A stretch of 61,596 nt of DNA. Source: a virus. Within the stretch, counting starts at the first letter, position 1. Each line of letters starts with the position of its first letter. Below are positions 1 through 61,596 of this stretch, piece by piece. The position numbers and the translations under genes are program-made. The stretch spans positions 1-61,596 of the IMG/VR virus record IMGVR_UViG_3300021090_000021, one strand, 5' to 3'. Below the pieces are notes generated by a model. That model saw nothing but the letters and a program-made list of their open reading frames with translations, had not been told where the DNA came from and ran no database searches.

Positions 1-79
1 AACTAGTGGTCTGCGCGCCGGCAGGCGCAACACCGATGCCGAGCGCGACCAGCGCCGCGAGGAGAAGCCGTTTGATCAT
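1..79 (-). CDS. Secreted protein, N-terminal fragment (runs off the left edge)
   Basis: An ATG at 79 opens a reading frame that continues out of the window. The 26 visible residues begin MIKRLLLAALVALGIG and end in an AGAQ-type site, a typical Sec signal peptide with signal peptidase I cleavage after AGA. The start overlaps the stop of the preceding gene (76-4191) as ATGA, so translation is probably coupled. It is the most distal gene seen of the late operon. Its function cannot be judged from the fragment. Confidence 0.6.
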   Translation of the reverse strand, partial: MIKRLLLAALVALGIGVAPAGAQTTS

Positions 80-3000
80 GCCGCCCGCCTATCGATCAGA
101 ACGTGATTTTCGTTGGAGCCGAAGCGCGGCCGCCAGCCCGGTGTTGGCGGCGTTCCTGATGGATCATTTGCATCCCACGCGCTCAGGTACATCGAGTAGG
201 CGTAATTCGGCATGATCTGGCCGGCAATTGTGTATTCCATCCCCGCGATGATCAGCGACGCTTCGATCGGCGGCTCCAGCAGCGGCCAGTTCAAGAAGCT
301 CGGCGTGATTACCTTCGCTGTCTCGCCTGGAAATTGAACCTCATCTGGATACTGACAAGTTTGGTTGGCCGGCCCGTTATCGAGATTGAAGAACGTCGAT
401 GTGGCGATCAAAGCAAAGTTGACGTAATAGAAGGTAGACACTCCACGCGGTCTCACCCCATCACCAAACGCGCCCCTGTTATTGTGAAGCTGCGCCTTGA
501 TCGGCCGAACTCCGATTCCCTCCGTTAGAGACACCCCAGCTTGGTTGGCACCAAGATTGTGAACCATGCCGCCCTGGAGAATTTCGAGCGGGAACGGGTC
601 GTAGACCCCATTGATCTCAAAACTTCGAACATGCAGATGCATCAACATCCATGCGTACTCGAAGATGGTTGTGCCCCACCCTCCAAAATTCGCAAACACT
701 GTTGCGTTGTCTTGCATATTCTCGTAGGCGTTCACGCCGGGCGTGAAGTTGCCGAAATAGTCAACCGGCTTGTAGTACGCCCACAATGACTGAAGACCGT
801 TGTACCACTGACCCTCAGAGCCGGTGACGAGAGCTTGCCCAGGGGCAGTCTGCGGGTTTCCATGTGAGAACTCCCACATCCCACGACCGATGTACTGACT
901 TAGATTTGCGCCGGATTGAAACGACGCAATGAAAGCCGTCTCGTAGGCCACCTCTCCTGTCAGACGGAACAAGTTGCCGGCGGCGAAGGAACGAAACCCA
1001 CGAACATTGATAGTATTGTCGAGAGCGTTCTGCGCGGTCGCGTATTGACCATCAGACCACCCCAAACCTGTCTGCAATCCAAGCACTGTCTTGTAATACG
1101 TATCGCGAGCACCGGCCGCGTTTGGTGCAGAAGTACGAATTGCTTCAGCCCAATCCCACATCAAGATCGCGGCGTTCTTGTATGCCAGCGCCTGCGCCGT
1201 CATACCTGCAATCGTAAGAACGCGTGAGCCCTTAGCGAGAGTCCCGGCGATGATGTAGTTCGAGGCATGATCGCCAGCGAACGTGAAATGTCTGCCGCGA
1301 TGTATCCAAGACGGCTCCCAAAAATTCTGCCCTACATCTCCGCCTTCGGGTTGAGATGACGCCATTTGACCGCCGATGGTGGCACCATCAAGGCCCATGG
1401 CCTGTCGATAGAAGTCGATCCCCCAAATTCCGGCTTGACCCAAGTCACCCAACGCATCGGTAGAGGCGTCCCAAATGCCGCCGATCAGCTCGCTGGCCTT
1501 AGGCAGGTTATGGTTCGTGTTGCGCGCGGCCGGACAGACCTCCCACACTTCCAGATAGTCATAGTATCCGAGCATGTGATGCAGCGCGAAGCAGTCCGAG
1601 TCCGCAGCATCCATGTGGCCGCCACGGACATCAATGCGCGTGGTCGTGATCCATGGCGAGTATCCACCTTGACCAGTCGGAGCGCCCTCGCTCGTGATGG
1701 CGAGATTCTGAGTTGAGAACGCTACGGGGAGATTGCTCCGATATTTTCTAACGCCATCCACGCCATCGTAGTATGTCGGTGCCGGGTATGTTGTTCCGAA
1801 ACGTCCATCAACCGTGCTGCATCGCTGATGATAGTCGCCGGCCGCGTGAACGGCAGCGGCGTCATTCCACACCTCATCGTCGAACCGCATCTCATCGCTG
1901 ACGCCAAGTCCTGGAATGTAGAGGCGATGCAGGCCGGCACCCGTAAAACCCGAATAGTCAAGATCGTAGACGTAGGTTCCCGCGCCGTTCATCTTATTCA
2001 ATTTGTTGATGAAGCCGCCGCCGCCAACCCATGGGGGCTGATCCGTGGCATCGATATCGGTGCCATCCGCATCTTGTAGAGCGATGATGTTGTCGTCGAT
2101 CCTGACGGCCAGATAGGTCCGCGTGTTAAATTGCGTCCTACCGGCGCCGTCGATGGCGCGCGGCTCTCTCGTTCCGCCGCCGGCCGGCGTCCATGTGTTC
2201 TGAAATCCAATCGCCTCCGGTCGGATCGTGTCGCCGGTTTGCAACCCATGGCCTGGAGCCGTCACGCGACATGGAACAACTGTCTTGTCAATATTGGTGA
2301 TCGCCACCCTGTTGGTGACACTGCTCATCGGATGGTGCGAGAGAATCGAGTAGTTATTGACAGTGTAGGTGCCACCATCGAACGTCGACCCATCCAGGTC
2401 GAACACGTGCTCGCTAATCTTGGTGATCTGCCACTGACCAAGAGCACTCGGAACGGTGGAGCCGAACTGCCCAAGCGTCTTGCGGATGAGAACGCGATCG
2501 CCAGTCACGAGCAATTTGTTTCCGCCGCTTGGCGTTGCAGTGCCAGGGAAGACGGCGGAATTCAGCGTAATGCGAATGGCGCCGGAGCCGTTGTCCGTAA
2601 TGGTAGAGATACTTCCGTTCGCGACGCCTCGGACATTGCTGGCGGTGATACGGCTGGGCTCGCAGTCGGTTGGAGATATCCGCAGCATCACATCGAACGT
2701 ATGAACGATGGTTCCGGCTTCATTGATCAGGTGCGCCTTGTTGGCTCCCACCAGCCCATATGTGGAATAATTGACCGCGCCTTCCTCGGAGCCATGGCCC
2801 GGAACCCAAATCGAGAGCTTGCCTTTCTTGTACACGTCGCTCGGCCGATGACCGTGCTGTGTCGTGTGGATCGCCTGCGATCTCGCTAGCTTGTCATTCC
2901 AGATAAATTCTTGCGTGGCACTCAAGCCGATATGCGAGAGATCAATCGAGTGCGTCGTCTGCGCAAGGTTTCCGCTCAGCTTGAGGAACAGGTAATGGCG

Positions 3001-4191
3001 CATCCGAGCCTGTTTTTCGAAAAGGTTCTGTGCCTGCTGATACGGCATCGACTTGCGATAGACCGCATCAACTGTTAGTCCTCCTATGGTCCCCCAGTTT
3101 GATAGAAGATCGGCGGCTGTTCGATCGATGTGATCGTAGCTATTCCCGCCGCTGAATTTCAGGTAGTTGTTATTGCGTCCGCAACGAAATGCCGTCTCGC
3201 TCGCGCTCGTGAACGGATTGGTGGCGGTCTCAAGGTTGCCCTGTCTCGTGATCGTCCCGCCAGAAACGTAAGCATTGACGAGCTGCGGAGCTCCCCGCAT
3301 GTGCCAGTTTGCAGAGGTCGAGAAGAACATCGAATTCAAGGGCAGGTAGTCGATGATGTCGATCTCGGTTGAGGACCACAGAGCACCCCAACAGGCGCCG
3401 TTGGCTTCTTCGGTCCCCACCACGCTACGGATGTTGCTGGTCTCTCCAGGCACGCCGTTGTTGGCGAGTTGGCTGCAAAATCCTCCGAACGTAAACGTCC
3501 CGCTGAATGTCGAGCCCGTGAGGTCGATGTGCGTACCGTCGACGATCGTGAACGACCACTGACCCTCTGCGGCCGTCACGCCTCCGGTGTTGTAGACGTA
3601 GATTTGACTGCCAGCATTCAGGTCGGCGGTGTCGTAGACCGTGAGCCTGATCGCGCCGGAGCCATTGTTAGCGCAGCCCTTGACCGCCAGCAGGACCGGG
3701 GATGTATAGCTCTTGGCGCTGGCAACAGTAACCCGCATGCCGCCCGAGGCATTGGCGACGATGCCGGTGATCGTCCCGCCAGACGGCGCTGTGGTGGCGA
3801 CCAGTGGATATTGGATTAACTCCTCATCCAAAAGCTCGATGCAGACGATATCCGGCGCCACCATGCCGATGTTGCGCAGGGTGATCGGCGCGGCATTGAC
3901 GGTGCCGGGCACGCCGGTTGCAATTGCCACCACGGCGGTGGCGGCGAACGCCTTCAGCAACATGCGGCGAGAGAGCCTCAACTCGCGGACGCCCTGTCGC
4001 TGCCAATGCTCATCCTGCTCTCGACGAACGGCGGTCGCATATCGAGCACCGATGGCCGGTGCCTGCAGGCGCTGCAGGAAGTAGGCAACAGGATTACGCT
4101 CAAAAAAATGGTAAAATTCGGCCGTCAGGATTTGACGCTGCCGCTCTAGGGACGAGCGCGTTGAGCGACTGAACTTCAGAGCCTTAGCCAT
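76..4191 (-). CDS. Very large phage surface/fibre-region protein with internal Tat-like signal
   Basis: A protein of 1371 residues. The ATG at 4191 was chosen over one at 4326 because AAGGGGG lies about 10 bases upstream of it. Residues 1-70 are basic and polar. An RR pair at 75-76 (LSRRMLLKAF) is followed by a hydrophobic stretch (about 78-95) and an A-rich NAA site near 100, which resembles a twin-arginine signal set inside the chain. The rest is rich in G, T, N and aromatic residues with beta-type repeats. The central part looks like a hydrolase or concanavalin-like virion protein, but no catalytic motif was recognised. It lies at the far end of the tail/fibre block, so a fibre, spike or secreted accessory role is possible. 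Function is unassigned. Confidence 0.7.
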   Translation of the reverse strand: MAKALKFSRSTRSSLERQRQILTAEFYHFFERNPVAYFLQRLQAPAIGARYATAVRREQDEHWQRQGVRELRLSRRMLLKAFAATAVVAIATGVPGTVNAAPITLRNIGMVAPDIVCIELLDEELIQYPLVATTAPSGGTITGIVANASGGMRVTVASAKSYTSPVLLAVKGCANNGSGAIRLTVYDTADLNAGSQIYVYNTGGVTAAEGQWSFTIVDGTHIDLTGSTFSGTFTFGGFCSQLANNGVPGETSNIRSVVGTEEANGACWGALWSSTEIDIIDYLPLNSMFFSTSANWHMRGAPQLVNAYVSGGTITRQGNLETATNPFTSASETAFRCGRNNNYLKFSGGNSYDHIDRTAADLLSNWGTIGGLTVDAVYRKSMPYQQAQNLFEKQARMRHYLFLKLSGNLAQTTHSIDLSHIGLSATQEFIWNDKLARSQAIHTTQHGHRPSDVYKKGKLSIWVPGHGSEEGAVNYSTYGLVGANKAHLINEAGTIVHTFDVMLRISPTDCEPSRITASNVRGVANGSISTITDNGSGAIRITLNSAVFPGTATPSGGNKLLVTGDRVLIRKTLGQFGSTVPSALGQWQITKISEHVFDLDGSTFDGGTYTVNNYSILSHHPMSSVTNRVAITNIDKTVVPCRVTAPGHGLQTGDTIRPEAIGFQNTWTPAGGGTREPRAIDGAGRTQFNTRTYLAVRIDDNIIALQDADGTDIDATDQPPWVGGGGFINKLNKMNGAGTYVYDLDYSGFTGAGLHRLYIPGLGVSDEMRFDDEVWNDAAAVHAAGDYHQRCSTVDGRFGTTYPAPTYYDGVDGVRKYRSNLPVAFSTQNLAITSEGAPTGQGGYSPWITTTRIDVRGGHMDAADSDCFALHHMLGYYDYLEVWEVCPAARNTNHNLPKASELIGGIWDASTDALGDLGQAGIWGIDFYRQAMGLDGATIGGQMASSQPEGGDVGQNFWEPSWIHRGRHFTFAGDHASNYIIAGTLAKGSRVLTIAGMTAQALAYKNAAILMWDWAEAIRTSAPNAAGARDTYYKTVLGLQTGLGWSDGQYATAQNALDNTINVRGFRSFAAGNLFRLTGEVAYETAFIASFQSGANLSQYIGRGMWEFSHGNPQTAPGQALVTGSEGQWYNGLQSLWAYYKPVDYFGNFTPGVNAYENMQDNATVFANFGGWGTTIFEYAWMLMHLHVRSFEINGVYDPFPLEILQGGMVHNLGANQAGVSLTEGIGVRPIKAQLHNNRGAFGDGVRPRGVSTFYYVNFALIATSTFFNLDNGPANQTCQYPDEVQFPGETAKVITPSFLNWPLLEPPIEASLIIAGMEYTIAGQIMPNYAYSMYLSAWDANDPSGTPPTPGWRPRFGSNENHVLIDRRAA

Positions 4192-4241
4192 ACGGATTAG
4201 ACCCCCTTGCCGACGAGCTGTGGTTGTGATTGTATTTTTTG

Positions 4242-4343
4242 ATGTATCATTTCGTAGTCTACAGCCTGATCGGCGCCTGGCTCTTGCTGATCGCCATGCA
4301 ATTTTTGGTCGAGCCCGGCTTTGCACTGTTTGGTGTGAAATGA
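4242..4343 (+). CDS. Small single-span membrane protein, opposite strand
   Basis: A 33-residue frame (MYHFVVYSLIGAWLLLIAMQ, then a short tail) with one hydrophobic segment. It is read against the surrounding late genes. Its TGA overlaps the ATG of the next plus-strand frame (ATGA at 4340-4343), a pattern of translational coupling. No good ribosome binding site is visible, so the call rests on the overlap and the membrane-like composition. Confidence 0.4.
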   Translation: MYHFVVYSLIGAWLLLIAMQFLVEPGFALFGVK

Positions 4344-4549
4344 GCGCAATTGATTGGGTTCGCTTCTGCTACGAGCGCGAGCGACCGGCCAACCGGTTCT
4401 ACTGGCACAAGTGGAATGTCTTCATCCCGGTGAGGACACGCGACGGATCGCTGACCATCGGATACGTCTGGCGTCGGCGCGTACCCCAGGGATGGGAGTA
4501 CACGCGCCGACCGATAATGGATGAGGAGAGAGCAGAATCATTTTGGTGA
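4340..4549 (+). CDS. Hypothetical basic aromatic-rich protein, opposite strand
   Basis: A 69-residue protein rich in W, Y, F and R (FYWHKWNVFIPV, WRRRVPQGWEYTRR). It is coupled by ATGA to the small membrane protein before it. The pair sits between two leftward late genes (starts and stops at 4191 and 4550) and would be transcribed separately, as phage cargo (moron) genes often are. No family was recognised. An alternative in-frame start lies at 4220. Confidence 0.5.
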   Translation: MSAIDWVRFCYERERPANRFYWHKWNVFIPVRTRDGSLTIGYVWRRRVPQGWEYTRRPIMDEERAESFW

Positions 4550-5452
4550 TCAGAAGCCCCAAAATGTCTGTTGATTAGCCGTAACATCGTCCCGTTGAGT
4601 GGCATCCCACGCAGCATCCCAAGCCCCGCCCTCACGGAAGTCACCATCCAGGAACGAGCTGCCGAACTGGCCGATAAGCCAAAATGTATTTGGGTAGCCT
4701 GTACCGGCGTCTCCGGTGGTATCGGTGCCGTCGATGTTGATGACGGACGACGTGCTATTCATCACCCCTTGCAGAGCATGCCACGTGTTATCCGCTGCAG
4801 TTGCGAGCAAATCGGTGCCGCCATAGACACCCAATGTGTTGGCGCCGACACCGAACTCAGCGCCCCGTGATACGCCACCCCAGATGCCTTGCGTATTGGT
4901 GAAGTTGCCCGTGCGCTTGGCCACGGTGCTGAGGGTGACGGGCTGCGAGCCAGCCGCCAGCGTTGCCAAGTACGCTCCGCCTGTCGCACGAACAAAATGA
5001 ACGTGGCCGAGACCCGTGTTGATAAGTTGAGCTTGTAGTCCCGCAGTTGCTTGCCCTTGATTTCGTCCGTTTCCGGACTGATCGTAAAACGTGGTGACAA
5101 ATACGTTTGCTCCACCAGCCCAACTATCGAAAACAGACGCCAAATTGAGACTGCCACCCGCCGCAGACACGACGTCCATTTCGGCCTGATCGCTGTCGCG
5201 GCGAACGCGGATCAGGCTGGCGCCGATGGTGGCCTGCGTGTAGGCGCGAATGCCCCACCACACCACAGCTCCACTAACGACATCACCGGGGCCGACATAG
5301 CCCCCACCGCCACCGCCACCGGCCTTCTTTCCCGCGCCGGTCTGCATCAGTTGCGCGGCCGCCGGCCGGATGATCGCCGGTGCAGCCGGAATGAATAGTG
5401 TCGCGGCGGCACCGAGAAGAAACCGGCGCCGGGGGATCAGCAGCTTGGCCAT
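4550..5452 (-). CDS. Tat-signal protein with arabinofuranosidase-like (concanavalin-type) domain
   Basis: A 300-residue protein. The N-terminus has PRRRFLLGAA followed by a hydrophobic stretch and AAA sites near 33, a twin-arginine-type signal. A glycine run (GGGGGGGYVGPGD) links to a domain containing LIRVRRDSDQAEMDV and VTTFYDQSGNGRNQGQ. These match the sequence pattern of the alpha-L-arabinofuranosidase B catalytic/concanavalin-like family, which is often found on phage virions. The remainder has LamG-like features. Catalytic residues were not identified, so sugar binding is as likely as hydrolysis. It lies in the fibre/decoration block. Confidence 0.65.
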   Translation of the reverse strand: MAKLLIPRRRFLLGAAATLFIPAAPAIIRPAAAQLMQTGAGKKAGGGGGGGYVGPGDVVSGAVVWWGIRAYTQATIGASLIRVRRDSDQAEMDVVSAAGGSLNLASVFDSWAGGANVFVTTFYDQSGNGRNQGQATAGLQAQLINTGLGHVHFVRATGGAYLATLAAGSQPVTLSTVAKRTGNFTNTQGIWGGVSRGAEFGVGANTLGVYGGTDLLATAADNTWHALQGVMNSTSSVINIDGTDTTGDAGTGYPNTFWLIGQFGSSFLDGDFREGGAWDAAWDATQRDDVTANQQTFWGF

Positions 5453-5467
5453 CTTATTAAATCCTTC

Positions 5468-6307
5468 TCAGGGCGTCTTGAAGTAGTGAACCATCGCCTG
5501 CACCGGCTGGCCGGCGGAGGTGTTGATGCAGAGCGCATTGCTCGCGGCGGTGGCCAGCGACGCCGGCGGCACATTGGAATTCACCAGGCCGACCTGGGCG
5601 GTGAGCTGCCAAGCCGGGGTCAGATTGGTGGAGCCCGTCGCACAGGCCGTCCCGGTGCCGTAAATCAGTTTTACGTTCGCGGTGCCGCCGGCCAAGATCG
5701 ACAGACCGCAGACATAAATCGTCTTGCCTGAGGTCAGCGCGACAAGCTCCGTGGAGCCGTTGGTCGAGGCGTCATAAATCGCGGTGGCGTTGCAGGGTGA
5801 CTGCACCGACAGCACGTTGGTCGTGCTCGGCACCCCCGGCGTCCCGACCGCCACAATCCCGGAGGTGAGATTCTGGTTGGTGCGCTTTTGCAAGGCGATC
5901 AGCGAACAGCTGCCGTTGTCGCTGGCGCAAGCGGTATCGGCCTGGGCTCCAAGATCGACCACAGCGCCAGACGCGACCGCGCCGGATGCGAAAGCCCCGG
6001 ATGCATAGGCGCCGGACGCCACAGCACCCGAGGCGACGCCACCCGATGCTATGTTGACTTTTGCAGCCGTTGCATTCGCCCCCGTATTGGCAATGCTGAC
6101 CTGCAGCGGAACCGCTGCGGTTCCAACCTCAATATTGGATGAATTGATCAGAACCGTCGCCGGACACACCTTCGAGGTTGAGCAGACGAACGAAAACGCC
6201 GTCTGCACTACACCGCCGGAATCCTTGAATGTGTAGTCCGCCAACACATAGCCGCCGGCCAGCGAGATGATGCAAGCCACGACGATCGTTCGAAGCCAAT
6301 TTCGCAT
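5468..6307 (-). CDS. Secreted virion-associated protein with ASGA repeats
   Basis: A 279-residue protein starting at ATG 6307, with AAGGAT a few bases upstream. Residues 1-25 are a Sec-type signal ending in VLADY. The segment DYTFKDSGG and the motif NSSNIEVGTAAVPLQV resemble the next gene upstream, so they are paralogues. Around residues 90-120 there are six five-residue repeats of the ASGAV type, encoded near 5960-6050. The C-terminal half is beta-rich with several cysteines. No function is known. The context suggests a decoration or fibre role. Confidence 0.65.
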   Translation of the reverse strand: MRNWLRTIVVACIISLAGGYVLADYTFKDSGGVVQTAFSFVCSTSKVCPATVLINSSNIEVGTAAVPLQVSIANTGANATAAKVNIASGGVASGAVASGAYASGAFASGAVASGAVVDLGAQADTACASDNGSCSLIALQKRTNQNLTSGIVAVGTPGVPSTTNVLSVQSPCNATAIYDASTNGSTELVALTSGKTIYVCGLSILAGGTANVKLIYGTGTACATGSTNLTPAWQLTAQVGLVNSNVPPASLATAASNALCINTSAGQPVQAMVHYFKTP

Positions 6308-6342
6308 GATGATGATCCTTGATAACGGCCAACGGGCCGGGT

Positions 6343-6918
6343 TCACTTGAAGCTGTAGGAGATGGTGACGCCGGGAGCGGCACTCGTATTGTCGTTATCG
6401 TTGATGCCGCCGGTGAGACACATGCCGATCCCATTGGGATAGCTTTCGCCATAGGGACCGAGCGGAACCGCAACGCCATCGGCACCGGTCGACGCCGGCA
6501 CCGCATAGGTCGCAACCACTGTGCCAGACGCACATGCCGGCGCCGACGCGGTGTCGTAGAATTTCAGGAAATAGACGGTCGCCGTGGTGTTGACCGCCAC
6601 AATCTTGCAGAGCAGACCGGCCGATGTCTTGATGCTGGTCGAGTTGGTCGACGCCGCGCTCAAGAGCTTGTTGGGCGTACACCCGCCACTGGTCGGCGCG
6701 GCAAGCGTCATAGCGCCGCCCACCTGCAGCGGCAATGCCGTGATCCCAACCTCGGCCGACGACGAATTGACCAAGGTTACAGCGGGCTGCACCTTGCCGC
6801 CGGCCGTGAATGAAAAGAAATTGGCGAAACCCGGCAACGCATAGTCGCCGAGCGCGTAGCCGCCGAAAAACGTCAGCAGCAATGCCGTGGGAAGAATGAA
6901 CCGCAGTGATCGGATCAT
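6343..6918 (-). CDS. Secreted phage protein, paralogue of flanking genes
   Basis: A 191-residue protein with an N-terminal hydrophobic signal (ILPTALLLTFFGGYALGDY). It shares NSS.EVG.TALPLQV with the gene at 5468-6307. With the gene at 7128-7586 it shares a longer pattern: a TSIK segment, YFLKFYDTASAP.C, a PAST.. segment and C.TGG..D.D near the end. Paired cysteines fit an exported beta-sandwich. No family name was recognised. Confidence 0.65.
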   Translation of the reverse strand: MIRSLRFILPTALLLTFFGGYALGDYALPGFANFFSFTAGGKVQPAVTLVNSSSAEVGITALPLQVGGAMTLAAPTSGGCTPNKLLSAASTNSTSIKTSAGLLCKIVAVNTTATVYFLKFYDTASAPACASGTVVATYAVPASTGADGVAVPLGPYGESYPNGIGMCLTGGINDNDNTSAAPGVTISYSFK

Positions 6919-6921
6919 GGC

Positions 6922-7131
6922 TCAGAGTCCTGGTAAGAGGGGGATATAGTAGGTGTAGCACCCGTCCACGTCGGACAGATCGAGCGACGGGTCGGCGCAT
7001 GCCGCCGGTGGCGTGCCGGGCGCGGACGACCCGACACCCTTGAGCAGCATGTTGGCCCAAGCCGCGGCCGCGCCGAGCAGGACAATCGCCATGCACAGAA
7101 CGGCCAGAAAGTCGCGGACGCGGGCGCTCAC
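6922..7131 (-). CDS. Small membrane-anchored or secreted protein
   Basis: A 69-residue frame starting with GTG at 7131, which overlaps the TGA of the upstream gene as GTGA. One hydrophobic segment (FLAVLCMAIVLLGAAAAW) is followed by a short polar tail with two cysteines (CADPSLDLSDVDGCYTYYI). It ends 3 bases before the next start. It is tightly packed between two secreted paralogues, so it is probably part of the same unit. Function unknown. Confidence 0.6.
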   Translation of the reverse strand: MSARVRDFLAVLCMAIVLLGAAAAWANMLLKGVGSSAPGTPPAACADPSLDLSDVDGCYTYYIPLLPGL

Positions 7132-7586
7132 TTGTAGCCACCATTGCAGAACACGCCGGTGGCGGCCGCGCTGGCGTCGTTGTCGGCCGAGCCGCCGGTG
7201 ATGCAGGCAGCGATGCCGGTCGTGAACTCGCGACCCACGGCTCCGAAGATGATCGAGAACCCATTGCCGTCCGTGCTGGCCGGAATCGGATAGGGGCCGG
7301 CGTAGACGGCGTCGGTGTTGCAGGTCGGCGCCGACGCCTTGTTGTAGAACTTGAGATAATATTTCGTCGCCGTCTGGTTCACGCAGGTGATGTCGTAGAC
7401 GTTGCCCGGCGTGGCCTTGATGCTGGTGGCATTGGTGGTGGCCGCACTCACGATGCGAAACGGCGTCGACCCACTGGCCAGCTCGCTCGGCCAGATCGAG
7501 ACGCGCGCTTGCTGCGCCAGCACGGGAAGGCCGAGCGACAGAAAGATCAGAGCAGCGACGATCGCCGCGGTGCGGAGCCACGTCAT
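7128..7586 (-). CDS. Secreted phage protein, paralogue of 6343-6918
   Basis: A 152-residue protein with a clear Sec signal (residues 1-24, ending PVLAQQ). The mature part repeats the pattern of its neighbour: TSIKATPGNVYDI, YYLKFYNKASAPTC, YPIPASTDGNG and CITGGSADND. This indicates a tandem gene duplication. Likely a virion surface protein by context only. Confidence 0.65.
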   Translation of the reverse strand: MTWLRTAAIVAALIFLSLGLPVLAQQARVSIWPSELASGSTPFRIVSAATTNATSIKATPGNVYDITCVNQTATKYYLKFYNKASAPTCNTDAVYAGPYPIPASTDGNGFSIIFGAVGREFTTGIAACITGGSADNDASAAATGVFCNGGYK

Positions 7587-7758
7587 GGCAGTCTCCCGGT
7601 TCGAAGTTGTTAGGAAGTATGCGGCCGCGGCCGCGAAAGTCCGTCGCGCGCCACCATGCAGCGACGCTTGGCCGAAACGATGACCACGAGCAGCAGGGCG
7701 ACCTCGATGAGGACATCGATCCCACGCGGCGTCTTGTAATTGCGGCCTCTACTGAATA

Positions 7759-7784
7759 GGGCCGCCCGCTTTCACGGACGGCCC
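7759..7784 (-). terminator. Hairpin downstream of 7811-8263
   Basis: GGGCCG at 7759-7764 pairs with CGGCCC at 7779-7784, and an inner CCG/CGG lengthens the stem past one mismatch. The loop is about 6 nt. No U-run follows on the minus strand, so it may be a weak terminator or an RNA processing signal. Confidence 0.4.
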
Positions 7785-7810
7785 CCTCAAAATCTGCGCG
7801 CGATCGAACT

Positions 7811-8263
7811 TTACTTCACTTGGAAGAACAGATCCCCTGTCTGCACCGTCAGCGGGACAAACCAGCTCGTGACACCGCAATTGGGGAAACGCAGCGTCGC
7901 TCGATATGACGTCAGTCCGTGCGGCAATGTCTCGCTGAGCGCAAAAGGATTGTCTGATACCTGCTCACCCATCCTGGTCGGGATTCTTAGATCGAATTTC
8001 AGGTATGGACGAACAACGAGATCAGAGCCGACGATTTCCCGCGAGACAACAGCTTCGCAAGCGCGGTACCAATGAGTTTTCCAGCGCACGACAACGCGAT
8101 CGCCTGGCACCGGTGCACTTGGCAGTATCTCGCCACTGATATATTCGAGTGGATCTCTACGATCGTACACCACGGCGCCGAACACCAAGCCGGCCAATAA
8201 TGGCAGAACAATCATGTTCTCCAACGACCAGGTCAAAGCGCGGCGCGGGGTGATCGAGATCAT
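7811..8263 (-). CDS. Membrane-anchored hypothetical phage protein
   Basis: A 150-residue protein with one N-terminal membrane span (about residues 17-32, IVLPLLAGLVFGAVV) and a beta-rich extracytoplasmic domain containing two cysteines. It lies in the lysis/membrane cluster (7811-9786) and could be a spanin-like or envelope protein. No family was recognised. Confidence 0.6.
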   Translation of the reverse strand: MISITPRRALTWSLENMIVLPLLAGLVFGAVVYDRRDPLEYISGEILPSAPVPGDRVVVRWKTHWYRACEAVVSREIVGSDLVVRPYLKFDLRIPTRMGEQVSDNPFALSETLPHGLTSYRATLRFPNCGVTSWFVPLTVQTGDLFFQVK

Positions 8264-8266
8264 GGA

Positions 8267-8470
8267 TCAACCCTTTCCGATGAACGTCAGAATATTCTGC
8301 TTGAAGGCCACCGCGCCCGCCGCTGCGCCGCCGAGGACGATTCCGCACTTCCACAGCAACCGGCCCATCCAGCGCGAGCGCTCATAGGTTTCGAGCATCT
8401 CCAGAAGCTCGGACCCATGCTTCTTGAGCTCGGCCAGAACCTCATCGTCGGTCAGGTTCTTGTTAGCCAT
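8267..8470 (-). CDS. Small phage membrane protein (lysis cluster)
   Basis: A 67-residue protein with a charged helix (DDEVLAELKKHGSELLEMLETYERSRW) followed by one or two hydrophobic stretches (GIVLGGAAAGAVAF). The layout resembles the soluble-helix-plus-membrane-anchor proteins found near holins. It is separated from the next gene by 139 bp, in which I see no gene. Confidence 0.6.
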   Translation of the reverse strand: MANKNLTDDEVLAELKKHGSELLEMLETYERSRWMGRLLWKCGIVLGGAAAGAVAFKQNILTFIGKG

Positions 8471-8609
8471 GCTGTTCCGCCGTGGTAGGCCGGAACCGCC
8501 TCCGGAGGCATCTTCTGTGGGAGACTTCCGCAGCCGTCATGGAGGCTTACCCCTTCATGGTGGTCAGGGCCGGTCGGTCGTTGCAAGCTTCCGACTGGCC
8601 CGCTTGTGT

Positions 8610-8864
8610 TCAAGCCCGCGGCGGATTTGCCGGCAACGACTCGGGTGTGACGGTGCTCGTGAACCAGGTCTTGAGCACCACGGTCAGCACGCTTTGAGCG
8701 AGCGTCGTCACCGCCAAGACCTTGACCTGCGTCGCATCGTCGAGGCCGAGCGCGTTGGTCGTGACCAGCGTCATCACGGCGGCGCCGACCTGGGTCCAGT
8801 TGATCTTGCTCAGGAACGCAGATTTGGTCTGAACGCGTGTCGTGAGAGCTTGGTCAATCGACAT
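8610..8864 (-). CDS. Holin-like small membrane protein
   Basis: An 84-residue protein. The ATG at 8864 was preferred to a longer frame because GGAG lies about 8 bases upstream. It has two hydrophobic segments (VGAAVMTLVTTNALGL and VLAVTTLAQSVLTVVL) and the C-terminal signature TWFTSTVTPESL, which I recognise from small prophage membrane proteins of Rhizobiales located beside endolysins. A holin role is inferred from size, topology and neighbours. Confidence 0.6.
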   Translation of the reverse strand: MSIDQALTTRVQTKSAFLSKINWTQVGAAVMTLVTTNALGLDDATQVKVLAVTTLAQSVLTVVLKTWFTSTVTPESLPANPPRA

Positions 8865-8893
8865 GGTCTCGTCTCCGTTGTTGGTTATGGATG

Positions 8894-9235
8894 CTAATGT
8901 CGAAACAGGAACACCAAGGCGGTGCCCAGCACCACGATGACGCCGAGCACCCACACAAGAGGATGCACCCGCTGCCCGGCCGGCATTGGCATCGGCTCGA
9001 GTGGTGCCGGCGCCGGTTGCGTATCGGGGCGCGCCTCGCTCAGATATTTTCCGTTGACATAGCCGTGCTGGCCGGTACGGCGCACTTTGACATGCAGCCA
9101 GGGCTGCGTCGCATCGGAGCGTGACAGCACCTCAACGACATCACCCTTCGGCAAGGAATCGAACACCTGACCGGAGATGCTCGGCGAGCTCCGCAGGTTG
9201 AGGCCATCGGAGATGACCGCTCTGATCTCGGGCAT
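8894..9235 (-). CDS. SH3-domain protein with C-terminal membrane anchor
   Basis: A 113-residue protein. Residues 1-65 fit a bacterial SH3 (SH3b) domain: LNLRSSPS, VFDSLPKGDVVEVL, WLHVKVRRTGQHGYVNGKYL. A proline-rich linker and a membrane span (VLGVIVVLGTALVFLF) follow. GAAGGA precedes the ATG at 9235. A GTG at 9265 overlaps the upstream stop as GTGA and is an alternative start. SH3b domains bind cell wall, which fits the lysis cluster. Confidence 0.7.
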   Translation of the reverse strand: MPEIRAVISDGLNLRSSPSISGQVFDSLPKGDVVEVLSRSDATQPWLHVKVRRTGQHGYVNGKYLSEARPDTQPAPAPLEPMPMPAGQRVHPLVWVLGVIVVLGTALVFLFRH

Positions 9236-9261
9236 GGCAAATCCTTCGGTTGTGGATGCGT

Positions 9262-9786
9262 TCACCGTTTTAGGAAACAGGCTTGCGCCTGCCGTTTCTG
9301 TTTCGCGGTCAGCCCGCGGCGCAGGCCTTCAGCCTCCAGATACTCCTGCGAATAAATGACCGCGGCGGTGCGGACCTCCAAGCAGGAATACGGAAGGTCG
9401 GGACCGTCATCGGCCGCGCGCGCGGGTGCCTTGCTTTGCAGCTTAGCCTTGCCCTGCTGTTTCACCTTCGGCTTGGCCTTATCCGTCGGCTTCACAATCG
9501 GCTCGGCCTTCACTTCAGGCGTTGGCGTCACCACCTCTGGCACGACCGGGAGTGGCGCGATCGCAGCGGGCGGCAGCTGCGGTACGAGCTCGTCACGGTT
9601 CGCCGGTGGCGACGGCAACGGCCTTGGTATGGACACCGGCACCGGCACTACGGGCGTTCGGCGGTGCGGCCAAAGCCATTGCCTCACCCTCTCGATTGCC
9701 CGCTCGATCCTGATGTCGCTCGCCGCATCGGCGGCTGAGCCAACGGCCATCAACAGCAGCACCGCGACAAACGCGGCACGTCTCAT
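9262..9786 (-). CDS. Secreted Pro/Lys-rich protein of the lysis cluster
   Basis: A 174-residue protein with a Sec signal (residues 1-22, AADAA). The middle is rich in P, V and K (PVVPVPVSIPRPLP, KAKPKVKQQGKAKLQ) and could span the periplasm. The compact C-terminus contains two cysteines (YSCLEVRTAAVIYSQEYLEAEGL, ACFLKR). Position next to the endolysin suggests an envelope-spanning (spanin-like) function, but no lipobox or membrane anchor besides the signal is visible. Confidence 0.6.
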   Translation of the reverse strand: MRRAAFVAVLLLMAVGSAADAASDIRIERAIERVRQWLWPHRRTPVVPVPVSIPRPLPSPPANRDELVPQLPPAAIAPLPVVPEVVTPTPEVKAEPIVKPTDKAKPKVKQQGKAKLQSKAPARAADDGPDLPYSCLEVRTAAVIYSQEYLEAEGLRRGLTAKQKRQAQACFLKR

Positions 9787-11261
9787 TTCTTCGCGGCGCC
9801 GGCGAACGCGCCAAGGAGTTTCAGGCCGATGTTCAAGGCCGCGCCCCAGCCGCCGGTCATCCCCACCAGGCCGGTGAGAGCGGGCACCAGCGTCGCGATC
9901 GTCCCGGTCTGTGTCGGAGCATCGCCAATGCCGAACGGCGTGCCGACGACGCCGAAGGCCTGCAGCACCGTGCTGATCGCCAGGCCGAAGGCACCGATCT
10001 GAACGCCTGGGTTCTGCACGGACGGCGTGACGGGCGCGGGAGCGACGGGAACCACGGGCGCTGGAATGACGGGAGGCGCAGGAGATGCAGGTTCGGGCTG
10101 GACCAACACCGAGGTCGGGACACTGCCGGGGCGCCGCATAAGGCCGAAGAGAATCTCGACGATTTGCGCCACGATCGCGATCGCGTTCGGATCGAGGCCT
10201 CGGCCGGCCAAGGCTCCGGCTGGCGTCACGGGCTTTATCGGGTCGGCCATCTGATTTCGCTCCATAATGTTGGTGATGATTGGCACAAGCACTTCGAGCA
10301 GCTCGCGCAGGACCTGCAACGTCTCAAGGATGCACTCGATCGGGGTGTCGATCTGAGGATCGAGCACGGGATCGATCTGATCGGCGACGAACTCCCAATC
10401 GACCAATCCCTTCCCAGGCAGCCCGATCGCTGCTGCTGCGGCGGGTGTCAGGTCAATGCCGGCGCCATTGGTCGAGCGGCCGAAGCGGTCAATTCCGGCC
10501 TCGGCCTGCGGCCGGGTTCCGGTCTCCCAATAGGGGTCGCTGATGTTCCACGGCCCAAGATCGACGATGTCGCAGACGACCGACTTGCCGGAATACGTCA
10601 CGCGAACCTGCGGGCGCTTACCCTTGAAGGCATTCGGCAACGCGACGCCGTATCGGTTCTGCCATCCTGATGCGACGTCCGGGTATTTGACGCTCTGCTC
10701 GTCGCCGACACCACCGAACACAGTGGCGGTGATCGAGAGGAAACGTTTCTTCGGCGCAGCAGCTGCGGCAAAAAACGCGTTCGTTCCATGCCAGCGGATC
10801 GCGACACACTCGCTCGCCAGATAGCGGCTCTCGCGGACCTGGTCGGACTGGTTTCCGCCAAGGCAGACATAGTGCTCGCCCTCGGTGCGCAGGTAGAGCG
10901 TGACGTGATGCGGAAACACCAGCACGGCGCCCGGTACCGGCTCGGAGAGCGGCACACCCCATCCGCGCCACGCGTCGGCCCATAGGAAGCGCGTCGTATC
11001 GATCGAGCCAAACGGCGGACGGATGCCGTTGCGAGCCATCGCGATCGCGACCGTGAGGCCGCACCATGCGATTTCGTCGCCGGTGAACAGCGCGCAATAG
11101 GCGCTCATCTCCGGAAAGCAGGCCGCGATCTCTCGAGGCCACGCCATGATGATCGGGTTGTCGGCGTCGACTGTGTTTTCTGCGGTGCCCTGGAGCACGC
11201 GCATCGTGGCGAGCCATGGCGGAACGGATGCGGCGCCGGCTTGCTCAACGAGCATGATCAC
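9783..11261 (-). CDS. Endolysin-like protein: TIGR02594-type peptidase plus RlpA-like domain
   Basis: A 492-residue protein. The N-terminal 160 residues fit the TIGR02594/CHAP-like cysteine peptidase family: a nucleophile-like cysteine in DEIAWCGLTVAIA, a histidine in VFPHHVTLYL, and CLGGNQSDQV. Residues about 175-290 resemble an RlpA-type double-psi barrel (ATVFGG, VALPNAF, VRVTYSGKSVVCDIVDLGPW). The C-terminus (about 330-492) is proline-rich then hydrophobic (IGAFGLAISTVLQAFGV, GWGAALNIGLKLLGAFAG) and could insert in membrane. Cleavage of peptidoglycan is inferred. The three-part architecture is uncommon. Confidence 0.7.
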   Translation of the reverse strand: MIMLVEQAGAASVPPWLATMRVLQGTAENTVDADNPIIMAWPREIAACFPEMSAYCALFTGDEIAWCGLTVAIAMARNGIRPPFGSIDTTRFLWADAWRGWGVPLSEPVPGAVLVFPHHVTLYLRTEGEHYVCLGGNQSDQVRESRYLASECVAIRWHGTNAFFAAAAAPKKRFLSITATVFGGVGDEQSVKYPDVASGWQNRYGVALPNAFKGKRPQVRVTYSGKSVVCDIVDLGPWNISDPYWETGTRPQAEAGIDRFGRSTNGAGIDLTPAAAAAIGLPGKGLVDWEFVADQIDPVLDPQIDTPIECILETLQVLRELLEVLVPIITNIMERNQMADPIKPVTPAGALAGRGLDPNAIAIVAQIVEILFGLMRRPGSVPTSVLVQPEPASPAPPVIPAPVVPVAPAPVTPSVQNPGVQIGAFGLAISTVLQAFGVVGTPFGIGDAPTQTGTIATLVPALTGLVGMTGGWGAALNIGLKLLGAFAGAAKK

Positions 11262-11448
11262 GCCCCTGTTTCACGCACCGGAAAGAATAGCTGCCGGGAC
11301 GCTTGCGCCACTTCTCCTTGCTCGACTCAGCAACCGCCACGGCGGAACATGCGCGCGCGGTCGCGAATGGTTCGCGCGGCGCCAGATCCGGATGGCTCAA
11401 GGCCAAGCAGAACGCGGCGGACATGCACTTGATCTCAAGAAGCCACAT
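11245..11448 (-). CDS. Small conserved-type phage protein
   Basis: A 67-residue protein from ATG 11448. It has an N-terminal hydrophobic stretch (MWLLEIKCMSAAFCLAL), an FATARACSAVAVAES segment and YSFRCVKQ near the end. This is the pattern of short prophage proteins with a leader and a two-cysteine domain. It overlaps its neighbours by 14 and 17 bases. Function unknown. Confidence 0.6.
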   Translation of the reverse strand: MWLLEIKCMSAAFCLALSHPDLAPREPFATARACSAVAVAESSKEKWRKRPGSYSFRCVKQGRDHAR

Positions 11449-11818
11449 GCGCGCCGTTACCGTTCTGCTTGTGGCCTGCGGCCGCAGCACCGCGATCAAG
11501 CCGCTGGCGCTCGGCACTGAATTGTGCATGCAGCGCCGCCGCCTGCGCGGTGAATGCCTCGATGCTTTCCGACAACCCAACGGCCTCGCCACGCACCGCA
11601 TCAGCGAGCTGCACTGCGTCGGCATAGATCGCGTTTGCCTGGTTCACCAGCGCCGCGGCGGCGCCAACAATCTGATCAGCGGCGGCAAGGCAACACTTCA
11701 CAACAGCCTCGTACGCGAGCGCGCCGATCGGCGGCGTGATCAGAATCACAGCGTGGCCCGGTCCAGCCTCCACCGTCGGCAGACCCAAAACGTCGTCATC
11801 GTCCGGTTCTTGCTGCAT
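11435..11818 (-). CDS. Hypothetical alanine-rich helical phage protein
   Basis: A 127-residue protein, acidic at the N-terminus and then mostly alanine-rich helix with a coiled-coil-like C-terminal half (ESIEAFTAQAAALHAQFSAE). It overlaps the secreted protein upstream by 23 bases. No family was recognised. Confidence 0.55.
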   Translation of the reverse strand: MQQEPDDDDVLGLPTVEAGPGHAVILITPPIGALAYEAVVKCCLAAADQIVGAAAALVNQANAIYADAVQLADAVRGEAVGLSESIEAFTAQAAALHAQFSAERQRLDRGAAAAGHKQNGNGAHVAS

Positions 11819-12191
11819 GAATCAGCTCCTCGAATTGTTGCAGGGGAATGATCACCGGCGCGAACGCGGTGTGCGCCGACGCGAACCGAAACACGCCATG
11901 CACATAATCGAAGTCGGGCGCCGCCGCGCGGCCGGAAGTCAGCCGCGCGGCAGTGCCGTTGTCCGCCGCCGGCCGTGCAACCGGTAAGGGCGGACGCCCC
12001 CGCGTTGGCGCCACAGCCATGGAGGAGCGGTGTACGCGAGCCTTGATGTGTTTTGAGGGACTGGCCGCCACGCCAGACCTGACGAACTCACGTGAAGCTT
12101 GAGTGCCCTTGACGCCCCTGGCCGCGGCCGAGACCGGCGCCGCCACGCTCCACGCCAGCACCATGGCGAGGACGGCGATTACAAGATGCAT
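11796..12191 (-). CDS. Secreted hypothetical protein
   Basis: A 131-residue protein with a Sec signal (residues 1-24, PVSAAAR). The basic, low-complexity middle is followed by a hydrophobic C-terminal domain (FDYVHGVFRFASAHTAFAPVIIPLQQFEELI). Its start shares a base with the upstream stop. Function unknown. Confidence 0.55.
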   Translation of the reverse strand: MHLVIAVLAMVLAWSVAAPVSAAARGVKGTQASREFVRSGVAASPSKHIKARVHRSSMAVAPTRGRPPLPVARPAADNGTAARLTSGRAAAPDFDYVHGVFRFASAHTAFAPVIIPLQQFEELIHAARTGR

Positions 12192-13501
12192 CAGGTGATG
12201 CGATGGCCGTATAGGCAGGCTGTGCCGCTCGCAATATTGCCGGTATTGAATCGCAAACGCAGACTTGTCACAGCCGCGGACCCATCATCCCAAAATCCCC
12301 CACCAGTCATCGTCGAATACGAACCACCCCCGGTCACATAAGTCGCCAAGACAGTGATGCTCGTTCTGGCACCGGTGGCAACAGCGACAACTCCACCAAA
12401 CCCGCCTGCGCGGGTCGCTGCATTCGCAACCTGGATATTCGAACCAACACCGGAAAGCGCGATGTCTGTGGTGATTGAGTTGGTCGTCGACCCGACTCCG
12501 ACATTACCGCCGCCGCCGATTCCGAGACCACCCCATAGATAGGAGGTTGTTTGATAGGTTGGCGTTCCACCAGTTCCGACCCGAATGTAGAGCGCCGCAT
12601 CATTTGTCGCCGGAGTGATCGCGCTCAATTCGAGTGAATAGTTCGTATAGGTCGCACTGATGAGATTATCAAAATCGAGTGTCGATGAGCTCGATGCTGT
12701 TCTACACGCCAATAGCACTTTGCTCGCGCCATCCGATCCCACCGGTGCACGGAATGCAGGCGTCGCAGCAGAGCCAGAGGCAGGCCCAGCAAAGAAGGTA
12801 TTTGCGCTCTGGTTGTCGAACGTGATCGCGCAGGTGCCACTCGTCGTGATCGTGCAGCCCGATAGGTCAAAGACCGACGTCGGCAGCGTAAGGGTAACGC
12901 TCGTGACCGTCCCCGTACCGACACCGGCGGCCGCTGGGCTCGCCACTGCGCGCCAGCGCGTCGAAACACCGTCATACCAAAGCGTGAATGAGCGGCCTGC
13001 ACCTACCGTGACGTCGCCACCAAGCGCAAACCGATTGGCGGCCGTCGAGGCGGCGTCCTCATCCTCGAGCACCAGATCCTGCGCGCCGATATTCAGGGCC
13101 GTGATCAGCCGCCCGGGCGCCTGGCCACAGGACAGACCGGTGATACTGCGGCTCGCGTCGGTCGACAAACGTAGCGCGATGACGGCCGTACAGCCGCCGC
13201 CGGTGTAGTCGTTCTGGTTTGATGTGATCTGCGACGGCGAAAGCGTTCCCGTCGCCAGAACGGCGCCTGTGAACGTCCCGTAGACCTCGCAATCCCACGT
13301 GCCAGCCTGCCGCGTGACGACATCCCCATTCGTCGCGCAGAAGGCCCGATCGAACATCGCCGTCAGCGTCGCCCACTGTGGCAGCGCCGTGACTGCACCC
13401 GGGTTGCCCGAAACGCGACCTGATGGCGCCTGGCCGCCCTGGCCGAACGCGGCCGCGGCCGCCAGCACAAGGGCAAGAAGCGCGAGGGTGGATTTCCGCA
13501 T
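12191..13501 (-). CDS. Secreted tail-region protein (fibre-like)
   Basis: A 436-residue protein. The ATG at 13501 was chosen because it directly precedes a Sec signal (STLALLALVLAAAAAFGQ). The body is rich in G, S, T and beta-strand repeats with a terminal domain containing NYSLELSAITPATNDAALYI and LRLRFNTGNI, similar to domains at the ends of tail fibres. It follows the tail tip genes, so a fibre or adhesin role is likely. Detailed function unknown. Confidence 0.6.
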   Translation of the reverse strand: MRKSTLALLALVLAAAAAFGQGGQAPSGRVSGNPGAVTALPQWATLTAMFDRAFCATNGDVVTRQAGTWDCEVYGTFTGAVLATGTLSPSQITSNQNDYTGGGCTAVIALRLSTDASRSITGLSCGQAPGRLITALNIGAQDLVLEDEDAASTAANRFALGGDVTVGAGRSFTLWYDGVSTRWRAVASPAAAGVGTGTVTSVTLTLPTSVFDLSGCTITTSGTCAITFDNQSANTFFAGPASGSAATPAFRAPVGSDGASKVLLACRTASSSSTLDFDNLISATYTNYSLELSAITPATNDAALYIRVGTGGTPTYQTTSYLWGGLGIGGGGNVGVGSTTNSITTDIALSGVGSNIQVANAATRAGGFGGVVAVATGARTSITVLATYVTGGGSYSTMTGGGFWDDGSAAVTSLRLRFNTGNIASGTACLYGHRIT

Positions 13502-13509
13502 GATCTTGC

Positions 13510-14088
13510 TCACCTCAGAAGATAGCCCGTGCCGTACGGCACGAAATTGTACCAACCGTATTTAGCGCTACCGACGATGCTCGATTGGTCCGTGATGAGT
13601 CCACCACCATCGACGCTGAAGGTCGTCGCGAAGCTGTCCCACACGCCGCTGGCGTCGATGATTGTCACCGGACCGCGTTTCACCGCGCCCGGAGGCAGCA
13701 CACAGTTGCGAGTGGCCGGCGACGTCGGCGCGAGCTTCACGATCTGATCGAAATCCTGGATCGCGATATCGCCGGACGTTGTTTCGGTGCGCTCCAGAAA
13801 TTCCGCGGTGTCGGCTTCGCCCAAGAGACCGATCGCGACATGTCGCCAGAGTCGCTCGAATCCGCTCTTATATGCGCGGATCTGATAGGCGCCACCCGAG
13901 ATATAGAATCGCGCGAAGCCCTCGACATCGACCGAAAATGGATTGCCAAGAGGTGTCGTGCCGTCACGATCTTCATAGATCGTCGCCAGTGGTTGACCGA
14001 CGATCTCGCGTTTCACCTCGATAGTAACGCCGGCGAGAACTTTACCAGCGGCATCCGTGATCGTGGCTTGCCATACCGCATAGGCCAT
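13510..14088 (-). CDS. Tail fibre-associated protein
   Basis: A 192-residue protein starting with a carboxypeptidase-regulatory-like or Ig-like fold (QATITDAAGKVLAGVTIEVKRE, FSVDVEGFARFYISGGAYQIRA), typical of phage fibre adaptors. The C-terminal half ends in a beta-type domain (WDSFATTFSVDGGGLI, GWYNFVPYGTGYLL). It is separated from the tail tip gene by one base, so it is probably assembled with it. Confidence 0.6.
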   Translation of the reverse strand: MAYAVWQATITDAAGKVLAGVTIEVKREIVGQPLATIYEDRDGTTPLGNPFSVDVEGFARFYISGGAYQIRAYKSGFERLWRHVAIGLLGEADTAEFLERTETTSGDIAIQDFDQIVKLAPTSPATRNCVLPPGAVKRGPVTIIDASGVWDSFATTFSVDGGGLITDQSSIVGSAKYGWYNFVPYGTGYLLR

Positions 14089-14089
14089 T

Positions 14090-16432
14090 TCAATTCACCA
14101 TCGGTCCGCGCACGTCGCCAGCTGTATCGATGAAGGTCAGGAAGCTGTCGCCATCGACCGCCGATCCAGGTGGCCCACCGCTCCCACCAATCAACACCCC
14201 AATGCCACTGTGACCCGCTTCGCCCGATTGACCGGCCTCACCGCCGTTTCCACCGCTTCCGCCACCGTCATTTCCACCACCACCGCCACCACGGTTGCTG
14301 GCGCTGCCGGGTGAGCCGATGTTCCCCGACGAGCCAGACCCGCCGCTGCCATCACTGCCTGGACCACCACCAACTTGCCCTTGACCGCCGCCGCCGCCGC
14401 CGCCGCCGCCGCCAAATCCAAAACCACCGCCGCCACCGCCGCCACCACCGCCACCGCCGCTCCAGAGACCGCCGGTTGCTGGCGTATCCACATCGACTGC
14501 AACGCGGGTATAGAGCGCCACCCCACCCTGTGTTCCCGGCGTGCCATTACTGCCTGGACTGCTGAAATCCGCGCCCCAGCCACCGCCGCCGCCGCCAGCA
14601 TCACCACCGGCGCCATGGATCCGTCCGCTACCGTTGATCTTGAGCACCAAGGAAACGCCAGCCGGCCACGATCCGAAGTCCATCGCCGGAAGTGATCTGC
14701 TGATCGATCCGACAATCACGCCATCCTCGACGATCACCGTCACGGTGTCGCCGCTCAACGGCGCCGGATAGATCTGATCGTGCGCTGTACGCACGTTGAT
14801 GTTGTTGATGCTGGAACCGATCGGCAAAAACCGGTTGGTCAGGTCGTCGGTCTGGATATCCTCGGCCAGCATTTCTTCGGCTTCGACTTCGAACTTGTCC
14901 GCCTCCGGATTGACTCGGGTCAACTGAATCGGAGCGTCGGTCGCTGCGCCTGTCGGATCCTGGATGCACCAGGCCTCAAGGCGATAGCCGGCCCCCATCA
15001 CCGGCGGCGTGATGTCGTAGCGCGGCAGGTTGAAACCAAATCGGCGTGGCGGATTTCGGTAGCGAGCGAGCTGGATGCTGTTGAGCCGGGTCGCCACCGT
15101 TCGCCCCAGCGGCGGAATCCAGCGCGCGAAGATCTTTTTGATCGCCGGCAGCCCGTAGTCAGCCTCCGCCTGGTCGTCGATTGTCGCTTCAGTCGAGCGA
15201 TAGTTGTCGGTCTCCTCCAGCGGCCGCAGCGGGTTGATCTGACCGAAATAGGTCCAAACCTGAGAAATACGCTTCTCCGGCTGCTCCTTGATCGTCAGCG
15301 AGGTCTCCAGCGAGTTGTCCGGCGTGTAGCGATCGGCGTCGGTGAGCACCGCCCGGATCACCTGCAATCTGATCTGCTGGGACAAATCATCCCACCAGAC
15401 CGCAAGGCCTGCCTGCTCGATCAGCTCGGCCGCAAGTTTTGCGACCGGGGTCGGCTCCATGATGTCCGCGGAATACAGCCGCTGCAGGAAATTCTGCGTC
15501 TCAGAAAGCCAAGCTGTGATCGGGATGAACGCCGGCGGGATGTCGGCGTAGTTCTCGAACAGATCCTTGATGATGTTTGCCGGGTCGACGCCTGAATAGA
15601 TCAGACCGACCTGCACGCGATCATCGGCATTATGCGCGACCGGCTCGGTGTTGCGCTGCCCGCGCGCGATCGTGAGCGTGTCGCCCGAACGCGTGAAGGA
15701 CACAACCTCCTTCCCGCCGATCGCCGCCAGACCCGAAGCGGGATATTCCAAATTCCCGATTCCAACAGGGGCAAGCGTTGCAGTGCCATCGCTGTTGCTG
15801 ATCCCGGCCGACAGAAACCCATTGTTGAGCCGTGGCGCCTGCGCACGGTCGCCGTCAGCGAGCTTGAGCACGTCCTTCGCGACCAGCGTGTAGGTGCCGT
15901 TGAGGCCAGGCCCGTCGAAGCTCTCTATGATGTAGTGCCGCGTGTCCATCTGGTTGAGCTTTTGGCCCAACAATCCGCGGATGAGGCGCAGCGGCCGCCC
16001 GCGCAGAAACGGCTGACGCGCGCGAAATTTTCCGAAGAACGAACCGCGCAGATAGGGGTCATAGAGCCGCTCGCTCAGATACTTGTCGAATCCAGGACCC
16101 GTGTCCGAATGTGGATGATCGATGAAGCTGACCTTGACCGTTGCTCTCTGACCCAGGTCGGCGCCCAGCGATATCGTGCCTGGCGTGAAGTCGACGCCAT
16201 CCGGCTTGATGGATGGAATCGCCTCGATGTCGGTCGGCAAATAGCTCGTCGGGATCGCGAAGCGCAAGGTGATCGGTGCGTCGGTAAAATTCGCACGATC
16301 CTGGCAGGTGGGAATGACGTTGAAGCACTTCAGCAAACCGGTCGTGCCCAGAACTGCCACACACGGCGAAATCCCATAGCTCAGCGCGCAGTACGGTATG
16401 TCGATCTCGATGTAGGTCAGCGATCGGTTCAT
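14090..16432 (-). CDS. Tail tip/baseplate protein with polyglycine C-terminal domain
   Basis: A 780-residue protein. The N-terminal 560 residues resemble central tail tip proteins of the lambda J/GTA type. They include conserved-looking hub segments (DPYLRGSFFGKFRAR, GVDPANIIKDLFENYADI, LIEQAGLAVWWDD, YFGQINPL) and a long beta-rich core. From about residue 600 the chain becomes glycine-rich, with runs of up to 12 G interrupted by F, W, Q or S, then GSGGNGGEAGQSGEAG. This resembles polyglycine-helix sandwich adhesins of other phages. Receptor contact is inferred from that domain. Confidence 0.7.
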   Translation of the reverse strand: MNRSLTYIEIDIPYCALSYGISPCVAVLGTTGLLKCFNVIPTCQDRANFTDAPITLRFAIPTSYLPTDIEAIPSIKPDGVDFTPGTISLGADLGQRATVKVSFIDHPHSDTGPGFDKYLSERLYDPYLRGSFFGKFRARQPFLRGRPLRLIRGLLGQKLNQMDTRHYIIESFDGPGLNGTYTLVAKDVLKLADGDRAQAPRLNNGFLSAGISNSDGTATLAPVGIGNLEYPASGLAAIGGKEVVSFTRSGDTLTIARGQRNTEPVAHNADDRVQVGLIYSGVDPANIIKDLFENYADIPPAFIPITAWLSETQNFLQRLYSADIMEPTPVAKLAAELIEQAGLAVWWDDLSQQIRLQVIRAVLTDADRYTPDNSLETSLTIKEQPEKRISQVWTYFGQINPLRPLEETDNYRSTEATIDDQAEADYGLPAIKKIFARWIPPLGRTVATRLNSIQLARYRNPPRRFGFNLPRYDITPPVMGAGYRLEAWCIQDPTGAATDAPIQLTRVNPEADKFEVEAEEMLAEDIQTDDLTNRFLPIGSSINNINVRTAHDQIYPAPLSGDTVTVIVEDGVIVGSISRSLPAMDFGSWPAGVSLVLKINGSGRIHGAGGDAGGGGGGWGADFSSPGSNGTPGTQGGVALYTRVAVDVDTPATGGLWSGGGGGGGGGGGGFGFGGGGGGGGGGQGQVGGGPGSDGSGGSGSSGNIGSPGSASNRGGGGGGNDGGGSGGNGGEAGQSGEAGHSGIGVLIGGSGGPPGSAVDGDSFLTFIDTAGDVRGPMVN

Positions 16433-16436
16433 CGCA

Positions 16437-17894
16437 TCAGGCCGCTGATCGCCCTAAACCGCCAACCTGCATCTCGATGCCGATCAGATTGTTCGGCGAT
16501 TCAGGCACCGGGCGTGGATCGTTGGTCATCCATTCGAACCCAGTCTCGAATGGATAGCTTCCAGGACGCCATGCGAAGAAGAACGGCTGCGCTTTGCTCG
16601 CTGCAATGAATGGATCGAGGTTTTCCCGGTACCAAGCTGGCGTCAGATTGTTGAGGCTGATCACCCCCGTTCGCGCCTCGCTCAGCACGATGCGCCCGAG
16701 GAATTCACCGGACTCGCTGCGGTTATTCACGACGCGCGCGGTTCGACCGTAGTTGATCGGTGTGTGGCCGCGATAGATCTTGCGCTCGCAGACCGTTAGG
16801 CGGCCCGCATACATCACCGCCGCGCGCGGCGATGCGTTCCCATCCTGCATGCGCAGGCGCACCGATGACATCGCGGTCGGGACGAACCTGAACAGAACCG
16901 GATCGTCGTTGGCAAGCAGCGTCTCGCCGACAAGCTCCTGCCATGATCCGCTGATGAAACCCTCGACCGAAACCGGGATCTGGCCGCTACCGAGGTTGTG
17001 CCGCGCGAACGCGATATAATCGATCGTGTCGTCGATCGCGGCGGTGAGGTGTTGATCTCCGTTGAAGTACACGAGCGTCGGCGCCGTGAATGCCTCCGTC
17101 CAGCGCGCAATGCCCTTCGATACCCGGATCTCGTCGAGCCATCCGTTGTAATTGTTGTTCGCCGTATTGTTGCCGTCCGCGCCGATCACCGGACGGTTGG
17201 TACCATTGAGATAGCTGGTCGCATCGACGTAGCTGCTGCCCTGCTGCACACCATCGAGGAAGAGCTTTGTCACCCCTTCAAAACGCGCCAGCGCGACGTG
17301 GTGCCAGGCGCCGGTCGCGAGTGTCGTTGCCCCGGTGATGCGCGCGGCCCCATTCACGATCAGCTGCAGAACATTTCCGCTCGTGACAGAAAGCGTGACG
17401 TAGGCCCCGGATGCCGTACCGCTGGGACGTGAATCGTAAAGCCTGCGTTCCGCCCCGACTGCATTCAGCCGGAATTGAAGGTCGATCGTGAAGTCGCCGA
17501 GCCCGAACGCAAAGTCAGCACCACCGTTGACGGTGAGAAAGTCGCCGGTTCCGTCGAGGAGGAGCGAGGCTCCTCCGAACTTGCTCTGTGCGGTATCGAC
17601 CTGCGCGTTTCCATTGGGCGTGACGGCATGGGGATCAAGCGACAGGTCGGTGAACGTCGTGGAGGCATCCGCCCCATCGCAATGAAGCAACAGCTTGGTG
17701 AATGCATCGAGGCCGCGTCCCCGCCATTGCAGGAACGTCGATGGGTTGGCCAAATTCGTGACGGGATAGTCCGCCTCGGCGGTGTCGGCTGAGATGTTGG
17801 TTGCCGTCACCAGGTTATGCCAGCCGATCACCGGATGATCCGGGCCCGGCGAACCGGTCGGCGAGAGGACAAGATTTTCGGATATGACAATCAT
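16437..17894 (-). CDS. Distal tail protein with inserted LamG-like domain
   Basis: A 485-residue protein. The outer parts (VIGWHNLVTATNISADTAEADYPVTNLANPSTFLQWRG in short blocks, and C-terminal GRTARVVNNRSESGEFLGRIVLSEAR and FFFAWRPGSYPFETGFEW) fit a phage distal tail protein. Residues about 65-260 are a concanavalin-like LamG insertion (LHCDGADASTTFTD, FGGASLLLDGTGDFLTV, GAWHHVALARFEGVTKLFLDG, WLDEIRVSKGIARW). Such domains bind glycans, so host-surface contact is plausible. It overlaps the tape measure gene by 4 bases. Confidence 0.7.
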   Translation of the reverse strand: MIVISENLVLSPTGSPGPDHPVIGWHNLVTATNISADTAEADYPVTNLANPSTFLQWRGRGLDAFTKLLLHCDGADASTTFTDLSLDPHAVTPNGNAQVDTAQSKFGGASLLLDGTGDFLTVNGGADFAFGLGDFTIDLQFRLNAVGAERRLYDSRPSGTASGAYVTLSVTSGNVLQLIVNGAARITGATTLATGAWHHVALARFEGVTKLFLDGVQQGSSYVDATSYLNGTNRPVIGADGNNTANNNYNGWLDEIRVSKGIARWTEAFTAPTLVYFNGDQHLTAAIDDTIDYIAFARHNLGSGQIPVSVEGFISGSWQELVGETLLANDDPVLFRFVPTAMSSVRLRMQDGNASPRAAVMYAGRLTVCERKIYRGHTPINYGRTARVVNNRSESGEFLGRIVLSEARTGVISLNNLTPAWYRENLDPFIAASKAQPFFFAWRPGSYPFETGFEWMTNDPRPVPESPNNLIGIEMQVGGLGRSAA

Positions 17895-19948
17895 GCGTTT
17901 TGCGGGACGATCCGGTATCCGTCACGGACACCTTCGTTGAGGGTCTCGAATAGCTCACGGACGCTATCGATCGATATCTGACGTCCCTTGAGCACGAGAG
18001 GCACGATCCGTGCGCCCATCGATCCCCGGCGCTCGTCCTCACGATCGACGGTCACGCGCTCGCCAGACGCCAGATTGAGCGGCATCTGCACGTTATCGGT
18101 CATGCTCGAGCCGCCCGGGACGGTGAACGAGCCGCCCGTCGCCATGCTGGGCACACTTTGGGACTTGATGGCCGCAACCAGCGCGAAGCCCTTGGCGGCC
18201 ACCGCGGCGACGGCCACGAGATTGAGCGGGAACGGCAGCTTCAGGGCCTCGGCCTGCGCCACAAAGGTCGAGATCAGCGCCTGGACTGCACCGAGGATCT
18301 GCGCCGCCTTCGCCATTTTAGCGTTCTCCTTGCCGAACGAGCCCGCGATCTCCGAGAAGCTGCCGGCGAGCGACTCCGCCTGCTTGCCCCAAGAGATGCC
18401 GGCATTGTCGGCGGCCTTTTGGACGCCGCGGCTATAGGTCTCTTGGCTGATGGCGCCTGCCGCCAGCAACTGGTTGATCCGCTCGAGCTTCTGGGCGTAG
18501 ATCTCGTACGGGCTCAGCATCTCCTGCGTGAGCTGCGCACCGTTGAACGCAAGCTGTGCCTGGTTGAGCAGAGCGAGTTGCGGCGACAACTGCTCAACTG
18601 AGATGCGGTTCTCGTCAGCGCTCAGGCCGAACTGCCGGAGACCTTGGGCGGCCAGCGGAAACCCCGCCGCCAATCCGTCAAAGTCACCCTTCAGCACCCG
18701 GGTCTTGAAACCGAGATCCTCGATCGCCTGCGCGACCGCAGGATCGAACGGTGTTGCGGCCGGCGTGACGCGGATTTTGGTTGGCGTCTCCTGCGTCTTG
18801 TTGAGCTCGGCGAGGCGCGCCGTTACCTGGACGATCTTGGCTTCGGTCTTCTCCAGATCCTCGCGAAGTCCGGCGTTTGCCTCGCTGTTGGTGGGAACCG
18901 CCAACATCTCGCGCAGCACCGTGGCATTCTTCTGCAGCTTTTCGAGCTCGCCCTCAAGCTTCGAAGTCTCCGTTTTTGCAAGCTCGATACCGGCGGCAAA
19001 TCCCCCGACTGCGCCGGTGACGCCGCCAATAATCGCACCCGACTTTCCGAAAGCCGCCCCAAGAGCTGAGCCGACGCGGAATCCAGCGAGCGAAGTTGCG
19101 GCGACGATTAGCGCATCCTTGTTGTCGACGAGGATACGAACGAAGTCGCCGAAATTCTTGGCCAGGTTGCGCGTACCATCCTGGAAGTCTTGCGACGTGA
19201 CAGTCCTGCGCAGGTCCTCGAGCACCGGCAGGAAGCCGACTGCGAGGTTGATGCCGGCAACCTTGAATGCCTTGCCGATCCGATCAAATTCGTCGCTGGC
19301 CTCCTCGGCCTTCTTGAGCGTCTCGCCCGACAGGATGAAGCCGAGGTTGCGCGCTTCGAGCCCGTATTTGTTTAACCCATCAGCGCCCTCACGAAGGACA
19401 CCGTCCAGCTTGATACCGGATTTGCCGAAGAGATCGGATTCGATGGCGGCACGTCGCGCCGGATCCTCGATCGCCTTGAGCCCTTCGGCAACGCGCTTGA
19501 ATTGTTCGTCCGGCGAGAGACCTTTGATGTCCGAGAACTTAATGCCGAGCTGGCCAAGGCCCTTTTGCGCGTCGGTGACGTTGCCGGAAAAATCGCCCAG
19601 GCGCTTATTGAACTGCTCGAATGCCGCATTGAACGCATCCTGCTCGACCCCGGCAAGCTTGGCTGCATACGAAAGTTCCTGATATTTCTCCCCGGAAATT
19701 CCAAGTCGCGCCGAGGTCTTGGCGATCTGGTCGCCGGCCTCGATCTGCGTCTTGATGAAATGAACGAGCGCACCGCCAGCGACGACCGCAACGGCGTTGC
19801 GGAAGTTGACCACCTCCTTGGTGGCCGCCTTGATGCCGGACCCGAACGTATTCAAGCGGTCCTGCGCCGACTTCATCCCCTTGTCGTAGGCGGAGAGGTC
19901 GGCGCCGAGGACGACGCGCAGGAATCCGATGATGGAGCCTTCAGCCAC
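17891..19948 (-). CDS. Tail tape measure protein
   Basis: A 685-residue protein. It begins with a lambda/GTA-like segment (LRVVLGADLSAYDKGMKSAQDRLNTFGSG in short blocks) and a hydrophobic helix (AVAVVAGGALVHFI). Long coiled-coil-type stretches and two membrane-like regions (about 285-315 and 560-590) follow. It is the longest protein between the chaperone and the distal tail gene, the expected place for a tape measure. The start directly follows the stop of the chaperone extension frame. Confidence 0.85.
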   Translation of the reverse strand: MAEGSIIGFLRVVLGADLSAYDKGMKSAQDRLNTFGSGIKAATKEVVNFRNAVAVVAGGALVHFIKTQIEAGDQIAKTSARLGISGEKYQELSYAAKLAGVEQDAFNAAFEQFNKRLGDFSGNVTDAQKGLGQLGIKFSDIKGLSPDEQFKRVAEGLKAIEDPARRAAIESDLFGKSGIKLDGVLREGADGLNKYGLEARNLGFILSGETLKKAEEASDEFDRIGKAFKVAGINLAVGFLPVLEDLRRTVTSQDFQDGTRNLAKNFGDFVRILVDNKDALIVAATSLAGFRVGSALGAAFGKSGAIIGGVTGAVGGFAAGIELAKTETSKLEGELEKLQKNATVLREMLAVPTNSEANAGLREDLEKTEAKIVQVTARLAELNKTQETPTKIRVTPAATPFDPAVAQAIEDLGFKTRVLKGDFDGLAAGFPLAAQGLRQFGLSADENRISVEQLSPQLALLNQAQLAFNGAQLTQEMLSPYEIYAQKLERINQLLAAGAISQETYSRGVQKAADNAGISWGKQAESLAGSFSEIAGSFGKENAKMAKAAQILGAVQALISTFVAQAEALKLPFPLNLVAVAAVAAKGFALVAAIKSQSVPSMATGGSFTVPGGSSMTDNVQMPLNLASGERVTVDREDERRGSMGARIVPLVLKGRQISIDSVRELFETLNEGVRDGYRIVPQNA

Positions 19949-20302
19949 TTAGTGCCCCTTGCTGCTCGCGTTGATCACGGCGTCCCATTGTTTGGCGATG
20001 GCAAGCTGCTGCTGCCATGTCTGCGGCTTGGATTTCTTGATTTGCATCGACGACAGAGACGGCAACCGCTCTCTGCGCTGCAGGGCCGCAATATGCCAAG
20101 CAAGCGACATGCGATCGTTGCACTCTCGCATGAGCCGCTTGTTCGCCCCCTCGAGCCGGAGGCTCAATTCGCGAGGCGTGATGTCCCAGAAGGTATCGGG
20201 GTCGAATCCATATTCAACGTAGGTGACGAAGTGGGCTCGCCAATCCCATTGGTTCCACTGATGCTCGCCTCCTCGCTTGCCTTCGCCGGAGGGCGCGTAG
20301 AG
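19949..20302 (-). CDS. Tail assembly chaperone, second frame (gpT-like extension)
   Basis: This frame is open from just after a TGA at 20303-20305 to 19949 and lies in the -1 frame relative to the chaperone gene 20164-20652. The ATG at 20167 would give 72 residues, but the frame looks coding well upstream of it (WDWRAHFVTYVEYGFDPDTF, then WDITPRELSLRLEGANKRLM). This is the sequence of a gpT/GTA-type chaperone domain. No start codon exists in that upstream part, so the product is best explained as a -1 frameshift fusion, as in lambda G-T. No canonical XXXYYYZ slippery heptamer was found. Confidence 0.7.
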   Translation of the reverse strand, partial: LYAPSGEGKRGGEHQWNQWDWRAHFVTYVEYGFDPDTFWDITPRELSLRLEGANKRLMRECNDRMSLAWHIAALQRRERLPSLSSMQIKKSKPQTWQQQLAIAKQWDAVINASSKGH

Positions 20303-20652
20303 TCATCGCGCGCCTCCGCATCCGGAAACGCGAACCTGAAGGCCTCGCTGACTTTGGTCAACACCTCGAGCGAACCACCGGCGTCGTCGATGAGCTCGCC
20401 CGCCTTCGCGATCGTGACGTCCTGATGATACTTGCGCAAACCGGCCCAGAAAGCGGTCCGCACGCCAAGGACCGACAACGCCAACGGCGGGTTGAGATGC
20501 TCCGCCACGATCTGCGACAACGGTACGGCCGGCCGGCCGTAGAGACGGCCGAACTCGACTTCCATCGCGATCTGCGCGTCGGTGCCGAACTTCAGCTTGT
20601 ACGAAAAACCGGATATCTCGATCTCGACTTCGCCGCGAATTGGATTCGTCAT
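20164..20652 (-). CDS. Tail assembly chaperone, first frame (gpG-like)
   Basis: A 162-residue protein from ATG 20652, which overlaps the upstream tail tube stop as ATGA (an in-frame ATG at 20664 is also possible). It contains a compact N-terminal domain (GEVEIEISGFSYKLKFGTDAQIAMEVEF) and LSVLGVRTAFWAGLRKYH, as in phage and GTA tail chaperones. The last 40 residues are low-complexity and probably reflect reading past the frameshift point. It binds tape measure during tail assembly in related phages. Confidence 0.7.
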   Translation of the reverse strand: MTNPIRGEVEIEISGFSYKLKFGTDAQIAMEVEFGRLYGRPAVPLSQIVAEHLNPPLALSVLGVRTAFWAGLRKYHQDVTIAKAGELIDDAGGSLEVLTKVSEAFRFAFPDAEARDDSTRPPAKASEEASISGTNGIGEPTSSPTLNMDSTPIPSGTSRLAN

Positions 20653-21071
20653 CGTCCCACCCATTGCATCGGTCCGGGCGCGCCGGACAGTTTCAGTGTC
20701 GCCGCAGCCGTCATCACATCCGCCATCCCGGCCTTAGGCTCGAGCGTGATCAGGAAGCCGCTGAACGGGAATGCAAAGCCGTTAGGAAATAAAAGACGTC
20801 GCTGCCTGACCGTGTCGTCCCCGAGCTCGTCATAGAGATCGCCGAAAACTGCTCCGCCTGGAATAAAGTTGAAGTCGAACGACATCTCTCCGCCGCGGCG
20901 AGTGCCCGGCATCGCCGTGCCCCACTCCCCTGGCGCCTCTTCGTCCGAAATGTCGATCGAATCGCGCGCGATCGCAGGCGGCGAGATATCCCTGACTTCA
21001 GCTGCCGTGACCCAATCGTCACCGACCAGCGTCTGAAACAGCGTACCGTGGCCGAGCAGCGCGTCAGTCAT
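20649..21071 (-). CDS. Major tail tube-type protein, copy 2
   Basis: A 140-residue protein beginning MTDALLGHGTLF. It has GGEMSFDFNFIPGGAVFGDLYDEL and the closing pattern FLITLEPKAGMADVMTAAATLKLSG, which match the neighbouring gene (MTNALLGWGTTF, ASFEMNFIPGS, GYEPATPTDDRMTATVTMKVSG). Both fit the lambda gpV/GTA tail tube fold. Two adjacent tube paralogues suggest one forms the tube and the other a specialised ring or end. Confidence 0.75.
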   Translation of the reverse strand: MTDALLGHGTLFQTLVGDDWVTAAEVRDISPPAIARDSIDISDEEAPGEWGTAMPGTRRGGEMSFDFNFIPGGAVFGDLYDELGDDTVRQRRLLFPNGFAFPFSGFLITLEPKAGMADVMTAAATLKLSGAPGPMQWVGR

Positions 21072-21079
21072 GGTGTCGA

Positions 21080-21502
21080 TCAGGGCACCGTTACGACGGT
21101 CGAGCCCGAGACCTTCATGGTGACGGTCGCCGTCATGCGATCATCGGTCGGCGTTGCCGGCTCATACCCGGTGATGAGGGCCACAAAGTCCCAGGTCACA
21201 TCGTTGGGGAAGGTGATCCGGCAATTTTTGCTGGTGCCCGCCGTCTTCAGCGCGAGAATTCGGGTATCCGAAACCGACCCCGGAATGAAATTCATCTCAA
21301 ACGACGCCTCGCCGGGCTCGACCAGCCCCGCGATATATTCCCGCTCGCGGTTGGCGCTTTCGTTGTGGGTCGCCTCGACCTGATCGGTCTGCGAATTCGG
21401 TGCCGTGACGTTGAACACCTCCGCCATCGTTTCATAGACGCCGGGCGTCGAGTCGCTCTCGATACCGAACGTGGTGCCCCAACCGAGCAAGGCATTGGTC
21501 AT
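21080..21502 (-). CDS. Major tail tube-type protein, copy 1
   Basis: A 140-residue paralogue of the downstream gene, with the same length, start motif (MTNALLGWGTTF) and C-terminal Ig-like pattern. It sits directly after the tail terminator gene in transcription order, the usual place of the major tail protein, so it is the likelier main tube subunit. Confidence 0.75.
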   Translation of the reverse strand: MTNALLGWGTTFGIESDSTPGVYETMAEVFNVTAPNSQTDQVEATHNESANREREYIAGLVEPGEASFEMNFIPGSVSDTRILALKTAGTSKNCRITFPNDVTWDFVALITGYEPATPTDDRMTATVTMKVSGSTVVTVP

Positions 21503-21537
21503 GGCGAACAGCCTCCTGTGATGGCCTGGATGTCAGA

Positions 21538-21984
21538 TCAGGCAGCGGTGTCGGGAACGCCTTGCGCGGTCTGGTAGCGGACCAGATAGCTCATGCGGAT
21601 AGCGCCGATGTGCTTCGTGCCCGGCGCCTGAACATTGATCTCGGTCGACGTGAGCTCGACGTCCAGGACGAGCCCGCCAAGTCTTGTGTCCTGTGCCATC
21701 GCCGGCTCGACCTCGAGAGCAATAGTGTCGAGCACATCATCCGGCGGCTGGGTTGATTGGACCCGCCCTTCGATCACCAGCGTCATGGGCCGCCCAATGA
21801 TCGGCGGCCGGCCCATCAGCTCGCGCTTGGACGTCTCGCTGGGCGTGTAGACCAGCAGCGTGGGATCGTGGTCCTCAGCGAGCGGGCGCGTGCGCCCGAC
21901 TTCCACGCGAGTACCGGTGGTCGCCAATCCATTGATCGCCATAAGAACGGCGTCACGGATCTGTTTGCGCAGATGATCGGCCAT
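21538..21984 (-). CDS. Tail terminator/minor tail protein (gpU-like)
   Basis: A 148-residue protein: HLRKQIRDAVLMAINGLATTGTRVEVGRTRPL, LLVYTPSETSKRELMGRPP and IRMSYLVRYQTAQGVP. This is the familiar pattern of minor tail proteins that cap the tube (lambda gpU/GTA type). Gene order (before the tube proteins) agrees. Confidence 0.7.
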   Translation of the reverse strand: MADHLRKQIRDAVLMAINGLATTGTRVEVGRTRPLAEDHDPTLLVYTPSETSKRELMGRPPIIGRPMTLVIEGRVQSTQPPDDVLDTIALEVEPAMAQDTRLGGLVLDVELTSTEINVQAPGTKHIGAIRMSYLVRYQTAQGVPDTAA

Positions 21985-21987
21985 GGC

Positions 21988-22494
21988 TTAGGCCGACGTG
22001 CCGATGATGGTGATGTCGTAGGTTACGCCGGTCGTGCCGGCGCTGTTAGCGATCTTCAGGAGATCGCCTGTACCAGCCGTGACCGTCCAGCCGGCGACGG
22101 GAGCGGCGACCAGCAGCACGCCGCCCGGCTTGATACCGATGATATCGCTCGCATCAGCAAAGGGGCCCGCGAAGGCATTGGACGCTGCGCCGCCTACCAA
22201 CACGTCGTTGATGTTGCCAACGGCCGCCTTGATCAGGATTGCCTTGACCTTCACGAAGGTGAGCGCGGCACCCAGCGAGTCAAACAAGCTGCCCCCAGCA
22301 AGATCGAGGCTCTCGGTCGCGGAGGCCGCGAGCGTTCGCTGGTCTGAAAAGACTTTGTCGGCCAGGCCGGATCCGGTCCCGGTCGCCATCTCCTTGTTGT
22401 ACAGGTTGCTGAGCTCGTCCTTCGGCTCTCCGTGATCCGAGGTGCCGATCAACCTTGCATTGATGTGAGCGGAAATCTTTGTCGTGAGTGACAT
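21988..22494 (-). CDS. Structural phage protein between joining and tail terminator genes
   Basis: A 168-residue protein rich in A, G, T and beta-type segments (SLTTKISAHINARLIGTSDHGE, VNDVLVGGAASNAFAGPFAD). It begins with ATG 22494. The gene order fits a head-tail or tail protein. No precise family was recognised. Confidence 0.6.
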   Translation of the reverse strand: MSLTTKISAHINARLIGTSDHGEPKDELSNLYNKEMATGTGSGLADKVFSDQRTLAASATESLDLAGGSLFDSLGAALTFVKVKAILIKAAVGNINDVLVGGAASNAFAGPFADASDIIGIKPGGVLLVAAPVAGWTVTAGTGDLLKIANSAGTTGVTYDITIIGTSA

Positions 22495-22512
22495 GTGTTG
22501 CTCCGTGGATGG

Positions 22513-22839
22513 TCAGCGGCCGAGGGTGAGGAGCGTCATGCCCGCACCATCCGGCTGCAGCTCGACAACGCGATAGGTGACGGTATTGACAACGAGGGTG
22601 TCGCCACCATCCCCACCGCGCGCCTGCGCTGGCAGGTCAGCCGATCGCAACAGAAATGTCGGCTGGGAATCGGATGTGGCTACATCGCCGCCGGTGAGAA
22701 CCGCGAGATATGGATCGTTGAGGATGCCGTCGATCGGATCACTGTCGGTCGCGGTCGCAACCGGCCGATAGACGCCAACATCACCAAAATCATCCGGCGA
22801 CAGAAAGGTGGCGCGATCCGCAGCACTTTCCACACCCAT
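22513..22839 (-). CDS. Head-tail joining protein (gpFII/ATP-binding sugar-transporter-like fold)
   Basis: A 108-residue protein with the pattern FLSPDDFGDVGVY, PTFLLRSADLPAQARGGDGGDTLVV and YRVVELQPDGAGMTLLTL. This fits the small beta-barrel head-tail joining proteins (lambda gpFII type). It lies between capsid and tail genes as expected. Confidence 0.7.
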   Translation of the reverse strand: MGVESAADRATFLSPDDFGDVGVYRPVATATDSDPIDGILNDPYLAVLTGGDVATSDSQPTFLLRSADLPAQARGGDGGDTLVVNTVTYRVVELQPDGAGMTLLTLGR

Positions 22840-22840
22840 G

Positions 22841-23395
22841 CTATTTGGCCTTCTTGTTCGCCCTGTCGACCGCTTCCGATTTCACGATCTCGATCATTTC
22901 GGTGAGGGTCATCGTGCGCTGCTGGTCAGACGATGAATTCCATTGCGCGAGCGACACACCGCAATCCTCGAAGATCTTCGCGATGAGGTCCGATTGGCTG
23001 ACCGCAACCTCCTCCCGATCGCTGGTCTTGGCGATGAGGACGACCGGATCAGGCAAGTCCGGCGACCGCGCCGGAAGTTTTGGGTTGCCGCCGCGGGACG
23101 CCGCGATCCCGGCTGCAATCTTGTCGGCTTCGCCAACCGGCGGATCAAGCGGCTGGAGCAGTGTGGCGAGGTGCTTGTCGAGCTCGCCGAGGCGGATGAT
23201 CTCGCCCACTTTGAACTCGACCTGATCGCACACTCGGGCCACGATCCGGACCTTACCCTTCTTGCCTTCCTCCGGCTCGATCCGCTCGACCAGCTCGAGC
23301 TTGTGCGCGCGGGATTTGAATTGATCCTCCAGCAACCCAACCATTGTCGAGGGAGAAAGGCGGCAGACGCCGCCGGCAACGCGATAGCGGTTCAT
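22841..23395 (-). CDS. Hypothetical head-region protein
   Basis: A 184-residue protein with a beta-rich N-terminal half (RIVARVCDQVEFKVGEIIRLGEL), a proline-containing linker and a charged helical C-terminus (LTEMIEIVKSEAVDRANKKAK). Its place between capsid and joining genes suggests a head completion or tail-related function. Not recognised. Confidence 0.55.
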   Translation of the reverse strand: MNRYRVAGGVCRLSPSTMVGLLEDQFKSRAHKLELVERIEPEEGKKGKVRIVARVCDQVEFKVGEIIRLGELDKHLATLLQPLDPPVGEADKIAAGIAASRGGNPKLPARSPDLPDPVVLIAKTSDREEVAVSQSDLIAKIFEDCGVSLAQWNSSSDQQRTMTLTEMIEIVKSEAVDRANKKAK

Positions 23396-23491
23396 GGCAA
23401 GGACTCCAGCTCGAAAGTGTTTCTAAACAATAGGAGCCGCCCACTCGCGCGAACGGCCCCCATACATTGCGATTTAATCTGCGTAAAACGA

Positions 23492-24442
23492 TCAGGTCAT
23501 CGTCACCAGGCAAGCGCGCTGCCAGTAGCCGTAACCGACGTTGCGCCAGCTATCGATGCCGAACTGCCAGGCGTCGTTGTCGAACTCGAACTCGGAGTTC
23601 TCGGCCTTTGCCTTCATACTCGGCAAGGTCTCCTGCTGGCGGATGAGGCCTTTGATGGCGCTGTCGGTGCGGAACACCGCAAACTTGTCGGTCCAGGTCA
23701 ACTCCGAAACCATCTGCACCCGCACCACCAGTCCGGCAACGAGATTTGGATTGAAGTTCTGCTGCAACGCTGCGGTCGCGATGGTGCTGACCGCTTGGGA
23801 TGCTGCGAAAAACAATCCAACCGGCACAACCACCGTGAACTCACGCGCACCAGCATTCATTTGGCGGCCGCGGTCATCCTTGAAGCTGATGATCTTGGTG
23901 ATGCCCTGCAGGATCGCCTGCTGCATTTCCTCGATGCTCGGTGCCGTGACTGTGCCGTGAACAGCCGCCGGAAGCGTCGAGATATCGACGGCGATATCGT
24001 TGTCTTGCGCGCCCGAATCGCCTTCGGAGTGATCCGTATCGAAATAGAACTGTCCGTCGTAGCAGACGGTCGATTCGCCATCGATCAGAAGCTGCGTGAG
24101 CAGCGTCGCCCAATGCAGGTCGCCCTCGTCCGCGAACTCCCCAATGCGGGCCTGGATTTGCGCTGTTTTGTCACGACGAACATCCTTCAGCGCGAACTCA
24201 AGCGTGGACTCATAGTGTCGATTCACGATCGTGACGCCGTTGCCACGCAGGCCCTTGGCCTGGCGAGTTCCGATCCATTCTCGCATCCGCGGAGACATTC
24301 CGAGGAAGTTGTATTGTTCGGAACCCTGATCGGAATTGAAAAGATTCGAGACGCCATCGATCCAGACGATGTTGGATGGCACTTCGAGCCGCGCATAGTA
24401 CATGCCCATGACGGCGCGGCTGGACAGGAGTGACTGGTCCAT
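23492..24442 (-). CDS. Major capsid protein, Mu gpT-like
   Basis: A 316-residue protein. The patterns YNFLGMSPRMREWIGTRQAKGL, YESTLEFALKDVRRDKTAQI and FFDTDHSEGDSG-type segments, followed by FTVVVPVGLFFAASQAV, match the Mu-like major head subunit family. It lies right after the protease and decoration genes in transcription order. Downstream a short hairpin (near 23440-23455) may limit transcription. Confidence 0.85.
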   Translation of the reverse strand: MDQSLLSSRAVMGMYYARLEVPSNIVWIDGVSNLFNSDQGSEQYNFLGMSPRMREWIGTRQAKGLRGNGVTIVNRHYESTLEFALKDVRRDKTAQIQARIGEFADEGDLHWATLLTQLLIDGESTVCYDGQFYFDTDHSEGDSGAQDNDIAVDISTLPAAVHGTVTAPSIEEMQQAILQGITKIISFKDDRGRQMNAGAREFTVVVPVGLFFAASQAVSTIATAALQQNFNPNLVAGLVVRVQMVSELTWTDKFAVFRTDSAIKGLIRQQETLPSMKAKAENSEFEFDNDAWQFGIDSWRNVGYGYWQRACLVTMT

Positions 24443-24559
24443 TTGCGTTGGTCCTTTTGGAGGTGAGAGGGTGGAGCGGGCCGCGCCCTGCGTACCGCCG
24501 GATGTTTACTCGCCGCCACGCGACAAGTCGGGGCGGCTACACGTTCGGTCGGCGGGAGA

Positions 24560-25348
24560 TTAGGCCTCGCGCGCCCAGATGCCGCGCATCTCGGTGACGA
24601 CGTAGCCGTCCGCTTCGCCGAGATCGAGCACCACGAAATCGCCGCGGCGCTGCGTGGCCTTGGTCAGCAGCAGATCCTTGTTGTCCGCGCCGGTGATGTC
24701 CGGCCCCAGGATCATGTCCGCCGCCGCCGGGTCGATCTTGACCTGCGTGGTCCCAAATGCGCTGATCGCCACGATCTTGATGCCGGCGAGGCCGGTGGCA
24801 ATCGCCGGCAAGGTCAGGGCGTCGCCATCGCCATCGGAATCGACGAAGAACACCTTGCCGGAATCTTCCGCGTCGAAGGTTTTCACGGCGCTGAGCAGCT
24901 CGCGCACCGTTCGCTCGCCATAGGGATCGCGATAATTCAGAGCATCGAAGGCCACGATGGCGACGCCAGCACTCACAAACCGGTGCACGAAGCCGATGAA
25001 GGCCGCGGCCACGGGCAGGAATGTGAACGTGTCGTCGTCGGTCGCATAGACCGGCTGGCCCAGATCGGTGATCACCGCACCAGTCACCGGCAACTCCACG
25101 AAGCCCTGCTGGTAGACGCCCACCCTGATCACCGCCGCAGCACCGGCGGAGTTGTCCGCCGTGGCCCGAGCAAAGCCCCCGAAACGATCGGCGGCGGCCA
25201 GCGGTCGCGCATGACCGGTGGCGTCAACGACGCCCACTGCAGCGCCCTCATAGATGATATCGGACGCGATCATTGGGATCGCGTTCTCTTCCTGACGAAC
25301 AGGGCCGCCCTCATACGCGCGCGGCTTATTGGCTGCCAACGTAGTCAT
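24560..25348 (-). CDS. Capsid decoration/stabilising protein
   Basis: A 262-residue protein. The first half (IMI-type: ENAIPMIASDIIYEGAAVGV, ARPLAAADRFGGFARATADN, GFVELPVTGAVITDLGQPVY) resembles phage capsid decoration proteins of the DUF2190 kind. The second half is a separate beta domain (GKVFFVDSDGDGDALTL, GDFVVLDLGEADGYVV). Its place between protease and capsid genes supports a head role. Confidence 0.65.
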   Translation of the reverse strand: MTTLAANKPRAYEGGPVRQEENAIPMIASDIIYEGAAVGVVDATGHARPLAAADRFGGFARATADNSAGAAAVIRVGVYQQGFVELPVTGAVITDLGQPVYATDDDTFTFLPVAAAFIGFVHRFVSAGVAIVAFDALNYRDPYGERTVRELLSAVKTFDAEDSGKVFFVDSDGDGDALTLPAIATGLAGIKIVAISAFGTTQVKIDPAAADMILGPDITGADNKDLLLTKATQRRGDFVVLDLGEADGYVVTEMRGIWAREA

Positions 25349-25481
25349 TGGCTGATCTCCATGTCTGATGGTGGGGGAAAGCCGCGCTACGAGCCCTCAT
25401 CCCGGGCGGGAGGAGGATCGGGGCCGGCGGTCAAGCGCGGTTCGCGACCGCCGGTCCGATTACGTTTCGCTTCGGACGCGC

Positions 25482-26015
25482 TTAACTCGCGCGCTGCACC
25501 AGACGTTTCACGCGGCCCTGCGATTCCGCCGTCTTGAACGCAACGTAGTTCGCGACCGAGAGAAACTCACTCTGCAGCGCTTCGCTCGCTGCGTATTCGG
25601 CCTTCCAGCCCTCCGGCGTGGTCGCCTTCGGTGGCGTCTCAGGCCGCGCACCAGCGCTCGGCGCCGCCACAACCTTCTTGCCCTCATCCTCGACGCCCTT
25701 GATGGCGTTGAGGTGCGTGCCGCGCGTCTTTTTCTCGGCTTCGAGGATATGGCGAGCCGCCTGGTCAGGAGTGGTCTTCCCGTCCGCCTTCATGTTGGCA
25801 ACCAAGGCCTCGTGTCCGGGCACGGCAATCGCCTCGATGCCGAGGATACGCTCGCGTTCGGCCGTGGCGGCGATTCCCTGGATCTGGCTCACCAGAACCG
25901 GAGATGCGGCGGAAAGCTCCGCCACGGTCGTGGCGGCCGGTTTCGGCAGAGTGGCAGTGGCGGTGGCAGTTGAGCCCACGACTTCGGCGGCAGGCGCGCC
26001 TTCGTTCTTGTCCAT
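25482..26015 (-). CDS. Nested capsid scaffold protein (internal start within protease gene)
   Basis: Within the protease gene an ATG at 26015 is preceded by AAAGGA about 7 bases upstream, a strong ribosome binding site. Translation from it gives a 177-residue helical, charged protein in the same frame (MDKNEGAPAAEV at the start, ending RVKRLVQRAS). This repeats the lambda C/Nu3 arrangement, where the scaffold is made separately and in excess. That it is used is an inference from the site. Confidence 0.65.
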   Translation of the reverse strand: MDKNEGAPAAEVVGSTATATATLPKPAATTVAELSAASPVLVSQIQGIAATAERERILGIEAIAVPGHEALVANMKADGKTTPDQAARHILEAEKKTRGTHLNAIKGVEDEGKKVVAAPSAGARPETPPKATTPEGWKAEYAASEALQSEFLSVANYVAFKTAESQGRVKRLVQRAS

Positions 26016-27002
26016 CTGAAGTCCTTTCGGTTGGATGGATGGTGAAAGGCGGCTCGAGAGGCCGCGGGTGAGGTCCGCCAGCACCTCTTCGAAGGTACCG
26101 ACGGAATCAGCGAGGCGCGCATTGACGGCATCGTCTCCGGTGAAGACGCGGGCCTGCGTGTCGCGGATCTGCTTTTCGCTCATCGCCTTGCGGCCGGCGG
26201 CCACGGCGGCGACGAATTGGTCGTAGAAGCTCATCACCTCGCGCTGGAAGTCCGCCTGGACATCCTTGGGCAGCGGCTCGAACGGATTGCCGTCGACTTT
26301 GTGCTCGCCCGCGAAGATCAGGGTCGGTTTGACCCCAGCAACCTCCAGGGCCTTTGAAAAATCGACGTGCATCATCACGACGCCGATCGAGCCCGACATT
26401 CCCGTCGGCATGCTCACGATCCGTCCAGCGCCCGATGCGATCGCATAAGCCGCCGACGCCGCCATGCCGTTCACCACGGCGACCACCGGCTTGATAGCGC
26501 TGGCGGCGCGCACGGCAGCGGCAGCCTCAAAGGCGCCGACGGCTTCACCGCCGGGGCTCTCGATATCCAGCATGATCGCCCGCGTGCGCTGATCGGCAGC
26601 GGCGCGCTGCATCTGGAACTTGAAACCCTCATAGCTTATGAGCCCGCTCGAGGCGCCCACCCAGGCGCCGCGATTCACGAACTCGCCCACCAATGTGATG
26701 ATCGCGACACCCTCGGCCGTCCGCCGAAACGGAAGCGGACGGCTGTTTTCGTCGAGCGGCGTTTCGCCGTAGAATCGGCTGGCACGCGGCGCATGAGATT
26801 CGATCGCACCGTCCGGACTACGTGTCGGTTCAAAGAACTGCCGACTTTCGCCGCCGCTTTCCGCCGCAACATTACCGCGCCCGCGCGCACCTACGCGTGA
26901 GAGCAGAAACGCGCTGATCGTTTCCGCCGCACTCGGCAGGAGCAGCAGCGGCCGGTTGTAGAATTGTGCCGCGATACGGTGATAGCTCATCTCTTCGTTC
27001 AT
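25482..27002 (-). CDS. Prohead protease, S49/SppA family, with C-terminal scaffold
   Basis: A 506-residue protein that resembles lambda gpC. Residues about 95-300 form the S49 serine peptidase: DIESPGGEAVGAFEAA, VVAVVNGMAASAAYAIA with the likely nucleophile S183, GSIGVVMMHVDFSKAL, and AGEHKVDGNPFEPL with the likely catalytic K235. After a gap the remaining 177 residues are charged and helical, as expected for a scaffold. The start overlaps the portal stop. Confidence 0.85.
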   Translation of the reverse strand: MNEEMSYHRIAAQFYNRPLLLLPSAAETISAFLLSRVGARGRGNVAAESGGESRQFFEPTRSPDGAIESHAPRASRFYGETPLDENSRPLPFRRTAEGVAIITLVGEFVNRGAWVGASSGLISYEGFKFQMQRAAADQRTRAIMLDIESPGGEAVGAFEAAAAVRAASAIKPVVAVVNGMAASAAYAIASGAGRIVSMPTGMSGSIGVVMMHVDFSKALEVAGVKPTLIFAGEHKVDGNPFEPLPKDVQADFQREVMSFYDQFVAAVAAGRKAMSEKQIRDTQARVFTGDDAVNARLADSVGTFEEVLADLTRGLSSRLSPSIQPKGLQMDKNEGAPAAEVVGSTATATATLPKPAATTVAELSAASPVLVSQIQGIAATAERERILGIEAIAVPGHEALVANMKADGKTTPDQAARHILEAEKKTRGTHLNAIKGVEDEGKKVVAAPSAGARPETPPKATTPEGWKAEYAASEALQSEFLSVANYVAFKTAESQGRVKRLVQRAS

Positions 27003-28624
27003 GCGCGGCCTCGAATGGCTTGGGTCTCGTCTTCGGCGTCGCTACTCGCGCCTGAATCATAAGGCTCGTCGGCTTGAGCCGTCGCTGCCGATGCCGCCGC
27101 CCCGCGGCGCTCCGGTATGGCTGACTCTTCCTTGATGAGCTGGCGATTCTTATCTTCCCATCGCCCGCCGGTGCGCTCGAGTACGACTTGCTCGCGCGTT
27201 TTCACACGGAGTTCCAGCACATCGATCTTGTCGGCCTCGGCTTCGCGCTTGGGATCGATCGATGCGCGGTTCGGACCAATCCACATCGCCTTGCAATAGG
27301 CGTGCGCGACCAAAGGGTCCTCGAAGTAGCCAGGCGCCGCAAGCCGGCCGGTCGCAACCGCCTCCTCGATGATCCACTCGTAGATCGTCTGGCAGAAGTT
27401 CCGCGCGAACCACAAACGCCAGCGTCGAAACGACTGCCATGCCATTTCCAGCGCCGCGCGGCTCGCGGAATAGGATGCCGTGAAGTGCTTGATCAGCAGC
27501 TCGTGCGGAATCTCCAGCGCAACACCGATCTGCCGCGTCATCGCCAGGAAGAACGGGTCGAACTGGGGGTTCGGCCGCACCGGTGCAGGTGCCGTAACAT
27601 CCTCACCTGGATTGAGATCGACCATCGCCCCGCTACCGAGCTTGATCTCGTTGCGATCAAGCGAGCTGTCGACCTCGCCAAGGATCGGCTTGCTGGAATC
27701 GGGATCTTCCGGCAGCTCGGACTTGATGAACCATGTGATGAAGCTGGTCAGCACCGCCGCGCGCACCTCGGAGTCGGTATAGTCCCCGAGCTGCTTGATC
27801 ATATCGATGACCGGAGCCAGATATGGAACCCCACGCGTCTGATCCGGACGGAGCCGCTCGAAAAGGTGGATGACGACCTGCTTGCCCGCGCCGGTCTGTG
27901 CCTGCACCCGTTCCCATTTCATGCCGGCGATACGCAGGCCACCCGGATGCTTATCCGTGACGTGATAGGCGACCGGAACGCCGTTTGTGTTGAGCTCGAC
28001 GCCCCCGGCAATCTTATCCGTATCGGCCGCGCGACTGGGATTGGAGACGCGATCCGCCTCAACCAGCTGCACCTTGGTCCCGTAGATATCTCCCGGGTCT
28101 TTGCGGTAGCGCCGGATTCCAAACACGTCGCCCGATTCATCGGCCGAACGAAACGCCAGATATTGGAATTCCTCGAAGTCCTGCACGCTTGTGAAGTCGA
28201 GCGTCCTGCACGCGGCAGCAAATTCACGTTCCGCCCCGCGCTCCCAGGCGTCCGCTTGCTCCTCGGTCAGCCCAAGATATTCATGATCGATACAGGACTG
28301 CATCTGCAGCCCGGTGCCAACAACATTTGTGCACTTGGTGCTGACCGCACCGGTCGCAATCGGCACATTGCGCACCAGATCGCGCGATCGGGCACGCAGA
28401 TCAGGCAAATCCGGCAGCGTATCGGTATCCGCAGAGCCTTCCGCCGGTCGCCAGTTCTTGGTCCCACGCCGAGTGCGTCGGCCGCCCTCATAGCCGCCAT
28501 GCAGCGCCAGCATCGTGCGCGCCTTGGCGCGGCGAAGAGCGGTGACCGGCGCAAAAAACTCCACGACCTTGTCGACGACCGTGCTGCTGTCAGCGACCCG
28601 GCGCTGGACCTCTGACAATCTCAT
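26999..28624 (-). CDS. Portal protein, lambda gpB family
   Basis: A 541-residue protein with the family's typical segments: RARSRDLVRNVPIATGAVST, NVVGTGLQMQSCID, AFRSADESGDVFGIRRY, QLVEADRVSNP and LEIPHELLIKHFTASYSASRAALEMAW. It forms the dodecameric ring through which DNA is packed in related phages. Start overlaps the stop of the small gene upstream. Confidence 0.9.
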   Translation of the reverse strand: MRLSEVQRRVADSSTVVDKVVEFFAPVTALRRAKARTMLALHGGYEGGRRTRRGTKNWRPAEGSADTDTLPDLPDLRARSRDLVRNVPIATGAVSTKCTNVVGTGLQMQSCIDHEYLGLTEEQADAWERGAEREFAAACRTLDFTSVQDFEEFQYLAFRSADESGDVFGIRRYRKDPGDIYGTKVQLVEADRVSNPSRAADTDKIAGGVELNTNGVPVAYHVTDKHPGGLRIAGMKWERVQAQTGAGKQVVIHLFERLRPDQTRGVPYLAPVIDMIKQLGDYTDSEVRAAVLTSFITWFIKSELPEDPDSSKPILGEVDSSLDRNEIKLGSGAMVDLNPGEDVTAPAPVRPNPQFDPFFLAMTRQIGVALEIPHELLIKHFTASYSASRAALEMAWQSFRRWRLWFARNFCQTIYEWIIEEAVATGRLAAPGYFEDPLVAHAYCKAMWIGPNRASIDPKREAEADKIDVLELRVKTREQVVLERTGGRWEDKNRQLIKEESAIPERRGAAASAATAQADEPYDSGASSDAEDETQAIRGRA

Positions 28625-28806
28625 GATTTATGGCCATTCAGAAAGAATAGAAGCTCTTTTCCAGGTGTCTGCTCACATTTGATTCCCGTGATCACCCAAC
28701 GCCCGTCAGTAATCCGGCGATTGATCGTTGAAATGACGGTCGGCATCAAATGCATCTCGTCGGCCCGCACATAGAATGTGAGCTCGTTGACGTCCCGCCG
28801 GTTCAT
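28621..28806 (-). CDS. Small hypothetical protein in packaging cluster
   Basis: A 61-residue protein (NELTFYVRADEMHLMPTV, RRITDGRWVITGIKC) overlapping both neighbours by 4 bases. Coupled between the connector and portal genes. No family was recognised. Confidence 0.55.
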   Translation of the reverse strand: MNRRDVNELTFYVRADEMHLMPTVISTINRRITDGRWVITGIKCEQTPGKELLFFLNGHKS

Positions 28807-29030
28807 TCCGGCACCAGATAGCGCGTGCGACCGCGCGAAGACGACAGTCGCTTCACTTGCGTGTCCCAGAACGTGATCTGTTTCAGAATCTGCTCAGCAT
28901 CGGCACGCGTCAGCGATCGCTGCCCATTACCGGTGTCGATCGTGTACGACTGGCTCTTCGCGACCGCGGCGGAGGCCGCTATCCAAGCGTCAAGTTGAGT
29001 CTGTGCCGCTGCAAGAGTAATTCCAGCCAT
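28803..29030 (-). CDS. Head-tail connector-type small protein (DUF6148/gpW-like)
   Basis: A 75-residue protein beginning MAGITLAAAQTQLDAWIAA, with YTIDTGNGQRSLTRADAEQIL and ITFWDTQVKRLS. This is the pattern of the small proteins that sit between terminase and portal genes (DUF6148, gpW-like). ATG 29030 is preceded by GAGGCGG and overlaps the terminase stop. A TTG at 29033 is an alternative start. Confidence 0.75.
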   Translation of the reverse strand: MAGITLAAAQTQLDAWIAASAAVAKSQSYTIDTGNGQRSLTRADAEQILKQITFWDTQVKRLSSSRGRTRYLVPE

Positions 29031-30958
29031 CAATACACCGCCTCGCCACGCATTCGGCGCTTCCGAGCTGCCGGATTTGCCGGGACAACCGGCGCGACCA
29101 CACTCAATGTGATCAGATCCTCGATGTCGCCCTGCGATGGCACCAGCGGCGCTTCTCGCTCAGTCTCAAGCTTCGCCCAGATCGCGTCCGGCAGACCCCG
29201 AATTCCGAATTTGTTGGCCGCCGTCTCCGCCTGCAGCATGGTGTCGAGCGCCTCGTTGGCTTGCTGCGGGTCCTTGATCCAGCGATAGACCGTGAACCCG
29301 TGCCTTTTCTTCGGCGTGCGGCGCTCCGCGCTGAATTGCCGGAAATATTCGTCGTCGAGACCTTTCGGAAACGCGATGAAGCCCGACTGCATCGGATCTT
29401 CCTTGGCGGCGTCGCGATAGAGCGCCATTTTCATGACCGATGCGCCGAAATTGTAAAACCGCGTCGCATATTTCAGTAGCTTGCCGGTGCGCTCGTTGCG
29501 TTCCCGCTTCACACGAGCGAGCCGCGGGGCTGATTCCTCGCCGCGACCGCGGACCATGATCACTTTCGACTGCGGATGTCGCTTCGCCCACGCCCAAACG
29601 TCCTCGGTCCAGGCATTGCCGTCGATCGCGGTCATGTCGAGACCAATTCTTCGGCCAACCTCATTTGGCCAAGTCTGTCTGAGCAGCGCATCAAGCCGCT
29701 CCATGCAAATCTTGTCGGTGATGTGCCCCGGAATGACGCCGTATTCGACGACGTAGCGTCGAAATTCACGGCCGAACGCAACCACCTGCCATTCAACGCG
29801 GTCGCCCTGGCAGTCGATGCCAAGCGTTGTGACCAGTCCTCCGGTCGGCACAACACCGCGTGTGTAGTGCGACTGCGCCGCACGATCGCGCAATTTTTCC
29901 CACGGAGGTGCCTCGCCCTGCGTCTTGTAGGCACGGCCGGCAGTATCGTTGAGGAACGTCTGCTCGGCGGCGCTATCGCCCTTGGCCTTGAACCACTCGG
30001 CCGCGATCCGAACCCACGATTGCAGATACGAATACGCCGACCATATCCAAAACGAGCGATGCGTCCGCTTCGCACTCTCGTTGTGAGCGCGCCACTCCAG
30101 GCGGGCGAGCATCTGCTGGCGATGGTGCTCGCGGATCTCCGAGCCACAGGACACGCAGGTGAAGTGCGCGGCATCCGGATGAGCCGGATCGAGATTGGCC
30201 TGCATATTCTCCCATTCGAGCACCTGAAAATGATCGCAATGGGGACACGGAACGTAGGGCTGCTCCTGACTGCCCAGCTCGTAGCTCTTGGTGATGCGAC
30301 AGCCCGGCAGCACGAGCGGTGTGCCGAGCTTCAGGATCTTGGCGAACTCGTGTGCGCGCGAGCGATTGTCAGCCTGCGCCTCCGGATCACCGGCCGAATT
30401 CATCTCCCACTTCGAGAGGTCGTCCTGCGCCTGGCGGCGCATCGAGACCTGCGAGAGCGAGGCCGGCGAGTTGGCGCCTGAGACCAGGATCGCGCCAAGC
30501 CCGTCACGGTGCTCCTTCATCAGAATGGAATCGGAGCCGTCGCGTGATTTCTGCGGGAAGATGCGCGAGAGCGCCGTCGTCCCACTCAGCATCGGCGAGA
30601 GCTTGAGCCGCGACCAGCGGCGTGCATTGTCCTCAGTCGGGTGGATGTAGAGAAAATCGCACGGGTCCATCGCCATGGATCCGCCGGTGAACACGTTCGC
30701 GATCACCGTCTTGCCGATCTGCGCCGAGCCGATCAGGGTGACGGTGCGGCAGGGATCATCCGGCGACAGCGCCCGCAGGATTTCGTCGAAGTACGGAAAC
30801 AGCGTCCTATTGTAGGGACCGGGGAAAGGGCTTTCCCGGTCGGTGAAAACGATGTTGGCTTCCGCCCACGTCAGATAGTCGACCGGCGGCGACGGCTCGA
30901 GTGCGCGCGCCTGCGCTTCCATAGCCAGACGTTCGGCATTCGCGAGTTGGATGCACAC
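29030..30958 (-). CDS. Terminase large subunit, lambda gpA family
   Basis: A 642-residue protein. The ATPase part shows PPVDYLTWAEANIVFTDRES, PGPYNRTLFPYFDEIL, the Walker A-like GSAQIGKT at 77-84, and CDFLYIHPTEDNARRWSRLK. The nuclease part has TLGIDCQGDRVEWQVVAF and later conserved DNA-cutting motifs. A zinc-ribbon-like CPHCDHF...CVSCGS lies between. It starts with GTG at 30958, 3 bases after the small subunit gene. Confidence 0.9.
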   Translation of the reverse strand: MCIQLANAERLAMEAQARALEPSPPVDYLTWAEANIVFTDRESPFPGPYNRTLFPYFDEILRALSPDDPCRTVTLIGSAQIGKTVIANVFTGGSMAMDPCDFLYIHPTEDNARRWSRLKLSPMLSGTTALSRIFPQKSRDGSDSILMKEHRDGLGAILVSGANSPASLSQVSMRRQAQDDLSKWEMNSAGDPEAQADNRSRAHEFAKILKLGTPLVLPGCRITKSYELGSQEQPYVPCPHCDHFQVLEWENMQANLDPAHPDAAHFTCVSCGSEIREHHRQQMLARLEWRAHNESAKRTHRSFWIWSAYSYLQSWVRIAAEWFKAKGDSAAEQTFLNDTAGRAYKTQGEAPPWEKLRDRAAQSHYTRGVVPTGGLVTTLGIDCQGDRVEWQVVAFGREFRRYVVEYGVIPGHITDKICMERLDALLRQTWPNEVGRRIGLDMTAIDGNAWTEDVWAWAKRHPQSKVIMVRGRGEESAPRLARVKRERNERTGKLLKYATRFYNFGASVMKMALYRDAAKEDPMQSGFIAFPKGLDDEYFRQFSAERRTPKKRHGFTVYRWIKDPQQANEALDTMLQAETAANKFGIRGLPDAIWAKLETEREAPLVPSQGDIEDLITLSVVAPVVPANPAARKRRMRGEAVY

Positions 30959-30961
30959 GGA

Positions 30962-31654
30962 TCAGGCCTCGGCGGGCTCGACCTGCGCACCAGGCTCTTC
31001 CTCTGGCGCGAGCTCGGTCTCGGTCATCTCCAGCAGCTCCGCCGCTGCCTGTTTGGCCGCATTTGCCCCACCGGCGCGCACCTCTCTGAACTTGGTACGC
31101 AAGATATGTAGCACGTCGCGCTGCTGGACCTTGAATTCGGCCGCGATGGCGGTCGCAAACTCGGGAAGAGCACCTTCGAACAGCGTCACCATTCGCGCAG
31201 CGATCTGCCCCATTTCGCGCTTAGCGGCGTCCGTTTGGGTCAGAAAACCCCTTCGCTGCGCCTCTTCCTGCGCCTTTTTCCGGTTGTCGAACTCAATTCC
31301 GCGAAGGCGTGCAAGCTTGATCTGCTCCTCGACGCGATCGTCCGCCGTTTGCGGGTTCGCAGACGGTGGTGCCGCCGCCTGCTGCTGGGCGCCGCCCGTA
31401 GGGGCCTGGCGGGCCCCAACGTCGAGCCGCGTGTCGATGCCGTTGCCAAGCCTTTGACTGATGTCGAGCGTGCGCTTGAGCTGCGCAGCGGCCTTGGCGA
31501 CGTCAATCTTCTGATCTCGCCCTTCGCCCACCAATGCATCGCCAGATATTTTCCGCGCACTAATCCACTGGGACACCCGCCCAGGAGTGACGTTCGCGAT
31601 GGCCGCGAATTCCCCCTTGCTCACCACCGCGGGCGCGGCCGACTGAGTTTCCAC
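30962..31654 (-). CDS. Terminase small subunit (Nu1-like)
   Basis: A 230-residue protein starting with GTG at 31654, with GGGAG about 9 bases upstream. The N-terminal winged-helix part (VSKGEFAAIANVTPGRVSQWISARKI) matches the Nu1-type DNA-binding domain. The charged helical rest ends in acidic residues. It selects phage DNA for packaging together with the large subunit encoded next. Confidence 0.8.
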   Translation of the reverse strand: METQSAAPAVVSKGEFAAIANVTPGRVSQWISARKISGDALVGEGRDQKIDVAKAAAQLKRTLDISQRLGNGIDTRLDVGARQAPTGGAQQQAAAPPSANPQTADDRVEEQIKLARLRGIEFDNRKKAQEEAQRRGFLTQTDAAKREMGQIAARMVTLFEGALPEFATAIAAEFKVQQRDVLHILRTKFREVRAGGANAAKQAAAELLEMTETELAPEEEPGAQVEPAEA

Positions 31655-31668
31655 GATTTCGACTCCCG

Positions 31669-31706
31669 CCTTTAGTCCTTTAGGCTTCCCCCTTTAGCCT
31701 CTTTAG
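31669..31706. repeat. Four (C/T)CTTTAG repeats upstream of small terminase
   Basis: CCTTTAG at 31669 and 31677, CCTTTAG at 31691 and TCTTTAG at 31700, on the plus strand, lie 15-45 bases in front of the small terminase start. Repeats placed directly upstream of a Nu1-type gene are where lambda has the R sites of cosB. A role as terminase binding sites is an inference. Confidence 0.4.
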
Positions 31707-31811
31707 GCTTTCAATTTGCTCTTTGACTGCTGATTGTACGGGGTCCGAATTACTCGTGTGGGCCCTGATGCCGGAAGGACCCGCGAGAGACGAAGATATT
31801 TCTATTTTAGA

Positions 31812-32558
31812 TCAAGCCGCTCGTTTGACGCGGTTCGCCACGAACTTGGTGAAGCCATCACGCATGTGAAAGGCAAAGCGTGCGGCATACACCTGCCGGG
31901 CCTGCTCATAGAATGGGAACCGCTTATGATAGCGAGGCTGCCTCACGAATATCAGCACCGGTTTGACGTTACGCAGCCCCACACGCTGGTAGATACCATC
32001 CGGCAGTCGACCTTGCCCACGTGCCACGAAGTATGCAGCCGCACCGCGTCGCTTGTTCCTACGGGCTGAGCGTGCCGTTACGTTCTGAAGCGGATCGGGG
32101 CTGGCACTGAGTCTTGAAAGGATTCGGGTGATCTCGCCACCCTTCATGTTCCCGAAGCTATCGAGGTTGACGCCCTTTCCTGGCACACAGAACTCGTCGC
32201 CCCGCAATATATTGGCCCTCTCAAGGGCGCGCTCATGCGACTTCTTCTTGCGAGGCCCCCCTTCCACCTGAGGGCCGAGATAGCGCCACGCCGGCACCGA
32301 ACCAAATCCTTCCTTGAAGTGGACGACGGCTTCGAGTTCTTTTTTGGTGGCGGGCTTCACGAAAAGCGAATTGAGCGTGAATCGCGTCGGCCGATCGAAA
32401 ACCCCCTCCATCACCCTGATCTCGGCGGCCTTGATGTCCTGTGCGGTCTTGGTCAGCGCATAGGCGGTGAGGAATGGGATTTGGTCTTCACGGATCTGAC
32501 CCAAACTTCGCAGCACGTCCTTCAGGTCGGACCGGAAGTCGATCGTGATGCCCGCCAT
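31812..32558 (-). CDS. First late-operon gene, virion morphogenesis-type protein
   Basis: A 248-residue protein from ATG 32558, chosen because GAAGG and AGAGGA precede it and the longer upstream frame covers terminator hairpins. It has ITIDFRSDLKDVLRSLGQI, TAYALTKTAQDIKAAE and FAFHMRDGFTKFVANRVKRAA, which look like a phage minor tail or head-tail completion protein. A GAP-rich basic middle segment (RNKRRGAAAYFVARGQGRLP) is unexplained. It is the first gene after the triple terminator. Confidence 0.55.
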   Translation of the reverse strand: MAGITIDFRSDLKDVLRSLGQIREDQIPFLTAYALTKTAQDIKAAEIRVMEGVFDRPTRFTLNSLFVKPATKKELEAVVHFKEGFGSVPAWRYLGPQVEGGPRKKKSHERALERANILRGDEFCVPGKGVNLDSFGNMKGGEITRILSRLSASPDPLQNVTARSARRNKRRGAAAYFVARGQGRLPDGIYQRVGLRNVKPVLIFVRQPRYHKRFPFYEQARQVYAARFAFHMRDGFTKFVANRVKRAA

Positions 32559-32581
32559 TCCTCTACCTTCCCACCTGCGAA

Positions 32582-32621
32582 AAAAGGGCCTCGGCGCAGT
32601 GTTTAAGTCCGAGGCCCTTTT
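32582..32621 (-). terminator. Terminator 3 in front of late operon
   Basis: A perfect 13-bp stem, AAAAGGGCCTCGG (32582-32594) with CCGAGGCCCTTTT (32609-32621), loop 14 nt. On the minus strand a run of six U follows. A strong intrinsic terminator, possibly bidirectional. Confidence 0.85.
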
Positions 32622-32703
32622 GAGTTTAGGGAGGAAACGCCCAAGGAGGGCGGCGGTAACGCGAGGCGCTACCGCACACCCTATGAGCCCCAGAAAAGCA
32701 ATG

Positions 32704-32732
32704 AGCCCCGGTGCAGTGGTTGCACCGGGGCT
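32704..32732 (-). terminator. Terminator 2 in front of late operon
   Basis: A perfect 12-bp stem, AGCCCCGGTGCA with TGCACCGGGGCT, with a 5-nt loop. On the minus strand it is followed by CATTGCTTTTC, a weak U-tract. Very stable. Confidence 0.7.
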
Positions 32733-32845
32733 CGCTCTGCCTGATATGCCATGGAGAAGCCCGAGATCATCGCATGATGGAACTCCGCGTTTGATCAGAG
32801 ACGGCCGACGATCAGCCCCGCCACCCTTTGATCTGAAAAGCAAAA

Positions 32846-32868
32846 CCCCGGCCGCGAGAGCGCCGGGG
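32846..32868 (-). terminator. Terminator 1 directly after the NusG-like gene
   Basis: CCCCGGC (32846-32852) pairs with GCCGGGG (32862-32868). On the minus strand TTTTGCTTTTC follows at once. It lies about 30 bases after the stop of the NusG-like gene and would end the early transcript. Confidence 0.75.
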
Positions 32869-32899
32869 ATTACCATTGCACAGCACTTAGCGTGGTACC

Positions 32900-33607
32900 C
32901 TATCGGGTCGCTGGCAGCTGCTGTGCAGTCTGGATGACGCGGATGACACGGCCAACTGACTCTATGAATTGAATCGTTCTGTCCGATTCGTCAAGCCTGC
33001 CGATCATCCGGGTCTGGCCCGTCCACTTGCTTCTCGGGTCGGGATGATCCGCCAATGTGGCCACGGCCAACCGGTAAGCCCCCGTATTGCTTACGTTGTA
33101 GGTGTTGAACCGACCATAACCTTCGGCCAAGCGGAGCAGCTCGATCTCGTAGTCTGGCAGTGTTGCAACGTAATCGCCGAAATGGCAGATGCCACCCACG
33201 CCGTTGAGCTCGTAGAGATTGTCGAGGTCGTAGCCACCAAACAGTCGACGGATGAACAGATAGCTTCGCAGAACAGGCCTGGCCTCTTCACGCACCTCGT
33301 ATCGGCGCTTGTGTCGCGTCTTCGATGGTAATGTCCGCATCGGTGGCGTGGTGACGTGCTTGCCGACCGGGTAATAGCACTCGAAGCCCTCGCGCTCCAA
33401 CGAGGCCTTGGCGACGTGCTCGACGCGTGGCTGGCTGAAAGCGATGAGCCACGGATCCCAGTTGAGCTCGACGGTCTCTTGCCGCGTCTGCAATTCAGCA
33501 AAAGCATCGTATAGCGACTGCGGCGGCCGCTTGTCCTCGCCCCACTCCTTCCGGGCGAGCTTTAGCACATGCTTTTTCATCTTCGCGGTGATCCGCCTGG
33601 CTTGCAT
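32900..33607 (-). CDS. NusG/RfaH-like transcription elongation (antitermination) factor
   Basis: A 235-residue protein. Residues about 50-165 fit a NusG N-terminal domain: WLIAFSQPRVEHVAKASLE, GFECYYPVGKHV, RPVLRSYLFIRR, with a gap filled by a phage-specific loop. The C-terminal part (about 195-225, GQTRMIGRLDESDRTIQFIE) may be a reduced KOW-like domain. The first 45 residues are an extra basic helix. NusG-type proteins ride on RNA polymerase and can overcome terminators. It is the last gene before three terminators and the late operon, which suggests a lambda-Q-like role. Confidence 0.75.
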   Translation of the reverse strand: MQARRITAKMKKHVLKLARKEWGEDKRPPQSLYDAFAELQTRQETVELNWDPWLIAFSQPRVEHVAKASLEREGFECYYPVGKHVTTPPMRTLPSKTRHKRRYEVREEARPVLRSYLFIRRLFGGYDLDNLYELNGVGGICHFGDYVATLPDYEIELLRLAEGYGRFNTYNVSNTGAYRLAVATLADHPDPRSKWTGQTRMIGRLDESDRTIQFIESVGRVIRVIQTAQQLPATR

Positions 33608-33628
33608 GATTGGGTCTCCTCCGGATGT

Positions 33629-34978
33629 TCATTTCAGCCCGCCCTGCTCGAGAAAACGGCGGTCGTCGTCGGTCATGAGCGTGGTTGACCCGTGCCGCTG
33701 CGGTGCCTTGGCGTGCTCGCCTTTTGGCGGCGGCCAATCGTCAGGAACCCGCAACCCGTTGACGCGTCGGCGCGCCTCGAAGGCCGATCCATCGAGTTTG
33801 GTATGCGTCACGTAGGCATCGAGCAAGATCAGGACCGTCTCGACTCGAACGCCCAGGCATTCGTTGACGCGATCGCGCCACGCCGCAATCTTGGCCTTGT
33901 CGGCATCAACATCGGCATCGAGCACCTTCCAGCGGTCTCGGTCGACGTTACCTTGGGCGTCGGCGAAGCGCGCGAGCACCAACCCGGCGTGCGGCAAAGA
34001 CCCGAGGAAATCCGCGCCCGCCTGCCCTTCTGCTCCTGGGCGCGCGAGCGGCATTGGGCGACCCACGATCGCTGAAAGCACAGCGCGCGCGCGCCATTCT
34101 TCCGATCCGAGCCCGACCCAGTTGCGCGGGGTCGGCGGCTTCGCGGCTGGAGCAAAGCGCGCGTATTCGGCCCAGAGCACCGAAGAGCGTAGGAACCGCT
34201 GCAAGCCCACGAGCGTTTTGGTTTTGGGATCGCGCGAGCGCACCGCCGCGGCACCACGTGCGCCCAGCATCGCCTGATATTCCTGCTCGGGCGTGAGCGG
34301 CAACCAGTCGGCGAAGGCCGCGTCGAAGTTCGAGCACACGGGAGCGATGGCGCTGGTCGAATAGACTTCGACCAGCTTTTGGAACCGCTCCTGCTTCCCG
34401 CAATCTGCGGCTGCCTCTTGCCTCGCTTGCCCCTTTGCTACGTCTGCGGCTTGGGAAGGGGTTTGGGGTTGGGACTCTTGGTTAGTAACAGGTTCATGCT
34501 GCCGCACCAGTGCGGTAGCGTCGACCGCAGATTGCGGCTGCGTTGTCTCCGAAACGCTACCGCAATCTGCGGCAGCGTCGGACGCGGACTCGCGCGACAG
34601 CGTCACGTCTTCATCACTTTCCACGCTACCGCAATCTGCGGCAGCGTCTTCCATGACGTCGCAGCCGGACGGCAGGTGCTGTCGGATGTCCTCCAGCGGG
34701 GCTTCGAACAGCGGCGATGGCGGCAAAATGATGAAGTCGTGCGTGCGCCGGCCGTAGCGCTTCAGCTTGATCCGGCGGGCGAGCCCACACTTGACCAGGT
34801 CGGCGACACGGCGCTGTACGGAATCGACCGACTGCTCGCTGTCGTTCGCGATCGTCTCCTGCTTCGGAAACGAGCACCACAGCTCGTTCGCATAGTTGGC
34901 GATCGACCACAGGACGGCCTTCGCGCTCGGCGAGCCCGAGCGTTGCTCGATCGCCCATGTCACGGCTTGAAACGACAT
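33629..34978 (-). CDS. Replication initiation protein (O/HTH_36-like), carries iterons
   Basis: A 449-residue protein. Residues 1-85 form a winged-helix domain (AVLWSIANYANELWCSFPKQETIANDSEQS in short blocks, SVDSVQRRVADLVKCGLARRI) as in phage replication initiators. The middle repeats DAAADCGSV-like segments, which are the translation of palindromic DNA iterons (34398-34647). The C-terminal part is helical and of unknown fold. By analogy with lambda O, the protein may bind the repeats inside its own gene. Confidence 0.65.
   Translation of the reverse strand: MSFQAVTWAIEQRSGSPSAKAVLWSIANYANELWCSFPKQETIANDSEQSVDSVQRRVADLVKCGLARRIKLKRYGRRTHDFIILPPSPLFEAPLEDIRQHLPSGCDVMEDAAADCGSVESDEDVTLSRESASDAAADCGSVSETTQPQSAVDATALVRQHEPVTNQESQPQTPSQAADVAKGQARQEAAADCGKQERFQKLVEVYSTSAIAPVCSNFDAAFADWLPLTPEQEYQAMLGARGAAAVRSRDPKTKTLVGLQRFLRSSVLWAEYARFAPAAKPPTPRNWVGLGSEEWRARAVLSAIVGRPMPLARPGAEGQAGADFLGSLPHAGLVLARFADAQGNVDRDRWKVLDADVDADKAKIAAWRDRVNECLGVRVETVLILLDAYVTHTKLDGSAFEARRRVNGLRVPDDWPPPKGEHAKAPQRHGSTTLMTDDDRRFLEQGGLK
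34398..34647. repeat. Palindromic iterons, putative replication origin
   Basis: Four copies of the 13-bp interrupted palindrome CCGCAATCTGCGG at 34398-34410, 34560-34572 and 34629-34641, and as its complement CCGCAGATTGCGG at 34525-34537. In the last two copies (plus strand 34554-34578 and 34623-34647) the symmetry extends to 25 bp with outer arms ACGCT and AGCGT, and these two are identical. A partial copy (GTGCGGTAGCGT) lies at about 34510. They lie within the replication protein gene, as in lambda ori. Confidence 0.6.
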
Positions 34979-35039
34979 TGATAAATCGCGTCTAGCGTCT
35001 CTGGTTGTTGGCTTTTTCTTGGTTCACGCTACGCAACGG

Positions 35040-35403
35040 TCACACCGCGTCGATGCCGGCCGGCTCATCCAACGAGCCGGCGGCGTCGATCTGGTCGAGG
35101 TGAAGAGTGATGGCGTCCGATACGACGCCGGAGATGCTCTCGCCGTGCTGCGCACAGAACCGCGCGAGTGCGGCCGCTATAGGCGCCGGGATGACGACCG
35201 CGACCCCGCCCCCCCCCTATGGCGAGATCTGATCTACCGAATCTCGATAGAGATCCGCGTTCCGTCAGGCTCGCGACAAGACGCTGCGCGTTCGATCGAT
35301 TGCACCCGAGCTCGCTCGCGAGCGAAGCCAACGACGGCATGTGACCGTGCCGACCGATGAAGCTGATGACGGTATCGAGCGCGCGTTTCATGGCCTTCGT
35401 CAT
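35040..35403 (-). pseudogene. DNA-binding protein gene broken or slipped at a G9 tract
   Basis: The first frame from ATG 35403 encodes a winged-helix domain of LexA N-terminal type (TVISFIGRHGHMPSLASLASEL, NRSNAQRLVASLTERG). At 35209-35217 the minus strand has nine G. After it the original frame continues as low-complexity R/G/H to 35065. The -1 frame reads a well-formed domain (VAVVIPAPIAAALARFCAQH, GESISGVVSDAITLHLDQID) ending at 35040, but has no start codon of its own and a TAG just before the tract. Loss of one G would fuse both. It may be a true mutation, sequencing error or programmed slippage. Confidence 0.6.
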
Positions 35404-35792
35404 CGCTGCTGCCTCTCGCGCATTTGGTCCAGGGCGGAGTAGCCCGGCAAAGGATCATCGAAGAATTCGGACGTCAGGTCGTCGCGCGCAAGGCTCAGAT
35501 CGCGACGGCGATCGCGCTCGGCGAGCACATCCTCAGGCACGCGCGCCGGTGGGCCGGACCCGCCATAGGCATGGCCTCGCCCGTTGGCCTGCGTCGTCTT
35601 CTTGTAGTTGCGGTGATACTGGCGCTCGGCTTCACGCTGGGCCGGCGTCATTTTCAGACGGCATAGTTTCGCATAGGTCGCGCCCTCATTCAGACCGAGG
35701 CGAGCATCCACCTGGCGGCATTGCAGACCTGATTTGAGGAGCACCTTGGCGCTCGCCAGCAGATTGTCGGTCCATAAGGTTTTGCGGCCCAT
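35400..35792 (-). CDS. Hypothetical DNA-binding-type phage protein
   Basis: A 130-residue basic protein with a helix-turn-helix-like N-terminus (TLWTDNLLASAKVLLKSGLQ, VDARLGLNEGATYAKLCRLK) and a charged tail. It overlaps its neighbours by 4 and 1 bases. A transcription-factor role is possible but not recognised by family. Confidence 0.55.
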   Translation of the reverse strand: MGRKTLWTDNLLASAKVLLKSGLQCRQVDARLGLNEGATYAKLCRLKMTPAQREAERQYHRNYKKTTQANGRGHAYGGSGPPARVPEDVLAERDRRRDLSLARDDLTSEFFDDPLPGYSALDQMRERQQR

Positions 35793-36103
35793 CAGGCGAC
35801 CTCCCTCTCCTCAAGCGCCTGCGCACGGACGGTGACGGCGAGCGGGCCGCATAGCTCGCCCGCACAGTCGAGCCACTCGGCGATCTGCTGAAGGGCTATT
35901 GCGCGTGCAATGCCGATACACGTCGCCGGCCGCAGCCGCATCGGCCCGCCATCTGTTGGGAGGTGACATTGGACGAAGAAGGCGACCTTCGTGCCGAAGT
36001 TATGGGGATTGATATGCGCCACGCGTAGGGTGCCGAGCATCACGTGCTCGCGCCCCGACGGAAGGCGATTGAAGGTGACGGGAGGAGACGTGATGGTGTT
36101 CAT
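35792..36103 (-). CDS. Hypothetical small phage protein
   Basis: A 103-residue protein from ATG 36103, which overlaps the upstream stop as ATGA (the longer frame from 36196 is read inside the upstream gene). It shows a compact beta/alpha fold (LPSGREHVMLGTLRVAHIN, KVAFFVQCHLPTDGGP). Not recognised. Confidence 0.55.
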   Translation of the reverse strand: MNTITSPPVTFNRLPSGREHVMLGTLRVAHINPHNFGTKVAFFVQCHLPTDGGPMRLRPATCIGIARAIALQQIAEWLDCAGELCGPLAVTVRAQALEEREVA

Positions 36104-38625
36104 GCCGCCTCTCCTTCGGCCGGCAGAAAATCGAACAAGGTCGGCACCGACGCCTGACGCTCGGCGTCCGCACAATAGTGCGCAGAATCGCGCCAATACT
36201 GTTCCGAAAGCTCGCTCGATTTCCCGCGGCGACCCTTCAGGATCGCCCGCACCGGAACGGTGCCGATGCCGCCGAACGGATCGTAGACCAGCTCGTCTCT
36301 ATTGGAGAACCGCTCGATGCAGCGATCGACGATGTCGAACTGCAGCGGGCAGATATGGAATTCAACGTTGCGGCGAAGCTGCTCGCCGTTGAGCGTGCGC
36401 ATCCGATTGATATTGTCCCACACCATCGGGTCGAATGACCCCGGCGCGAGCGCCATGAACGATGACGGCAACGCGTTGCGGACCTCGAGCGCCTCGCCGA
36501 TCGTGACGTGTCGGTCATAGTCGTACGGTTGGAACCGGCTCTGTTCGCGGAACAGCTTCGCGAGCTTGTCCGGTGGCAGCGCTGCAAGCTCCTCGGGCGT
36601 CAGCAGACGCTGTCCGCTCGAGCGCCAGAATGCATGCGCATCAATCTGCCAGCGCGCAAGCGAATAGTCCGACTTTTCGCGTCGCACCGGGAGGTCGGCG
36701 TAGCTCTTCGAGCGATCCGACTGAGGCTTGTGGAAAAGCAGCACGTATTCGGGTGATCCGACGCCGACCTTGGTGCCGTCCTTGCACATCTCGGTATATC
36801 CGAGCCTGTAGTTGCCGTTGTTCTCCCGCACGACATCGGTAACCACGGTGATGGCTCCGCAATAGTCGAAGCCGTGACGGCGGTAGTGGAAGATCGCCTC
36901 GGCATGGAACGGCGAGATCGTCGGCAGGCCTGCGCCAGTCATATTTCCGAACAGCACGCGGTCCTTGACGTGGATGCAGGCCAACCGACCGGGCCGCAGG
37001 ATCCGCAGCAGCTCGGGCGTGAGGAAATCCATCTGCGCCCAGAAATGGTCATTGTTGTCGGTGTGGCCGAAGTCTTCATAGTTCGTCGTATATTCGTAGT
37101 GATTGGCGAACGGCACTGAGGTGATGATCAGGTCGACCGACGCCTCGCCCGATCGCTTCGCCTCGTCGACAGCGTCATTGTTAACGACGCTGTAACGCTC
37201 GCCGCGAGCCTCCTTGCGTGGCACACCGATCTTTCGCTTGAGCGTGCCTGCAAGGTCGACGTGCCCCAGGCCGTACTTGCGGATGATCTCGCTCATACGC
37301 TTCGACTGCTCGTCGTGCGCTGCCCATTTGCGCTCGAGGTCGGCGCGGATCTCACGCTCGGCTTCGGTATAGATGAAGCGCGCCGTGCAGGCCTGCGTCT
37401 GCCCGAAGCGGAGGGTGCGATGCAGCGCCTGGATAATGTCGTGGAACTTGTAGTCGATGCCGACGAAGATCATCTCGTGGCAATGGCGCTGCCAATTCGG
37501 ACCGGCACCGCAGATTTCCGGCTTGGTCGACATCTCGCGGAACTTGCCGTCGGCGAAGTCAATGATGCGCCGCTCCCGCTCGTCGAGATCGAGCGTTCCG
37601 AACACAGCGAGTGAATTTGGGCGCGCCTGCTGGATCGCATGTCGCTCATCCTCGAGGTGGTGCCACAGGATCCGGTGCGTTGCTGGCTCGGCCTCGATCA
37701 ACTCCACCATCCGGGCTACTCGCGCCCCTATGGAGGCCCGTTTCTCTTCAGCCGCATCCTTGAGCCCGCGCGCCGAATCCTTGATCAGCACGCCCTGCCC
37801 ATCCCGCTCAGGCGCCGCCGTGGCGTGATCGCTCGGCACCTCGTGCCAGGTCACCTCCAACGGAGGCATCACGTAGCCATCGTCCGGATAGCCGAGATCC
37901 GACGGCCGCTGGATCATCACCGCCCACGACGACACCCACAGCCAGAATTCCTCTTCCTTGTGCGGGTATAGCGTGAGCTCGTTCGCCTGCGTAGAATCGC
38001 GCTGGAAGAAGCGCGTGAGGGCCTGGCCGGTGTCCATCACCTCGAGGAAACCGGCGTAGTGAATAAGCTCCTTGATGCGGTTGGGGTCCGGTGTCGCGGT
38101 CGCCGGCATCTTGAAGCGGATACCGGAAAACAGCGGCAGAAATTCCTGATAAGTCTTAGAGCCGTAGGAGCGCAGCACCGCCGCTTCGTCGAGCGTCACA
38201 CCGCCGAAAATTTTTGGATCGAGCTTTCCGTCTCGGATAGTTTCGTAGTTTGTCAGGTGATGGACGGCCGGATCGTCCTCGATCTCTCGTTCGGCGCGCA
38301 CGAACTTGAGCCGCACGCCCAGCCGGTCGAAGCCACGGTCGACCACCTCGCGGGTGAACTCCTGACGTACGCCTAGCGGCAGCACCGTACAGAACGGCAG
38401 ACGCGTGTGCCGACGGACCTGGCGGCCGTATTCGAGTTGCATTGCGGTCTTGTGCAGTCCGAACGACGCGAACACCGCGCGCCGGCCGCCCCGCAGCGCC
38501 CAGGCGACGATGTCGCGGCAGAAGGGCTTGAGATCCGGGCTCAGCTCTGCAGGATCGACTTCAAAGCCGGTCGCAGGCGCGAGCCTGATCTTATCCTCAA
38601 GGAAGGCCTTGTAACGATCGCTCAC
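36100..38625 (-). CDS. Helicase-DNA methyltransferase fusion
   Basis: An 841-residue protein. Residues 1-420 follow the SNF2-type helicase layout: a Walker A-like FGLHKT (55-60, with H in place of the second G), DEAA (146-149) and a motif VI-like HRTLRFGQ (402-409). Residues 480-841 are an N4/N6 DNA methyltransferase with TSVPFANHYEY (IV, 502-506), and DPFGGIGT (I, 782-789) at the end, so motifs are permuted. The phage may remodel and modify its DNA together. Motif IV has SVPF rather than the usual SPPY. Confidence 0.75.
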   Translation of the reverse strand: MSDRYKAFLEDKIRLAPATGFEVDPAELSPDLKPFCRDIVAWALRGGRRAVFASFGLHKTAMQLEYGRQVRRHTRLPFCTVLPLGVRQEFTREVVDRGFDRLGVRLKFVRAEREIEDDPAVHHLTNYETIRDGKLDPKIFGGVTLDEAAVLRSYGSKTYQEFLPLFSGIRFKMPATATPDPNRIKELIHYAGFLEVMDTGQALTRFFQRDSTQANELTLYPHKEEEFWLWVSSWAVMIQRPSDLGYPDDGYVMPPLEVTWHEVPSDHATAAPERDGQGVLIKDSARGLKDAAEEKRASIGARVARMVELIEAEPATHRILWHHLEDERHAIQQARPNSLAVFGTLDLDERERRIIDFADGKFREMSTKPEICGAGPNWQRHCHEMIFVGIDYKFHDIIQALHRTLRFGQTQACTARFIYTEAEREIRADLERKWAAHDEQSKRMSEIIRKYGLGHVDLAGTLKRKIGVPRKEARGERYSVVNNDAVDEAKRSGEASVDLIITSVPFANHYEYTTNYEDFGHTDNNDHFWAQMDFLTPELLRILRPGRLACIHVKDRVLFGNMTGAGLPTISPFHAEAIFHYRRHGFDYCGAITVVTDVVRENNGNYRLGYTEMCKDGTKVGVGSPEYVLLFHKPQSDRSKSYADLPVRREKSDYSLARWQIDAHAFWRSSGQRLLTPEELAALPPDKLAKLFREQSRFQPYDYDRHVTIGEALEVRNALPSSFMALAPGSFDPMVWDNINRMRTLNGEQLRRNVEFHICPLQFDIVDRCIERFSNRDELVYDPFGGIGTVPVRAILKGRRGKSSELSEQYWRDSAHYCADAERQASVPTLFDFLPAEGEAA

Positions 38626-40277
38626 TGAGAATGGCCTCCCGGGATCGCGACAATCTCTCTGCCTGCTGGCGCCTGACGCGGGAGGAAAGCGGGGATATCC
38701 ATAGGGTCAGGCTTGGGCGCGCCTGCCACATCATCTCCCGCCTTGCAGCACGGAAACGTCAGCGCATCGAGAGTGAACGAGCCCGCGTTCGCATTGTCAG
38801 GGCGAGACGCGGGCTCCCGGCCGGCACCAGGGTGATCACCTCCGAGCGACCCGCTGCCATTCCCGACGATTTCCTGGGCCATGGCGGCCCGCGATGCCTT
38901 CGACGTCTCGGCCTCACCGGCCGATGGTTCGATCAACTCTCCGGTTTCCGCGTGGTGTGCCGGGATGAGCGATACCCATTCCTCCGGCGTCACGAACGCG
39001 GCTGGTACCAATGCGCCATCCGGCAAGCGCACCATGCCATGCTCGTTGGTGAGCGCACGCTGCGCCCGCGTCAGTGGCTCGACCTCGTTTCCCCAGGCCG
39101 CCCAGCCCGGGCGCGGCGGCCCGCGGCGGTTGAGCTCGATCTTCACCAGCGTCGGGAAATAGTCCTCCAGCATTTCGAGGAAGCATTCGGGCTTGGCCGA
39201 ATGCTCGCTCTTCTTCGCCATGATGAGTGAATCCCACTGCGTGCCTGGCGCGGGACACGGGGGCGCGCCGCGCGTACCGATCAGGAGCAGCTCGTGTTTG
39301 CCGCGGTTCCATCGGCCGAGCGAGATGCGATCCTTGCCCCAAGCGTAGTGTGATTTGTATATGAAGCCGCGCAGCTTCATCACATCCATCGCGATGGCGA
39401 GGTGCTGGATCGTCGACCACATCCACAGCATGCAGCCCCTGGGATCGACGATGCTCTCGATTGAGCGGCGCGCGACAATCTCCTCCGCGGTGTGCGCGTC
39501 CTCGCTCACCGGATAATGATTGGCGGCGTGCCTATCCATTCCGGTCTCGCGGCTATAGACCGTGTCGTCCCATTCGTAGTCCTCGAGGATCAGGCCGCAC
39601 TTGAGGTCGGGCAGCGTGCGCTGGAGCTCGCCAAGTTCGACTTCGCGGGCTGCGCGGGCCTCCTGCTTGATCACCTTACGGACCACGTTGGCGTGGCCGG
39701 CCTCGGCTTCGGCAGCAATCCGGCGTTGCTGGTCAGGGCCGAACGTCACGGCTTGCGCGGCCGCCGAGACGGCGAGCTTTCCTTGCTCCACGGCCCGCAC
39801 CAATTCCGGATCGGCCTTGTCGAGCACCGTGTCGGCGCGCTCAACTGTGCGTTTGCCGACGTTCATAATCTTGGCCCGTTCGGCTTGTGACTTTTCGCCA
39901 ATTGGCGAAAGGTCGGTCCGAGCCCCCTGCCCCAAGCGCGCGACGCGCGCGGCCGCCATGGCCCGCTGGCTCTCGTTGAGGTGGCGTCGTTTCAAATTCT
40001 TCGAAATGACAAACGTAAGCGGATCGCCCTCCCGATCAGGTAGAAATTTAGCGAAATGTTTGATGAAGATCGGCGTGCCGCCTTTGATAGGACCCTCCGC
40101 GCTGAACAGCCCGGCGGCAATCGCGGCGTTGTATCGGTTGCGGCCGTCCAGAACTTGTCCGTCGTGAACCACAATCCGTTCGCGCAAGCCATTGACCTTG
40201 ATATCGACCACGAGCTGCTCAAACTCATCGCCTTCAATGAGTGGGAAGATGTTCGCGAGCGGATGGAACGGGATCAT
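38622..40277 (-). CDS. ParB-like plus MT-A70-type protein with altered catalytic motif
   Basis: A 551-residue protein. The N-terminus fits a ParB/Spo0J-like domain (EFEQLVVDIKVNGLRERIVV, QVLDGRNRYNAAIAAG, ISKNLKRRHLNESQRAMAAA). Residues about 225-420 resemble an MT-A70 adenine methyltransferase (YSRETGMDRHAANHYPV, MLWMWSTIQHLAIAMDVM, YKSHYAWGKDRISLGRW). The expected DPPW motif reads DYEW (233-236), so activity may be lost or changed. The acidic tail is unique. Confidence 0.7.
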   Translation of the reverse strand: MIPFHPLANIFPLIEGDEFEQLVVDIKVNGLRERIVVHDGQVLDGRNRYNAAIAAGLFSAEGPIKGGTPIFIKHFAKFLPDREGDPLTFVISKNLKRRHLNESQRAMAAARVARLGQGARTDLSPIGEKSQAERAKIMNVGKRTVERADTVLDKADPELVRAVEQGKLAVSAAAQAVTFGPDQQRRIAAEAEAGHANVVRKVIKQEARAAREVELGELQRTLPDLKCGLILEDYEWDDTVYSRETGMDRHAANHYPVSEDAHTAEEIVARRSIESIVDPRGCMLWMWSTIQHLAIAMDVMKLRGFIYKSHYAWGKDRISLGRWNRGKHELLLIGTRGAPPCPAPGTQWDSLIMAKKSEHSAKPECFLEMLEDYFPTLVKIELNRRGPPRPGWAAWGNEVEPLTRAQRALTNEHGMVRLPDGALVPAAFVTPEEWVSLIPAHHAETGELIEPSAGEAETSKASRAAMAQEIVGNGSGSLGGDHPGAGREPASRPDNANAGSFTLDALTFPCCKAGDDVAGAPKPDPMDIPAFLPRQAPAGREIVAIPGGHSQ

Positions 40278-41446
40278 CGGATCGCCTCTACGTGTGCGGC
40301 TACCTGGCGCACGAGCCGCGACGGGCGGTCGAGCACCGCGGTCAGCGCTGCCTCGCGATAGATCGGCGAGGTCCGTACGCGATACTCAGATGCACTGAAG
40401 TTGAAGGCCTGCTGCTCATCGTTCCAGGTTCGGGCGGACCGCCACACCAGCCGCTCGCGAATGATCGGATGCATATTTCCAGCATCCTCGACCGCGAAGA
40501 GATTGCCGTTGTCGAGAATTCCGTCCTCCTCGCCGGCGCTCACCTCGAGCGCCAGTGATGCGAGCTGATCGAGCGCCGGCGTGCCCTCCTGATAGGTGCA
40601 GAGCTTCGCTAGGCGCCGGCCGCCGTGATGCAAGGCGACCTGCACGGCGCCATGACCGCTCGCCGAGATCGGGCCCTGCAGTCGCACGCCGATCGTAAAC
40701 CGCTCGCCCGGGAGCATCACCTCCTCGCCCCGCGCGAACGCCGAGACCGACTGAGCCCCGATGATAGCCGCCGCGATCATGGCGGCACGGCGCACGATTC
40801 TTCGCTCAGCACGAACGGTCTTGCGCAACGCCGGCTCCCGCCGTTGCACGGCCACATGCGTCGTTCGGATGGCGCTGCGCTGCCGATCCATATCCGCGAA
40901 CACCGCAGCCCGCGCCTGCGTCGTGTCGCCACCGCTAGAGGAAATTCCCAGGACGATCCGGAACAGCGCTCGCTGGTGCTCGATCTCTTCCATACCCTTG
41001 ACGTAGCGACGGATCGCGCGCGGCGAATCGAGCCGGCGGGCGCACCGCGGCGTCGGCTTCATCGAGCGGTCGAGCCGCCAGTGGTTCAGGAACGGCTCGA
41101 GGCAGCCGCCCTTGGTCTCGTCCTCGAAGCGGGCCTGCGCGAACCACTCCGCATTGTGCAGCGTGTTGACGTAGATGGAATTGACACCGAGGAAGATCAG
41201 CGCGTCGCGCCGATCCGGCGAACATCCGCACGCGAGCTCCGCGCCGTAACGCTCGATCCGGAGCGCCTGGGCATAGCGACCGCGCGAACTCCTGATCTCA
41301 TCACCAATGATCTCCGCGAGCGCCCACGCATCGCCGTAGAGCTGGCAGACGAGGAACACCGCGGCGGTGATCTCGCCTCCCTCGCCCACGCGGCGGTCGA
41401 GCACCCGCTGCACCGGCTCCGGAAGCGCTGTGAGACGGATGTCCAC
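40274..41446 (-). CDS. Hypothetical early protein
   Basis: A 390-residue protein with cysteines near the N-terminus, basic helices in the middle (RKTVRAERRIVRRAAMI), a short hydrophobic stretch (IAAAIIGAQSVSAF) and a structured C-terminal half (FTIGVRLQGPISASGHGAVQ). Overlaps the MT-A70-like gene by 4 bases. No family was recognised. Confidence 0.55.
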   Translation of the reverse strand: MDIRLTALPEPVQRVLDRRVGEGGEITAAVFLVCQLYGDAWALAEIIGDEIRSSRGRYAQALRIERYGAELACGCSPDRRDALIFLGVNSIYVNTLHNAEWFAQARFEDETKGGCLEPFLNHWRLDRSMKPTPRCARRLDSPRAIRRYVKGMEEIEHQRALFRIVLGISSSGGDTTQARAAVFADMDRQRSAIRTTHVAVQRREPALRKTVRAERRIVRRAAMIAAAIIGAQSVSAFARGEEVMLPGERFTIGVRLQGPISASGHGAVQVALHHGGRRLAKLCTYQEGTPALDQLASLALEVSAGEEDGILDNGNLFAVEDAGNMHPIIRERLVWRSARTWNDEQQAFNFSASEYRVRTSPIYREAALTAVLDRPSRLVRQVAAHVEAIR

Positions 41447-41448
41447 GC

Positions 41449-41820
41449 TCAGCCTCCCCGCCGCTGCCGCACGCCGACGCTTTCGGCGCGGGCGATCTCC
41501 GCCGGCGCCTTGCTCTTGCGCGCGCGCCGCACCGGCGCCGCCGGCGTGCCGACCACCTCGCCAGCACCGGCGCCGACGAAGCGCGCGAAGTCCTCATCGC
41601 GCACCGCGAGCGCGCGATAGCGGCGCGCATCGGCGGAGTCCCTGAGCTCAGTCTTGGCCGGCGCCACGGCACCGCCGAACCGGGGCTCGATGATGAAGAA
41701 CACGATCCCCTCGGCCATCTTCTTCTCGATGATGGCCTCCATCTCGGCGTCACGATCCTCCGTCCAGATGATCGTCACATCGCCTTGTTCGTTTAGAAGG
41801 GTGAGGGCGCGCGTGTTCAT
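41449..41820 (-). CDS. Hypothetical small early protein
   Basis: A 123-residue protein: a beta/alpha N-terminal domain (LLNEQGDVTIIWTEDRDAEM, KKMAEGIVFFIIEPRF) followed by a basic A/R-rich tail that may bind nucleic acid. Start overlaps the ASCH gene stop. Confidence 0.55.
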   Translation of the reverse strand: MNTRALTLLNEQGDVTIIWTEDRDAEMEAIIEKKMAEGIVFFIIEPRFGGAVAPAKTELRDSADARRYRALAVRDEDFARFVGAGAGEVVGTPAAPVRRARKSKAPAEIARAESVGVRQRRGG

Positions 41821-42320
41821 GCGGCGAGTGCCTCCCGCACCAGCTCATCAGGCACGTTGAAGAAACCGAGGGCGCCTTTGAACTGGACAAACGGCAGCGC
41901 CCGCGCGTCGGCGAGGACCAGCCCATAGGGGCCGAAGAACCATTGCGAGGATTGAGCGACAGTCACGCGCGCATCTCTAAACGTGGTGATATTGCCACCC
42001 TCGATGATGCCGATCATCTCGGCGACGCCAACGATCCCGCCGTAGATCCCGCCGCGACCGTGGTGCCGCTCCCGCCACTGCGGCATCGCTGAGATCAGGT
42101 CGGCCCTGCCGGAAGTCCTGAGCACGCACTCACAACCTTCCCAGTCGTCAAGGCGCGTCGTCTGCGAGGCATGAATGAGGATGCGGCGATCTGTCTCCGC
42201 AATGAGATTGTGCGCTTGAGCCAGGTGCGGACTCTTGGGGCTCCAATCGCGGTTCTCCACGTCCTTACCGGCGTGAAACATCGCCCAGGCCCATGGCTGT
42301 CGGGTGGAGAGTGCCTTCAT
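41817..42320 (-). CDS. ASCH-domain protein
   Basis: A 167-residue protein: MKALSTRQPWAWAMFHAGKD, VENRDW, then GGIVGVAEMIGI and WFFGPYGLVLADARAL. This is the ASCH-fold pattern (RNA- or nucleic-acid-binding beta barrel). ATG 42320 is preceded by GAGGG. Its target is unknown. Confidence 0.75.
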   Translation of the reverse strand: MKALSTRQPWAWAMFHAGKDVENRDWSPKSPHLAQAHNLIAETDRRILIHASQTTRLDDWEGCECVLRTSGRADLISAMPQWRERHHGRGGIYGGIVGVAEMIGIIEGGNITTFRDARVTVAQSSQWFFGPYGLVLADARALPFVQFKGALGFFNVPDELVREALAA

Positions 42321-42640
42321 CACAATCCCTCGATCACTTCGCCATCGAGCTTCGGGTCCGGCCCGGCCTGCGACACCTGCATGCTCGATCGGTCGGCGAT
42401 GCAGGCGATCAGCGCCCTCAGCAGCAGGTCATAGGGGCCGAGTTTCTTGCGCCAGAAATTGGAAACGCGCCCGCGGCGCCAGACGCCCGGTGACCTGGCG
42501 TATTCCGGCGACTTGCGCAGCCGAACCTCGTACTGGCCGACGTCCTGGTTGCCGCCGACGTTGACAATCTCGGCACGTCCGATCTCGCGTTTGCGTGCCT
42601 CGCTCCCGCCGTGCCACATTTCGATCCTGCACACGAGCAT
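42320..42640 (-). CDS. Hypothetical conserved-type phage protein
   Basis: A 106-residue protein beginning MLVCRIEMWHGGSEARKREI, with IVNVGGNQDVGQYEVRLRK and VWRRGRVSNFWRKKLGPYD. This is a pattern common in Rhizobiales prophages with no named function. Stop and start overlap neighbours by one base. Confidence 0.6.
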   Translation of the reverse strand: MLVCRIEMWHGGSEARKREIGRAEIVNVGGNQDVGQYEVRLRKSPEYARSPGVWRRGRVSNFWRKKLGPYDLLLRALIACIADRSSMQVSQAGPDPKLDGEVIEGL

Positions 42641-42921
42641 CAGATCAATCCCCGGTCATCGGCGAGCCAGCTCGGCATCGTGATCTCGACCAGTGGCCAT
42701 TTCGGTTTGCCGACCAGGCCGATGGTCTTTCCGGTCTCCCGGATGGTGATCTGTGAGAGCGGCAGTAACACCGCCACGCGCTCATCGCCGGTCTCGGAGA
42801 CCTTGAGGGTGCGGCCGATCTCACCGTGGCTCGCCAGGTCGAGGGTTACGGTGTCCTTGTTCGCGGTCTCGCGCGTATCGTCGAACACAAGATCGCCAAA
42901 GAGGTCGTCGTCCTGAGTCAT
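42640..42921 (-). CDS. Hypothetical phage protein
   Basis: A 93-residue acidic protein with a beta-rich core (EIGRTLKVSETGDERVAVLL, SQITIRETGKTIGLVGK, WPLVEITMPSWLADDRGLI). The pattern suggests an OB-like or Ig-like fold, not a named family. Confidence 0.55.
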   Translation of the reverse strand: MTQDDDLFGDLVFDDTRETANKDTVTLDLASHGEIGRTLKVSETGDERVAVLLPLSQITIRETGKTIGLVGKPKWPLVEITMPSWLADDRGLI

Positions 42922-43871
42922 GAGGGCGCTCCCGCGAAGGGGATGACATTGGCTCCAATCGACACATCAGCCGCACCGGCCGCCGGCAACTCAGCAGCCA
43001 TCGGCAGCGGCCACGGCATCGATTTGATTGCATGGTCCTTGATGCCGAGCGTCCACAGCCGCGGCCGGCCGCAATCCGGGTGCGGCTCGATCGCCGCCAG
43101 CAGGCGCTCGATCACCGCATCGCGGCGCATGTCCCATCCGCACTTCGGGCCGACGACGGTCTGGCGCTTCAGGCTCTCGCAGAAGCTGCGCATCAACGCC
43201 GGCGTCGCGGTCTCGAAGGCCTCGGCAAGATTCTTTAGATTTCCCGACGGCAACCCGAATGGATTGAGATAGCGGGCGAGAATATGCTCGCGCTCGAACT
43301 GCCCGGGCAGCTTCACGTCGATCTGAATCTCGAAGCGGCGCCACACGCTCTCGTCGATCGCGTCGGCGCGGTTGGTGGCGGCGATGATGAAGGAATCATA
43401 GGCATCGAGCCGCGCCAGCAGCGCGTTCACCATGGCGTTGTGGTCGTGCTCCACGGTCGGGTTGATGCCGGTGTGCATGCGCTTCTGCGCCAGCGTGTCG
43501 AATTCATCGAAGAACAGCAGCAGTGGTTGACCGGCCTCCTTTGCAGCCGCTTCCGCCGCATCGAAGACCGCCTTGACGTTCGAGGTCCCGGTGCCGACGT
43601 AGCGGCCGTGGATGTCATCGGGACGGATGATCGCCATCGGCAGCCCGAGCCGGGCCGCGAGATGATGCGCGAGCGTGGTCTTGCCGGTGCCGGCCGCGCC
43701 GGAGAACAGCGCACGCCGGCGCTCCTTGAGCCCAACGGCAGCGAGCTCTTCCTTGGCCCAGACTTCCGTCAGCCATTCCAGCAGCGCGTTGCGCACCGGC
43801 TTCGCCAGGATCGGCTCCTGCGCTTCCTCGGGCGTCACGATCTGGCTGAACTCTTTGAATCTTTCCGACAC
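42918..43871 (-). CDS. AAA+ ATPase
   Basis: A 317-residue protein with Walker A GAAGTGKT (58-65), Walker B LLLFFDEFD (D122, E123), sensor 1 (SFIIAATNR) and an arginine-finger region (WRRFEIQIDV). Cell-division-48/FtsH-like core without the protease. It probably remodels a partner. The acidic tail is phage-specific. Overlaps the gene at 42640-42921. Confidence 0.8.
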   Translation of the reverse strand: MSERFKEFSQIVTPEEAQEPILAKPVRNALLEWLTEVWAKEELAAVGLKERRRALFSGAAGTGKTTLAHHLAARLGLPMAIIRPDDIHGRYVGTGTSNVKAVFDAAEAAAKEAGQPLLLFFDEFDTLAQKRMHTGINPTVEHDHNAMVNALLARLDAYDSFIIAATNRADAIDESVWRRFEIQIDVKLPGQFEREHILARYLNPFGLPSGNLKNLAEAFETATPALMRSFCESLKRQTVVGPKCGWDMRRDAVIERLLAAIEPHPDCGRPRLWTLGIKDHAIKSMPWPLPMAAELPAAGAADVSIGANVIPFAGAPS

Positions 43872-43874
43872 GCG

Positions 43875-44537
43875 CTATTCCTCCGGGCCCATGCCGTCGC
43901 CGCCGCTCTCGATGCGCCAGCCCTTGTCCCAATGCGCGCGGCGGGAATCGCCGAACGGGAACGGGTTGTTGATGATGGGGACATCAGCCTTGAACGCGGC
44001 ACGGCCCAACTTGATGGCGCCGTCGGAATCGACATCGGGAACGTCGACTTTCGGCGGCGCGGCGGGACGCTTGGCCGCACCGGCCTTGCCGGGCTCGACC
44101 GGCGTCTCGATGACCTCGGTCACGGAAATGTTGCCGTCCTTGTCGCGGGTCAGGCGAACCGGCGCACCGCCGGCCTCGACCGTGATCGATCCGTTTGCCG
44201 GCACGAAGGACTTCATCGCCTCGATCACGGACTCGCGTGCGGTGATGTCGACCTTCATCAGGCCGACGGCGCGGAACAGCGGGTTATCCGCCGCCATGCC
44301 CATGGCGTGCAGATACATGTCCTCCAGCGCCTCGGCTTCTGCGCGATCCGACGGCTTCATCTTCCGTTTCTTGACGATGTAGCGGATGTCGGCGGGGATC
44401 AGGTTCGCGGCCTTGGCTTCGGCCATGACGACACCCTTGTCCTGCTGGAGCTGCTTGATCTGTGCGTCGAGGTTCTCGACACGCTCGACGAAGCCACGCA
44501 GTAGCTCGCCGCCGATGGTGTTCTGGCCGATGCTCAT
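43875..44537 (-). CDS. GapR-like DNA-binding protein with RMF-like C-terminus
   Basis: A 220-residue protein. Residues 1-75 fit the GapR (DUF2312) family: LLRGFVERVENLDAQIKQLQ, VVMAEAKAANLIPADIRYIV, KKRK. GapR proteins coil around overtwisted DNA ahead of replication forks in alphaproteobacteria. After a linker, the C-terminus (NNPFPFGDSRRAHWDKGWR) resembles a ribosome modulation factor module. ATG 44537 has GGAGG at a better distance than the ATG at 44540. Confidence 0.65.
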   Translation of the reverse strand: MSIGQNTIGGELLRGFVERVENLDAQIKQLQQDKGVVMAEAKAANLIPADIRYIVKKRKMKPSDRAEAEALEDMYLHAMGMAADNPLFRAVGLMKVDITARESVIEAMKSFVPANGSITVEAGGAPVRLTRDKDGNISVTEVIETPVEPGKAGAAKRPAAPPKVDVPDVDSDGAIKLGRAAFKADVPIINNPFPFGDSRRAHWDKGWRIESGGDGMGPEE

Positions 44538-45553
44538 CATGATGCCTCCGATGTAGGATGCGTAGCGGCTGCAAAGCCGAGACTGCGGATCAGATTGGCG
44601 CTGTCGGCGAACCGCGCGTGGCCCAGCCAGGCCGTCAGGAACTGCTGCAGCCGATCGTCGTCGCCGTTGGCGCGGTAGGACGCGATCTTGCGCCGGGCGC
44701 GGACCACACTGTCGCGGCGCAGCAACTTATGACTTGGCCAGATGCGATAGCCGAGGAAGTTCACGCCGCGCGAGATCGGTGCAATCTGCCACTTGGAAAA
44801 GCGAAGGCCGAGCTCGGCGCGAGAGAACACCTCAACGCTCGCCTTGACGCGACGCAGGTGCTCGCTGCTCGCGCCGAGCACGACCAGATCGTCCATGTAG
44901 CGGTACCAAAACCGCTCACCCAGGCCCTGCTGCAGGTGCCGGTCGAGCGTGGCGCCGGTATAGTAGTTGGCGAAGATCTGCGAGGTGAGGCTGCCGATCG
45001 GCAGGCCGATGCCCGCACGCGGCACCATGGTGGTGAGCAGGCGCAGCGTCGCGCGGCAGCTGATCTTGGCTTCGATAAGCCGCCATAGGGTCGCCAGTTC
45101 GATTGAGGCGAAATAGCCGGAGAAGTCGGTCTTGAGGAAATAGAGCGGTTCGGACGGATCGCGCGATAGCCGCCGCAGGTCGCTCTGCAAGAGCCGCACA
45201 CCGGCATGCGTGCCCTTGCCCGGGCGGCAGGCGAAGGCCCGCGGCAGCAAGGCACGATCGAAGATCGGCGCAATGACCAGGCACAAGGCCTGCTGCGCGA
45301 CGCGGTCGCGGAACGGCAGGGCCGAGATCAGCCGGCGCTTGGGATCGAAGATCAGGAATTCGTTGGGCGTCCCCGGCCGGTAGGTGCCGTCCGCCATCTC
45401 CTCGGCGAGTGCTGCGAGGTTGAGCGCGTCATATTCCTTGAACGCGAGGTAGCTCGGCGTCAGGCGCTTGCCGCAGCAGGTCAGCCGGTACGCCGCCTGC
45501 ATCGTGCAAAAGTCGGTGATGCGTGCAATCAGGTTGCGATAACGCTTTGCCAT
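44537..45553 (-). CDS. DGR reverse transcriptase
   Basis: A 338-residue protein of the diversity-generating-retroelement reverse transcriptase family. It shows KTDFSGYFASI (141-151), GLPIGSLTSQIFANYY (183-198), and the catalytic YMDD (219-222). ATG 45553 was chosen: the same frame runs further upstream through the template repeat but that part is RNA, not protein. In known systems the enzyme copies the template RNA while replacing adenines randomly. It ends in an overlap with the GapR-like gene. Confidence 0.9.
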   Translation of the reverse strand: MAKRYRNLIARITDFCTMQAAYRLTCCGKRLTPSYLAFKEYDALNLAALAEEMADGTYRPGTPNEFLIFDPKRRLISALPFRDRVAQQALCLVIAPIFDRALLPRAFACRPGKGTHAGVRLLQSDLRRLSRDPSEPLYFLKTDFSGYFASIELATLWRLIEAKISCRATLRLLTTMVPRAGIGLPIGSLTSQIFANYYTGATLDRHLQQGLGERFWYRYMDDLVVLGASSEHLRRVKASVEVFSRAELGLRFSKWQIAPISRGVNFLGYRIWPSHKLLRRDSVVRARRKIASYRANGDDDRLQQFLTAWLGHARFADSANLIRSLGFAAATHPTSEAS

Positions 45554-45740
45554 GGGTGACCTAGGGAAAGCCGGCCGCGGGTCTCGACGGGTTTCCCCGC
45601 TACGCCCCGCTCTGCCGGACCGTGAAATGTGTTCGCCGAAGCAGGACAGGCGGGCTGACCACCGATCGCGATCACAAAGCATGTGAACGCGAGTGGCCGG
45701 CCGGCGGGACCGTGATCGCCGCCGAGCCGCAAACCGGTCG

Positions 45741-45868
45741 TCACCGCGGCCGCGCGCACCGATGTTGTCGTCGGAATTGTCGGGCCAGTTGTACGCGACG
45801 TTCGCGTAGCGCGAGCCAGCGTTGTCGCCGTTGTACCAGCTGCCGCCGAACATCGAGGCGCGGGGCAT
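45741..45868 (-). repeat. DGR template repeat (TR)
   Basis: A 128-bp segment between avd and the reverse transcriptase gene, 187 bases ahead of the RT start. It aligns without gaps to 46333-46460. The ten differences all fall on A residues of the TR coding (minus) strand, ten of 24 A in the segment. The 24 bp at 45741-45764 are GC-rich and identical in VR, a likely IMH-equivalent. The stretch from RT to TR (45554-45740) holds no gene and probably belongs to the template RNA. Confidence 0.9.
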
Positions 45869-45870
45869 CA

Positions 45871-46281
45871 TCATCGTTTCCCCGCCTGCCCCATCGGACG
45901 CGCGAGCGCGTCCGAACTCTGTTGCCCGAGCTTCCTTTGCCAGGCGCCCAGCATCCGCCCCGGCTCCGACAGCAACGCCAGCGCGGTGCCGTGCTGATGC
46001 GGGGTGAGGATCCTGATGCCGTCCCTGACGAGGAAACGCAGATGTGACCGCAGGGTCGCGAATTCGGCGTCGACGGCATGAAGCCTCGACACCTGCCGCG
46101 ACCGAGCGGCGTGATAGAGACCTCCGATCGGCACGAACAGTGCCGCGAGCACGATGTCACGGATGACTCCGTGCCGCCGCGGCGCATTCTGCAGGATCGG
46201 ATAGAGATAGGTCACGAAGGCCTCATATTTTTCAACGATCGCCAGACCGTCAGTTGCAAGGTTGTCATCCCTGGCGATCAT
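45871..46281 (-). CDS. avd: Avd-like accessory protein of the DGR
   Basis: A 136-residue mainly helical protein: LAIVEKYEAFVTYLYPILQNAPRR, VIRDIVLAALFVPIGGLYHAA, ATLRSHLRFLVRDGIRIL and GTALALLSEPGRMLGAWQRKL (each shown in part). This fits the four-helix Avd family that binds template RNA together with the reverse transcriptase. It lies between target and TR, the normal location, and stops 3 bases before TR. Confidence 0.85.
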   Translation of the reverse strand: MIARDDNLATDGLAIVEKYEAFVTYLYPILQNAPRRHGVIRDIVLAALFVPIGGLYHAARSRQVSRLHAVDAEFATLRSHLRFLVRDGIRILTPHQHGTALALLSEPGRMLGAWQRKLGQQSSDALARPMGQAGKR

Positions 46282-46293
46282 CGTTGGACCGGG

Positions 46294-46315
46294 AGCCGTC
46301 GCTGTCGCGACGGCT
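46294..46315 (-). other. DGR target hairpin with GRNA-type tetraloop
   Basis: AGCCGTCGC (46294-46302) and GCGACGGCT (46307-46315) form a perfect 9-bp stem. On the coding (minus) strand the loop is GACA, which fits the GRNA tetraloops of hairpins required for DGR retrohoming in Bordetella phage. It lies 17 bp past the end of VR and overlaps the target gene's TAG stop. Confidence 0.8.
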
Positions 46316-47237
46316 AAGCAAGTTGCAGGTGATCACCGCGGCCGCGCGCACCGATGTGGCCGCCGGAATTGTCGGGCCAGTTGCACGCGACGTACGCGCA
46401 GCGCGAGCCAGCGTAGCCGCCGGAGTACCAGCTGCCGCCGAACATCGAGGCGCGGGGCATGTAGGGATCTCCGTCGTGACCCCAAGCCCAGAGATTGCCG
46501 GTCGCCTGCATGAGACCGAACTTGCTCGTGCGCGGCGCGTCGAGGCCCGTGACCTTGGGGTCGTCGCGGCACGACGACTTTTCCGTGACGCCATAAGCTG
46601 CCGCGAAAAACTCCTCGGGTCCGAGCAATCCCTTGCGGTGATGCTTCATCACCGCCACGGCGGTGTCGTAGTCGAGCTTCTTGAACGTCCCGCCGGCCGG
46701 CTTGAGCGGCGGGTCATCGCCGTCCGCGATCAGCACACCGAATTTGCTGGTGCCGTCGCCAACATGATTGACGCCGAGCAGATAGATGTCGGCCCAGAAC
46801 GTGCGCCCGGGCACGTCGACCAGCGCCATGCCGCGGGGATCGGGACATGCCGGCCGGAAGTTGATGTCCCAGAGCGAGCAGGGATTGATCGCGGGCACGG
46901 TGTCACCGCCGCTGCGCGCGGTCGCATTGCCGCCCGGTGCGAAATGAAAACCGCCGAGCAGGATGTCGCCGTGCGGAATGATCGTGGTCCGCGCGATCGA
47001 GACCTCGCCGTCCCTGACGTGCACCTCGTAGTCCGCGCCGGCGATGTAGCCGGGCTCGCCTTTCTCGTTGAGATGCAGCGAGACCGGCGTGTCATCGGTA
47101 AAACGATGCCCGGCGAAGATCGTGCCGGCCTTGATGACGATCGCGGACGATCCGGTCACCTTGAAGACCGGCGATCCCGGGTCGGGCTTGACCAGCCGCT
47201 GGGCGGTGTCGGCCGCAACAGACGCGCGCTTGTTCAT
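46314..47237 (-). CDS. DGR target protein with C-type-lectin-like variable domain
   Basis: A 307-residue protein. The N-terminal 190 residues are beta-rich and not recognised (SSAIVIKAGTIFAGHRFTDD, GYIAGADYEVHVRDGEVSI, GGFHFAPGGNATARSGG). The C-terminal part resembles the formylglycine-generating-enzyme/C-type lectin fold used by DGR targets (KFGLMQATGNLWAWGHDGD, RASMFGGSWY). The VR at 46333-46460 encodes its last ~43 residues and would diversify the ligand face. It starts 3 bases after the Gp37/Gp68 gene and follows it in the early operon. Confidence 0.85.
   Translation of the reverse strand: MNKRASVAADTAQRLVKPDPGSPVFKVTGSSAIVIKAGTIFAGHRFTDDTPVSLHLNEKGEPGYIAGADYEVHVRDGEVSIARTTIIPHGDILLGGFHFAPGGNATARSGGDTVPAINPCSLWDINFRPACPDPRGMALVDVPGRTFWADIYLLGVNHVGDGTSKFGVLIADGDDPPLKPAGGTFKKLDYDTAVAVMKHHRKGLLGPEEFFAAAYGVTEKSSCRDDPKVTGLDAPRTSKFGLMQATGNLWAWGHDGDPYMPRASMFGGSWYSGGYAGSRCAYVACNWPDNSGGHIGARGRGDHLQLA
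46333..46460 (-). repeat. DGR variable repeat (VR)
   Basis: 128 bp at the 3' end of the target gene, matching TR except at ten positions, all A in TR (five A-to-G, three A-to-T, two A-to-C on the coding strand). They change nine codons: N to S, D to G, N to Y, Y to C, N to Y, Y to C, D to G, D to G and N to H. The 24 bp next to the 3' end are unchanged. Confidence 0.9.
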
Positions 47238-47240
47238 GTG

Positions 47241-48437
47241 TCATGGCTCCATGCAAAAGGCCGGCGACCCGCCGGCAGGGTTCGATGAATTCGGTGATGC
47301 AATCTCCGCTCGGAGCGGAAAGCCGTTGTGCTCGACGCCGTCGAGCAGGCGTCCGGCGGCTTTCTTGCCGACGTGGATCAATGTGGAACCGTCGCTGTGG
47401 TGCTCGAGCCTGTCACATCCCGTGTTGGCCAACAGCTGAGCGTCGGAATAATTGAGAGGCCTGTGTGGTGCCCATGGTTTGCCGTCGATCAGTATCCGCG
47501 ATGGTCCGCGCTGAATGATGCTCAGCCATTCATCGGCGTCGATCCATTCGCCGTTCTGCTTGTGGAAATAGGCAACACCGGCCGCTTTGCATTGGTCACG
47601 CAACGACGCAAACCATGCACGCGGAGCACCGCGCGCCTTGCTGCCGCTCTCGCCGCCGGTGATGAGCCAGTCGAGCTTGCCCTGCGATGCGTCGACGTAC
47701 CGCAAAGCATCGAACCCATCGGAGATGTCGTCGGACTCTGGATAGCGAACATGCCCCGCGCCCCACGGAATATCGGTCAGGTCGATCGGCGCCAGCAACG
47801 GTTCGCAGGAGACACAGCGCAGCGCAGCCTTCGTGTTGAGCAAGATTGGAATAAATTCGTCAGCCTCCGCCTGATTGGATACGGAGGTGCCTTCGATGAC
47901 GTTGCGCAATGGCAGGCGTGGCAGCACATGCTTTCCGCCGAGGCTTTCCGGCCCGCGAACCACTTTCTCGGCGGCCAGCTCGATCGCGTTGTGGCGGCGC
48001 GGACCGTCAAGGTATTGCCGCCGCCGCTCGGGGCGCTTGCTTAGATTGATGTATGTGTGCTGCGGGGTGAGAGCCATCACAGCGTAAAGCTGGTCGATAA
48101 ACTCCGTCGGCCACCACTCGCCGAAAGCGTCGCTCATTGATTCCACGAAGATCTTGGTGGGCTTCTTCCGCCTGAGCGGGGCGAGAAGCTTCTCTTTGTC
48201 GACCGTGAAGCGATAGCGGAATCGGTTGCCGGGCTTGAACTCCAGGCCGCCGAGGCGGAAGTTGCCCTTCCCGGCGTAGCAGAACCGGCAGGCCTCATTC
48301 ACGTGCTCGCAATGGTGCGCGGAGACCGTGATGGTCTTTCCCTTGCGTTCGATCTCGCGCTCGGCGCGCAGCGCATTCCAGGACTGGCCCTTGGATCCGT
48401 CGGCGCCGAGCAACCATTCGATGGAGGTCTCAGCCAT
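47241..48437 (-). CDS. Phage Gp37/Gp68-family protein (DUF5131)
   Basis: A 398-residue protein with the family pattern: SIEWLLGADGSKGQSWNALR, a cysteine cluster CEHVNEACRFCYAG like that of radical-SAM-type proteins, PTKIFVESMSDAFGEWWP, LTPQHTYINLSKRPER, CVSCEPLLAPIDLTD, WLITGGESGSKARGAPR. It is widespread in phages and of unknown chemistry. The cysteines suggest a metal cluster. Directly upstream of the DGR target gene. Confidence 0.8.
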   Translation of the reverse strand: MAETSIEWLLGADGSKGQSWNALRAEREIERKGKTITVSAHHCEHVNEACRFCYAGKGNFRLGGLEFKPGNRFRYRFTVDKEKLLAPLRRKKPTKIFVESMSDAFGEWWPTEFIDQLYAVMALTPQHTYINLSKRPERRRQYLDGPRRHNAIELAAEKVVRGPESLGGKHVLPRLPLRNVIEGTSVSNQAEADEFIPILLNTKAALRCVSCEPLLAPIDLTDIPWGAGHVRYPESDDISDGFDALRYVDASQGKLDWLITGGESGSKARGAPRAWFASLRDQCKAAGVAYFHKQNGEWIDADEWLSIIQRGPSRILIDGKPWAPHRPLNYSDAQLLANTGCDRLEHHSDGSTLIHVGKKAAGRLLDGVEHNGFPLRAEIASPNSSNPAGGSPAFCMEP

Positions 48438-48636
48438 CGCGGCCTCCGAGATCTTCCGCGAGCTTAGCGATGGCGAACCTCAGCAACGCGCGGATGCCCA
48501 ACTCGCCATCGACGATGTGCTTCGCCAGGTCGCGGTCGTTGCCTTCCGGCGATCCGATCGTGTCAAGCGCGCGGTGCACCGCGGCGGCGCCGGTGAGAAC
48601 GGCCGTAAGATCGTGGCTTGGTGCTCGATCGGCCAT
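48430..48636 (-). CDS. Hypothetical small helical protein
   Basis: A 68-residue helical protein (HRALDTIGSPEGNDRDLAKHIV, GIRALLRFAIAKLAEDLGG). Overlaps the Gp37/Gp68 start by 8 bases and the upstream gene's stop by one. Not recognised. Confidence 0.5.
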   Translation of the reverse strand: MADRAPSHDLTAVLTGAAAVHRALDTIGSPEGNDRDLAKHIVDGELGIRALLRFAIAKLAEDLGGRDG

Positions 48637-48857
48637 CAGTCCGGTGCCTTCTGGTTCGGCCAGTCGCGCATGTCCTCGACGACGCTGAAGGCCTCATTGA
48701 CCTTGTCAATGTGACAGCCGGCGGCCTTGGCGCGGATCGCCCATTGCTCAACGAGGTCGGCCGCAAGTGCGTCTTGTGCGCGCAGCACGAAGAACGGCTC
48801 GTCGGGGGCAAGCTTGGCGAGACAATCGAAATGGCCGGGGTGGTTCTTCGTCGACAT
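48636..48857 (-). CDS. Hypothetical small protein
   Basis: A 73-residue protein (FFVLRAQDALAADLVEQWAI, AGCHIDKVNEAFSVVEDM) resembling small phage proteins with a helical core. ATG 48857 shares one base with the methyltransferase stop. A TTG at 48860 is possible. Function unknown. Confidence 0.55.
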   Translation of the reverse strand: MSTKNHPGHFDCLAKLAPDEPFFVLRAQDALAADLVEQWAIRAKAAGCHIDKVNEAFSVVEDMRDWPNQKAPD

Positions 48858-51037
48858 CAAACGATCTCCCCGTGCGCCGCCATCAGCGCGATCGCAATCG
48901 GCTGCACCCAGATCGGCTCCGACGACAGAGTGAAGGTCTCGCCCGACCAGGCGCCAAGCAGCGTACGGCCCATGACGCCGGCAATCGCCGCCGCGGCCGG
49001 CGGCGGCACCGCGTTGCCAATGCGCTCACGCCAAGCGGAATCGGAGAGGCCATCGAGCTCGAGCGTCTCGTCGGGATCGACTAGCCCTTGCAGGGCCGCG
49101 AGCTCAAGCGTGGTGAACGGCCGGTGCCAAGTGTCGTCGAGCGCGCGAATGACGCAGACGAGCCGGTCGCTCGGCCCGGGCAGCACATCATCGATGCGCG
49201 GGTCGGCGACCGAGTTTCGGCCGTTGTCATGCTGACCGGCGCCGGTGACACCGCCACACGGCTCGCACCATGGCACCACGCCGTAGTTACCCGCGGTCAG
49301 GTATTTGCTGCGGCCGTTGCGGGTGAACTCGGGACGCGGGTCCGCGACCGCCCCCGCACCGCTGCCGACCTGCTGCGCGCCGGTCACGCAGCCAGCAGCC
49401 TCGTCCCAGGCGTTGACGCGCATCTTCGTGCTCGACGCACCTGGATGCCAGTTGGCATAGCGGGGATCGGCAACCGCGAAAGCACCGTTGCCGGTGGAGC
49501 TCGCGCCGATCACGGCGCCGGCCGCCTCCTCGTAACCGGTGACGCGGTACTTCGTCTGCTTGTAGTCGCCCCGCGGCGATTGCCGCGGATCGGCGACGCA
49601 CAGCGCACCGCCGGCAGGGTGATGAGCCGCGGTCACCGTTCCGCCGTTCTTATCCCACCGCGTCACCTTCAAGACGTGATGATGGGTATTCGGACCGAAA
49701 CCGGTGCGCGGATCCGACACCGCAAGGCCGCCACCTGGCCCACCGGATCCTGCAACCGCCGGCGCGTGATCGCCCCAGCGCACGATGCGATACACATTAT
49801 TGAAGCGTGGATTGCCCTGGATCCTCGGATCGGCCACCGCATTCGGCCCGCCACCGGCGAACATCTTGCCGGTGACCACGCCGGCGGGCTGATCCCACGG
49901 CCGCACACCCAACTGCACCGACTTCGGATGGCCGTCGATGCGCGGATCGGCGACACTGTGAAAGCCGTTATTCGGGTAGCTGCGGCCGGGCACCGTACCG
50001 GTCGGCTTGTGCCACTGGCGAACCCCGAGCACGTGCGCGTTGTAGATCTCATGCACGCGCGGATCGGCGACAGCATGGGCACCACCCCCTGGTGCGCTCC
50101 GGCCAGTGACGGTCGCCGCCGCCTCTTCCCAACGGCGCACGCCGAGCACGCTCGCCGCCCACGGGATTTCAGGAGTAATCGCGAAGTCGCGCAGTACACC
50201 GTCATCAACGGCAAGCTTATTGAGGGAACGCCAGTCCGAGCCCGCCTCAACGAAGGCAAGCCGCACCCAGGTCTTCCAGTGCAGCGCCGGCATGCGGTGC
50301 ATCGGGCCGCCCAGTCCGGAGAGCGGCAACGGCAGCTTGTCCAGGACCTCGCCAACGCCGCGCAGCGGACGTTTGACCGGCTCATAGAGGAAGTTCGGAA
50401 TCTTGGCGGCGTGGCGGGCGACCAGAAGGAAGCGCTTGCGGCTCTGCGCGAGGCCGCCGATCTCGCCGCAGTCGTGCGTCGTCTCTGCGACCGCATAGCC
50501 GTAAGCGCGCAGCAGCGCCACAATCCGGTCGAGTAGGAAACGGCCACGCGTCGCGATGCGCGGCACGTTCTCGAATACGATCAGCTCTACCGGATCGTCC
50601 TTATACGCCTCGAGCGCGAGCCACACGCCCCGCAAGGTGAGCCCGTTGAGCGCCTGATATTTGGCGCTCGTCGACATCTTCTCGGACAGGAGCCCTGAGA
50701 AGCCCTTGCACGGCGCCGACAGGAAGAGGATGTGCGGATGCTCATTCTGTAGCGCGTGGCGGATGTCGTCGGGCACCGCCTCACGCCAGCCGTCCGGCGG
50801 CGCGACCCCGAAGAAGTCGCGATATTGCTCGGGCGAGAACAGGTCGAGCCTGGTCGCCTTCACGCCGGCGAGTCGCCCGAAGTCGGCGCAGCCGGCAGCG
50901 TCGTGGTCGATGCCGCCCAGGCAGCGAAAGCGCGCCTGCAGATTGCCAACACGCGCCTCGCCGCGGTTGAAGCCCTTGGCGCCGCCGCCAAGGCCGCAGA
51001 ACAGATGGCCCACGTTGATATTGACGGTGCGCATCAT
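48857..51037 (-). CDS. DNA cytosine-5 methyltransferase with eight VADPR repeats
   Basis: A 726-residue protein. It has motif I FCGLGGGAKGF (13-23), motif IV SAPCKGFSG with the catalytic C110, motif VI FENVPR (155-160) and motif VIII QSRKRF (198-203). The C-terminus has LAALQGL and IGNAVPPPAAAAI (IX-X). Between about 310 and 625 lie eight repeats, each ending VADPR or a variant, preceded by VTG-like and G-rich blocks. These form the target recognition region. ATG 51037 is preceded by GGGAG. It may protect phage DNA from restriction. Confidence 0.85.
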   Translation of the reverse strand: MMRTVNINVGHLFCGLGGGAKGFNRGEARVGNLQARFRCLGGIDHDAAGCADFGRLAGVKATRLDLFSPEQYRDFFGVAPPDGWREAVPDDIRHALQNEHPHILFLSAPCKGFSGLLSEKMSTSAKYQALNGLTLRGVWLALEAYKDDPVELIVFENVPRIATRGRFLLDRIVALLRAYGYAVAETTHDCGEIGGLAQSRKRFLLVARHAAKIPNFLYEPVKRPLRGVGEVLDKLPLPLSGLGGPMHRMPALHWKTWVRLAFVEAGSDWRSLNKLAVDDGVLRDFAITPEIPWAASVLGVRRWEEAAATVTGRSAPGGGAHAVADPRVHEIYNAHVLGVRQWHKPTGTVPGRSYPNNGFHSVADPRIDGHPKSVQLGVRPWDQPAGVVTGKMFAGGGPNAVADPRIQGNPRFNNVYRIVRWGDHAPAVAGSGGPGGGLAVSDPRTGFGPNTHHHVLKVTRWDKNGGTVTAAHHPAGGALCVADPRQSPRGDYKQTKYRVTGYEEAAGAVIGASSTGNGAFAVADPRYANWHPGASSTKMRVNAWDEAAGCVTGAQQVGSGAGAVADPRPEFTRNGRSKYLTAGNYGVVPWCEPCGGVTGAGQHDNGRNSVADPRIDDVLPGPSDRLVCVIRALDDTWHRPFTTLELAALQGLVDPDETLELDGLSDSAWRERIGNAVPPPAAAAIAGVMGRTLLGAWSGETFTLSSEPIWVQPIAIALMAAHGEIV

Positions 51038-51699
51038 ACTGAAGCTCCCCCGTGCTCGCTGCGCGTCTTGTCGTGGGCGAGCGTGCGCAACGCCGGCAGC
51101 AGCGCTCGCCAGCGATTGAGGAGTGCGGTTTTCGCCGTCTCCCAGCGCCACGGCACGATCACGTCGCGCAACGGCTCGATGCCGGCATAGGGCACTGGGT
51201 TCGGATGCGGCCGATTGCCCATCAGGTCGCGCCACTCCGTGGTGAACATGATGAGGTCCCAGCGCTTGACCGCAGTGACGAGCTGCTGCGGCATCGGCCA
51301 TTGGAGGCCGGCGGCGGCGTGGATGACGACGTCGTGCCGATCCTCGAGCTTCTTCATCGACGCCAGGACCTGCTCGGCGAGGATGCCGAACTCCTGCTGG
51401 CATATTTCAGCGATCGCGTGCTTCTTCGGCGTGGTGTCGTCCTTGAGGACCGCCTCGGGACCATCGTGAACGGAGAAGTATCCGGCGAGCACCGGATCCT
51501 TGGTGGCCTGCATGATCGCGTCGATGCCGCGCGAAAGATGCTCGCCGACCGAATATTCGACGCCGGGCGTGGCACCGTTGAAGCGCTTCTCCTTGGTGAG
51601 CTGCTCGGCATAGGAGTCGAAGTCAACGTCGGACGCTTTCGGATGGAGCAGGTCGATACCGCGGCCGTTGGCCAGTGTGAGGATGGTGGCTGCGCTCAT
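51034..51699 (-). CDS. HD-domain phosphohydrolase (YfbR-like)
   Basis: A 221-residue protein with the HD layout: RFNGATPGVEYSVGEHLSRG (H), then GYFSVHDGPEAVLKDDTTPKK (HD plus acidic residues), as in deoxynucleotidase-type HD enzymes. The C-terminal half is helical. Likely acts on nucleotides during infection. Coupled by ATGA-type overlap to both neighbours. Confidence 0.7.
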   Translation of the reverse strand: MSAATILTLANGRGIDLLHPKASDVDFDSYAEQLTKEKRFNGATPGVEYSVGEHLSRGIDAIMQATKDPVLAGYFSVHDGPEAVLKDDTTPKKHAIAEICQQEFGILAEQVLASMKKLEDRHDVVIHAAAGLQWPMPQQLVTAVKRWDLIMFTTEWRDLMGNRPHPNPVPYAGIEPLRDVIVPWRWETAKTALLNRWRALLPALRTLAHDKTRSEHGGASV

Positions 51700-52457
51700 G
51701 TGGCGGACCCTCCAATGAGCGGAAGCTCTGACGTTTCCGGCGCTGGCTCATAGATCGAGCGCGCAGTGAGAACCTTCGGCTGAAACACCACAGCACCCGC
51801 ATGCTCGTCGACCACCAGCACGCCCTTGTTGCAGGCGAGCCAGAGCATGGAGTCGACCGTTGCGATGCTGTCACCGCTGCGCTCGGCGAGATGACGGCAT
51901 AAGGCCATGCAGGCCGGAAACCGCAGCTCGATCCGGCGGCGCGGCTTGTCAGGGAAACCGGTCAGCCGACAGAGCCAGATGTCGGGCTTGCAGACGTCGG
52001 CGCCGAAATTCTTGGCGAGCTGGAACTTGGTGTCGTCGCCGACATACGAGAGGTTGCCGCACCATTCGACCAGCTTCTCGGCGTCGGCGAGCGCGAGCAC
52101 GGCCTGCAACTCGGCGAAGAGATCGACGCGGCCATACCATGCCCGCTCGATGGCGACGGCCTTGGCGTGATATCCGAAGGCTTCCACCACCGGCCGGGCG
52201 GCATGGATCGCATCCCACACCTTGTGCTCGATCGTGCGAGCAGCCTGGGCAGAGCGACCGGCGCAGAGGATAATCCAGACGATCTCACCGGCCATGTCTT
52301 CGGCGGTGGCCGGCGGGTTGAGTTCCTTCGTCGACCATCGCAACATCTCCGGCGCATCGACATCGTGCGCGAGCAGCCACGTGCTGACCTCGCCATAGAG
52401 GCCCGGCGGGACCCGGGCCGCCGGCGCGGGCACAATGAAGTTGGAGCGAACGCTCAT
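51696..52457 (-). CDS. HhH-GPD-type DNA glycosylase-like protein
   Basis: A 253-residue protein. Residues 55-165 follow the pattern of HhH-GPD base excision glycosylases: WIILCAGRSAQAARTIEHKV, AFGYHAKAVAIERAW, LSYVGDDTKFQLAKNFGADV with a hairpin-like turn, K144, and the conserved D159 of CKPDIWLCRLTG. ATG 52457 overlaps the MazG-like stop. It may remove damaged or modified bases. Confidence 0.65.
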   Translation of the reverse strand: MSVRSNFIVPAPAARVPPGLYGEVSTWLLAHDVDAPEMLRWSTKELNPPATAEDMAGEIVWIILCAGRSAQAARTIEHKVWDAIHAARPVVEAFGYHAKAVAIERAWYGRVDLFAELQAVLALADAEKLVEWCGNLSYVGDDTKFQLAKNFGADVCKPDIWLCRLTGFPDKPRRRIELRFPACMALCRHLAERSGDSIATVDSMLWLACNKGVLVVDEHAGAVVFQPKVLTARSIYEPAPETSELPLIGGSAT

Positions 52458-52813
52458 GGCCGTCCGCCTTCCTTGAGCATCGAGTGCCAACCGCGCAGAT
52501 GCGCCTTCTTACGCTCCGCGCGCTCGGCCATCCGAACCTCGTCCAGCCCGAAATGGTTTTTCACCAATTCGATGTTGGCCAAGACGTCGGCTAGCTCATC
52601 CTCCAGCCATTCGCGATTGAGATTGTTGGTGACGGGCTCGTGCTCATCGATGCCCTGGATGATGCAGCGAGAGACGGCGCTGCCAGCCTCATCCAATTCT
52701 TCGCTGAGCTTGCCAAGATGCGCCAAGTCGATCGGGCGCGTCATCGGTTGCCACGGATTGAGCGCCCACGACGTCGCTGGATCGTCTGGCTTGTGGAGCG
52801 GGTGACCGCTCAT
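52454..52813 (-). CDS. MazG-like nucleotide pyrophosphohydrolase-type protein
   Basis: A 119-residue protein: LAHLGKLSEELDEAGSAVSR, IIQGIDEHEP and WLEDELADVLANIELVKNHF have the acidic, helical pattern of phage MazG-type proteins (EELDEAGS and ELADVLANIE could bind magnesium). GGGGAGG lies about 6 bases before ATG 52813. It is thought to hydrolyse nucleoside triphosphates or alarmones. Confidence 0.65.
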   Translation of the reverse strand: MSGHPLHKPDDPATSWALNPWQPMTRPIDLAHLGKLSEELDEAGSAVSRCIIQGIDEHEPVTNNLNREWLEDELADVLANIELVKNHFGLDEVRMAERAERKKAHLRGWHSMLKEGGRP

Positions 52814-53133
52814 GCGCGCACCTCCCCATGAATAAGAGCGCCGGCCGGATGGAGACTGGGCGGATGGTCCGGCCGGCGACGATCGACCGATGGAAGAAGA
52901 TGAACATCGGCCAAAGGGAAGAAGAACTGTCGCGGTCGCCTTTGGCTGGCGAAGAATAGAAGCGCAGCAATGACGACGGCGATGCAGATCGCAAGCCAGA
53001 ACGCGAAGGCGACCAGCAGAGCCAGCGACACGAAGCTGGCGACCCATGTAAACAGGGCCAAGATCACAATTGTGACGAAGAAGAACAGCGCCATCGCAAG
53101 GGTGGAGATGATGTCGAGGAATTCTGTGAGCAT
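52810..53133 (-). CDS. Small phage membrane protein, three spans
   Basis: A 107-residue protein from ATG 53133 with a long hydrophobic half (IISTLAMALFFFVTIVILAL, FTWVASFVSLALLVAFAFWL, AICIAVVIAALLFFA) and a basic tail. GGGAG precedes the start. Possibly an early protein acting on the host membrane. Confidence 0.6.
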   Translation of the reverse strand: MLTEFLDIISTLAMALFFFVTIVILALFTWVASFVSLALLVAFAFWLAICIAVVIAALLFFASQRRPRQFFFPLADVHLLPSVDRRRPDHPPSLHPAGALIHGEVRA

Positions 53134-53159
53134 GGTGGGCTCCCGTGCCCTGCAGCGGA

Positions 53160-53498
53160 CTACTTGTGACGACGGACCTCGCGGGCGGGTTCGGCCTGAG
53201 CGGTTATCATCCTGTCGCGCGCGAGTGATCGGAACAGAACCTGAGCACCGGCGCCGTCTGTCGCCGGCTCCGGTTCGTTGGCGACGCTCATTTCCGAGAG
53301 TATGAACCAGGCATGATCCTGGTTGATGCCGTCGTCGGCGACCCAGCGAACAAAGAAGACATGCGATGCGTACAGCGGGGCGCGGCCGCGCTCGAATTCC
53401 GCCGCACCGGTCGGCAGCGTCACCACGCCTTGCACGCCCTTCTTGCCAGGGACGTTGACGCGCTGGCCGAGCTTGAATGCGAATGCGGACTTGGCCAT
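53160..53498 (-). CDS. Hypothetical early protein
   Basis: A 112-residue protein from ATG 53498 (GGGAGGG just upstream): AKSAFAFKLGQRVNVPGKKG, VVTLPTGAAEFERGRAPLYA, HVFFVRWVADDGINQDHAWF. This is an SH3-like beta barrel pattern followed by a basic tail. A small-domain regulator is possible. Confidence 0.6.
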   Translation of the reverse strand: MAKSAFAFKLGQRVNVPGKKGVQGVVTLPTGAAEFERGRAPLYASHVFFVRWVADDGINQDHAWFILSEMSVANEPEPATDGAGAQVLFRSLARDRMITAQAEPAREVRRHK

Positions 53499-53538
53499 AA
53501 GGCCCTCCCTTTGATGACAGGCACACGTGCGCCCCACG

Positions 53539-53571
53539 CCGGTCCGCGCCACGCCACGAGGCGCGGACCGG
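53539..53571 (-). other. Perfect 12-bp hairpin between early genes
   Basis: CCGGTCCGCGCC (53539-53550) pairs fully with GGCGCGGACCGG (53560-53571), loop 9 nt. No U-run on either strand, so it is not a typical terminator. It might be an RNA processing or regulatory element. Confidence 0.6.
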
Positions 53572-53607
53572 AAGCAACGCAACGAACGCAACGGACTGGA
53601 ACGAAAA

Positions 53608-53835
53608 TCAGAACAGGACGCGCGGGACCTTGAACGGCGGCGGTGGAAGGCCGTAGGCCTCGCGCCGCGCGTCTTCCGACGACGCTCGGATCGCATCCTC
53701 GAGCGCGAGCACCGACGGTGCGTAGCCGTCCGCGTCGGCGGCTTGCAGATGGAAGTTGAGACGGCGCAGAAGCGTGGAGGCGCGCCAGAACCGATAGGCG
53801 CGGATGATCGCGGTGAGCCTGGTGCGGACGGTCAT
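53608..53835 (-). CDS. Hypothetical small protein
   Basis: A 75-residue basic protein (RLTAIIRAYRFWRASTLLRR, VLALEDAIRASSEDARREA). Overlaps its upstream neighbour by 4 bases. Not recognised. Confidence 0.5.
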   Translation of the reverse strand: MTVRTRLTAIIRAYRFWRASTLLRRLNFHLQAADADGYAPSVLALEDAIRASSEDARREAYGLPPPPFKVPRVLF

Positions 53836-54200
53836 GCCGCACCTCGCATGTCGTCAATCCGCGCCGGACGCGTGCCTTTCGAGGAAAGAGGCCCTTTGAC
53901 TTTGAACGCAGTGTCAAGGATCGACGGCTTAACTTCCGCGCCCACCTCGCCGACCGTGCCCCAAAACGTATCGCGCTCGCTTGGGTTAGCAAACGCTCGC
54001 CAGTAGCAGAGCCCAAACATCAAACCGATATCGTTCTGCCACACGCCCATGAATCGACCGACGCCGCGATCGGGAATCTCGATCCAATCGCCCTTGCGAA
54101 ATTCGACGTCATCGGAACGGAGATAGTGCGGAAGGCATGCGATGCAGTACACCGCGTCCCCCTGGCCGCTCTCGGGTTTGATGCGGGGCTGGTTGGTCAT
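53832..54200 (-). CDS. Hypothetical early protein with zinc-type cysteines
   Basis: A 122-residue protein from ATG 54200 (GGGGTG upstream). YCIACLPHYLRSDDVEFRKG and WQNDIGLMFGLCYWRAF place three cysteines and a histidine for a possible metal site. Overlaps the next gene by 4 bases. Not recognised. Confidence 0.55.
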   Translation of the reverse strand: MTNQPRIKPESGQGDAVYCIACLPHYLRSDDVEFRKGDWIEIPDRGVGRFMGVWQNDIGLMFGLCYWRAFANPSERDTFWGTVGEVGAEVKPSILDTAFKVKGPLSSKGTRPARIDDMRGAA

Positions 54201-54647
54201 GCGGCACCCCGCGAAACAGAACCGCACGAACGGAGCAGACGACGAGCCGAGTTCGGATCAAACATCGGCAGGGAATGGGCCGATCGGCTGTAATCATCCG
54301 CAACCGCCGTGCGGAAGGAAAACGCCCCGGCGGCACGAGAGGCCGTGCTTTCGCCAGGCCCGCTCTCTCCACAGCCACCGCCAAGGTAGAGAACTCCCAA
54401 CGCGTGCCGCCGGAGCAAAGTGAAGGTTTCTCGCGGGCCGGGCTCGACACCGGCTTGCCATAGTCGGCACCACATCTCTGTGGTCGGCGGCCTACCTGGT
54501 CTTCGTCCGCCCCGTTCCCCAACTTGCTGACGCCGCAACACGAGATCAGCCATCCCGGATGCAGTATCGTTTGCGTGTCCTTCCACGCCGCCGCGAGAAC
54601 TGTAATAGCGAACAACGGGACCCAAGCCGGCAGTTGCTCGTGGATCT
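54201..54647 (-). other. Gene-poor segment of early operon
   Basis: No convincing gene fills these 447 bases. A TTG-initiated minus frame from 54651 (overlapping the upstream stop) begins with a membrane-like segment (LPAWVPLFAITVLAAAW) but becomes low-complexity and runs to 54109 inside another gene. GCACG and CGTGC near 54331-54346 could form a small hairpin. It may be a leader or RNA element. Confidence 0.4.
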
Positions 54648-54914
54648 TCAATCGAGCTGGCGAATGATCTCGCCGAGCACAAACTGCAGAGCGTTCGCAG
54701 GTGCGCGGCTGCGCTTGGCGAACCAGCGCTTGACGGTGCGCGGGTCATCCCCGGTCGCACCGGCGATGACGTGCTCAGTCTTGTGAGGGACCGCGAACTT
54801 CGCGAGGTCCTTGAAGGAAATTCGTCTCTCGCGTGGCAGCCGGATTTTTTTGGTGACAGATTTGTCACCCCGGAAATTTGACGATGCGTTCTGCATCCCC
54901 AATGATTCGCCCAT
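54648..54914 (-). CDS. Small DNA-binding-type early regulator
   Basis: An 88-residue basic protein from ATG 54914, which has GGGGG upstream. Residues about 30-85 fit a helix-turn-helix-like fold (ISFKDLAKFAVPHKTEHVIA, GDDPRTVKRWFAKRSRAPAN). It may be a regulator of the early operon. Confidence 0.6.
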   Translation of the reverse strand: MGESLGMQNASSNFRGDKSVTKKIRLPRERRISFKDLAKFAVPHKTEHVIAGATGDDPRTVKRWFAKRSRAPANALQFVLGEIIRQLD

Positions 54915-55074
54915 GCAAACGCCCCCACGCAAGACACAAAAGGACAATGTGAAATCAGCTTCGCCCCAGTCCGGCGATATTCCGTGGTGCGACGACGCAG
55001 CCTGCGGTTATCCCCGCTGTTCACAAACCGTAAACCCAAGGAACCTGCGGTTGCGAAATACCCTTGGTGCTGTC

Positions 55075-55090
55075 TGTCAGGTTCCTGACA
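55075..55090. promoter_or_regulatory. Perfect palindrome, putative operator
   Basis: TGTCAGGTTCCTGACA is a perfect 7-bp dyad around TT, 25 bases before the plus-strand gene at 55115 and 160 bases from the minus gene start at 54914. GGAACCTG at about 55040 repeats half of it. It is likely a protein-binding site. The protein is unknown. Confidence 0.55.
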
Positions 55091-55114
55091 CAATGAACTC
55101 TCTGGGAGGAGAAC

Positions 55115-55414
55115 GTGTCGGGAGGCGTGCATATGGGCGTTTTTCGCGATCCACGACCGCTGATCGAGAAAACTCCGGTCATCGATACCTTCGTAAGCGA
55201 CCTGGGCCGCATCGATATCCTCGACGGAAACGCCCGGTTTGTGTGGTTCACGGAAGATGTTCAAGAGGAGGGCGCGCCTGGCATAAGAGTGGTGCGCTGC
55301 AAGGTCGTGATGCCGCGATCGGTCATCATCCCGGCCGTTCATCGCGTGCTGTTCGCGATCGGAGCGGAAGCCCTCCGCGATTGGGATCTGAGCAAGCTCC
55401 GCTGGCAGCACTGA
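55115..55414 (+). CDS. Hypothetical plus-strand protein in control region
   Basis: A 99-residue protein starting with GTG at 55115 because GGGAGGAG lies just before it (an ATG at 55133 is possible). LIEKTPVIDTFVSDLGRIDI, VVRCKVVMPRSVIIPAVHRV and FAIGAEALRDWDLSK look like a folded small domain. Runs towards, and stops 2 bases before, the convergent Cro-like gene, and would be antisense to leftward early transcription. Function unknown. Confidence 0.6.
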   Translation: MSGGVHMGVFRDPRPLIEKTPVIDTFVSDLGRIDILDGNARFVWFTEDVQEEGAPGIRVVRCKVVMPRSVIIPAVHRVLFAIGAEALRDWDLSKLRWQH

Positions 55415-55416
55415 GT

Positions 55417-55674
55417 TCATCGCCCAACCTCAGCTTGAGCGACCGCGTCCTGCTGCGCGCATGGCGGCAGAAACTCGTCCGCAACCAGCGGAATGTCGTT
55501 GTCGCGCGCATATCCCAGCAGAGCCGGATGATATCGTTGGGGAATGAGACCATCCGTCCCGCCTTTGTCGCGCGGCTGCTGCCAGCGATAGGGCGCCGTG
55601 TAGGCCGTACCGGTGATCTTCGAGACCACTGCCGGGCCGCCCAACCGTTTGATGATCGTTTGTGCCGGTTCCAT
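55417..55674 (-). CDS. Cro-like (YdaS-type) regulator
   Basis: An 85-residue protein with a single helix-turn-helix: AQTIIKRLGGPAVVSKITGT, AYTAPYRWQQ, then LIPQRYHPALLGYARDNDIP. This is the pattern of Cro/YdaS-like repressors. It is divergent from the CI-like gene across the 93-bp operator region and is probably the first gene of leftward early transcription. Confidence 0.75.
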   Translation of the reverse strand: MEPAQTIIKRLGGPAVVSKITGTAYTAPYRWQQPRDKGGTDGLIPQRYHPALLGYARDNDIPLVADEFLPPCAQQDAVAQAEVGR

Positions 55675-55682
55675 GTGCCGAG

Positions 55683-55712
55683 TAATTTCCGATTTTCCGA
55701 AATCGATGTCAA
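55683..55712 (-). promoter_or_regulatory. Early leftward promoter in front of Cro-like gene
   Basis: On the minus strand TTGACA (55712-55707), 17-18 nt spacer, then GAAATT or AAATTA (55689-55683). The spacer and -10 contain the operator dyad at 55685-55703. The start of the Cro-like gene lies 9-10 bases on. Repression by the CI-like protein is inferred. Confidence 0.6.
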
Positions 55713-55735
55713 GCGTATTTCTGATTTTCCGAATT
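55685..55735. promoter_or_regulatory. Operator pair at the genetic switch
   Basis: Two 19-bp dyads, ATTTCCGATTTTCCGAAAT at 55685-55703 and ATTTCTGATTTTCCGAATT at 55717-55735, start-to-start 32 bp (about three helical turns). They lie between the Cro-like and CI-like genes. The same pair recurs at 56890-56940 with the same spacing. Confidence 0.75.
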
Positions 55736-55767
55736 GCACGGCTTTCTGTTTTCCAGAAAGATCGGGG

Positions 55768-56316
55768 ATGGACGGGAAAGATATCGAGGCCCTGTTTGAA
55801 AAAACGGGCAAGAAACGCATAGACTTAGCCAAGCGCTTCGGAGTGCAGCCGCAGCAGATAACGGCGCTGACCCAGGGCACGCGCCTGTTGAAAGCTCACG
55901 AGCTCCCAATCGTCCGGGACTTCTTCGGGCTCGACGAATCAGTGCCACTCAAGGGTTACGTCGGCGGCGGCGGTTTGGTTGCTAGGCACACAATCGACGA
56001 GGACCAGCTCGCACGCGTCTCCGGGCCCCGCGACGCCAGCGAAGCAACCGCTGCCCTGGAGATCCGAGGCGACAGCCTCGGCGCGGAGGTGGATGGGTGG
56101 GTCCTATTTTTCCAGGATGAAAAACAACGGCCCACCAAGGCATTGAACGGGCTGTGCGTGGTCGGACTATCCGATGGCCGCGTGTTGTTGCGGCGAATTC
56201 AACCCAGCCGATTACAAAAGCGTTATCATCTCACCCTTGGCGGCCAGGCTCCGATCCTGGATACGCCGATAGAATGGGCTTCGCCGGTCGTTGCCATGGA
56301 GCCCAGGCGCAAATAG
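55768..56316 (+). CDS. CI-like prophage repressor, HTH plus S24-like domain
   Basis: A 182-residue protein from ATG 55768. The N-terminal part is a helix-turn-helix (DIEALFEKTGKKRIDLAKRF, GVQPQQITALTQGTRLLKAH). The second half fits the LexA/CI-type domain (ALEIRGDSLGAEVDGWVLFF with the expected Ser, CVVGLSDGRVLLRRI, WASPVVAM). The cleavage lysine was not certain. It keeps the prophage silent and probably binds the 19-bp dyads. Confidence 0.75.
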   Translation: MDGKDIEALFEKTGKKRIDLAKRFGVQPQQITALTQGTRLLKAHELPIVRDFFGLDESVPLKGYVGGGGLVARHTIDEDQLARVSGPRDASEATAALEIRGDSLGAEVDGWVLFFQDEKQRPTKALNGLCVVGLSDGRVLLRRIQPSRLQKRYHLTLGGQAPILDTPIEWASPVVAMEPRRK

Positions 56317-56328
56317 GGACGCAAGATC

Positions 56329-56856
56329 ATGGCGCGCGGTATCCTGGCAGTGTTCGCTCTGCTCATCGTCGTCTTCGCCTTTTACCAGCGCGATCCAGCC
56401 CCTTCGATCACAGGCGCTATTACATCAATGCGGCCGGCCCCTCACCGGCCGGCGCCAGCCCCGAGCCCGCGACAGCTCATGAACGAGGCGATCGGTAACG
56501 TCAGCCTCAAATTCGAATGGAGTAAGACCGATTTTGGGGTCCTGCTGGTCAACTTCACGATCGCAAACCGCAACGACTTCGACGTGAAGGATGTAGAGAT
56601 CCGCTGCACCCACGCCGGGCCGAGCGGAACCGAGATTGACAGCAACACCCGGACGATTTTTGAACTTTTCGAGGCCAAAACGGCGCGGAAGATATCCAAA
56701 TTCAACATGGGCTTTGTTCACAGCCAGGCGGCCCGCTCAGGCTGCGAGATCACCCGCCTGGTGCGCGGTGAGGTACGGCCGCTGCAAAAGGTCACCCCTA
56801 AGAAAGCCTCACCCAAGGAGCCCCCAGGGCCGCCGCTTGCCCTGTCGCCGAAGTAG
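56329..56856 (+). CDS. Membrane-anchored lysogenic-conversion-type protein
   Basis: A 175-residue protein. Residues 1-22 (GILAVFALLIVVFAFYQ) form a signal anchor. The rest is extracytoplasmic with two cysteines in a beta-rich domain (VLLVNFTIANRNDFDVKDVE, IRCTHAGPSGTEI). It follows the repressor by 12 bases and could be expressed in the lysogen, for example in superinfection exclusion, but no family is known. Confidence 0.55.
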   Translation: MARGILAVFALLIVVFAFYQRDPAPSITGAITSMRPAPHRPAPAPSPRQLMNEAIGNVSLKFEWSKTDFGVLLVNFTIANRNDFDVKDVEIRCTHAGPSGTEIDSNTRTIFELFEAKTARKISKFNMGFVHSQAARSGCEITRLVRGEVRPLQKVTPKKASPKEPPGPPLALSPK

Positions 56857-56889
56857 GCGGGTTGGAACTTTTATTTCACGTGAAACATT

Positions 56890-56940
56890 TTTTCCGATTT
56901 TCCGAAATCATGACTTGACCAATTTCTGATTTTCCGAAAT
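56890..56940. promoter_or_regulatory. Second operator pair before integrase operon
   Basis: TTTTCCGATTTTCCGAAAT at 56890-56908 and ATTTCTGATTTTCCGAAAT at 56922-56940, again 32 bp apart. The second dyad fills the spacer of the promoter at 56915-56943. Repeating the switch operators here points to common control. Confidence 0.75.
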
Positions 56941-56943
56941 ACT
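56915..56943 (+). promoter_or_regulatory. Promoter of the rightward integrase operon
   Basis: TTGACC (56915-56920), 17 nt, AATACT (56938-56943). The operator dyad occupies the spacer, so repressor binding would block it. The first gene starts at 56979 with GGGAG upstream. Confidence 0.65.
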
Positions 56944-56978
56944 CGATCCCCACGTGAACCACCACGGGGAGCGGGATC

Positions 56979-57203
56979 ATGGCGACAATCACCACGGAAG
57001 TCCTGCACCTTCGAGCGCTTAGAGCAGTGCGCACGGCCGGCCGGCGCGGACTGATCGTTGAGATCGGCTCCGAGACGCGATCGCAGCAGGAGCTCGTCGA
57101 GGAAGGTCACCTTTGGCAGGAGGTCGCGCCTGGGCATCGATACAAATTCACGCTGTCACCGAGCGGCCAGCGCATTCTTGATCAAGCTGATGGAATCGCC
57201 TGA
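56979..57203 (+). CDS. Hypothetical phage protein
   Basis: A 74-residue protein (LHLRALRAVRTAGRRGLIVE, HRYKFTLSPSGQRILDQADG) with a compact fold, possibly winged-helix-like. First gene of the integrase operon. Its stop overlaps the next start by one base. Confidence 0.55.
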   Translation: MATITTEVLHLRALRAVRTAGRRGLIVEIGSETRSQQELVEEGHLWQEVAPGHRYKFTLSPSGQRILDQADGIA

Positions 57204-57436
57204 TGCGCACGCCCTCCCCCACCAAACCGACAAAGGTCCGTGCCGGTTTCTACCGTGCCGGCGCCTACTGCATCCACAAGGGCGATCGATGGTGCATCTT
57301 TGAGCGCGATATTTATGTTGCGAGGTTTCGAACGCTCGAAGAAGCGTTTTGGTGGACGCAGAAGCAATCAGCCGACGTCTCCCATCAAGAAAACCGAGGC
57401 CGCCATGACAGCCCTCGCCCGCCTTTCAGACACTGA
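57203..57436 (+). CDS. Hypothetical phage protein
   Basis: A 77-residue protein, aromatic and basic (RAGFYRAGAYCIHKGDRWCI, RFRTLEEAFWWTQKQ). Overlaps the previous gene (TGATG) and the next. Not recognised. Confidence 0.5.
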   Translation: MRTPSPTKPTKVRAGFYRAGAYCIHKGDRWCIFERDIYVARFRTLEEAFWWTQKQSADVSHQENRGRHDSPRPPFRH

Positions 57437-57581
57437 TCGCTATCGCACCCGGGACTCCTATGCACCCTGCCCATGCGGCTGCGGCAAGGATGCCGATGCA
57501 CTGATCGACGCTCACAACGGACAGGTCGTCGAGTTCACCTGTCCGGTGAGCGGGGAACGAGCGGAGCCGAAAAATGCGTGA
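57405..57581 (+). CDS. Small zinc-ribbon-like protein
   Basis: A 58-residue protein from ATG 57405 (GAGG upstream): YAPCPCGCGKDADALIDAHN and EFTCPVSGERAE place cysteines like a small metal-binding ribbon. It overlaps both neighbours. Confidence 0.5.
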   Translation: MTALARLSDTDRYRTRDSYAPCPCGCGKDADALIDAHNGQVVEFTCPVSGERAEPKNA

Positions 57582-57855
57582 CGGCTTCCGCGAGATCGTC
57601 AACGGCTGGACCCTCATCAGTGGCATGGGCGATCTCACCGACCGCATCGAAGCGGCTGCCGAATGGACCAAGACCAACGGCCCGCTCGAGCCCGACGAGC
57701 AGGCGACTATCGAGCTCATGATCAAGGCGCAGATCGCACGCGGCATGCCGGGCCTGATCCGTCAACTCGGCATGGAGCAAGAGTTCGGCCTGCCGCGCGA
57801 CGATGATGACGACGGCGCCGTCGACGACTTCGTGGAGAACCCCTGGCCATGCTGA
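57574..57855 (+). CDS. Hypothetical phage protein
   Basis: A 93-residue acidic helical protein (DRIEAAAEWTKTNGPLEPDE, IKAQIARGMPGLIRQLGMEQ) with an acidic run DDDDDG. Overlaps the next gene by 7 bases. Not recognised. Confidence 0.5.
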   Translation: MRDGFREIVNGWTLISGMGDLTDRIEAAAEWTKTNGPLEPDEQATIELMIKAQIARGMPGLIRQLGMEQEFGLPRDDDDDGAVDDFVENPWPC

Positions 57856-58001
57856 CCGAGATCGACCCCGCCCACATCTGCATCGCCGTCCTGGCCGTAA
57901 GCCTGGCGATCTCGCTCTGCATCGTCGCGTTCGCGGCATGTGCGGTCGGTGGGCGTGCCGATCGAACCTCCGGGCAATTTCCGAATGAGTATCCGCGATG
58001 A
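57849..58001 (+). CDS. Small single-span membrane protein
   Basis: A 50-residue protein: a hydrophobic span (ICIAVLAVSLAISLCIVAF) with a polar tail (GRADRTSGQFPNEYPR). Its stop overlaps the next ATG as ATGA. Function unknown. Confidence 0.5.
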   Translation: MLTEIDPAHICIAVLAVSLAISLCIVAFAACAVGGRADRTSGQFPNEYPR

Positions 58002-58249
58002 GCGCTCAACATGAAATTCACAACGAGCTCGCCGGCAAGATCGTCGCGTCGATCGTCAAGCCGCCGTTGGAAGCGGGCGGCCAGCTCACCGACGTCATGG
58101 TGCTGCTGGAGAGCGTGATCCTCGGCGTCGTTCTGATGGCGGTCAAGCTCGGCGGCGATGAGGTCGTGCTCGACGAGGTGATGCTGCACGTCAAGGAACG
58201 CCTCGCCGAGCAGCGGCTCAGCACCATCGAACCCTCTGGTAACGCGTGA
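57998..58249 (+). CDS. Hypothetical phage protein
   Basis: An 83-residue protein (HNELAGKIVASIVKPPLEAG, VMVLLESVILGVVLMAVKLG) with a hydrophobic middle and a helical acidic end. Translationally coupled to the small membrane gene. Not recognised. Confidence 0.55.
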   Translation: MSAQHEIHNELAGKIVASIVKPPLEAGGQLTDVMVLLESVILGVVLMAVKLGGDEVVLDEVMLHVKERLAEQRLSTIEPSGNA

Positions 58250-58253
58250 GATC

Positions 58254-58580
58254 ATGACCACCGAGCCCACCCAGACCCGCGCACCAATGTGTGGCCTCTC
58301 CGATTCCGCACGCGACGCCATGATCGCGATGCTCGAGGAGCCTTTGTTGCACACCATCGTGGGATGGGTGAGGCGCTCGGAAGTCCTAAGCCCGTCACCC
58401 AGCATCATTATCCGTGACGGCACGATCACCATCCTCAAGGCCAGGGAGATTGTATCAGTCAGCGCCAATAATCGCGGCCTCCGATCTGCCGCATCACTCA
58501 CCCGGTATAAGGGTCGCTGGTATGCGCGGACGGCGCTCGCTGACGCTGCCGATCGGCTGGTTGCGGGGATGGGCGGATGA
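58254..58580 (+). CDS. Hypothetical phage protein
   Basis: A 108-residue protein (ARDAMIAMLEEPLLHTIVGW, VRRSEVLSPSPSIIIRDGTI, TRYKGRWYARTALADAADRL). Overlaps the HTH gene by 4 bases. Not recognised. Confidence 0.5.
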   Translation: MTTEPTQTRAPMCGLSDSARDAMIAMLEEPLLHTIVGWVRRSEVLSPSPSIIIRDGTITILKAREIVSVSANNRGLRSAASLTRYKGRWYARTALADAADRLVAGMGG

Positions 58581-59008
58581 ACGACCCAGTAATTCCAGAA
58601 CGCGTCCGCCTGGCGTTCGAGGGACATAGCTGCCTGCCCCCGGCCGAGCTCGCCCCCTTGCTCAAGGTCGATGTCAAGACCTTGCGCGGGCTCTGCACGG
58701 ATGGCCTGATGCCCTGGCACGTCAAGGGCCGCGGCCGCAAGCGGCAGCATCGCGTGTTCACGCTGGCCGACGTCGCCGAATATTATCGGCGCACGAGCTG
58801 CGAGGGAGTGGGCGCATGTCCGTCTACAAGCACCGGAACTCACCGTTCTGGCAGTTCGATTTCGTCCGCAGTGGTTATCGATTTTCCGGATCGACCGGCA
58901 TCAAGAAGACAAAGCCCAGGCGCGAAGCCGAAGCGGTCGAAAAGGAAGAGTGTCGGGCGGCCGAGCGTCTTGTTGAAGAGATTCGGCGTTCCGGACGGAG
59001 GCCGATGA
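58577..59008 (+). CDS. Excisionase/MerR-like HTH protein overlapping integrase
   Basis: A 143-residue frame. Residues 1-75 look like a MerR/excisionase helix-turn-helix (LPPAELAPLLKVDVKTLRGL, CTDGLMPWHVKGRGRKRQHR, VFTLADVAEYYRR). The frame then continues 193 nt into the integrase gene as low-complexity sequence. The real protein may end there by an unusual overlap. Probably controls integration direction. Confidence 0.6.
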   Translation: MNDPVIPERVRLAFEGHSCLPPAELAPLLKVDVKTLRGLCTDGLMPWHVKGRGRKRQHRVFTLADVAEYYRRTSCEGVGACPSTSTGTHRSGSSISSAVVIDFPDRPASRRQSPGAKPKRSKRKSVGRPSVLLKRFGVPDGGR

Positions 59009-59988
59009 CGGTCGCGAACGCGTTCGATCGCTGGTGGACCGAAATCGGGGAGCACCTCTCTGAGACGGATCTGAGAACCAGACTCGACTGGCTGCGCGAC
59101 GAGCTCGGGGCCAAGACGCTGCTGCACGACGTCACCGCCGACGATGTAACCAAGGCCATGACCGCCAGGCGCCTGCATGTGGTGCCGGCCGGCCGCGATG
59201 ACGACGGCAAGCAACTGTATCGCCCGATCGGCGCCCGCACAGTCAATCGCACCGTGCCGATGCTGCTGCGCCGTGTGACGCGCCGCGCCGTCGACCTTTG
59301 GAACGTCGTGATCCTGCGCGAGCCCAAATGGGGCAAGCTTGTCCTGAAGGAGATCAGGCGGCCGATCGAAGAGCTGTCGCTCGCCACCGAGGACGCGCTC
59401 GACGCCCAAGAGCGCGCCGACTACCAGCCCTGCCGGCGGTTCGCGACCATCATGGGGTTGCGCCTCAAGGAAGCGCTGCTGATCTGGCCGCAGGTCGACT
59501 TCGACGCCGCCGAGATCAGGATCGTCGGCAAGGGTGACAAGCCTGCGGTGCTACCGCTGACGCGCGAAGCCTACGAGATCCTGTGGGCCGAGCGCGAGCG
59601 AGATCCGCTGCACGTCTTCACCTTCGAGGCGATGCAGACACAACGCCGGCCGAACGGCGTGCGCTACATCAAAGGCCAGCGCTACCCGATCACCTATTGG
59701 GGGCTCACCTCACATCGGCGCCGCAACTGGAAGAAGGCGGGCGCCCATGGGCGTTTTCACGATCTGCGGCACACGACCGGCCGGCGACATCTGCGCGCCA
59801 CCGGCAACCTCAAGAGCGTCCAGCAGCTGCTACGCCACAGCGACATCTCGACCACCGCCCGCTTCTATGCCGACGTTCTCCTCGAAGACGTCCGCGCCGG
59901 CATGGAAAAGACCGCGGCCGACATTTCGTCCCGTAAGGAGTCCCGGAGGGCAAGGGAAGCACCGGCCAAGGCCTTGAAGAGGCGATAG
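58816..59988 (+). CDS. int: Tyrosine recombinase, prophage integrase
   Basis: A 390-residue protein. The N-terminal part binds arm sites (SVYKHRNSPFWQFDF). A core-binding helix bundle follows. The catalytic domain has R216 (MGLRLKEALL), a lysine in GKGDKPAVLPL, HDLRHTTGRR (H315, R318), H341 (LLRHSDISTTARFY) and Y351. It integrates the phage into the tRNA-Arg gene next to it. Confidence 0.9.
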   Translation: MSVYKHRNSPFWQFDFVRSGYRFSGSTGIKKTKPRREAEAVEKEECRAAERLVEEIRRSGRRPMTVANAFDRWWTEIGEHLSETDLRTRLDWLRDELGAKTLLHDVTADDVTKAMTARRLHVVPAGRDDDGKQLYRPIGARTVNRTVPMLLRRVTRRAVDLWNVVILREPKWGKLVLKEIRRPIEELSLATEDALDAQERADYQPCRRFATIMGLRLKEALLIWPQVDFDAAEIRIVGKGDKPAVLPLTREAYEILWAERERDPLHVFTFEAMQTQRRPNGVRYIKGQRYPITYWGLTSHRRRNWKKAGAHGRFHDLRHTTGRRHLRATGNLKSVQQLLRHSDISTTARFYADVLLEDVRAGMEKTAADISSRKESRRAREAPAKALKRR

Positions 59989-60007
59989 AACATGCGAGCA
60001 CAACAAG

Positions 60008-60055
60008 AGCCTTCTAAGCTGTTGGTCGGAGGTTCGAGTCCTCCCGGGGTCGCCA
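60008..60055 (+). other. attR: 3' part of tRNA-Arg(TCT)
   Basis: The anticodon loop CTTCTAA (60011-60017, anticodon TCT), variable loop, T arm GGAGG-TTCGAGT-CCTCC (60028-60044), acceptor CGGGGTC, discriminator G and CCA (60053-60055) are present, but no D arm or 5' acceptor. The 5' anticodon stem mismatches at 60007, so the shared core probably starts near 60008. This is expected where a phage integrates in a tRNA 3' end. The full tRNA should lie at the left prophage end. Confidence 0.75.
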
Positions 60056-60210
60056 GTCCCGACGCCAACAAATCCAACATTCATCGGCACTTCCTGGGTG
60101 CCGCGCCGCCAGCGCCTCGCTGCCCCACCGGGAACGCAACGGGCACGAACGGGCGCTACGGGGATATTTCGGGACCCAGAGTCCCGGAAAAACTCCCGGA
60201 ACACCTTATT

Positions 60211-60522
60211 ATGGCGCTGGCCCGCAACATCATCCCCGAGGGCCGCCTGCTGTTCCGTGCCGCCGCCTACGGGATCCTCGCCGTCATCGCCTTCGCGCTT
60301 CCAATCCATGGCGCCTGGTGGGCAGGCCTGCTGCTCGCCTATATGGCGCTGAATCTGATGATCGCGAAAGTGGTGGCCAACGTCAGCGATGCGATCTATC
60401 GCGGGGTGACGCGGCAGCCGCTCGATCGCGAGGTTGCGCGGCAAGGCCGCCGCGATGAACACTTCGACGCCTTAGCCGAGCGCCTGCGTGGTGTGGGCTT
60501 CGTCCAGATCCAAAAGGACTAG
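60211..60522 (+). CDS. Host small membrane protein
   Basis: A 103-residue protein (ATG 60211) with two membrane spans (AAYGILAVIAFALPIHGAWW, AGLLLAYMALNLMIAKVVAN) and a charged tail. It lies outside attR, so it belongs to the host chromosome. Confidence 0.6.
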   Translation: MALARNIIPEGRLLFRAAAYGILAVIAFALPIHGAWWAGLLLAYMALNLMIAKVVANVSDAIYRGVTRQPLDREVARQGRRDEHFDALAERLRGVGFVQIQKD

Positions 60523-60543
60523 GCCCGAGTCATTGTGTCGCAC

Positions 60544-60593
60544 TGTGCTCTACTAGTTGACACACCTCCCCGACTGTGCTCTATTAGAGCACA
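60544..60593 (+). promoter_or_regulatory. higBA promoter and operator
   Basis: TTGACA (60557-60562), 17 nt, TCTATT (60580-60585). A perfect 19-bp dyad TGTGCTCTATTAGAGCACA (60575-60593) covers the -10, and a half copy (60544-60556) lies 31 bp upstream. This suggests autoregulation by HigA. Confidence 0.7.
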
Positions 60594-60617
60594 CAAGAGA
60601 CGGGGGGCACGGGCGTC

Positions 60618-60896
60618 ATGATCAGGAGCTGGAAAAGCGCACCACTACGGGAGTTGTTCGAAACCGGAACGGCGCGCCGCATCGATACCAAGCTGCAAAG
60701 ACGCTGCCTCGCACGGCTCACATCGCTAAACCAAGCGACGGACCTGCGGCAGCTTCACCTTCCTGGTTACGAGCTGCACAAGTGGGAAGGCAAATGGGCG
60801 AACAAGTGGTCGATCTCGGTGTCCGGACACTGGCGGATCACCTTCGATTGGATTAATGGGGAGGCCCACGATGTCGATCTTGAGCAACCACACTGA
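60618..60896 (+). CDS. higB: HigB-type toxin
   Basis: A 92-residue protein with the RelE/HigB pattern (RLTSLNQATDLRQLHLPGYE, HKWEGKWANKWSISVSGHWR, ITFDWINGEAHDVDLE). It is an mRNA interferase in related systems. Overlaps the antitoxin gene. Confidence 0.85.
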   Translation: MIRSWKSAPLRELFETGTARRIDTKLQRRCLARLTSLNQATDLRQLHLPGYELHKWEGKWANKWSISVSGHWRITFDWINGEAHDVDLEQPH

Positions 60897-61248
60897 CCCG
60901 GCGGAGAGGCTCCGGCCGCCGCCGGCCGGAGACCTCCCGATGGCGACCTATCCCGCCCGCCCGCGTAAGGTAGCGCCGCTGCATCCCGGCGCGGTCGCCG
61001 CCGACGTCCTCGAGGAGCGGCAGGTCTCGCTGCGCCAGGCCGCCAAGGCCATCGGCCTGTCGCCGACCGGCTTGAGCAAGGTGCTCACCGGCAAGAGCCC
61101 GGTGACGCCGGAGACGGCGCTGCGCTTCGGCGTGTACTTCGGTAATGGGCCGGAGATCTGGCAGCGGCTGCAGAACGACTATGATCTGTGGCACGCGGGC
61201 GCGGCCATGAAAGCCGAGCTCAGAAAGATCAAGCCGCTGCAGAAGTGA
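60871..61248 (+). CDS. higA: HigA-type antitoxin
   Basis: A 125-residue HTH protein (HPGAVAADVLEERQVSLRQA, AKAIGLSPTGLSKVLTGKSP, ETALRFGVYFGNGPEIWQRL) of the HigA/VapI family, with GGGGAGG before ATG 60871. It neutralises HigB and probably represses the promoter. Confidence 0.85.
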   Translation: MSILSNHTDPAERLRPPPAGDLPMATYPARPRKVAPLHPGAVAADVLEERQVSLRQAAKAIGLSPTGLSKVLTGKSPVTPETALRFGVYFGNGPEIWQRLQNDYDLWHAGAAMKAELRKIKPLQK

Positions 61249-61305
61249 GGCTGCAGCCCTTGCGGTCGACCTTGCGGAGGGATGCGATCAAAAATGCGAT
61301 ATCTA

Positions 61306-61596
61306 TCAAAGTCGACCTGAACGACGTGAGCGCTGAGCTATCATAGGCCTCATCCCATTGTCGTTTGCCGCCGCTTTATGATTGTCGTTCGCAGCACGTC
61401 GGGGGCGCCATCCCGTCCCCACCTCCCCGCAGCCGACATCCATATCACAGGTCAAATTGTCGAATTGGATGAACCGAACAGCGGCCAGGGTATCGGTGGC
61501 GCCACCGGGTTTTCCCACCGTCGATGACGTGGTGTTCCCGGTCACCGTGAACGAGGACCGGTTGCCGGAATAGACCACGGTGTCGGTGCCGCCACC
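61306..61596 (-). CDS. C-terminal end of RTX-like secreted protein (runs off right edge)
   Basis: The visible 96 residues begin GGGTDTVVYSGNRSSFTV, an RTX/VCBS-type calcium-binding beta roll ending, with a short low-complexity tail (RRAANDNHKAAANDN). The frame continues beyond the window. A host gene, probably a type I-secreted protein. Confidence 0.6.
   Translation of the reverse strand, partial: GGGTDTVVYSGNRSSFTVTGNTTSSTVGKPGGATDTLAAVRFIQFDNLTCDMDVGCGEVGTGWRPRRAANDNHKAAANDNGMRPMIAQRSRRSGRL

Follow-up and report, generated by a model that had tools for sequence, protein, structure and literature searches.

The 61,596 bases analysed here, a linear virus record referred to as a whole as the window, almost certainly hold a complete BPP-1-like (Bordetella-type) diversity-generating retroelement (DGR) of a temperate, probably alphaproteobacterial, phage. 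DGR cassettes were first seen in the Bordetella phage BPP-1, where an RNA template is copied with errors at adenines, rewriting the tip of a receptor-binding protein. In the window the elements follow one another on the minus strand, in the order of transcription, as a target gene with its variable repeat (VR), a stem-loop, avd, the template repeat (TR), an RNA spacer and the gene for the reverse transcriptase (RT). A first-pass annotation, made by a model from the sequence, had reported the target with VR, avd, TR and RT as consecutive on this strand and had called the DGR complete; all of these were present at the positions that it gave, and RT, Avd, target, TR/VR, RNA spacer and post-VR stem-loop are each separately recognisable as Bordetella-type. 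The BPP-1 DGR (mtd-avd-TR-brt) shares with the window the gene order and strand, a TR that abuts avd, the RT, Avd and Mtd families, a Phage_DGR RNA between TR and RT, and a VR whose GC-rich end precedes a stem capped by a GRNA loop. The cassette is a further example of a well-described machine, ordinary in kind, in a soil-type phage genome; unusual for a DGR are its position in the genome and a target without the usual tail-attachment domain.

Reverse transcriptase, Avd and structured RNAs

The RT gene (44537-45553, minus strand) codes for a protein of 338 aa. DGR RTs are recognised by YMDD together with [I/V/L]GxxxSQ; the window RT has YMDD and IGSLTSQ, and both motifs named in the first-pass annotation, YMDD and GLPIGSLTSQ, could be read in the sequence. 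A longer open frame (44537-45874) reads through TR; the ATG at 45553 is the most likely start codon, since the alignment with BPP-1 Brt then begins at residue 1. It shares 53% identity with Brt, and its match to the solved complex of Brt and Avd (PDB 8ub7) spans residues 1-322 (E value 1.9e-110). In a maximum-likelihood tree BPP-1 Brt and the window RT belong to one group of 24 rows (support 99/96), from which four group II intron RTs are separated (support 100/100); an RT outside the DGRs, which the earlier annotation had named as the finding that would speak against it, was thus looked for, and the RT proved to group with Brt, away from the group II introns. NCBIfam matches to group II and retron RTs are weak and below the cut-off, and an origin as either kind of enzyme was ruled out by the tree and the identities.

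Avd, the accessory variability determinant, is a protein of 136 aa (45871-46281, minus strand), recognised by NCBIfam model NF033474 (103 bits, cut-off 80), by Pfam bAvd (84 bits, cut-off 40) and by PDB entries 4dwl and 8ub7 chain B (E about 1e-24).

Between TR and RT lies an RNA spacer (45570-45695, minus strand) that matches the full length of Rfam RF03022, Phage_DGR, with 76.1 bits (gathering score 50); the same model also scores in BPP-1 and in nine relatives. The conserved part of the spacer is 81% identical to that of BPP-1 over 64 alignment columns, whereas the RT genes are only 62% identical, and its stems covary: changes on both sides were seen in 10 of 25 pairs among 19 sequences, values reached by none of 500 shuffles. 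The whole distance from TR to RT is 187 nt in the window and 144 nt in BPP-1.

The 3' end of VR is GC-rich and is followed, after 17 nt, by a stem-loop (46294-46315, minus strand) that overlaps the stop codon of the target and consists of a 9-bp perfect stem and the loop GACA, which fits GRNA; the loop in BPP-1 is GAAA. No other perfect 8-bp stem with a GRNA loop occurs on either strand of the window, and many relatives have a stem-loop at the same place, with the same loop and different stem letters. In BPP-1 a stem-loop with a GRNA loop behind VR is required, and this is a rule for BPP-1-type targets (PMC3240598). The GC-rich end would correspond to the IMH, with putative boundaries.

Target protein, repeats and their variation

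The target gene (46314-47237, minus strand) codes for an Mtd-like receptor-binding protein of 307 aa, made up of a beta-sandwich and a C-type-lectin part. Its identity to Mtd is 41-42%, measured over 95% of the target; the match to PDB entry 1yu3 has an E value of 1.9e-51 and aligns to Mtd 57-380, and all solved Mtd variants match it from Mtd residue 57 to the end. The target also matches PHROG 11262, a tail protein (E 2e-78), and the Pfam family mtd_2nd above its cut-off. Foldseek with an AlphaFold model of the target returned all five Mtd variants (E about 1e-16); the confidence of the model is low in the lectin part, so that the structural statements made here rest on sequence. A counterpart of Mtd 1-56, the N-terminal beta-prism, was found neither in the window target nor in the targets of its close clade, and the protein is therefore homologous to Mtd but incomplete, with 307 aa compared with 381 aa for BPP-1 Mtd. 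Close-clade targets measure about 300 aa and begin at the Mtd beta-sandwich; the full-length targets of outer relatives have 341-706 aa. In Mtd the beta-prism presumably provides the link to the tail fibre. Its lack, together with a target gene that does not adjoin the tail-fibre gene, counts against the main reading, in which the protein would presumably be displayed on the virion.

TR (45741-45868, minus strand) starts two bases after the avd stop codon; VR (46333-46460, minus strand) lies inside the 3' end of the target and is in frame with its C-terminus, over codons 260-302. The two match over 128 bp without a gap, just as the first-pass annotation had it, with 92.2% identity and a spacing of 592. 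Within this 128-bp core all 10 mismatches fall at TR adenines, of which 24 are available, a pattern expected by chance with a probability of 8.6e-9 (hypergeometric), and on these statistics a chance repeat was ruled out as the origin of TR and VR. None of the TR codons in the VR frame can be turned into a stop codon by changes at A; since the other two frames contain just 0 and 1 such codons, the stop-free VR frame is weak evidence. Variation of VR could yield about 2.7e13 different proteins. A second VR was not found within the window by blastn or tblastn.

Variation itself could be followed in related phages. Three loci that are 98-99% identical (L023, L024 and L025) have identical TRs; between their VRs, 6 to 13 of the 21 A sites are different, compared with 0 of 99 other sites. 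Two further loci, L017 and L019, are 92.6% identical and have two targets each; they agree in TR and at 197 of 197 non-A VR sites, and differ at 28 of 48 A sites. Across 35 TR/VR pairs, from the window and related loci, mismatches occupy 399 of 775 A sites and 15 of 3492 non-A sites; the alignment score used for these pairs was milder on A mismatches, which slightly favours A at the ends, whereas the A-only pattern within the core and the comparison of near-identical phages are independent of it. The earlier annotation had held that a fixed VR would count against a DGR; in the related phages VR differs almost only at A-derived sites, with TR unchanged. Divergence confined to A among near-identical relatives is an indirect sign of mutagenic retrohoming. 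A near-identical sister of the window phage was found neither among phage records nor in a TR-pattern scan of viral contigs; with none found, we infer current activity in the window phage from its intact parts, and the DGR, complete as it is, is probably active. Diversification of VR would then be expected in this phage too.

The RT frame of L025 (1661-2626) ends after 43 codons despite a strongly diversified VR, which may reflect recent decay or a sequencing error. For L068 a VR was not found with a TR sought within 480 bp of RT; there, TR probably lies further off.

Genome surroundings and related cassettes

The cassette lies among early DNA-metabolism genes, about 30 kb from the tail-fibre gene and outside the tail module; the mtd gene of BPP-1, by contrast, comes after a tail-fibre gene. 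Its neighbours are a C5 methyltransferase, a DUF5131 protein, a GapR-like protein, an AAA ATPase and a ParB/methyltransferase gene. The start of the gene for the GapR-like DNA-binding-domain protein (43875-44540, minus strand; PF10073, 61 bits) overlaps the RT stop codon by four bases, and the two genes are likely to be co-transcribed. In the related locus L032 the pair of gapR and AAA genes is found on the other side of the DGR; thus, either the cassette or the pair has moved. Directly upstream of the target is the DUF5131 protein (47241-48437, minus strand; Pfam, 205 bits), which weakly resembles a radical SAM mobile-pair protein; DUF5131-like genes are also found near many related DGRs.

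Besides terminase (29-31.6 kb), capsid, tail and tail-fibre (14.1-16.4 kb) genes, the phage carries a tyrosine integrase (58816-59988, plus strand; PF00589, 55 bits), adjoined by the 3' end of a tRNA-Arg(TCT) (60012-60055, plus strand), a probable att core; intact tRNA-Arg(TCT) genes from genomes of Xanthobacteraceae have exactly this sequence as their 3' part. Because the integrase has this tRNA 3' end right behind it, the phage is very likely temperate. The first-pass annotation had spoken of a prophage; integrase and tRNA end are in keeping with that term, and as to a bacterial right flank, a comparison of the last 1.5 kb with 199 Xanthobacteraceae-related genomes gave only short weak matches. 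Beyond the tRNA fragment, two adjacent ORFs (60618-61248, plus strand) resemble, by eye, a HigB/HigA toxin-antitoxin pair, and this stretch is possibly host DNA.

The nearest likenesses to the window are the Mtd-type DGRs of related phages and prophages, loci L002-L019, L032, L066 and L067, which come from Alphaproteobacteria where named; they have RTs about 68-83% identical to that of the window, targets of about 300 aa, the RNA, mostly the stem-loop, and the same early-gene kind of surroundings. Of 18 neighbouring ORFs tested in close relatives, chosen by hand for size, 12 match replication, ParB, methyltransferase or similar families of DNA metabolism and regulation, and none matches a tail family. 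Most close relatives are without the window's terminase (some records are fragments), and its tail-fibre gene was not found in any relative searched, a search made with no positive control and partly on fragments; the cassette therefore seems to move between phages.

The window has one target; in at least eight relatives a single TR serves a pair of Mtd targets. In L066 (reverse complement) these lie at 5252-6127 (minus strand) and 15075-15983 (plus strand), about 9 kb apart and inverted, and served by one TR; mismatches to TR fall at A in 13 of 13 and 9 of 9 cases across the two targets, the second target, on the opposite strand, having the 13 of 13 and the same stem-loop. Multi-target DGRs are known, about 13% of cassettes having two target genes as quoted in PMC10743442. 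The tentaclin two-target phage DGRs described there resemble the window's relatives in that one TR serves more than one lectin-type target; they differ in that their two targets are of different topologies, whereas both targets of the relatives are Mtd paralogs (PMC10743442).

A broader reading of these features is tentative, and we hold it to be possible though on balance doubtful: a distinct lineage of alphaproteobacterial-phage DGRs may have left the tail module for the early/replication module, move between phages with unrelated virion genes, often serve a pair of Mtd paralogs, in one case inverted and separated by about 9 kb, and have a target without an attachment domain that either attaches to virions by a new route or has its role elsewhere. 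The two last options follow from the absence of the attachment domain. The value of the present case lies in the lineage, whose features are interesting if modest; an early-encoded receptor-binding protein without an attachment domain raises a testable question of where it acts. The orientation of the target relative to replication sets the rate of retrohoming (PMC12875486), and relatives with two targets on one TR, among them L066 (inverted, about 9 kb), are natural test cases for that effect. In the window the cumulative GC skew falls over most of the length with no clear turning point, and no replication origin was placed for that reason.

Proposed mechanism and alternative readings

In BPP-1 the spacer has two roles, recruitment of the RT-Avd complex and priming of cDNA synthesis; adenines are miscopied, and the cDNA replaces VR, aided by the IMH and the stem-loop (PMC12875486; PMC3240598). 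Every element for this mechanism is present in the window, and the biochemical steps themselves would be the same: a transcript with the end of avd, TR and the spacer would fold at the spacer and recruit the RT-Avd complex; RT would copy TR into cDNA with random bases opposite adenines; and the cDNA would replace VR, guided by the GC-rich VR 3' end and the stem-loop behind it. The outcome would be a continuing supply of Mtd-like receptor-binding proteins that vary in their C-type-lectin face, through which the phage may track changes of receptor.

A once-working DGR that is now inactive, whether decayed or silenced, would leave VR as a frozen variant. In favour of this, some distant relatives look decayed, as the truncated RT frame of L025 illustrates; in the window, however, the RT, avd and target frames are intact with the catalytic motifs kept, the RNA spacer and stem-loop are intact as well, and not a single non-A mismatch has accumulated between TR and VR, which makes this reading improbable. 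Slightly less probable again, by our estimate, is a DGR that works on a target serving in the cell or the lysogen, for example in exclusion or surface binding, and not as a receptor-binding protein of the virion. Its early-module position, in the window phage and in the close relatives tested, would fit such a role, as would the absence of the beta-prism throughout the close clade, the distance of 30 kb to the tail-fibre gene and the second, inverted target of L066. Against it stand the identity of 41-42% to Mtd across both the beta-sandwich and the lectin parts and the annotation of the PHROG as tail; moreover, a signal peptide or membrane segment is not evident by eye. If the repeat were the remains of an ordinary duplication or recombination event, lying next to an unrelated RT from a group II intron or a retron, the weak, below-cut-off NCBIfam matches would fit. 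Against this, the mismatches are one-way and at A only, the RT groups with Brt, with which it shares 53% identity, and Avd and the Phage_DGR RNA are present. We give this reading practically no weight, the A-only pattern and the RT tree refuting it, and retain a complete, probably active BPP-1-like DGR.

Apart from the cassette, positions 32571-32658 on the minus strand match the mmgR/suhB small RNA family (Rfam RF00519) over its full length, with 56.4 bits (gathering score 41). The site is immediately upstream of the stretch with a family match in the gene that precedes the terminase genes. A scan of ten related loci did not find the RNA; the records of most of these loci leave the corresponding stretch uncovered. 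With its strong terminator stem and U-run, the match is a phage-borne copy of an alphaproteobacterial regulatory RNA.
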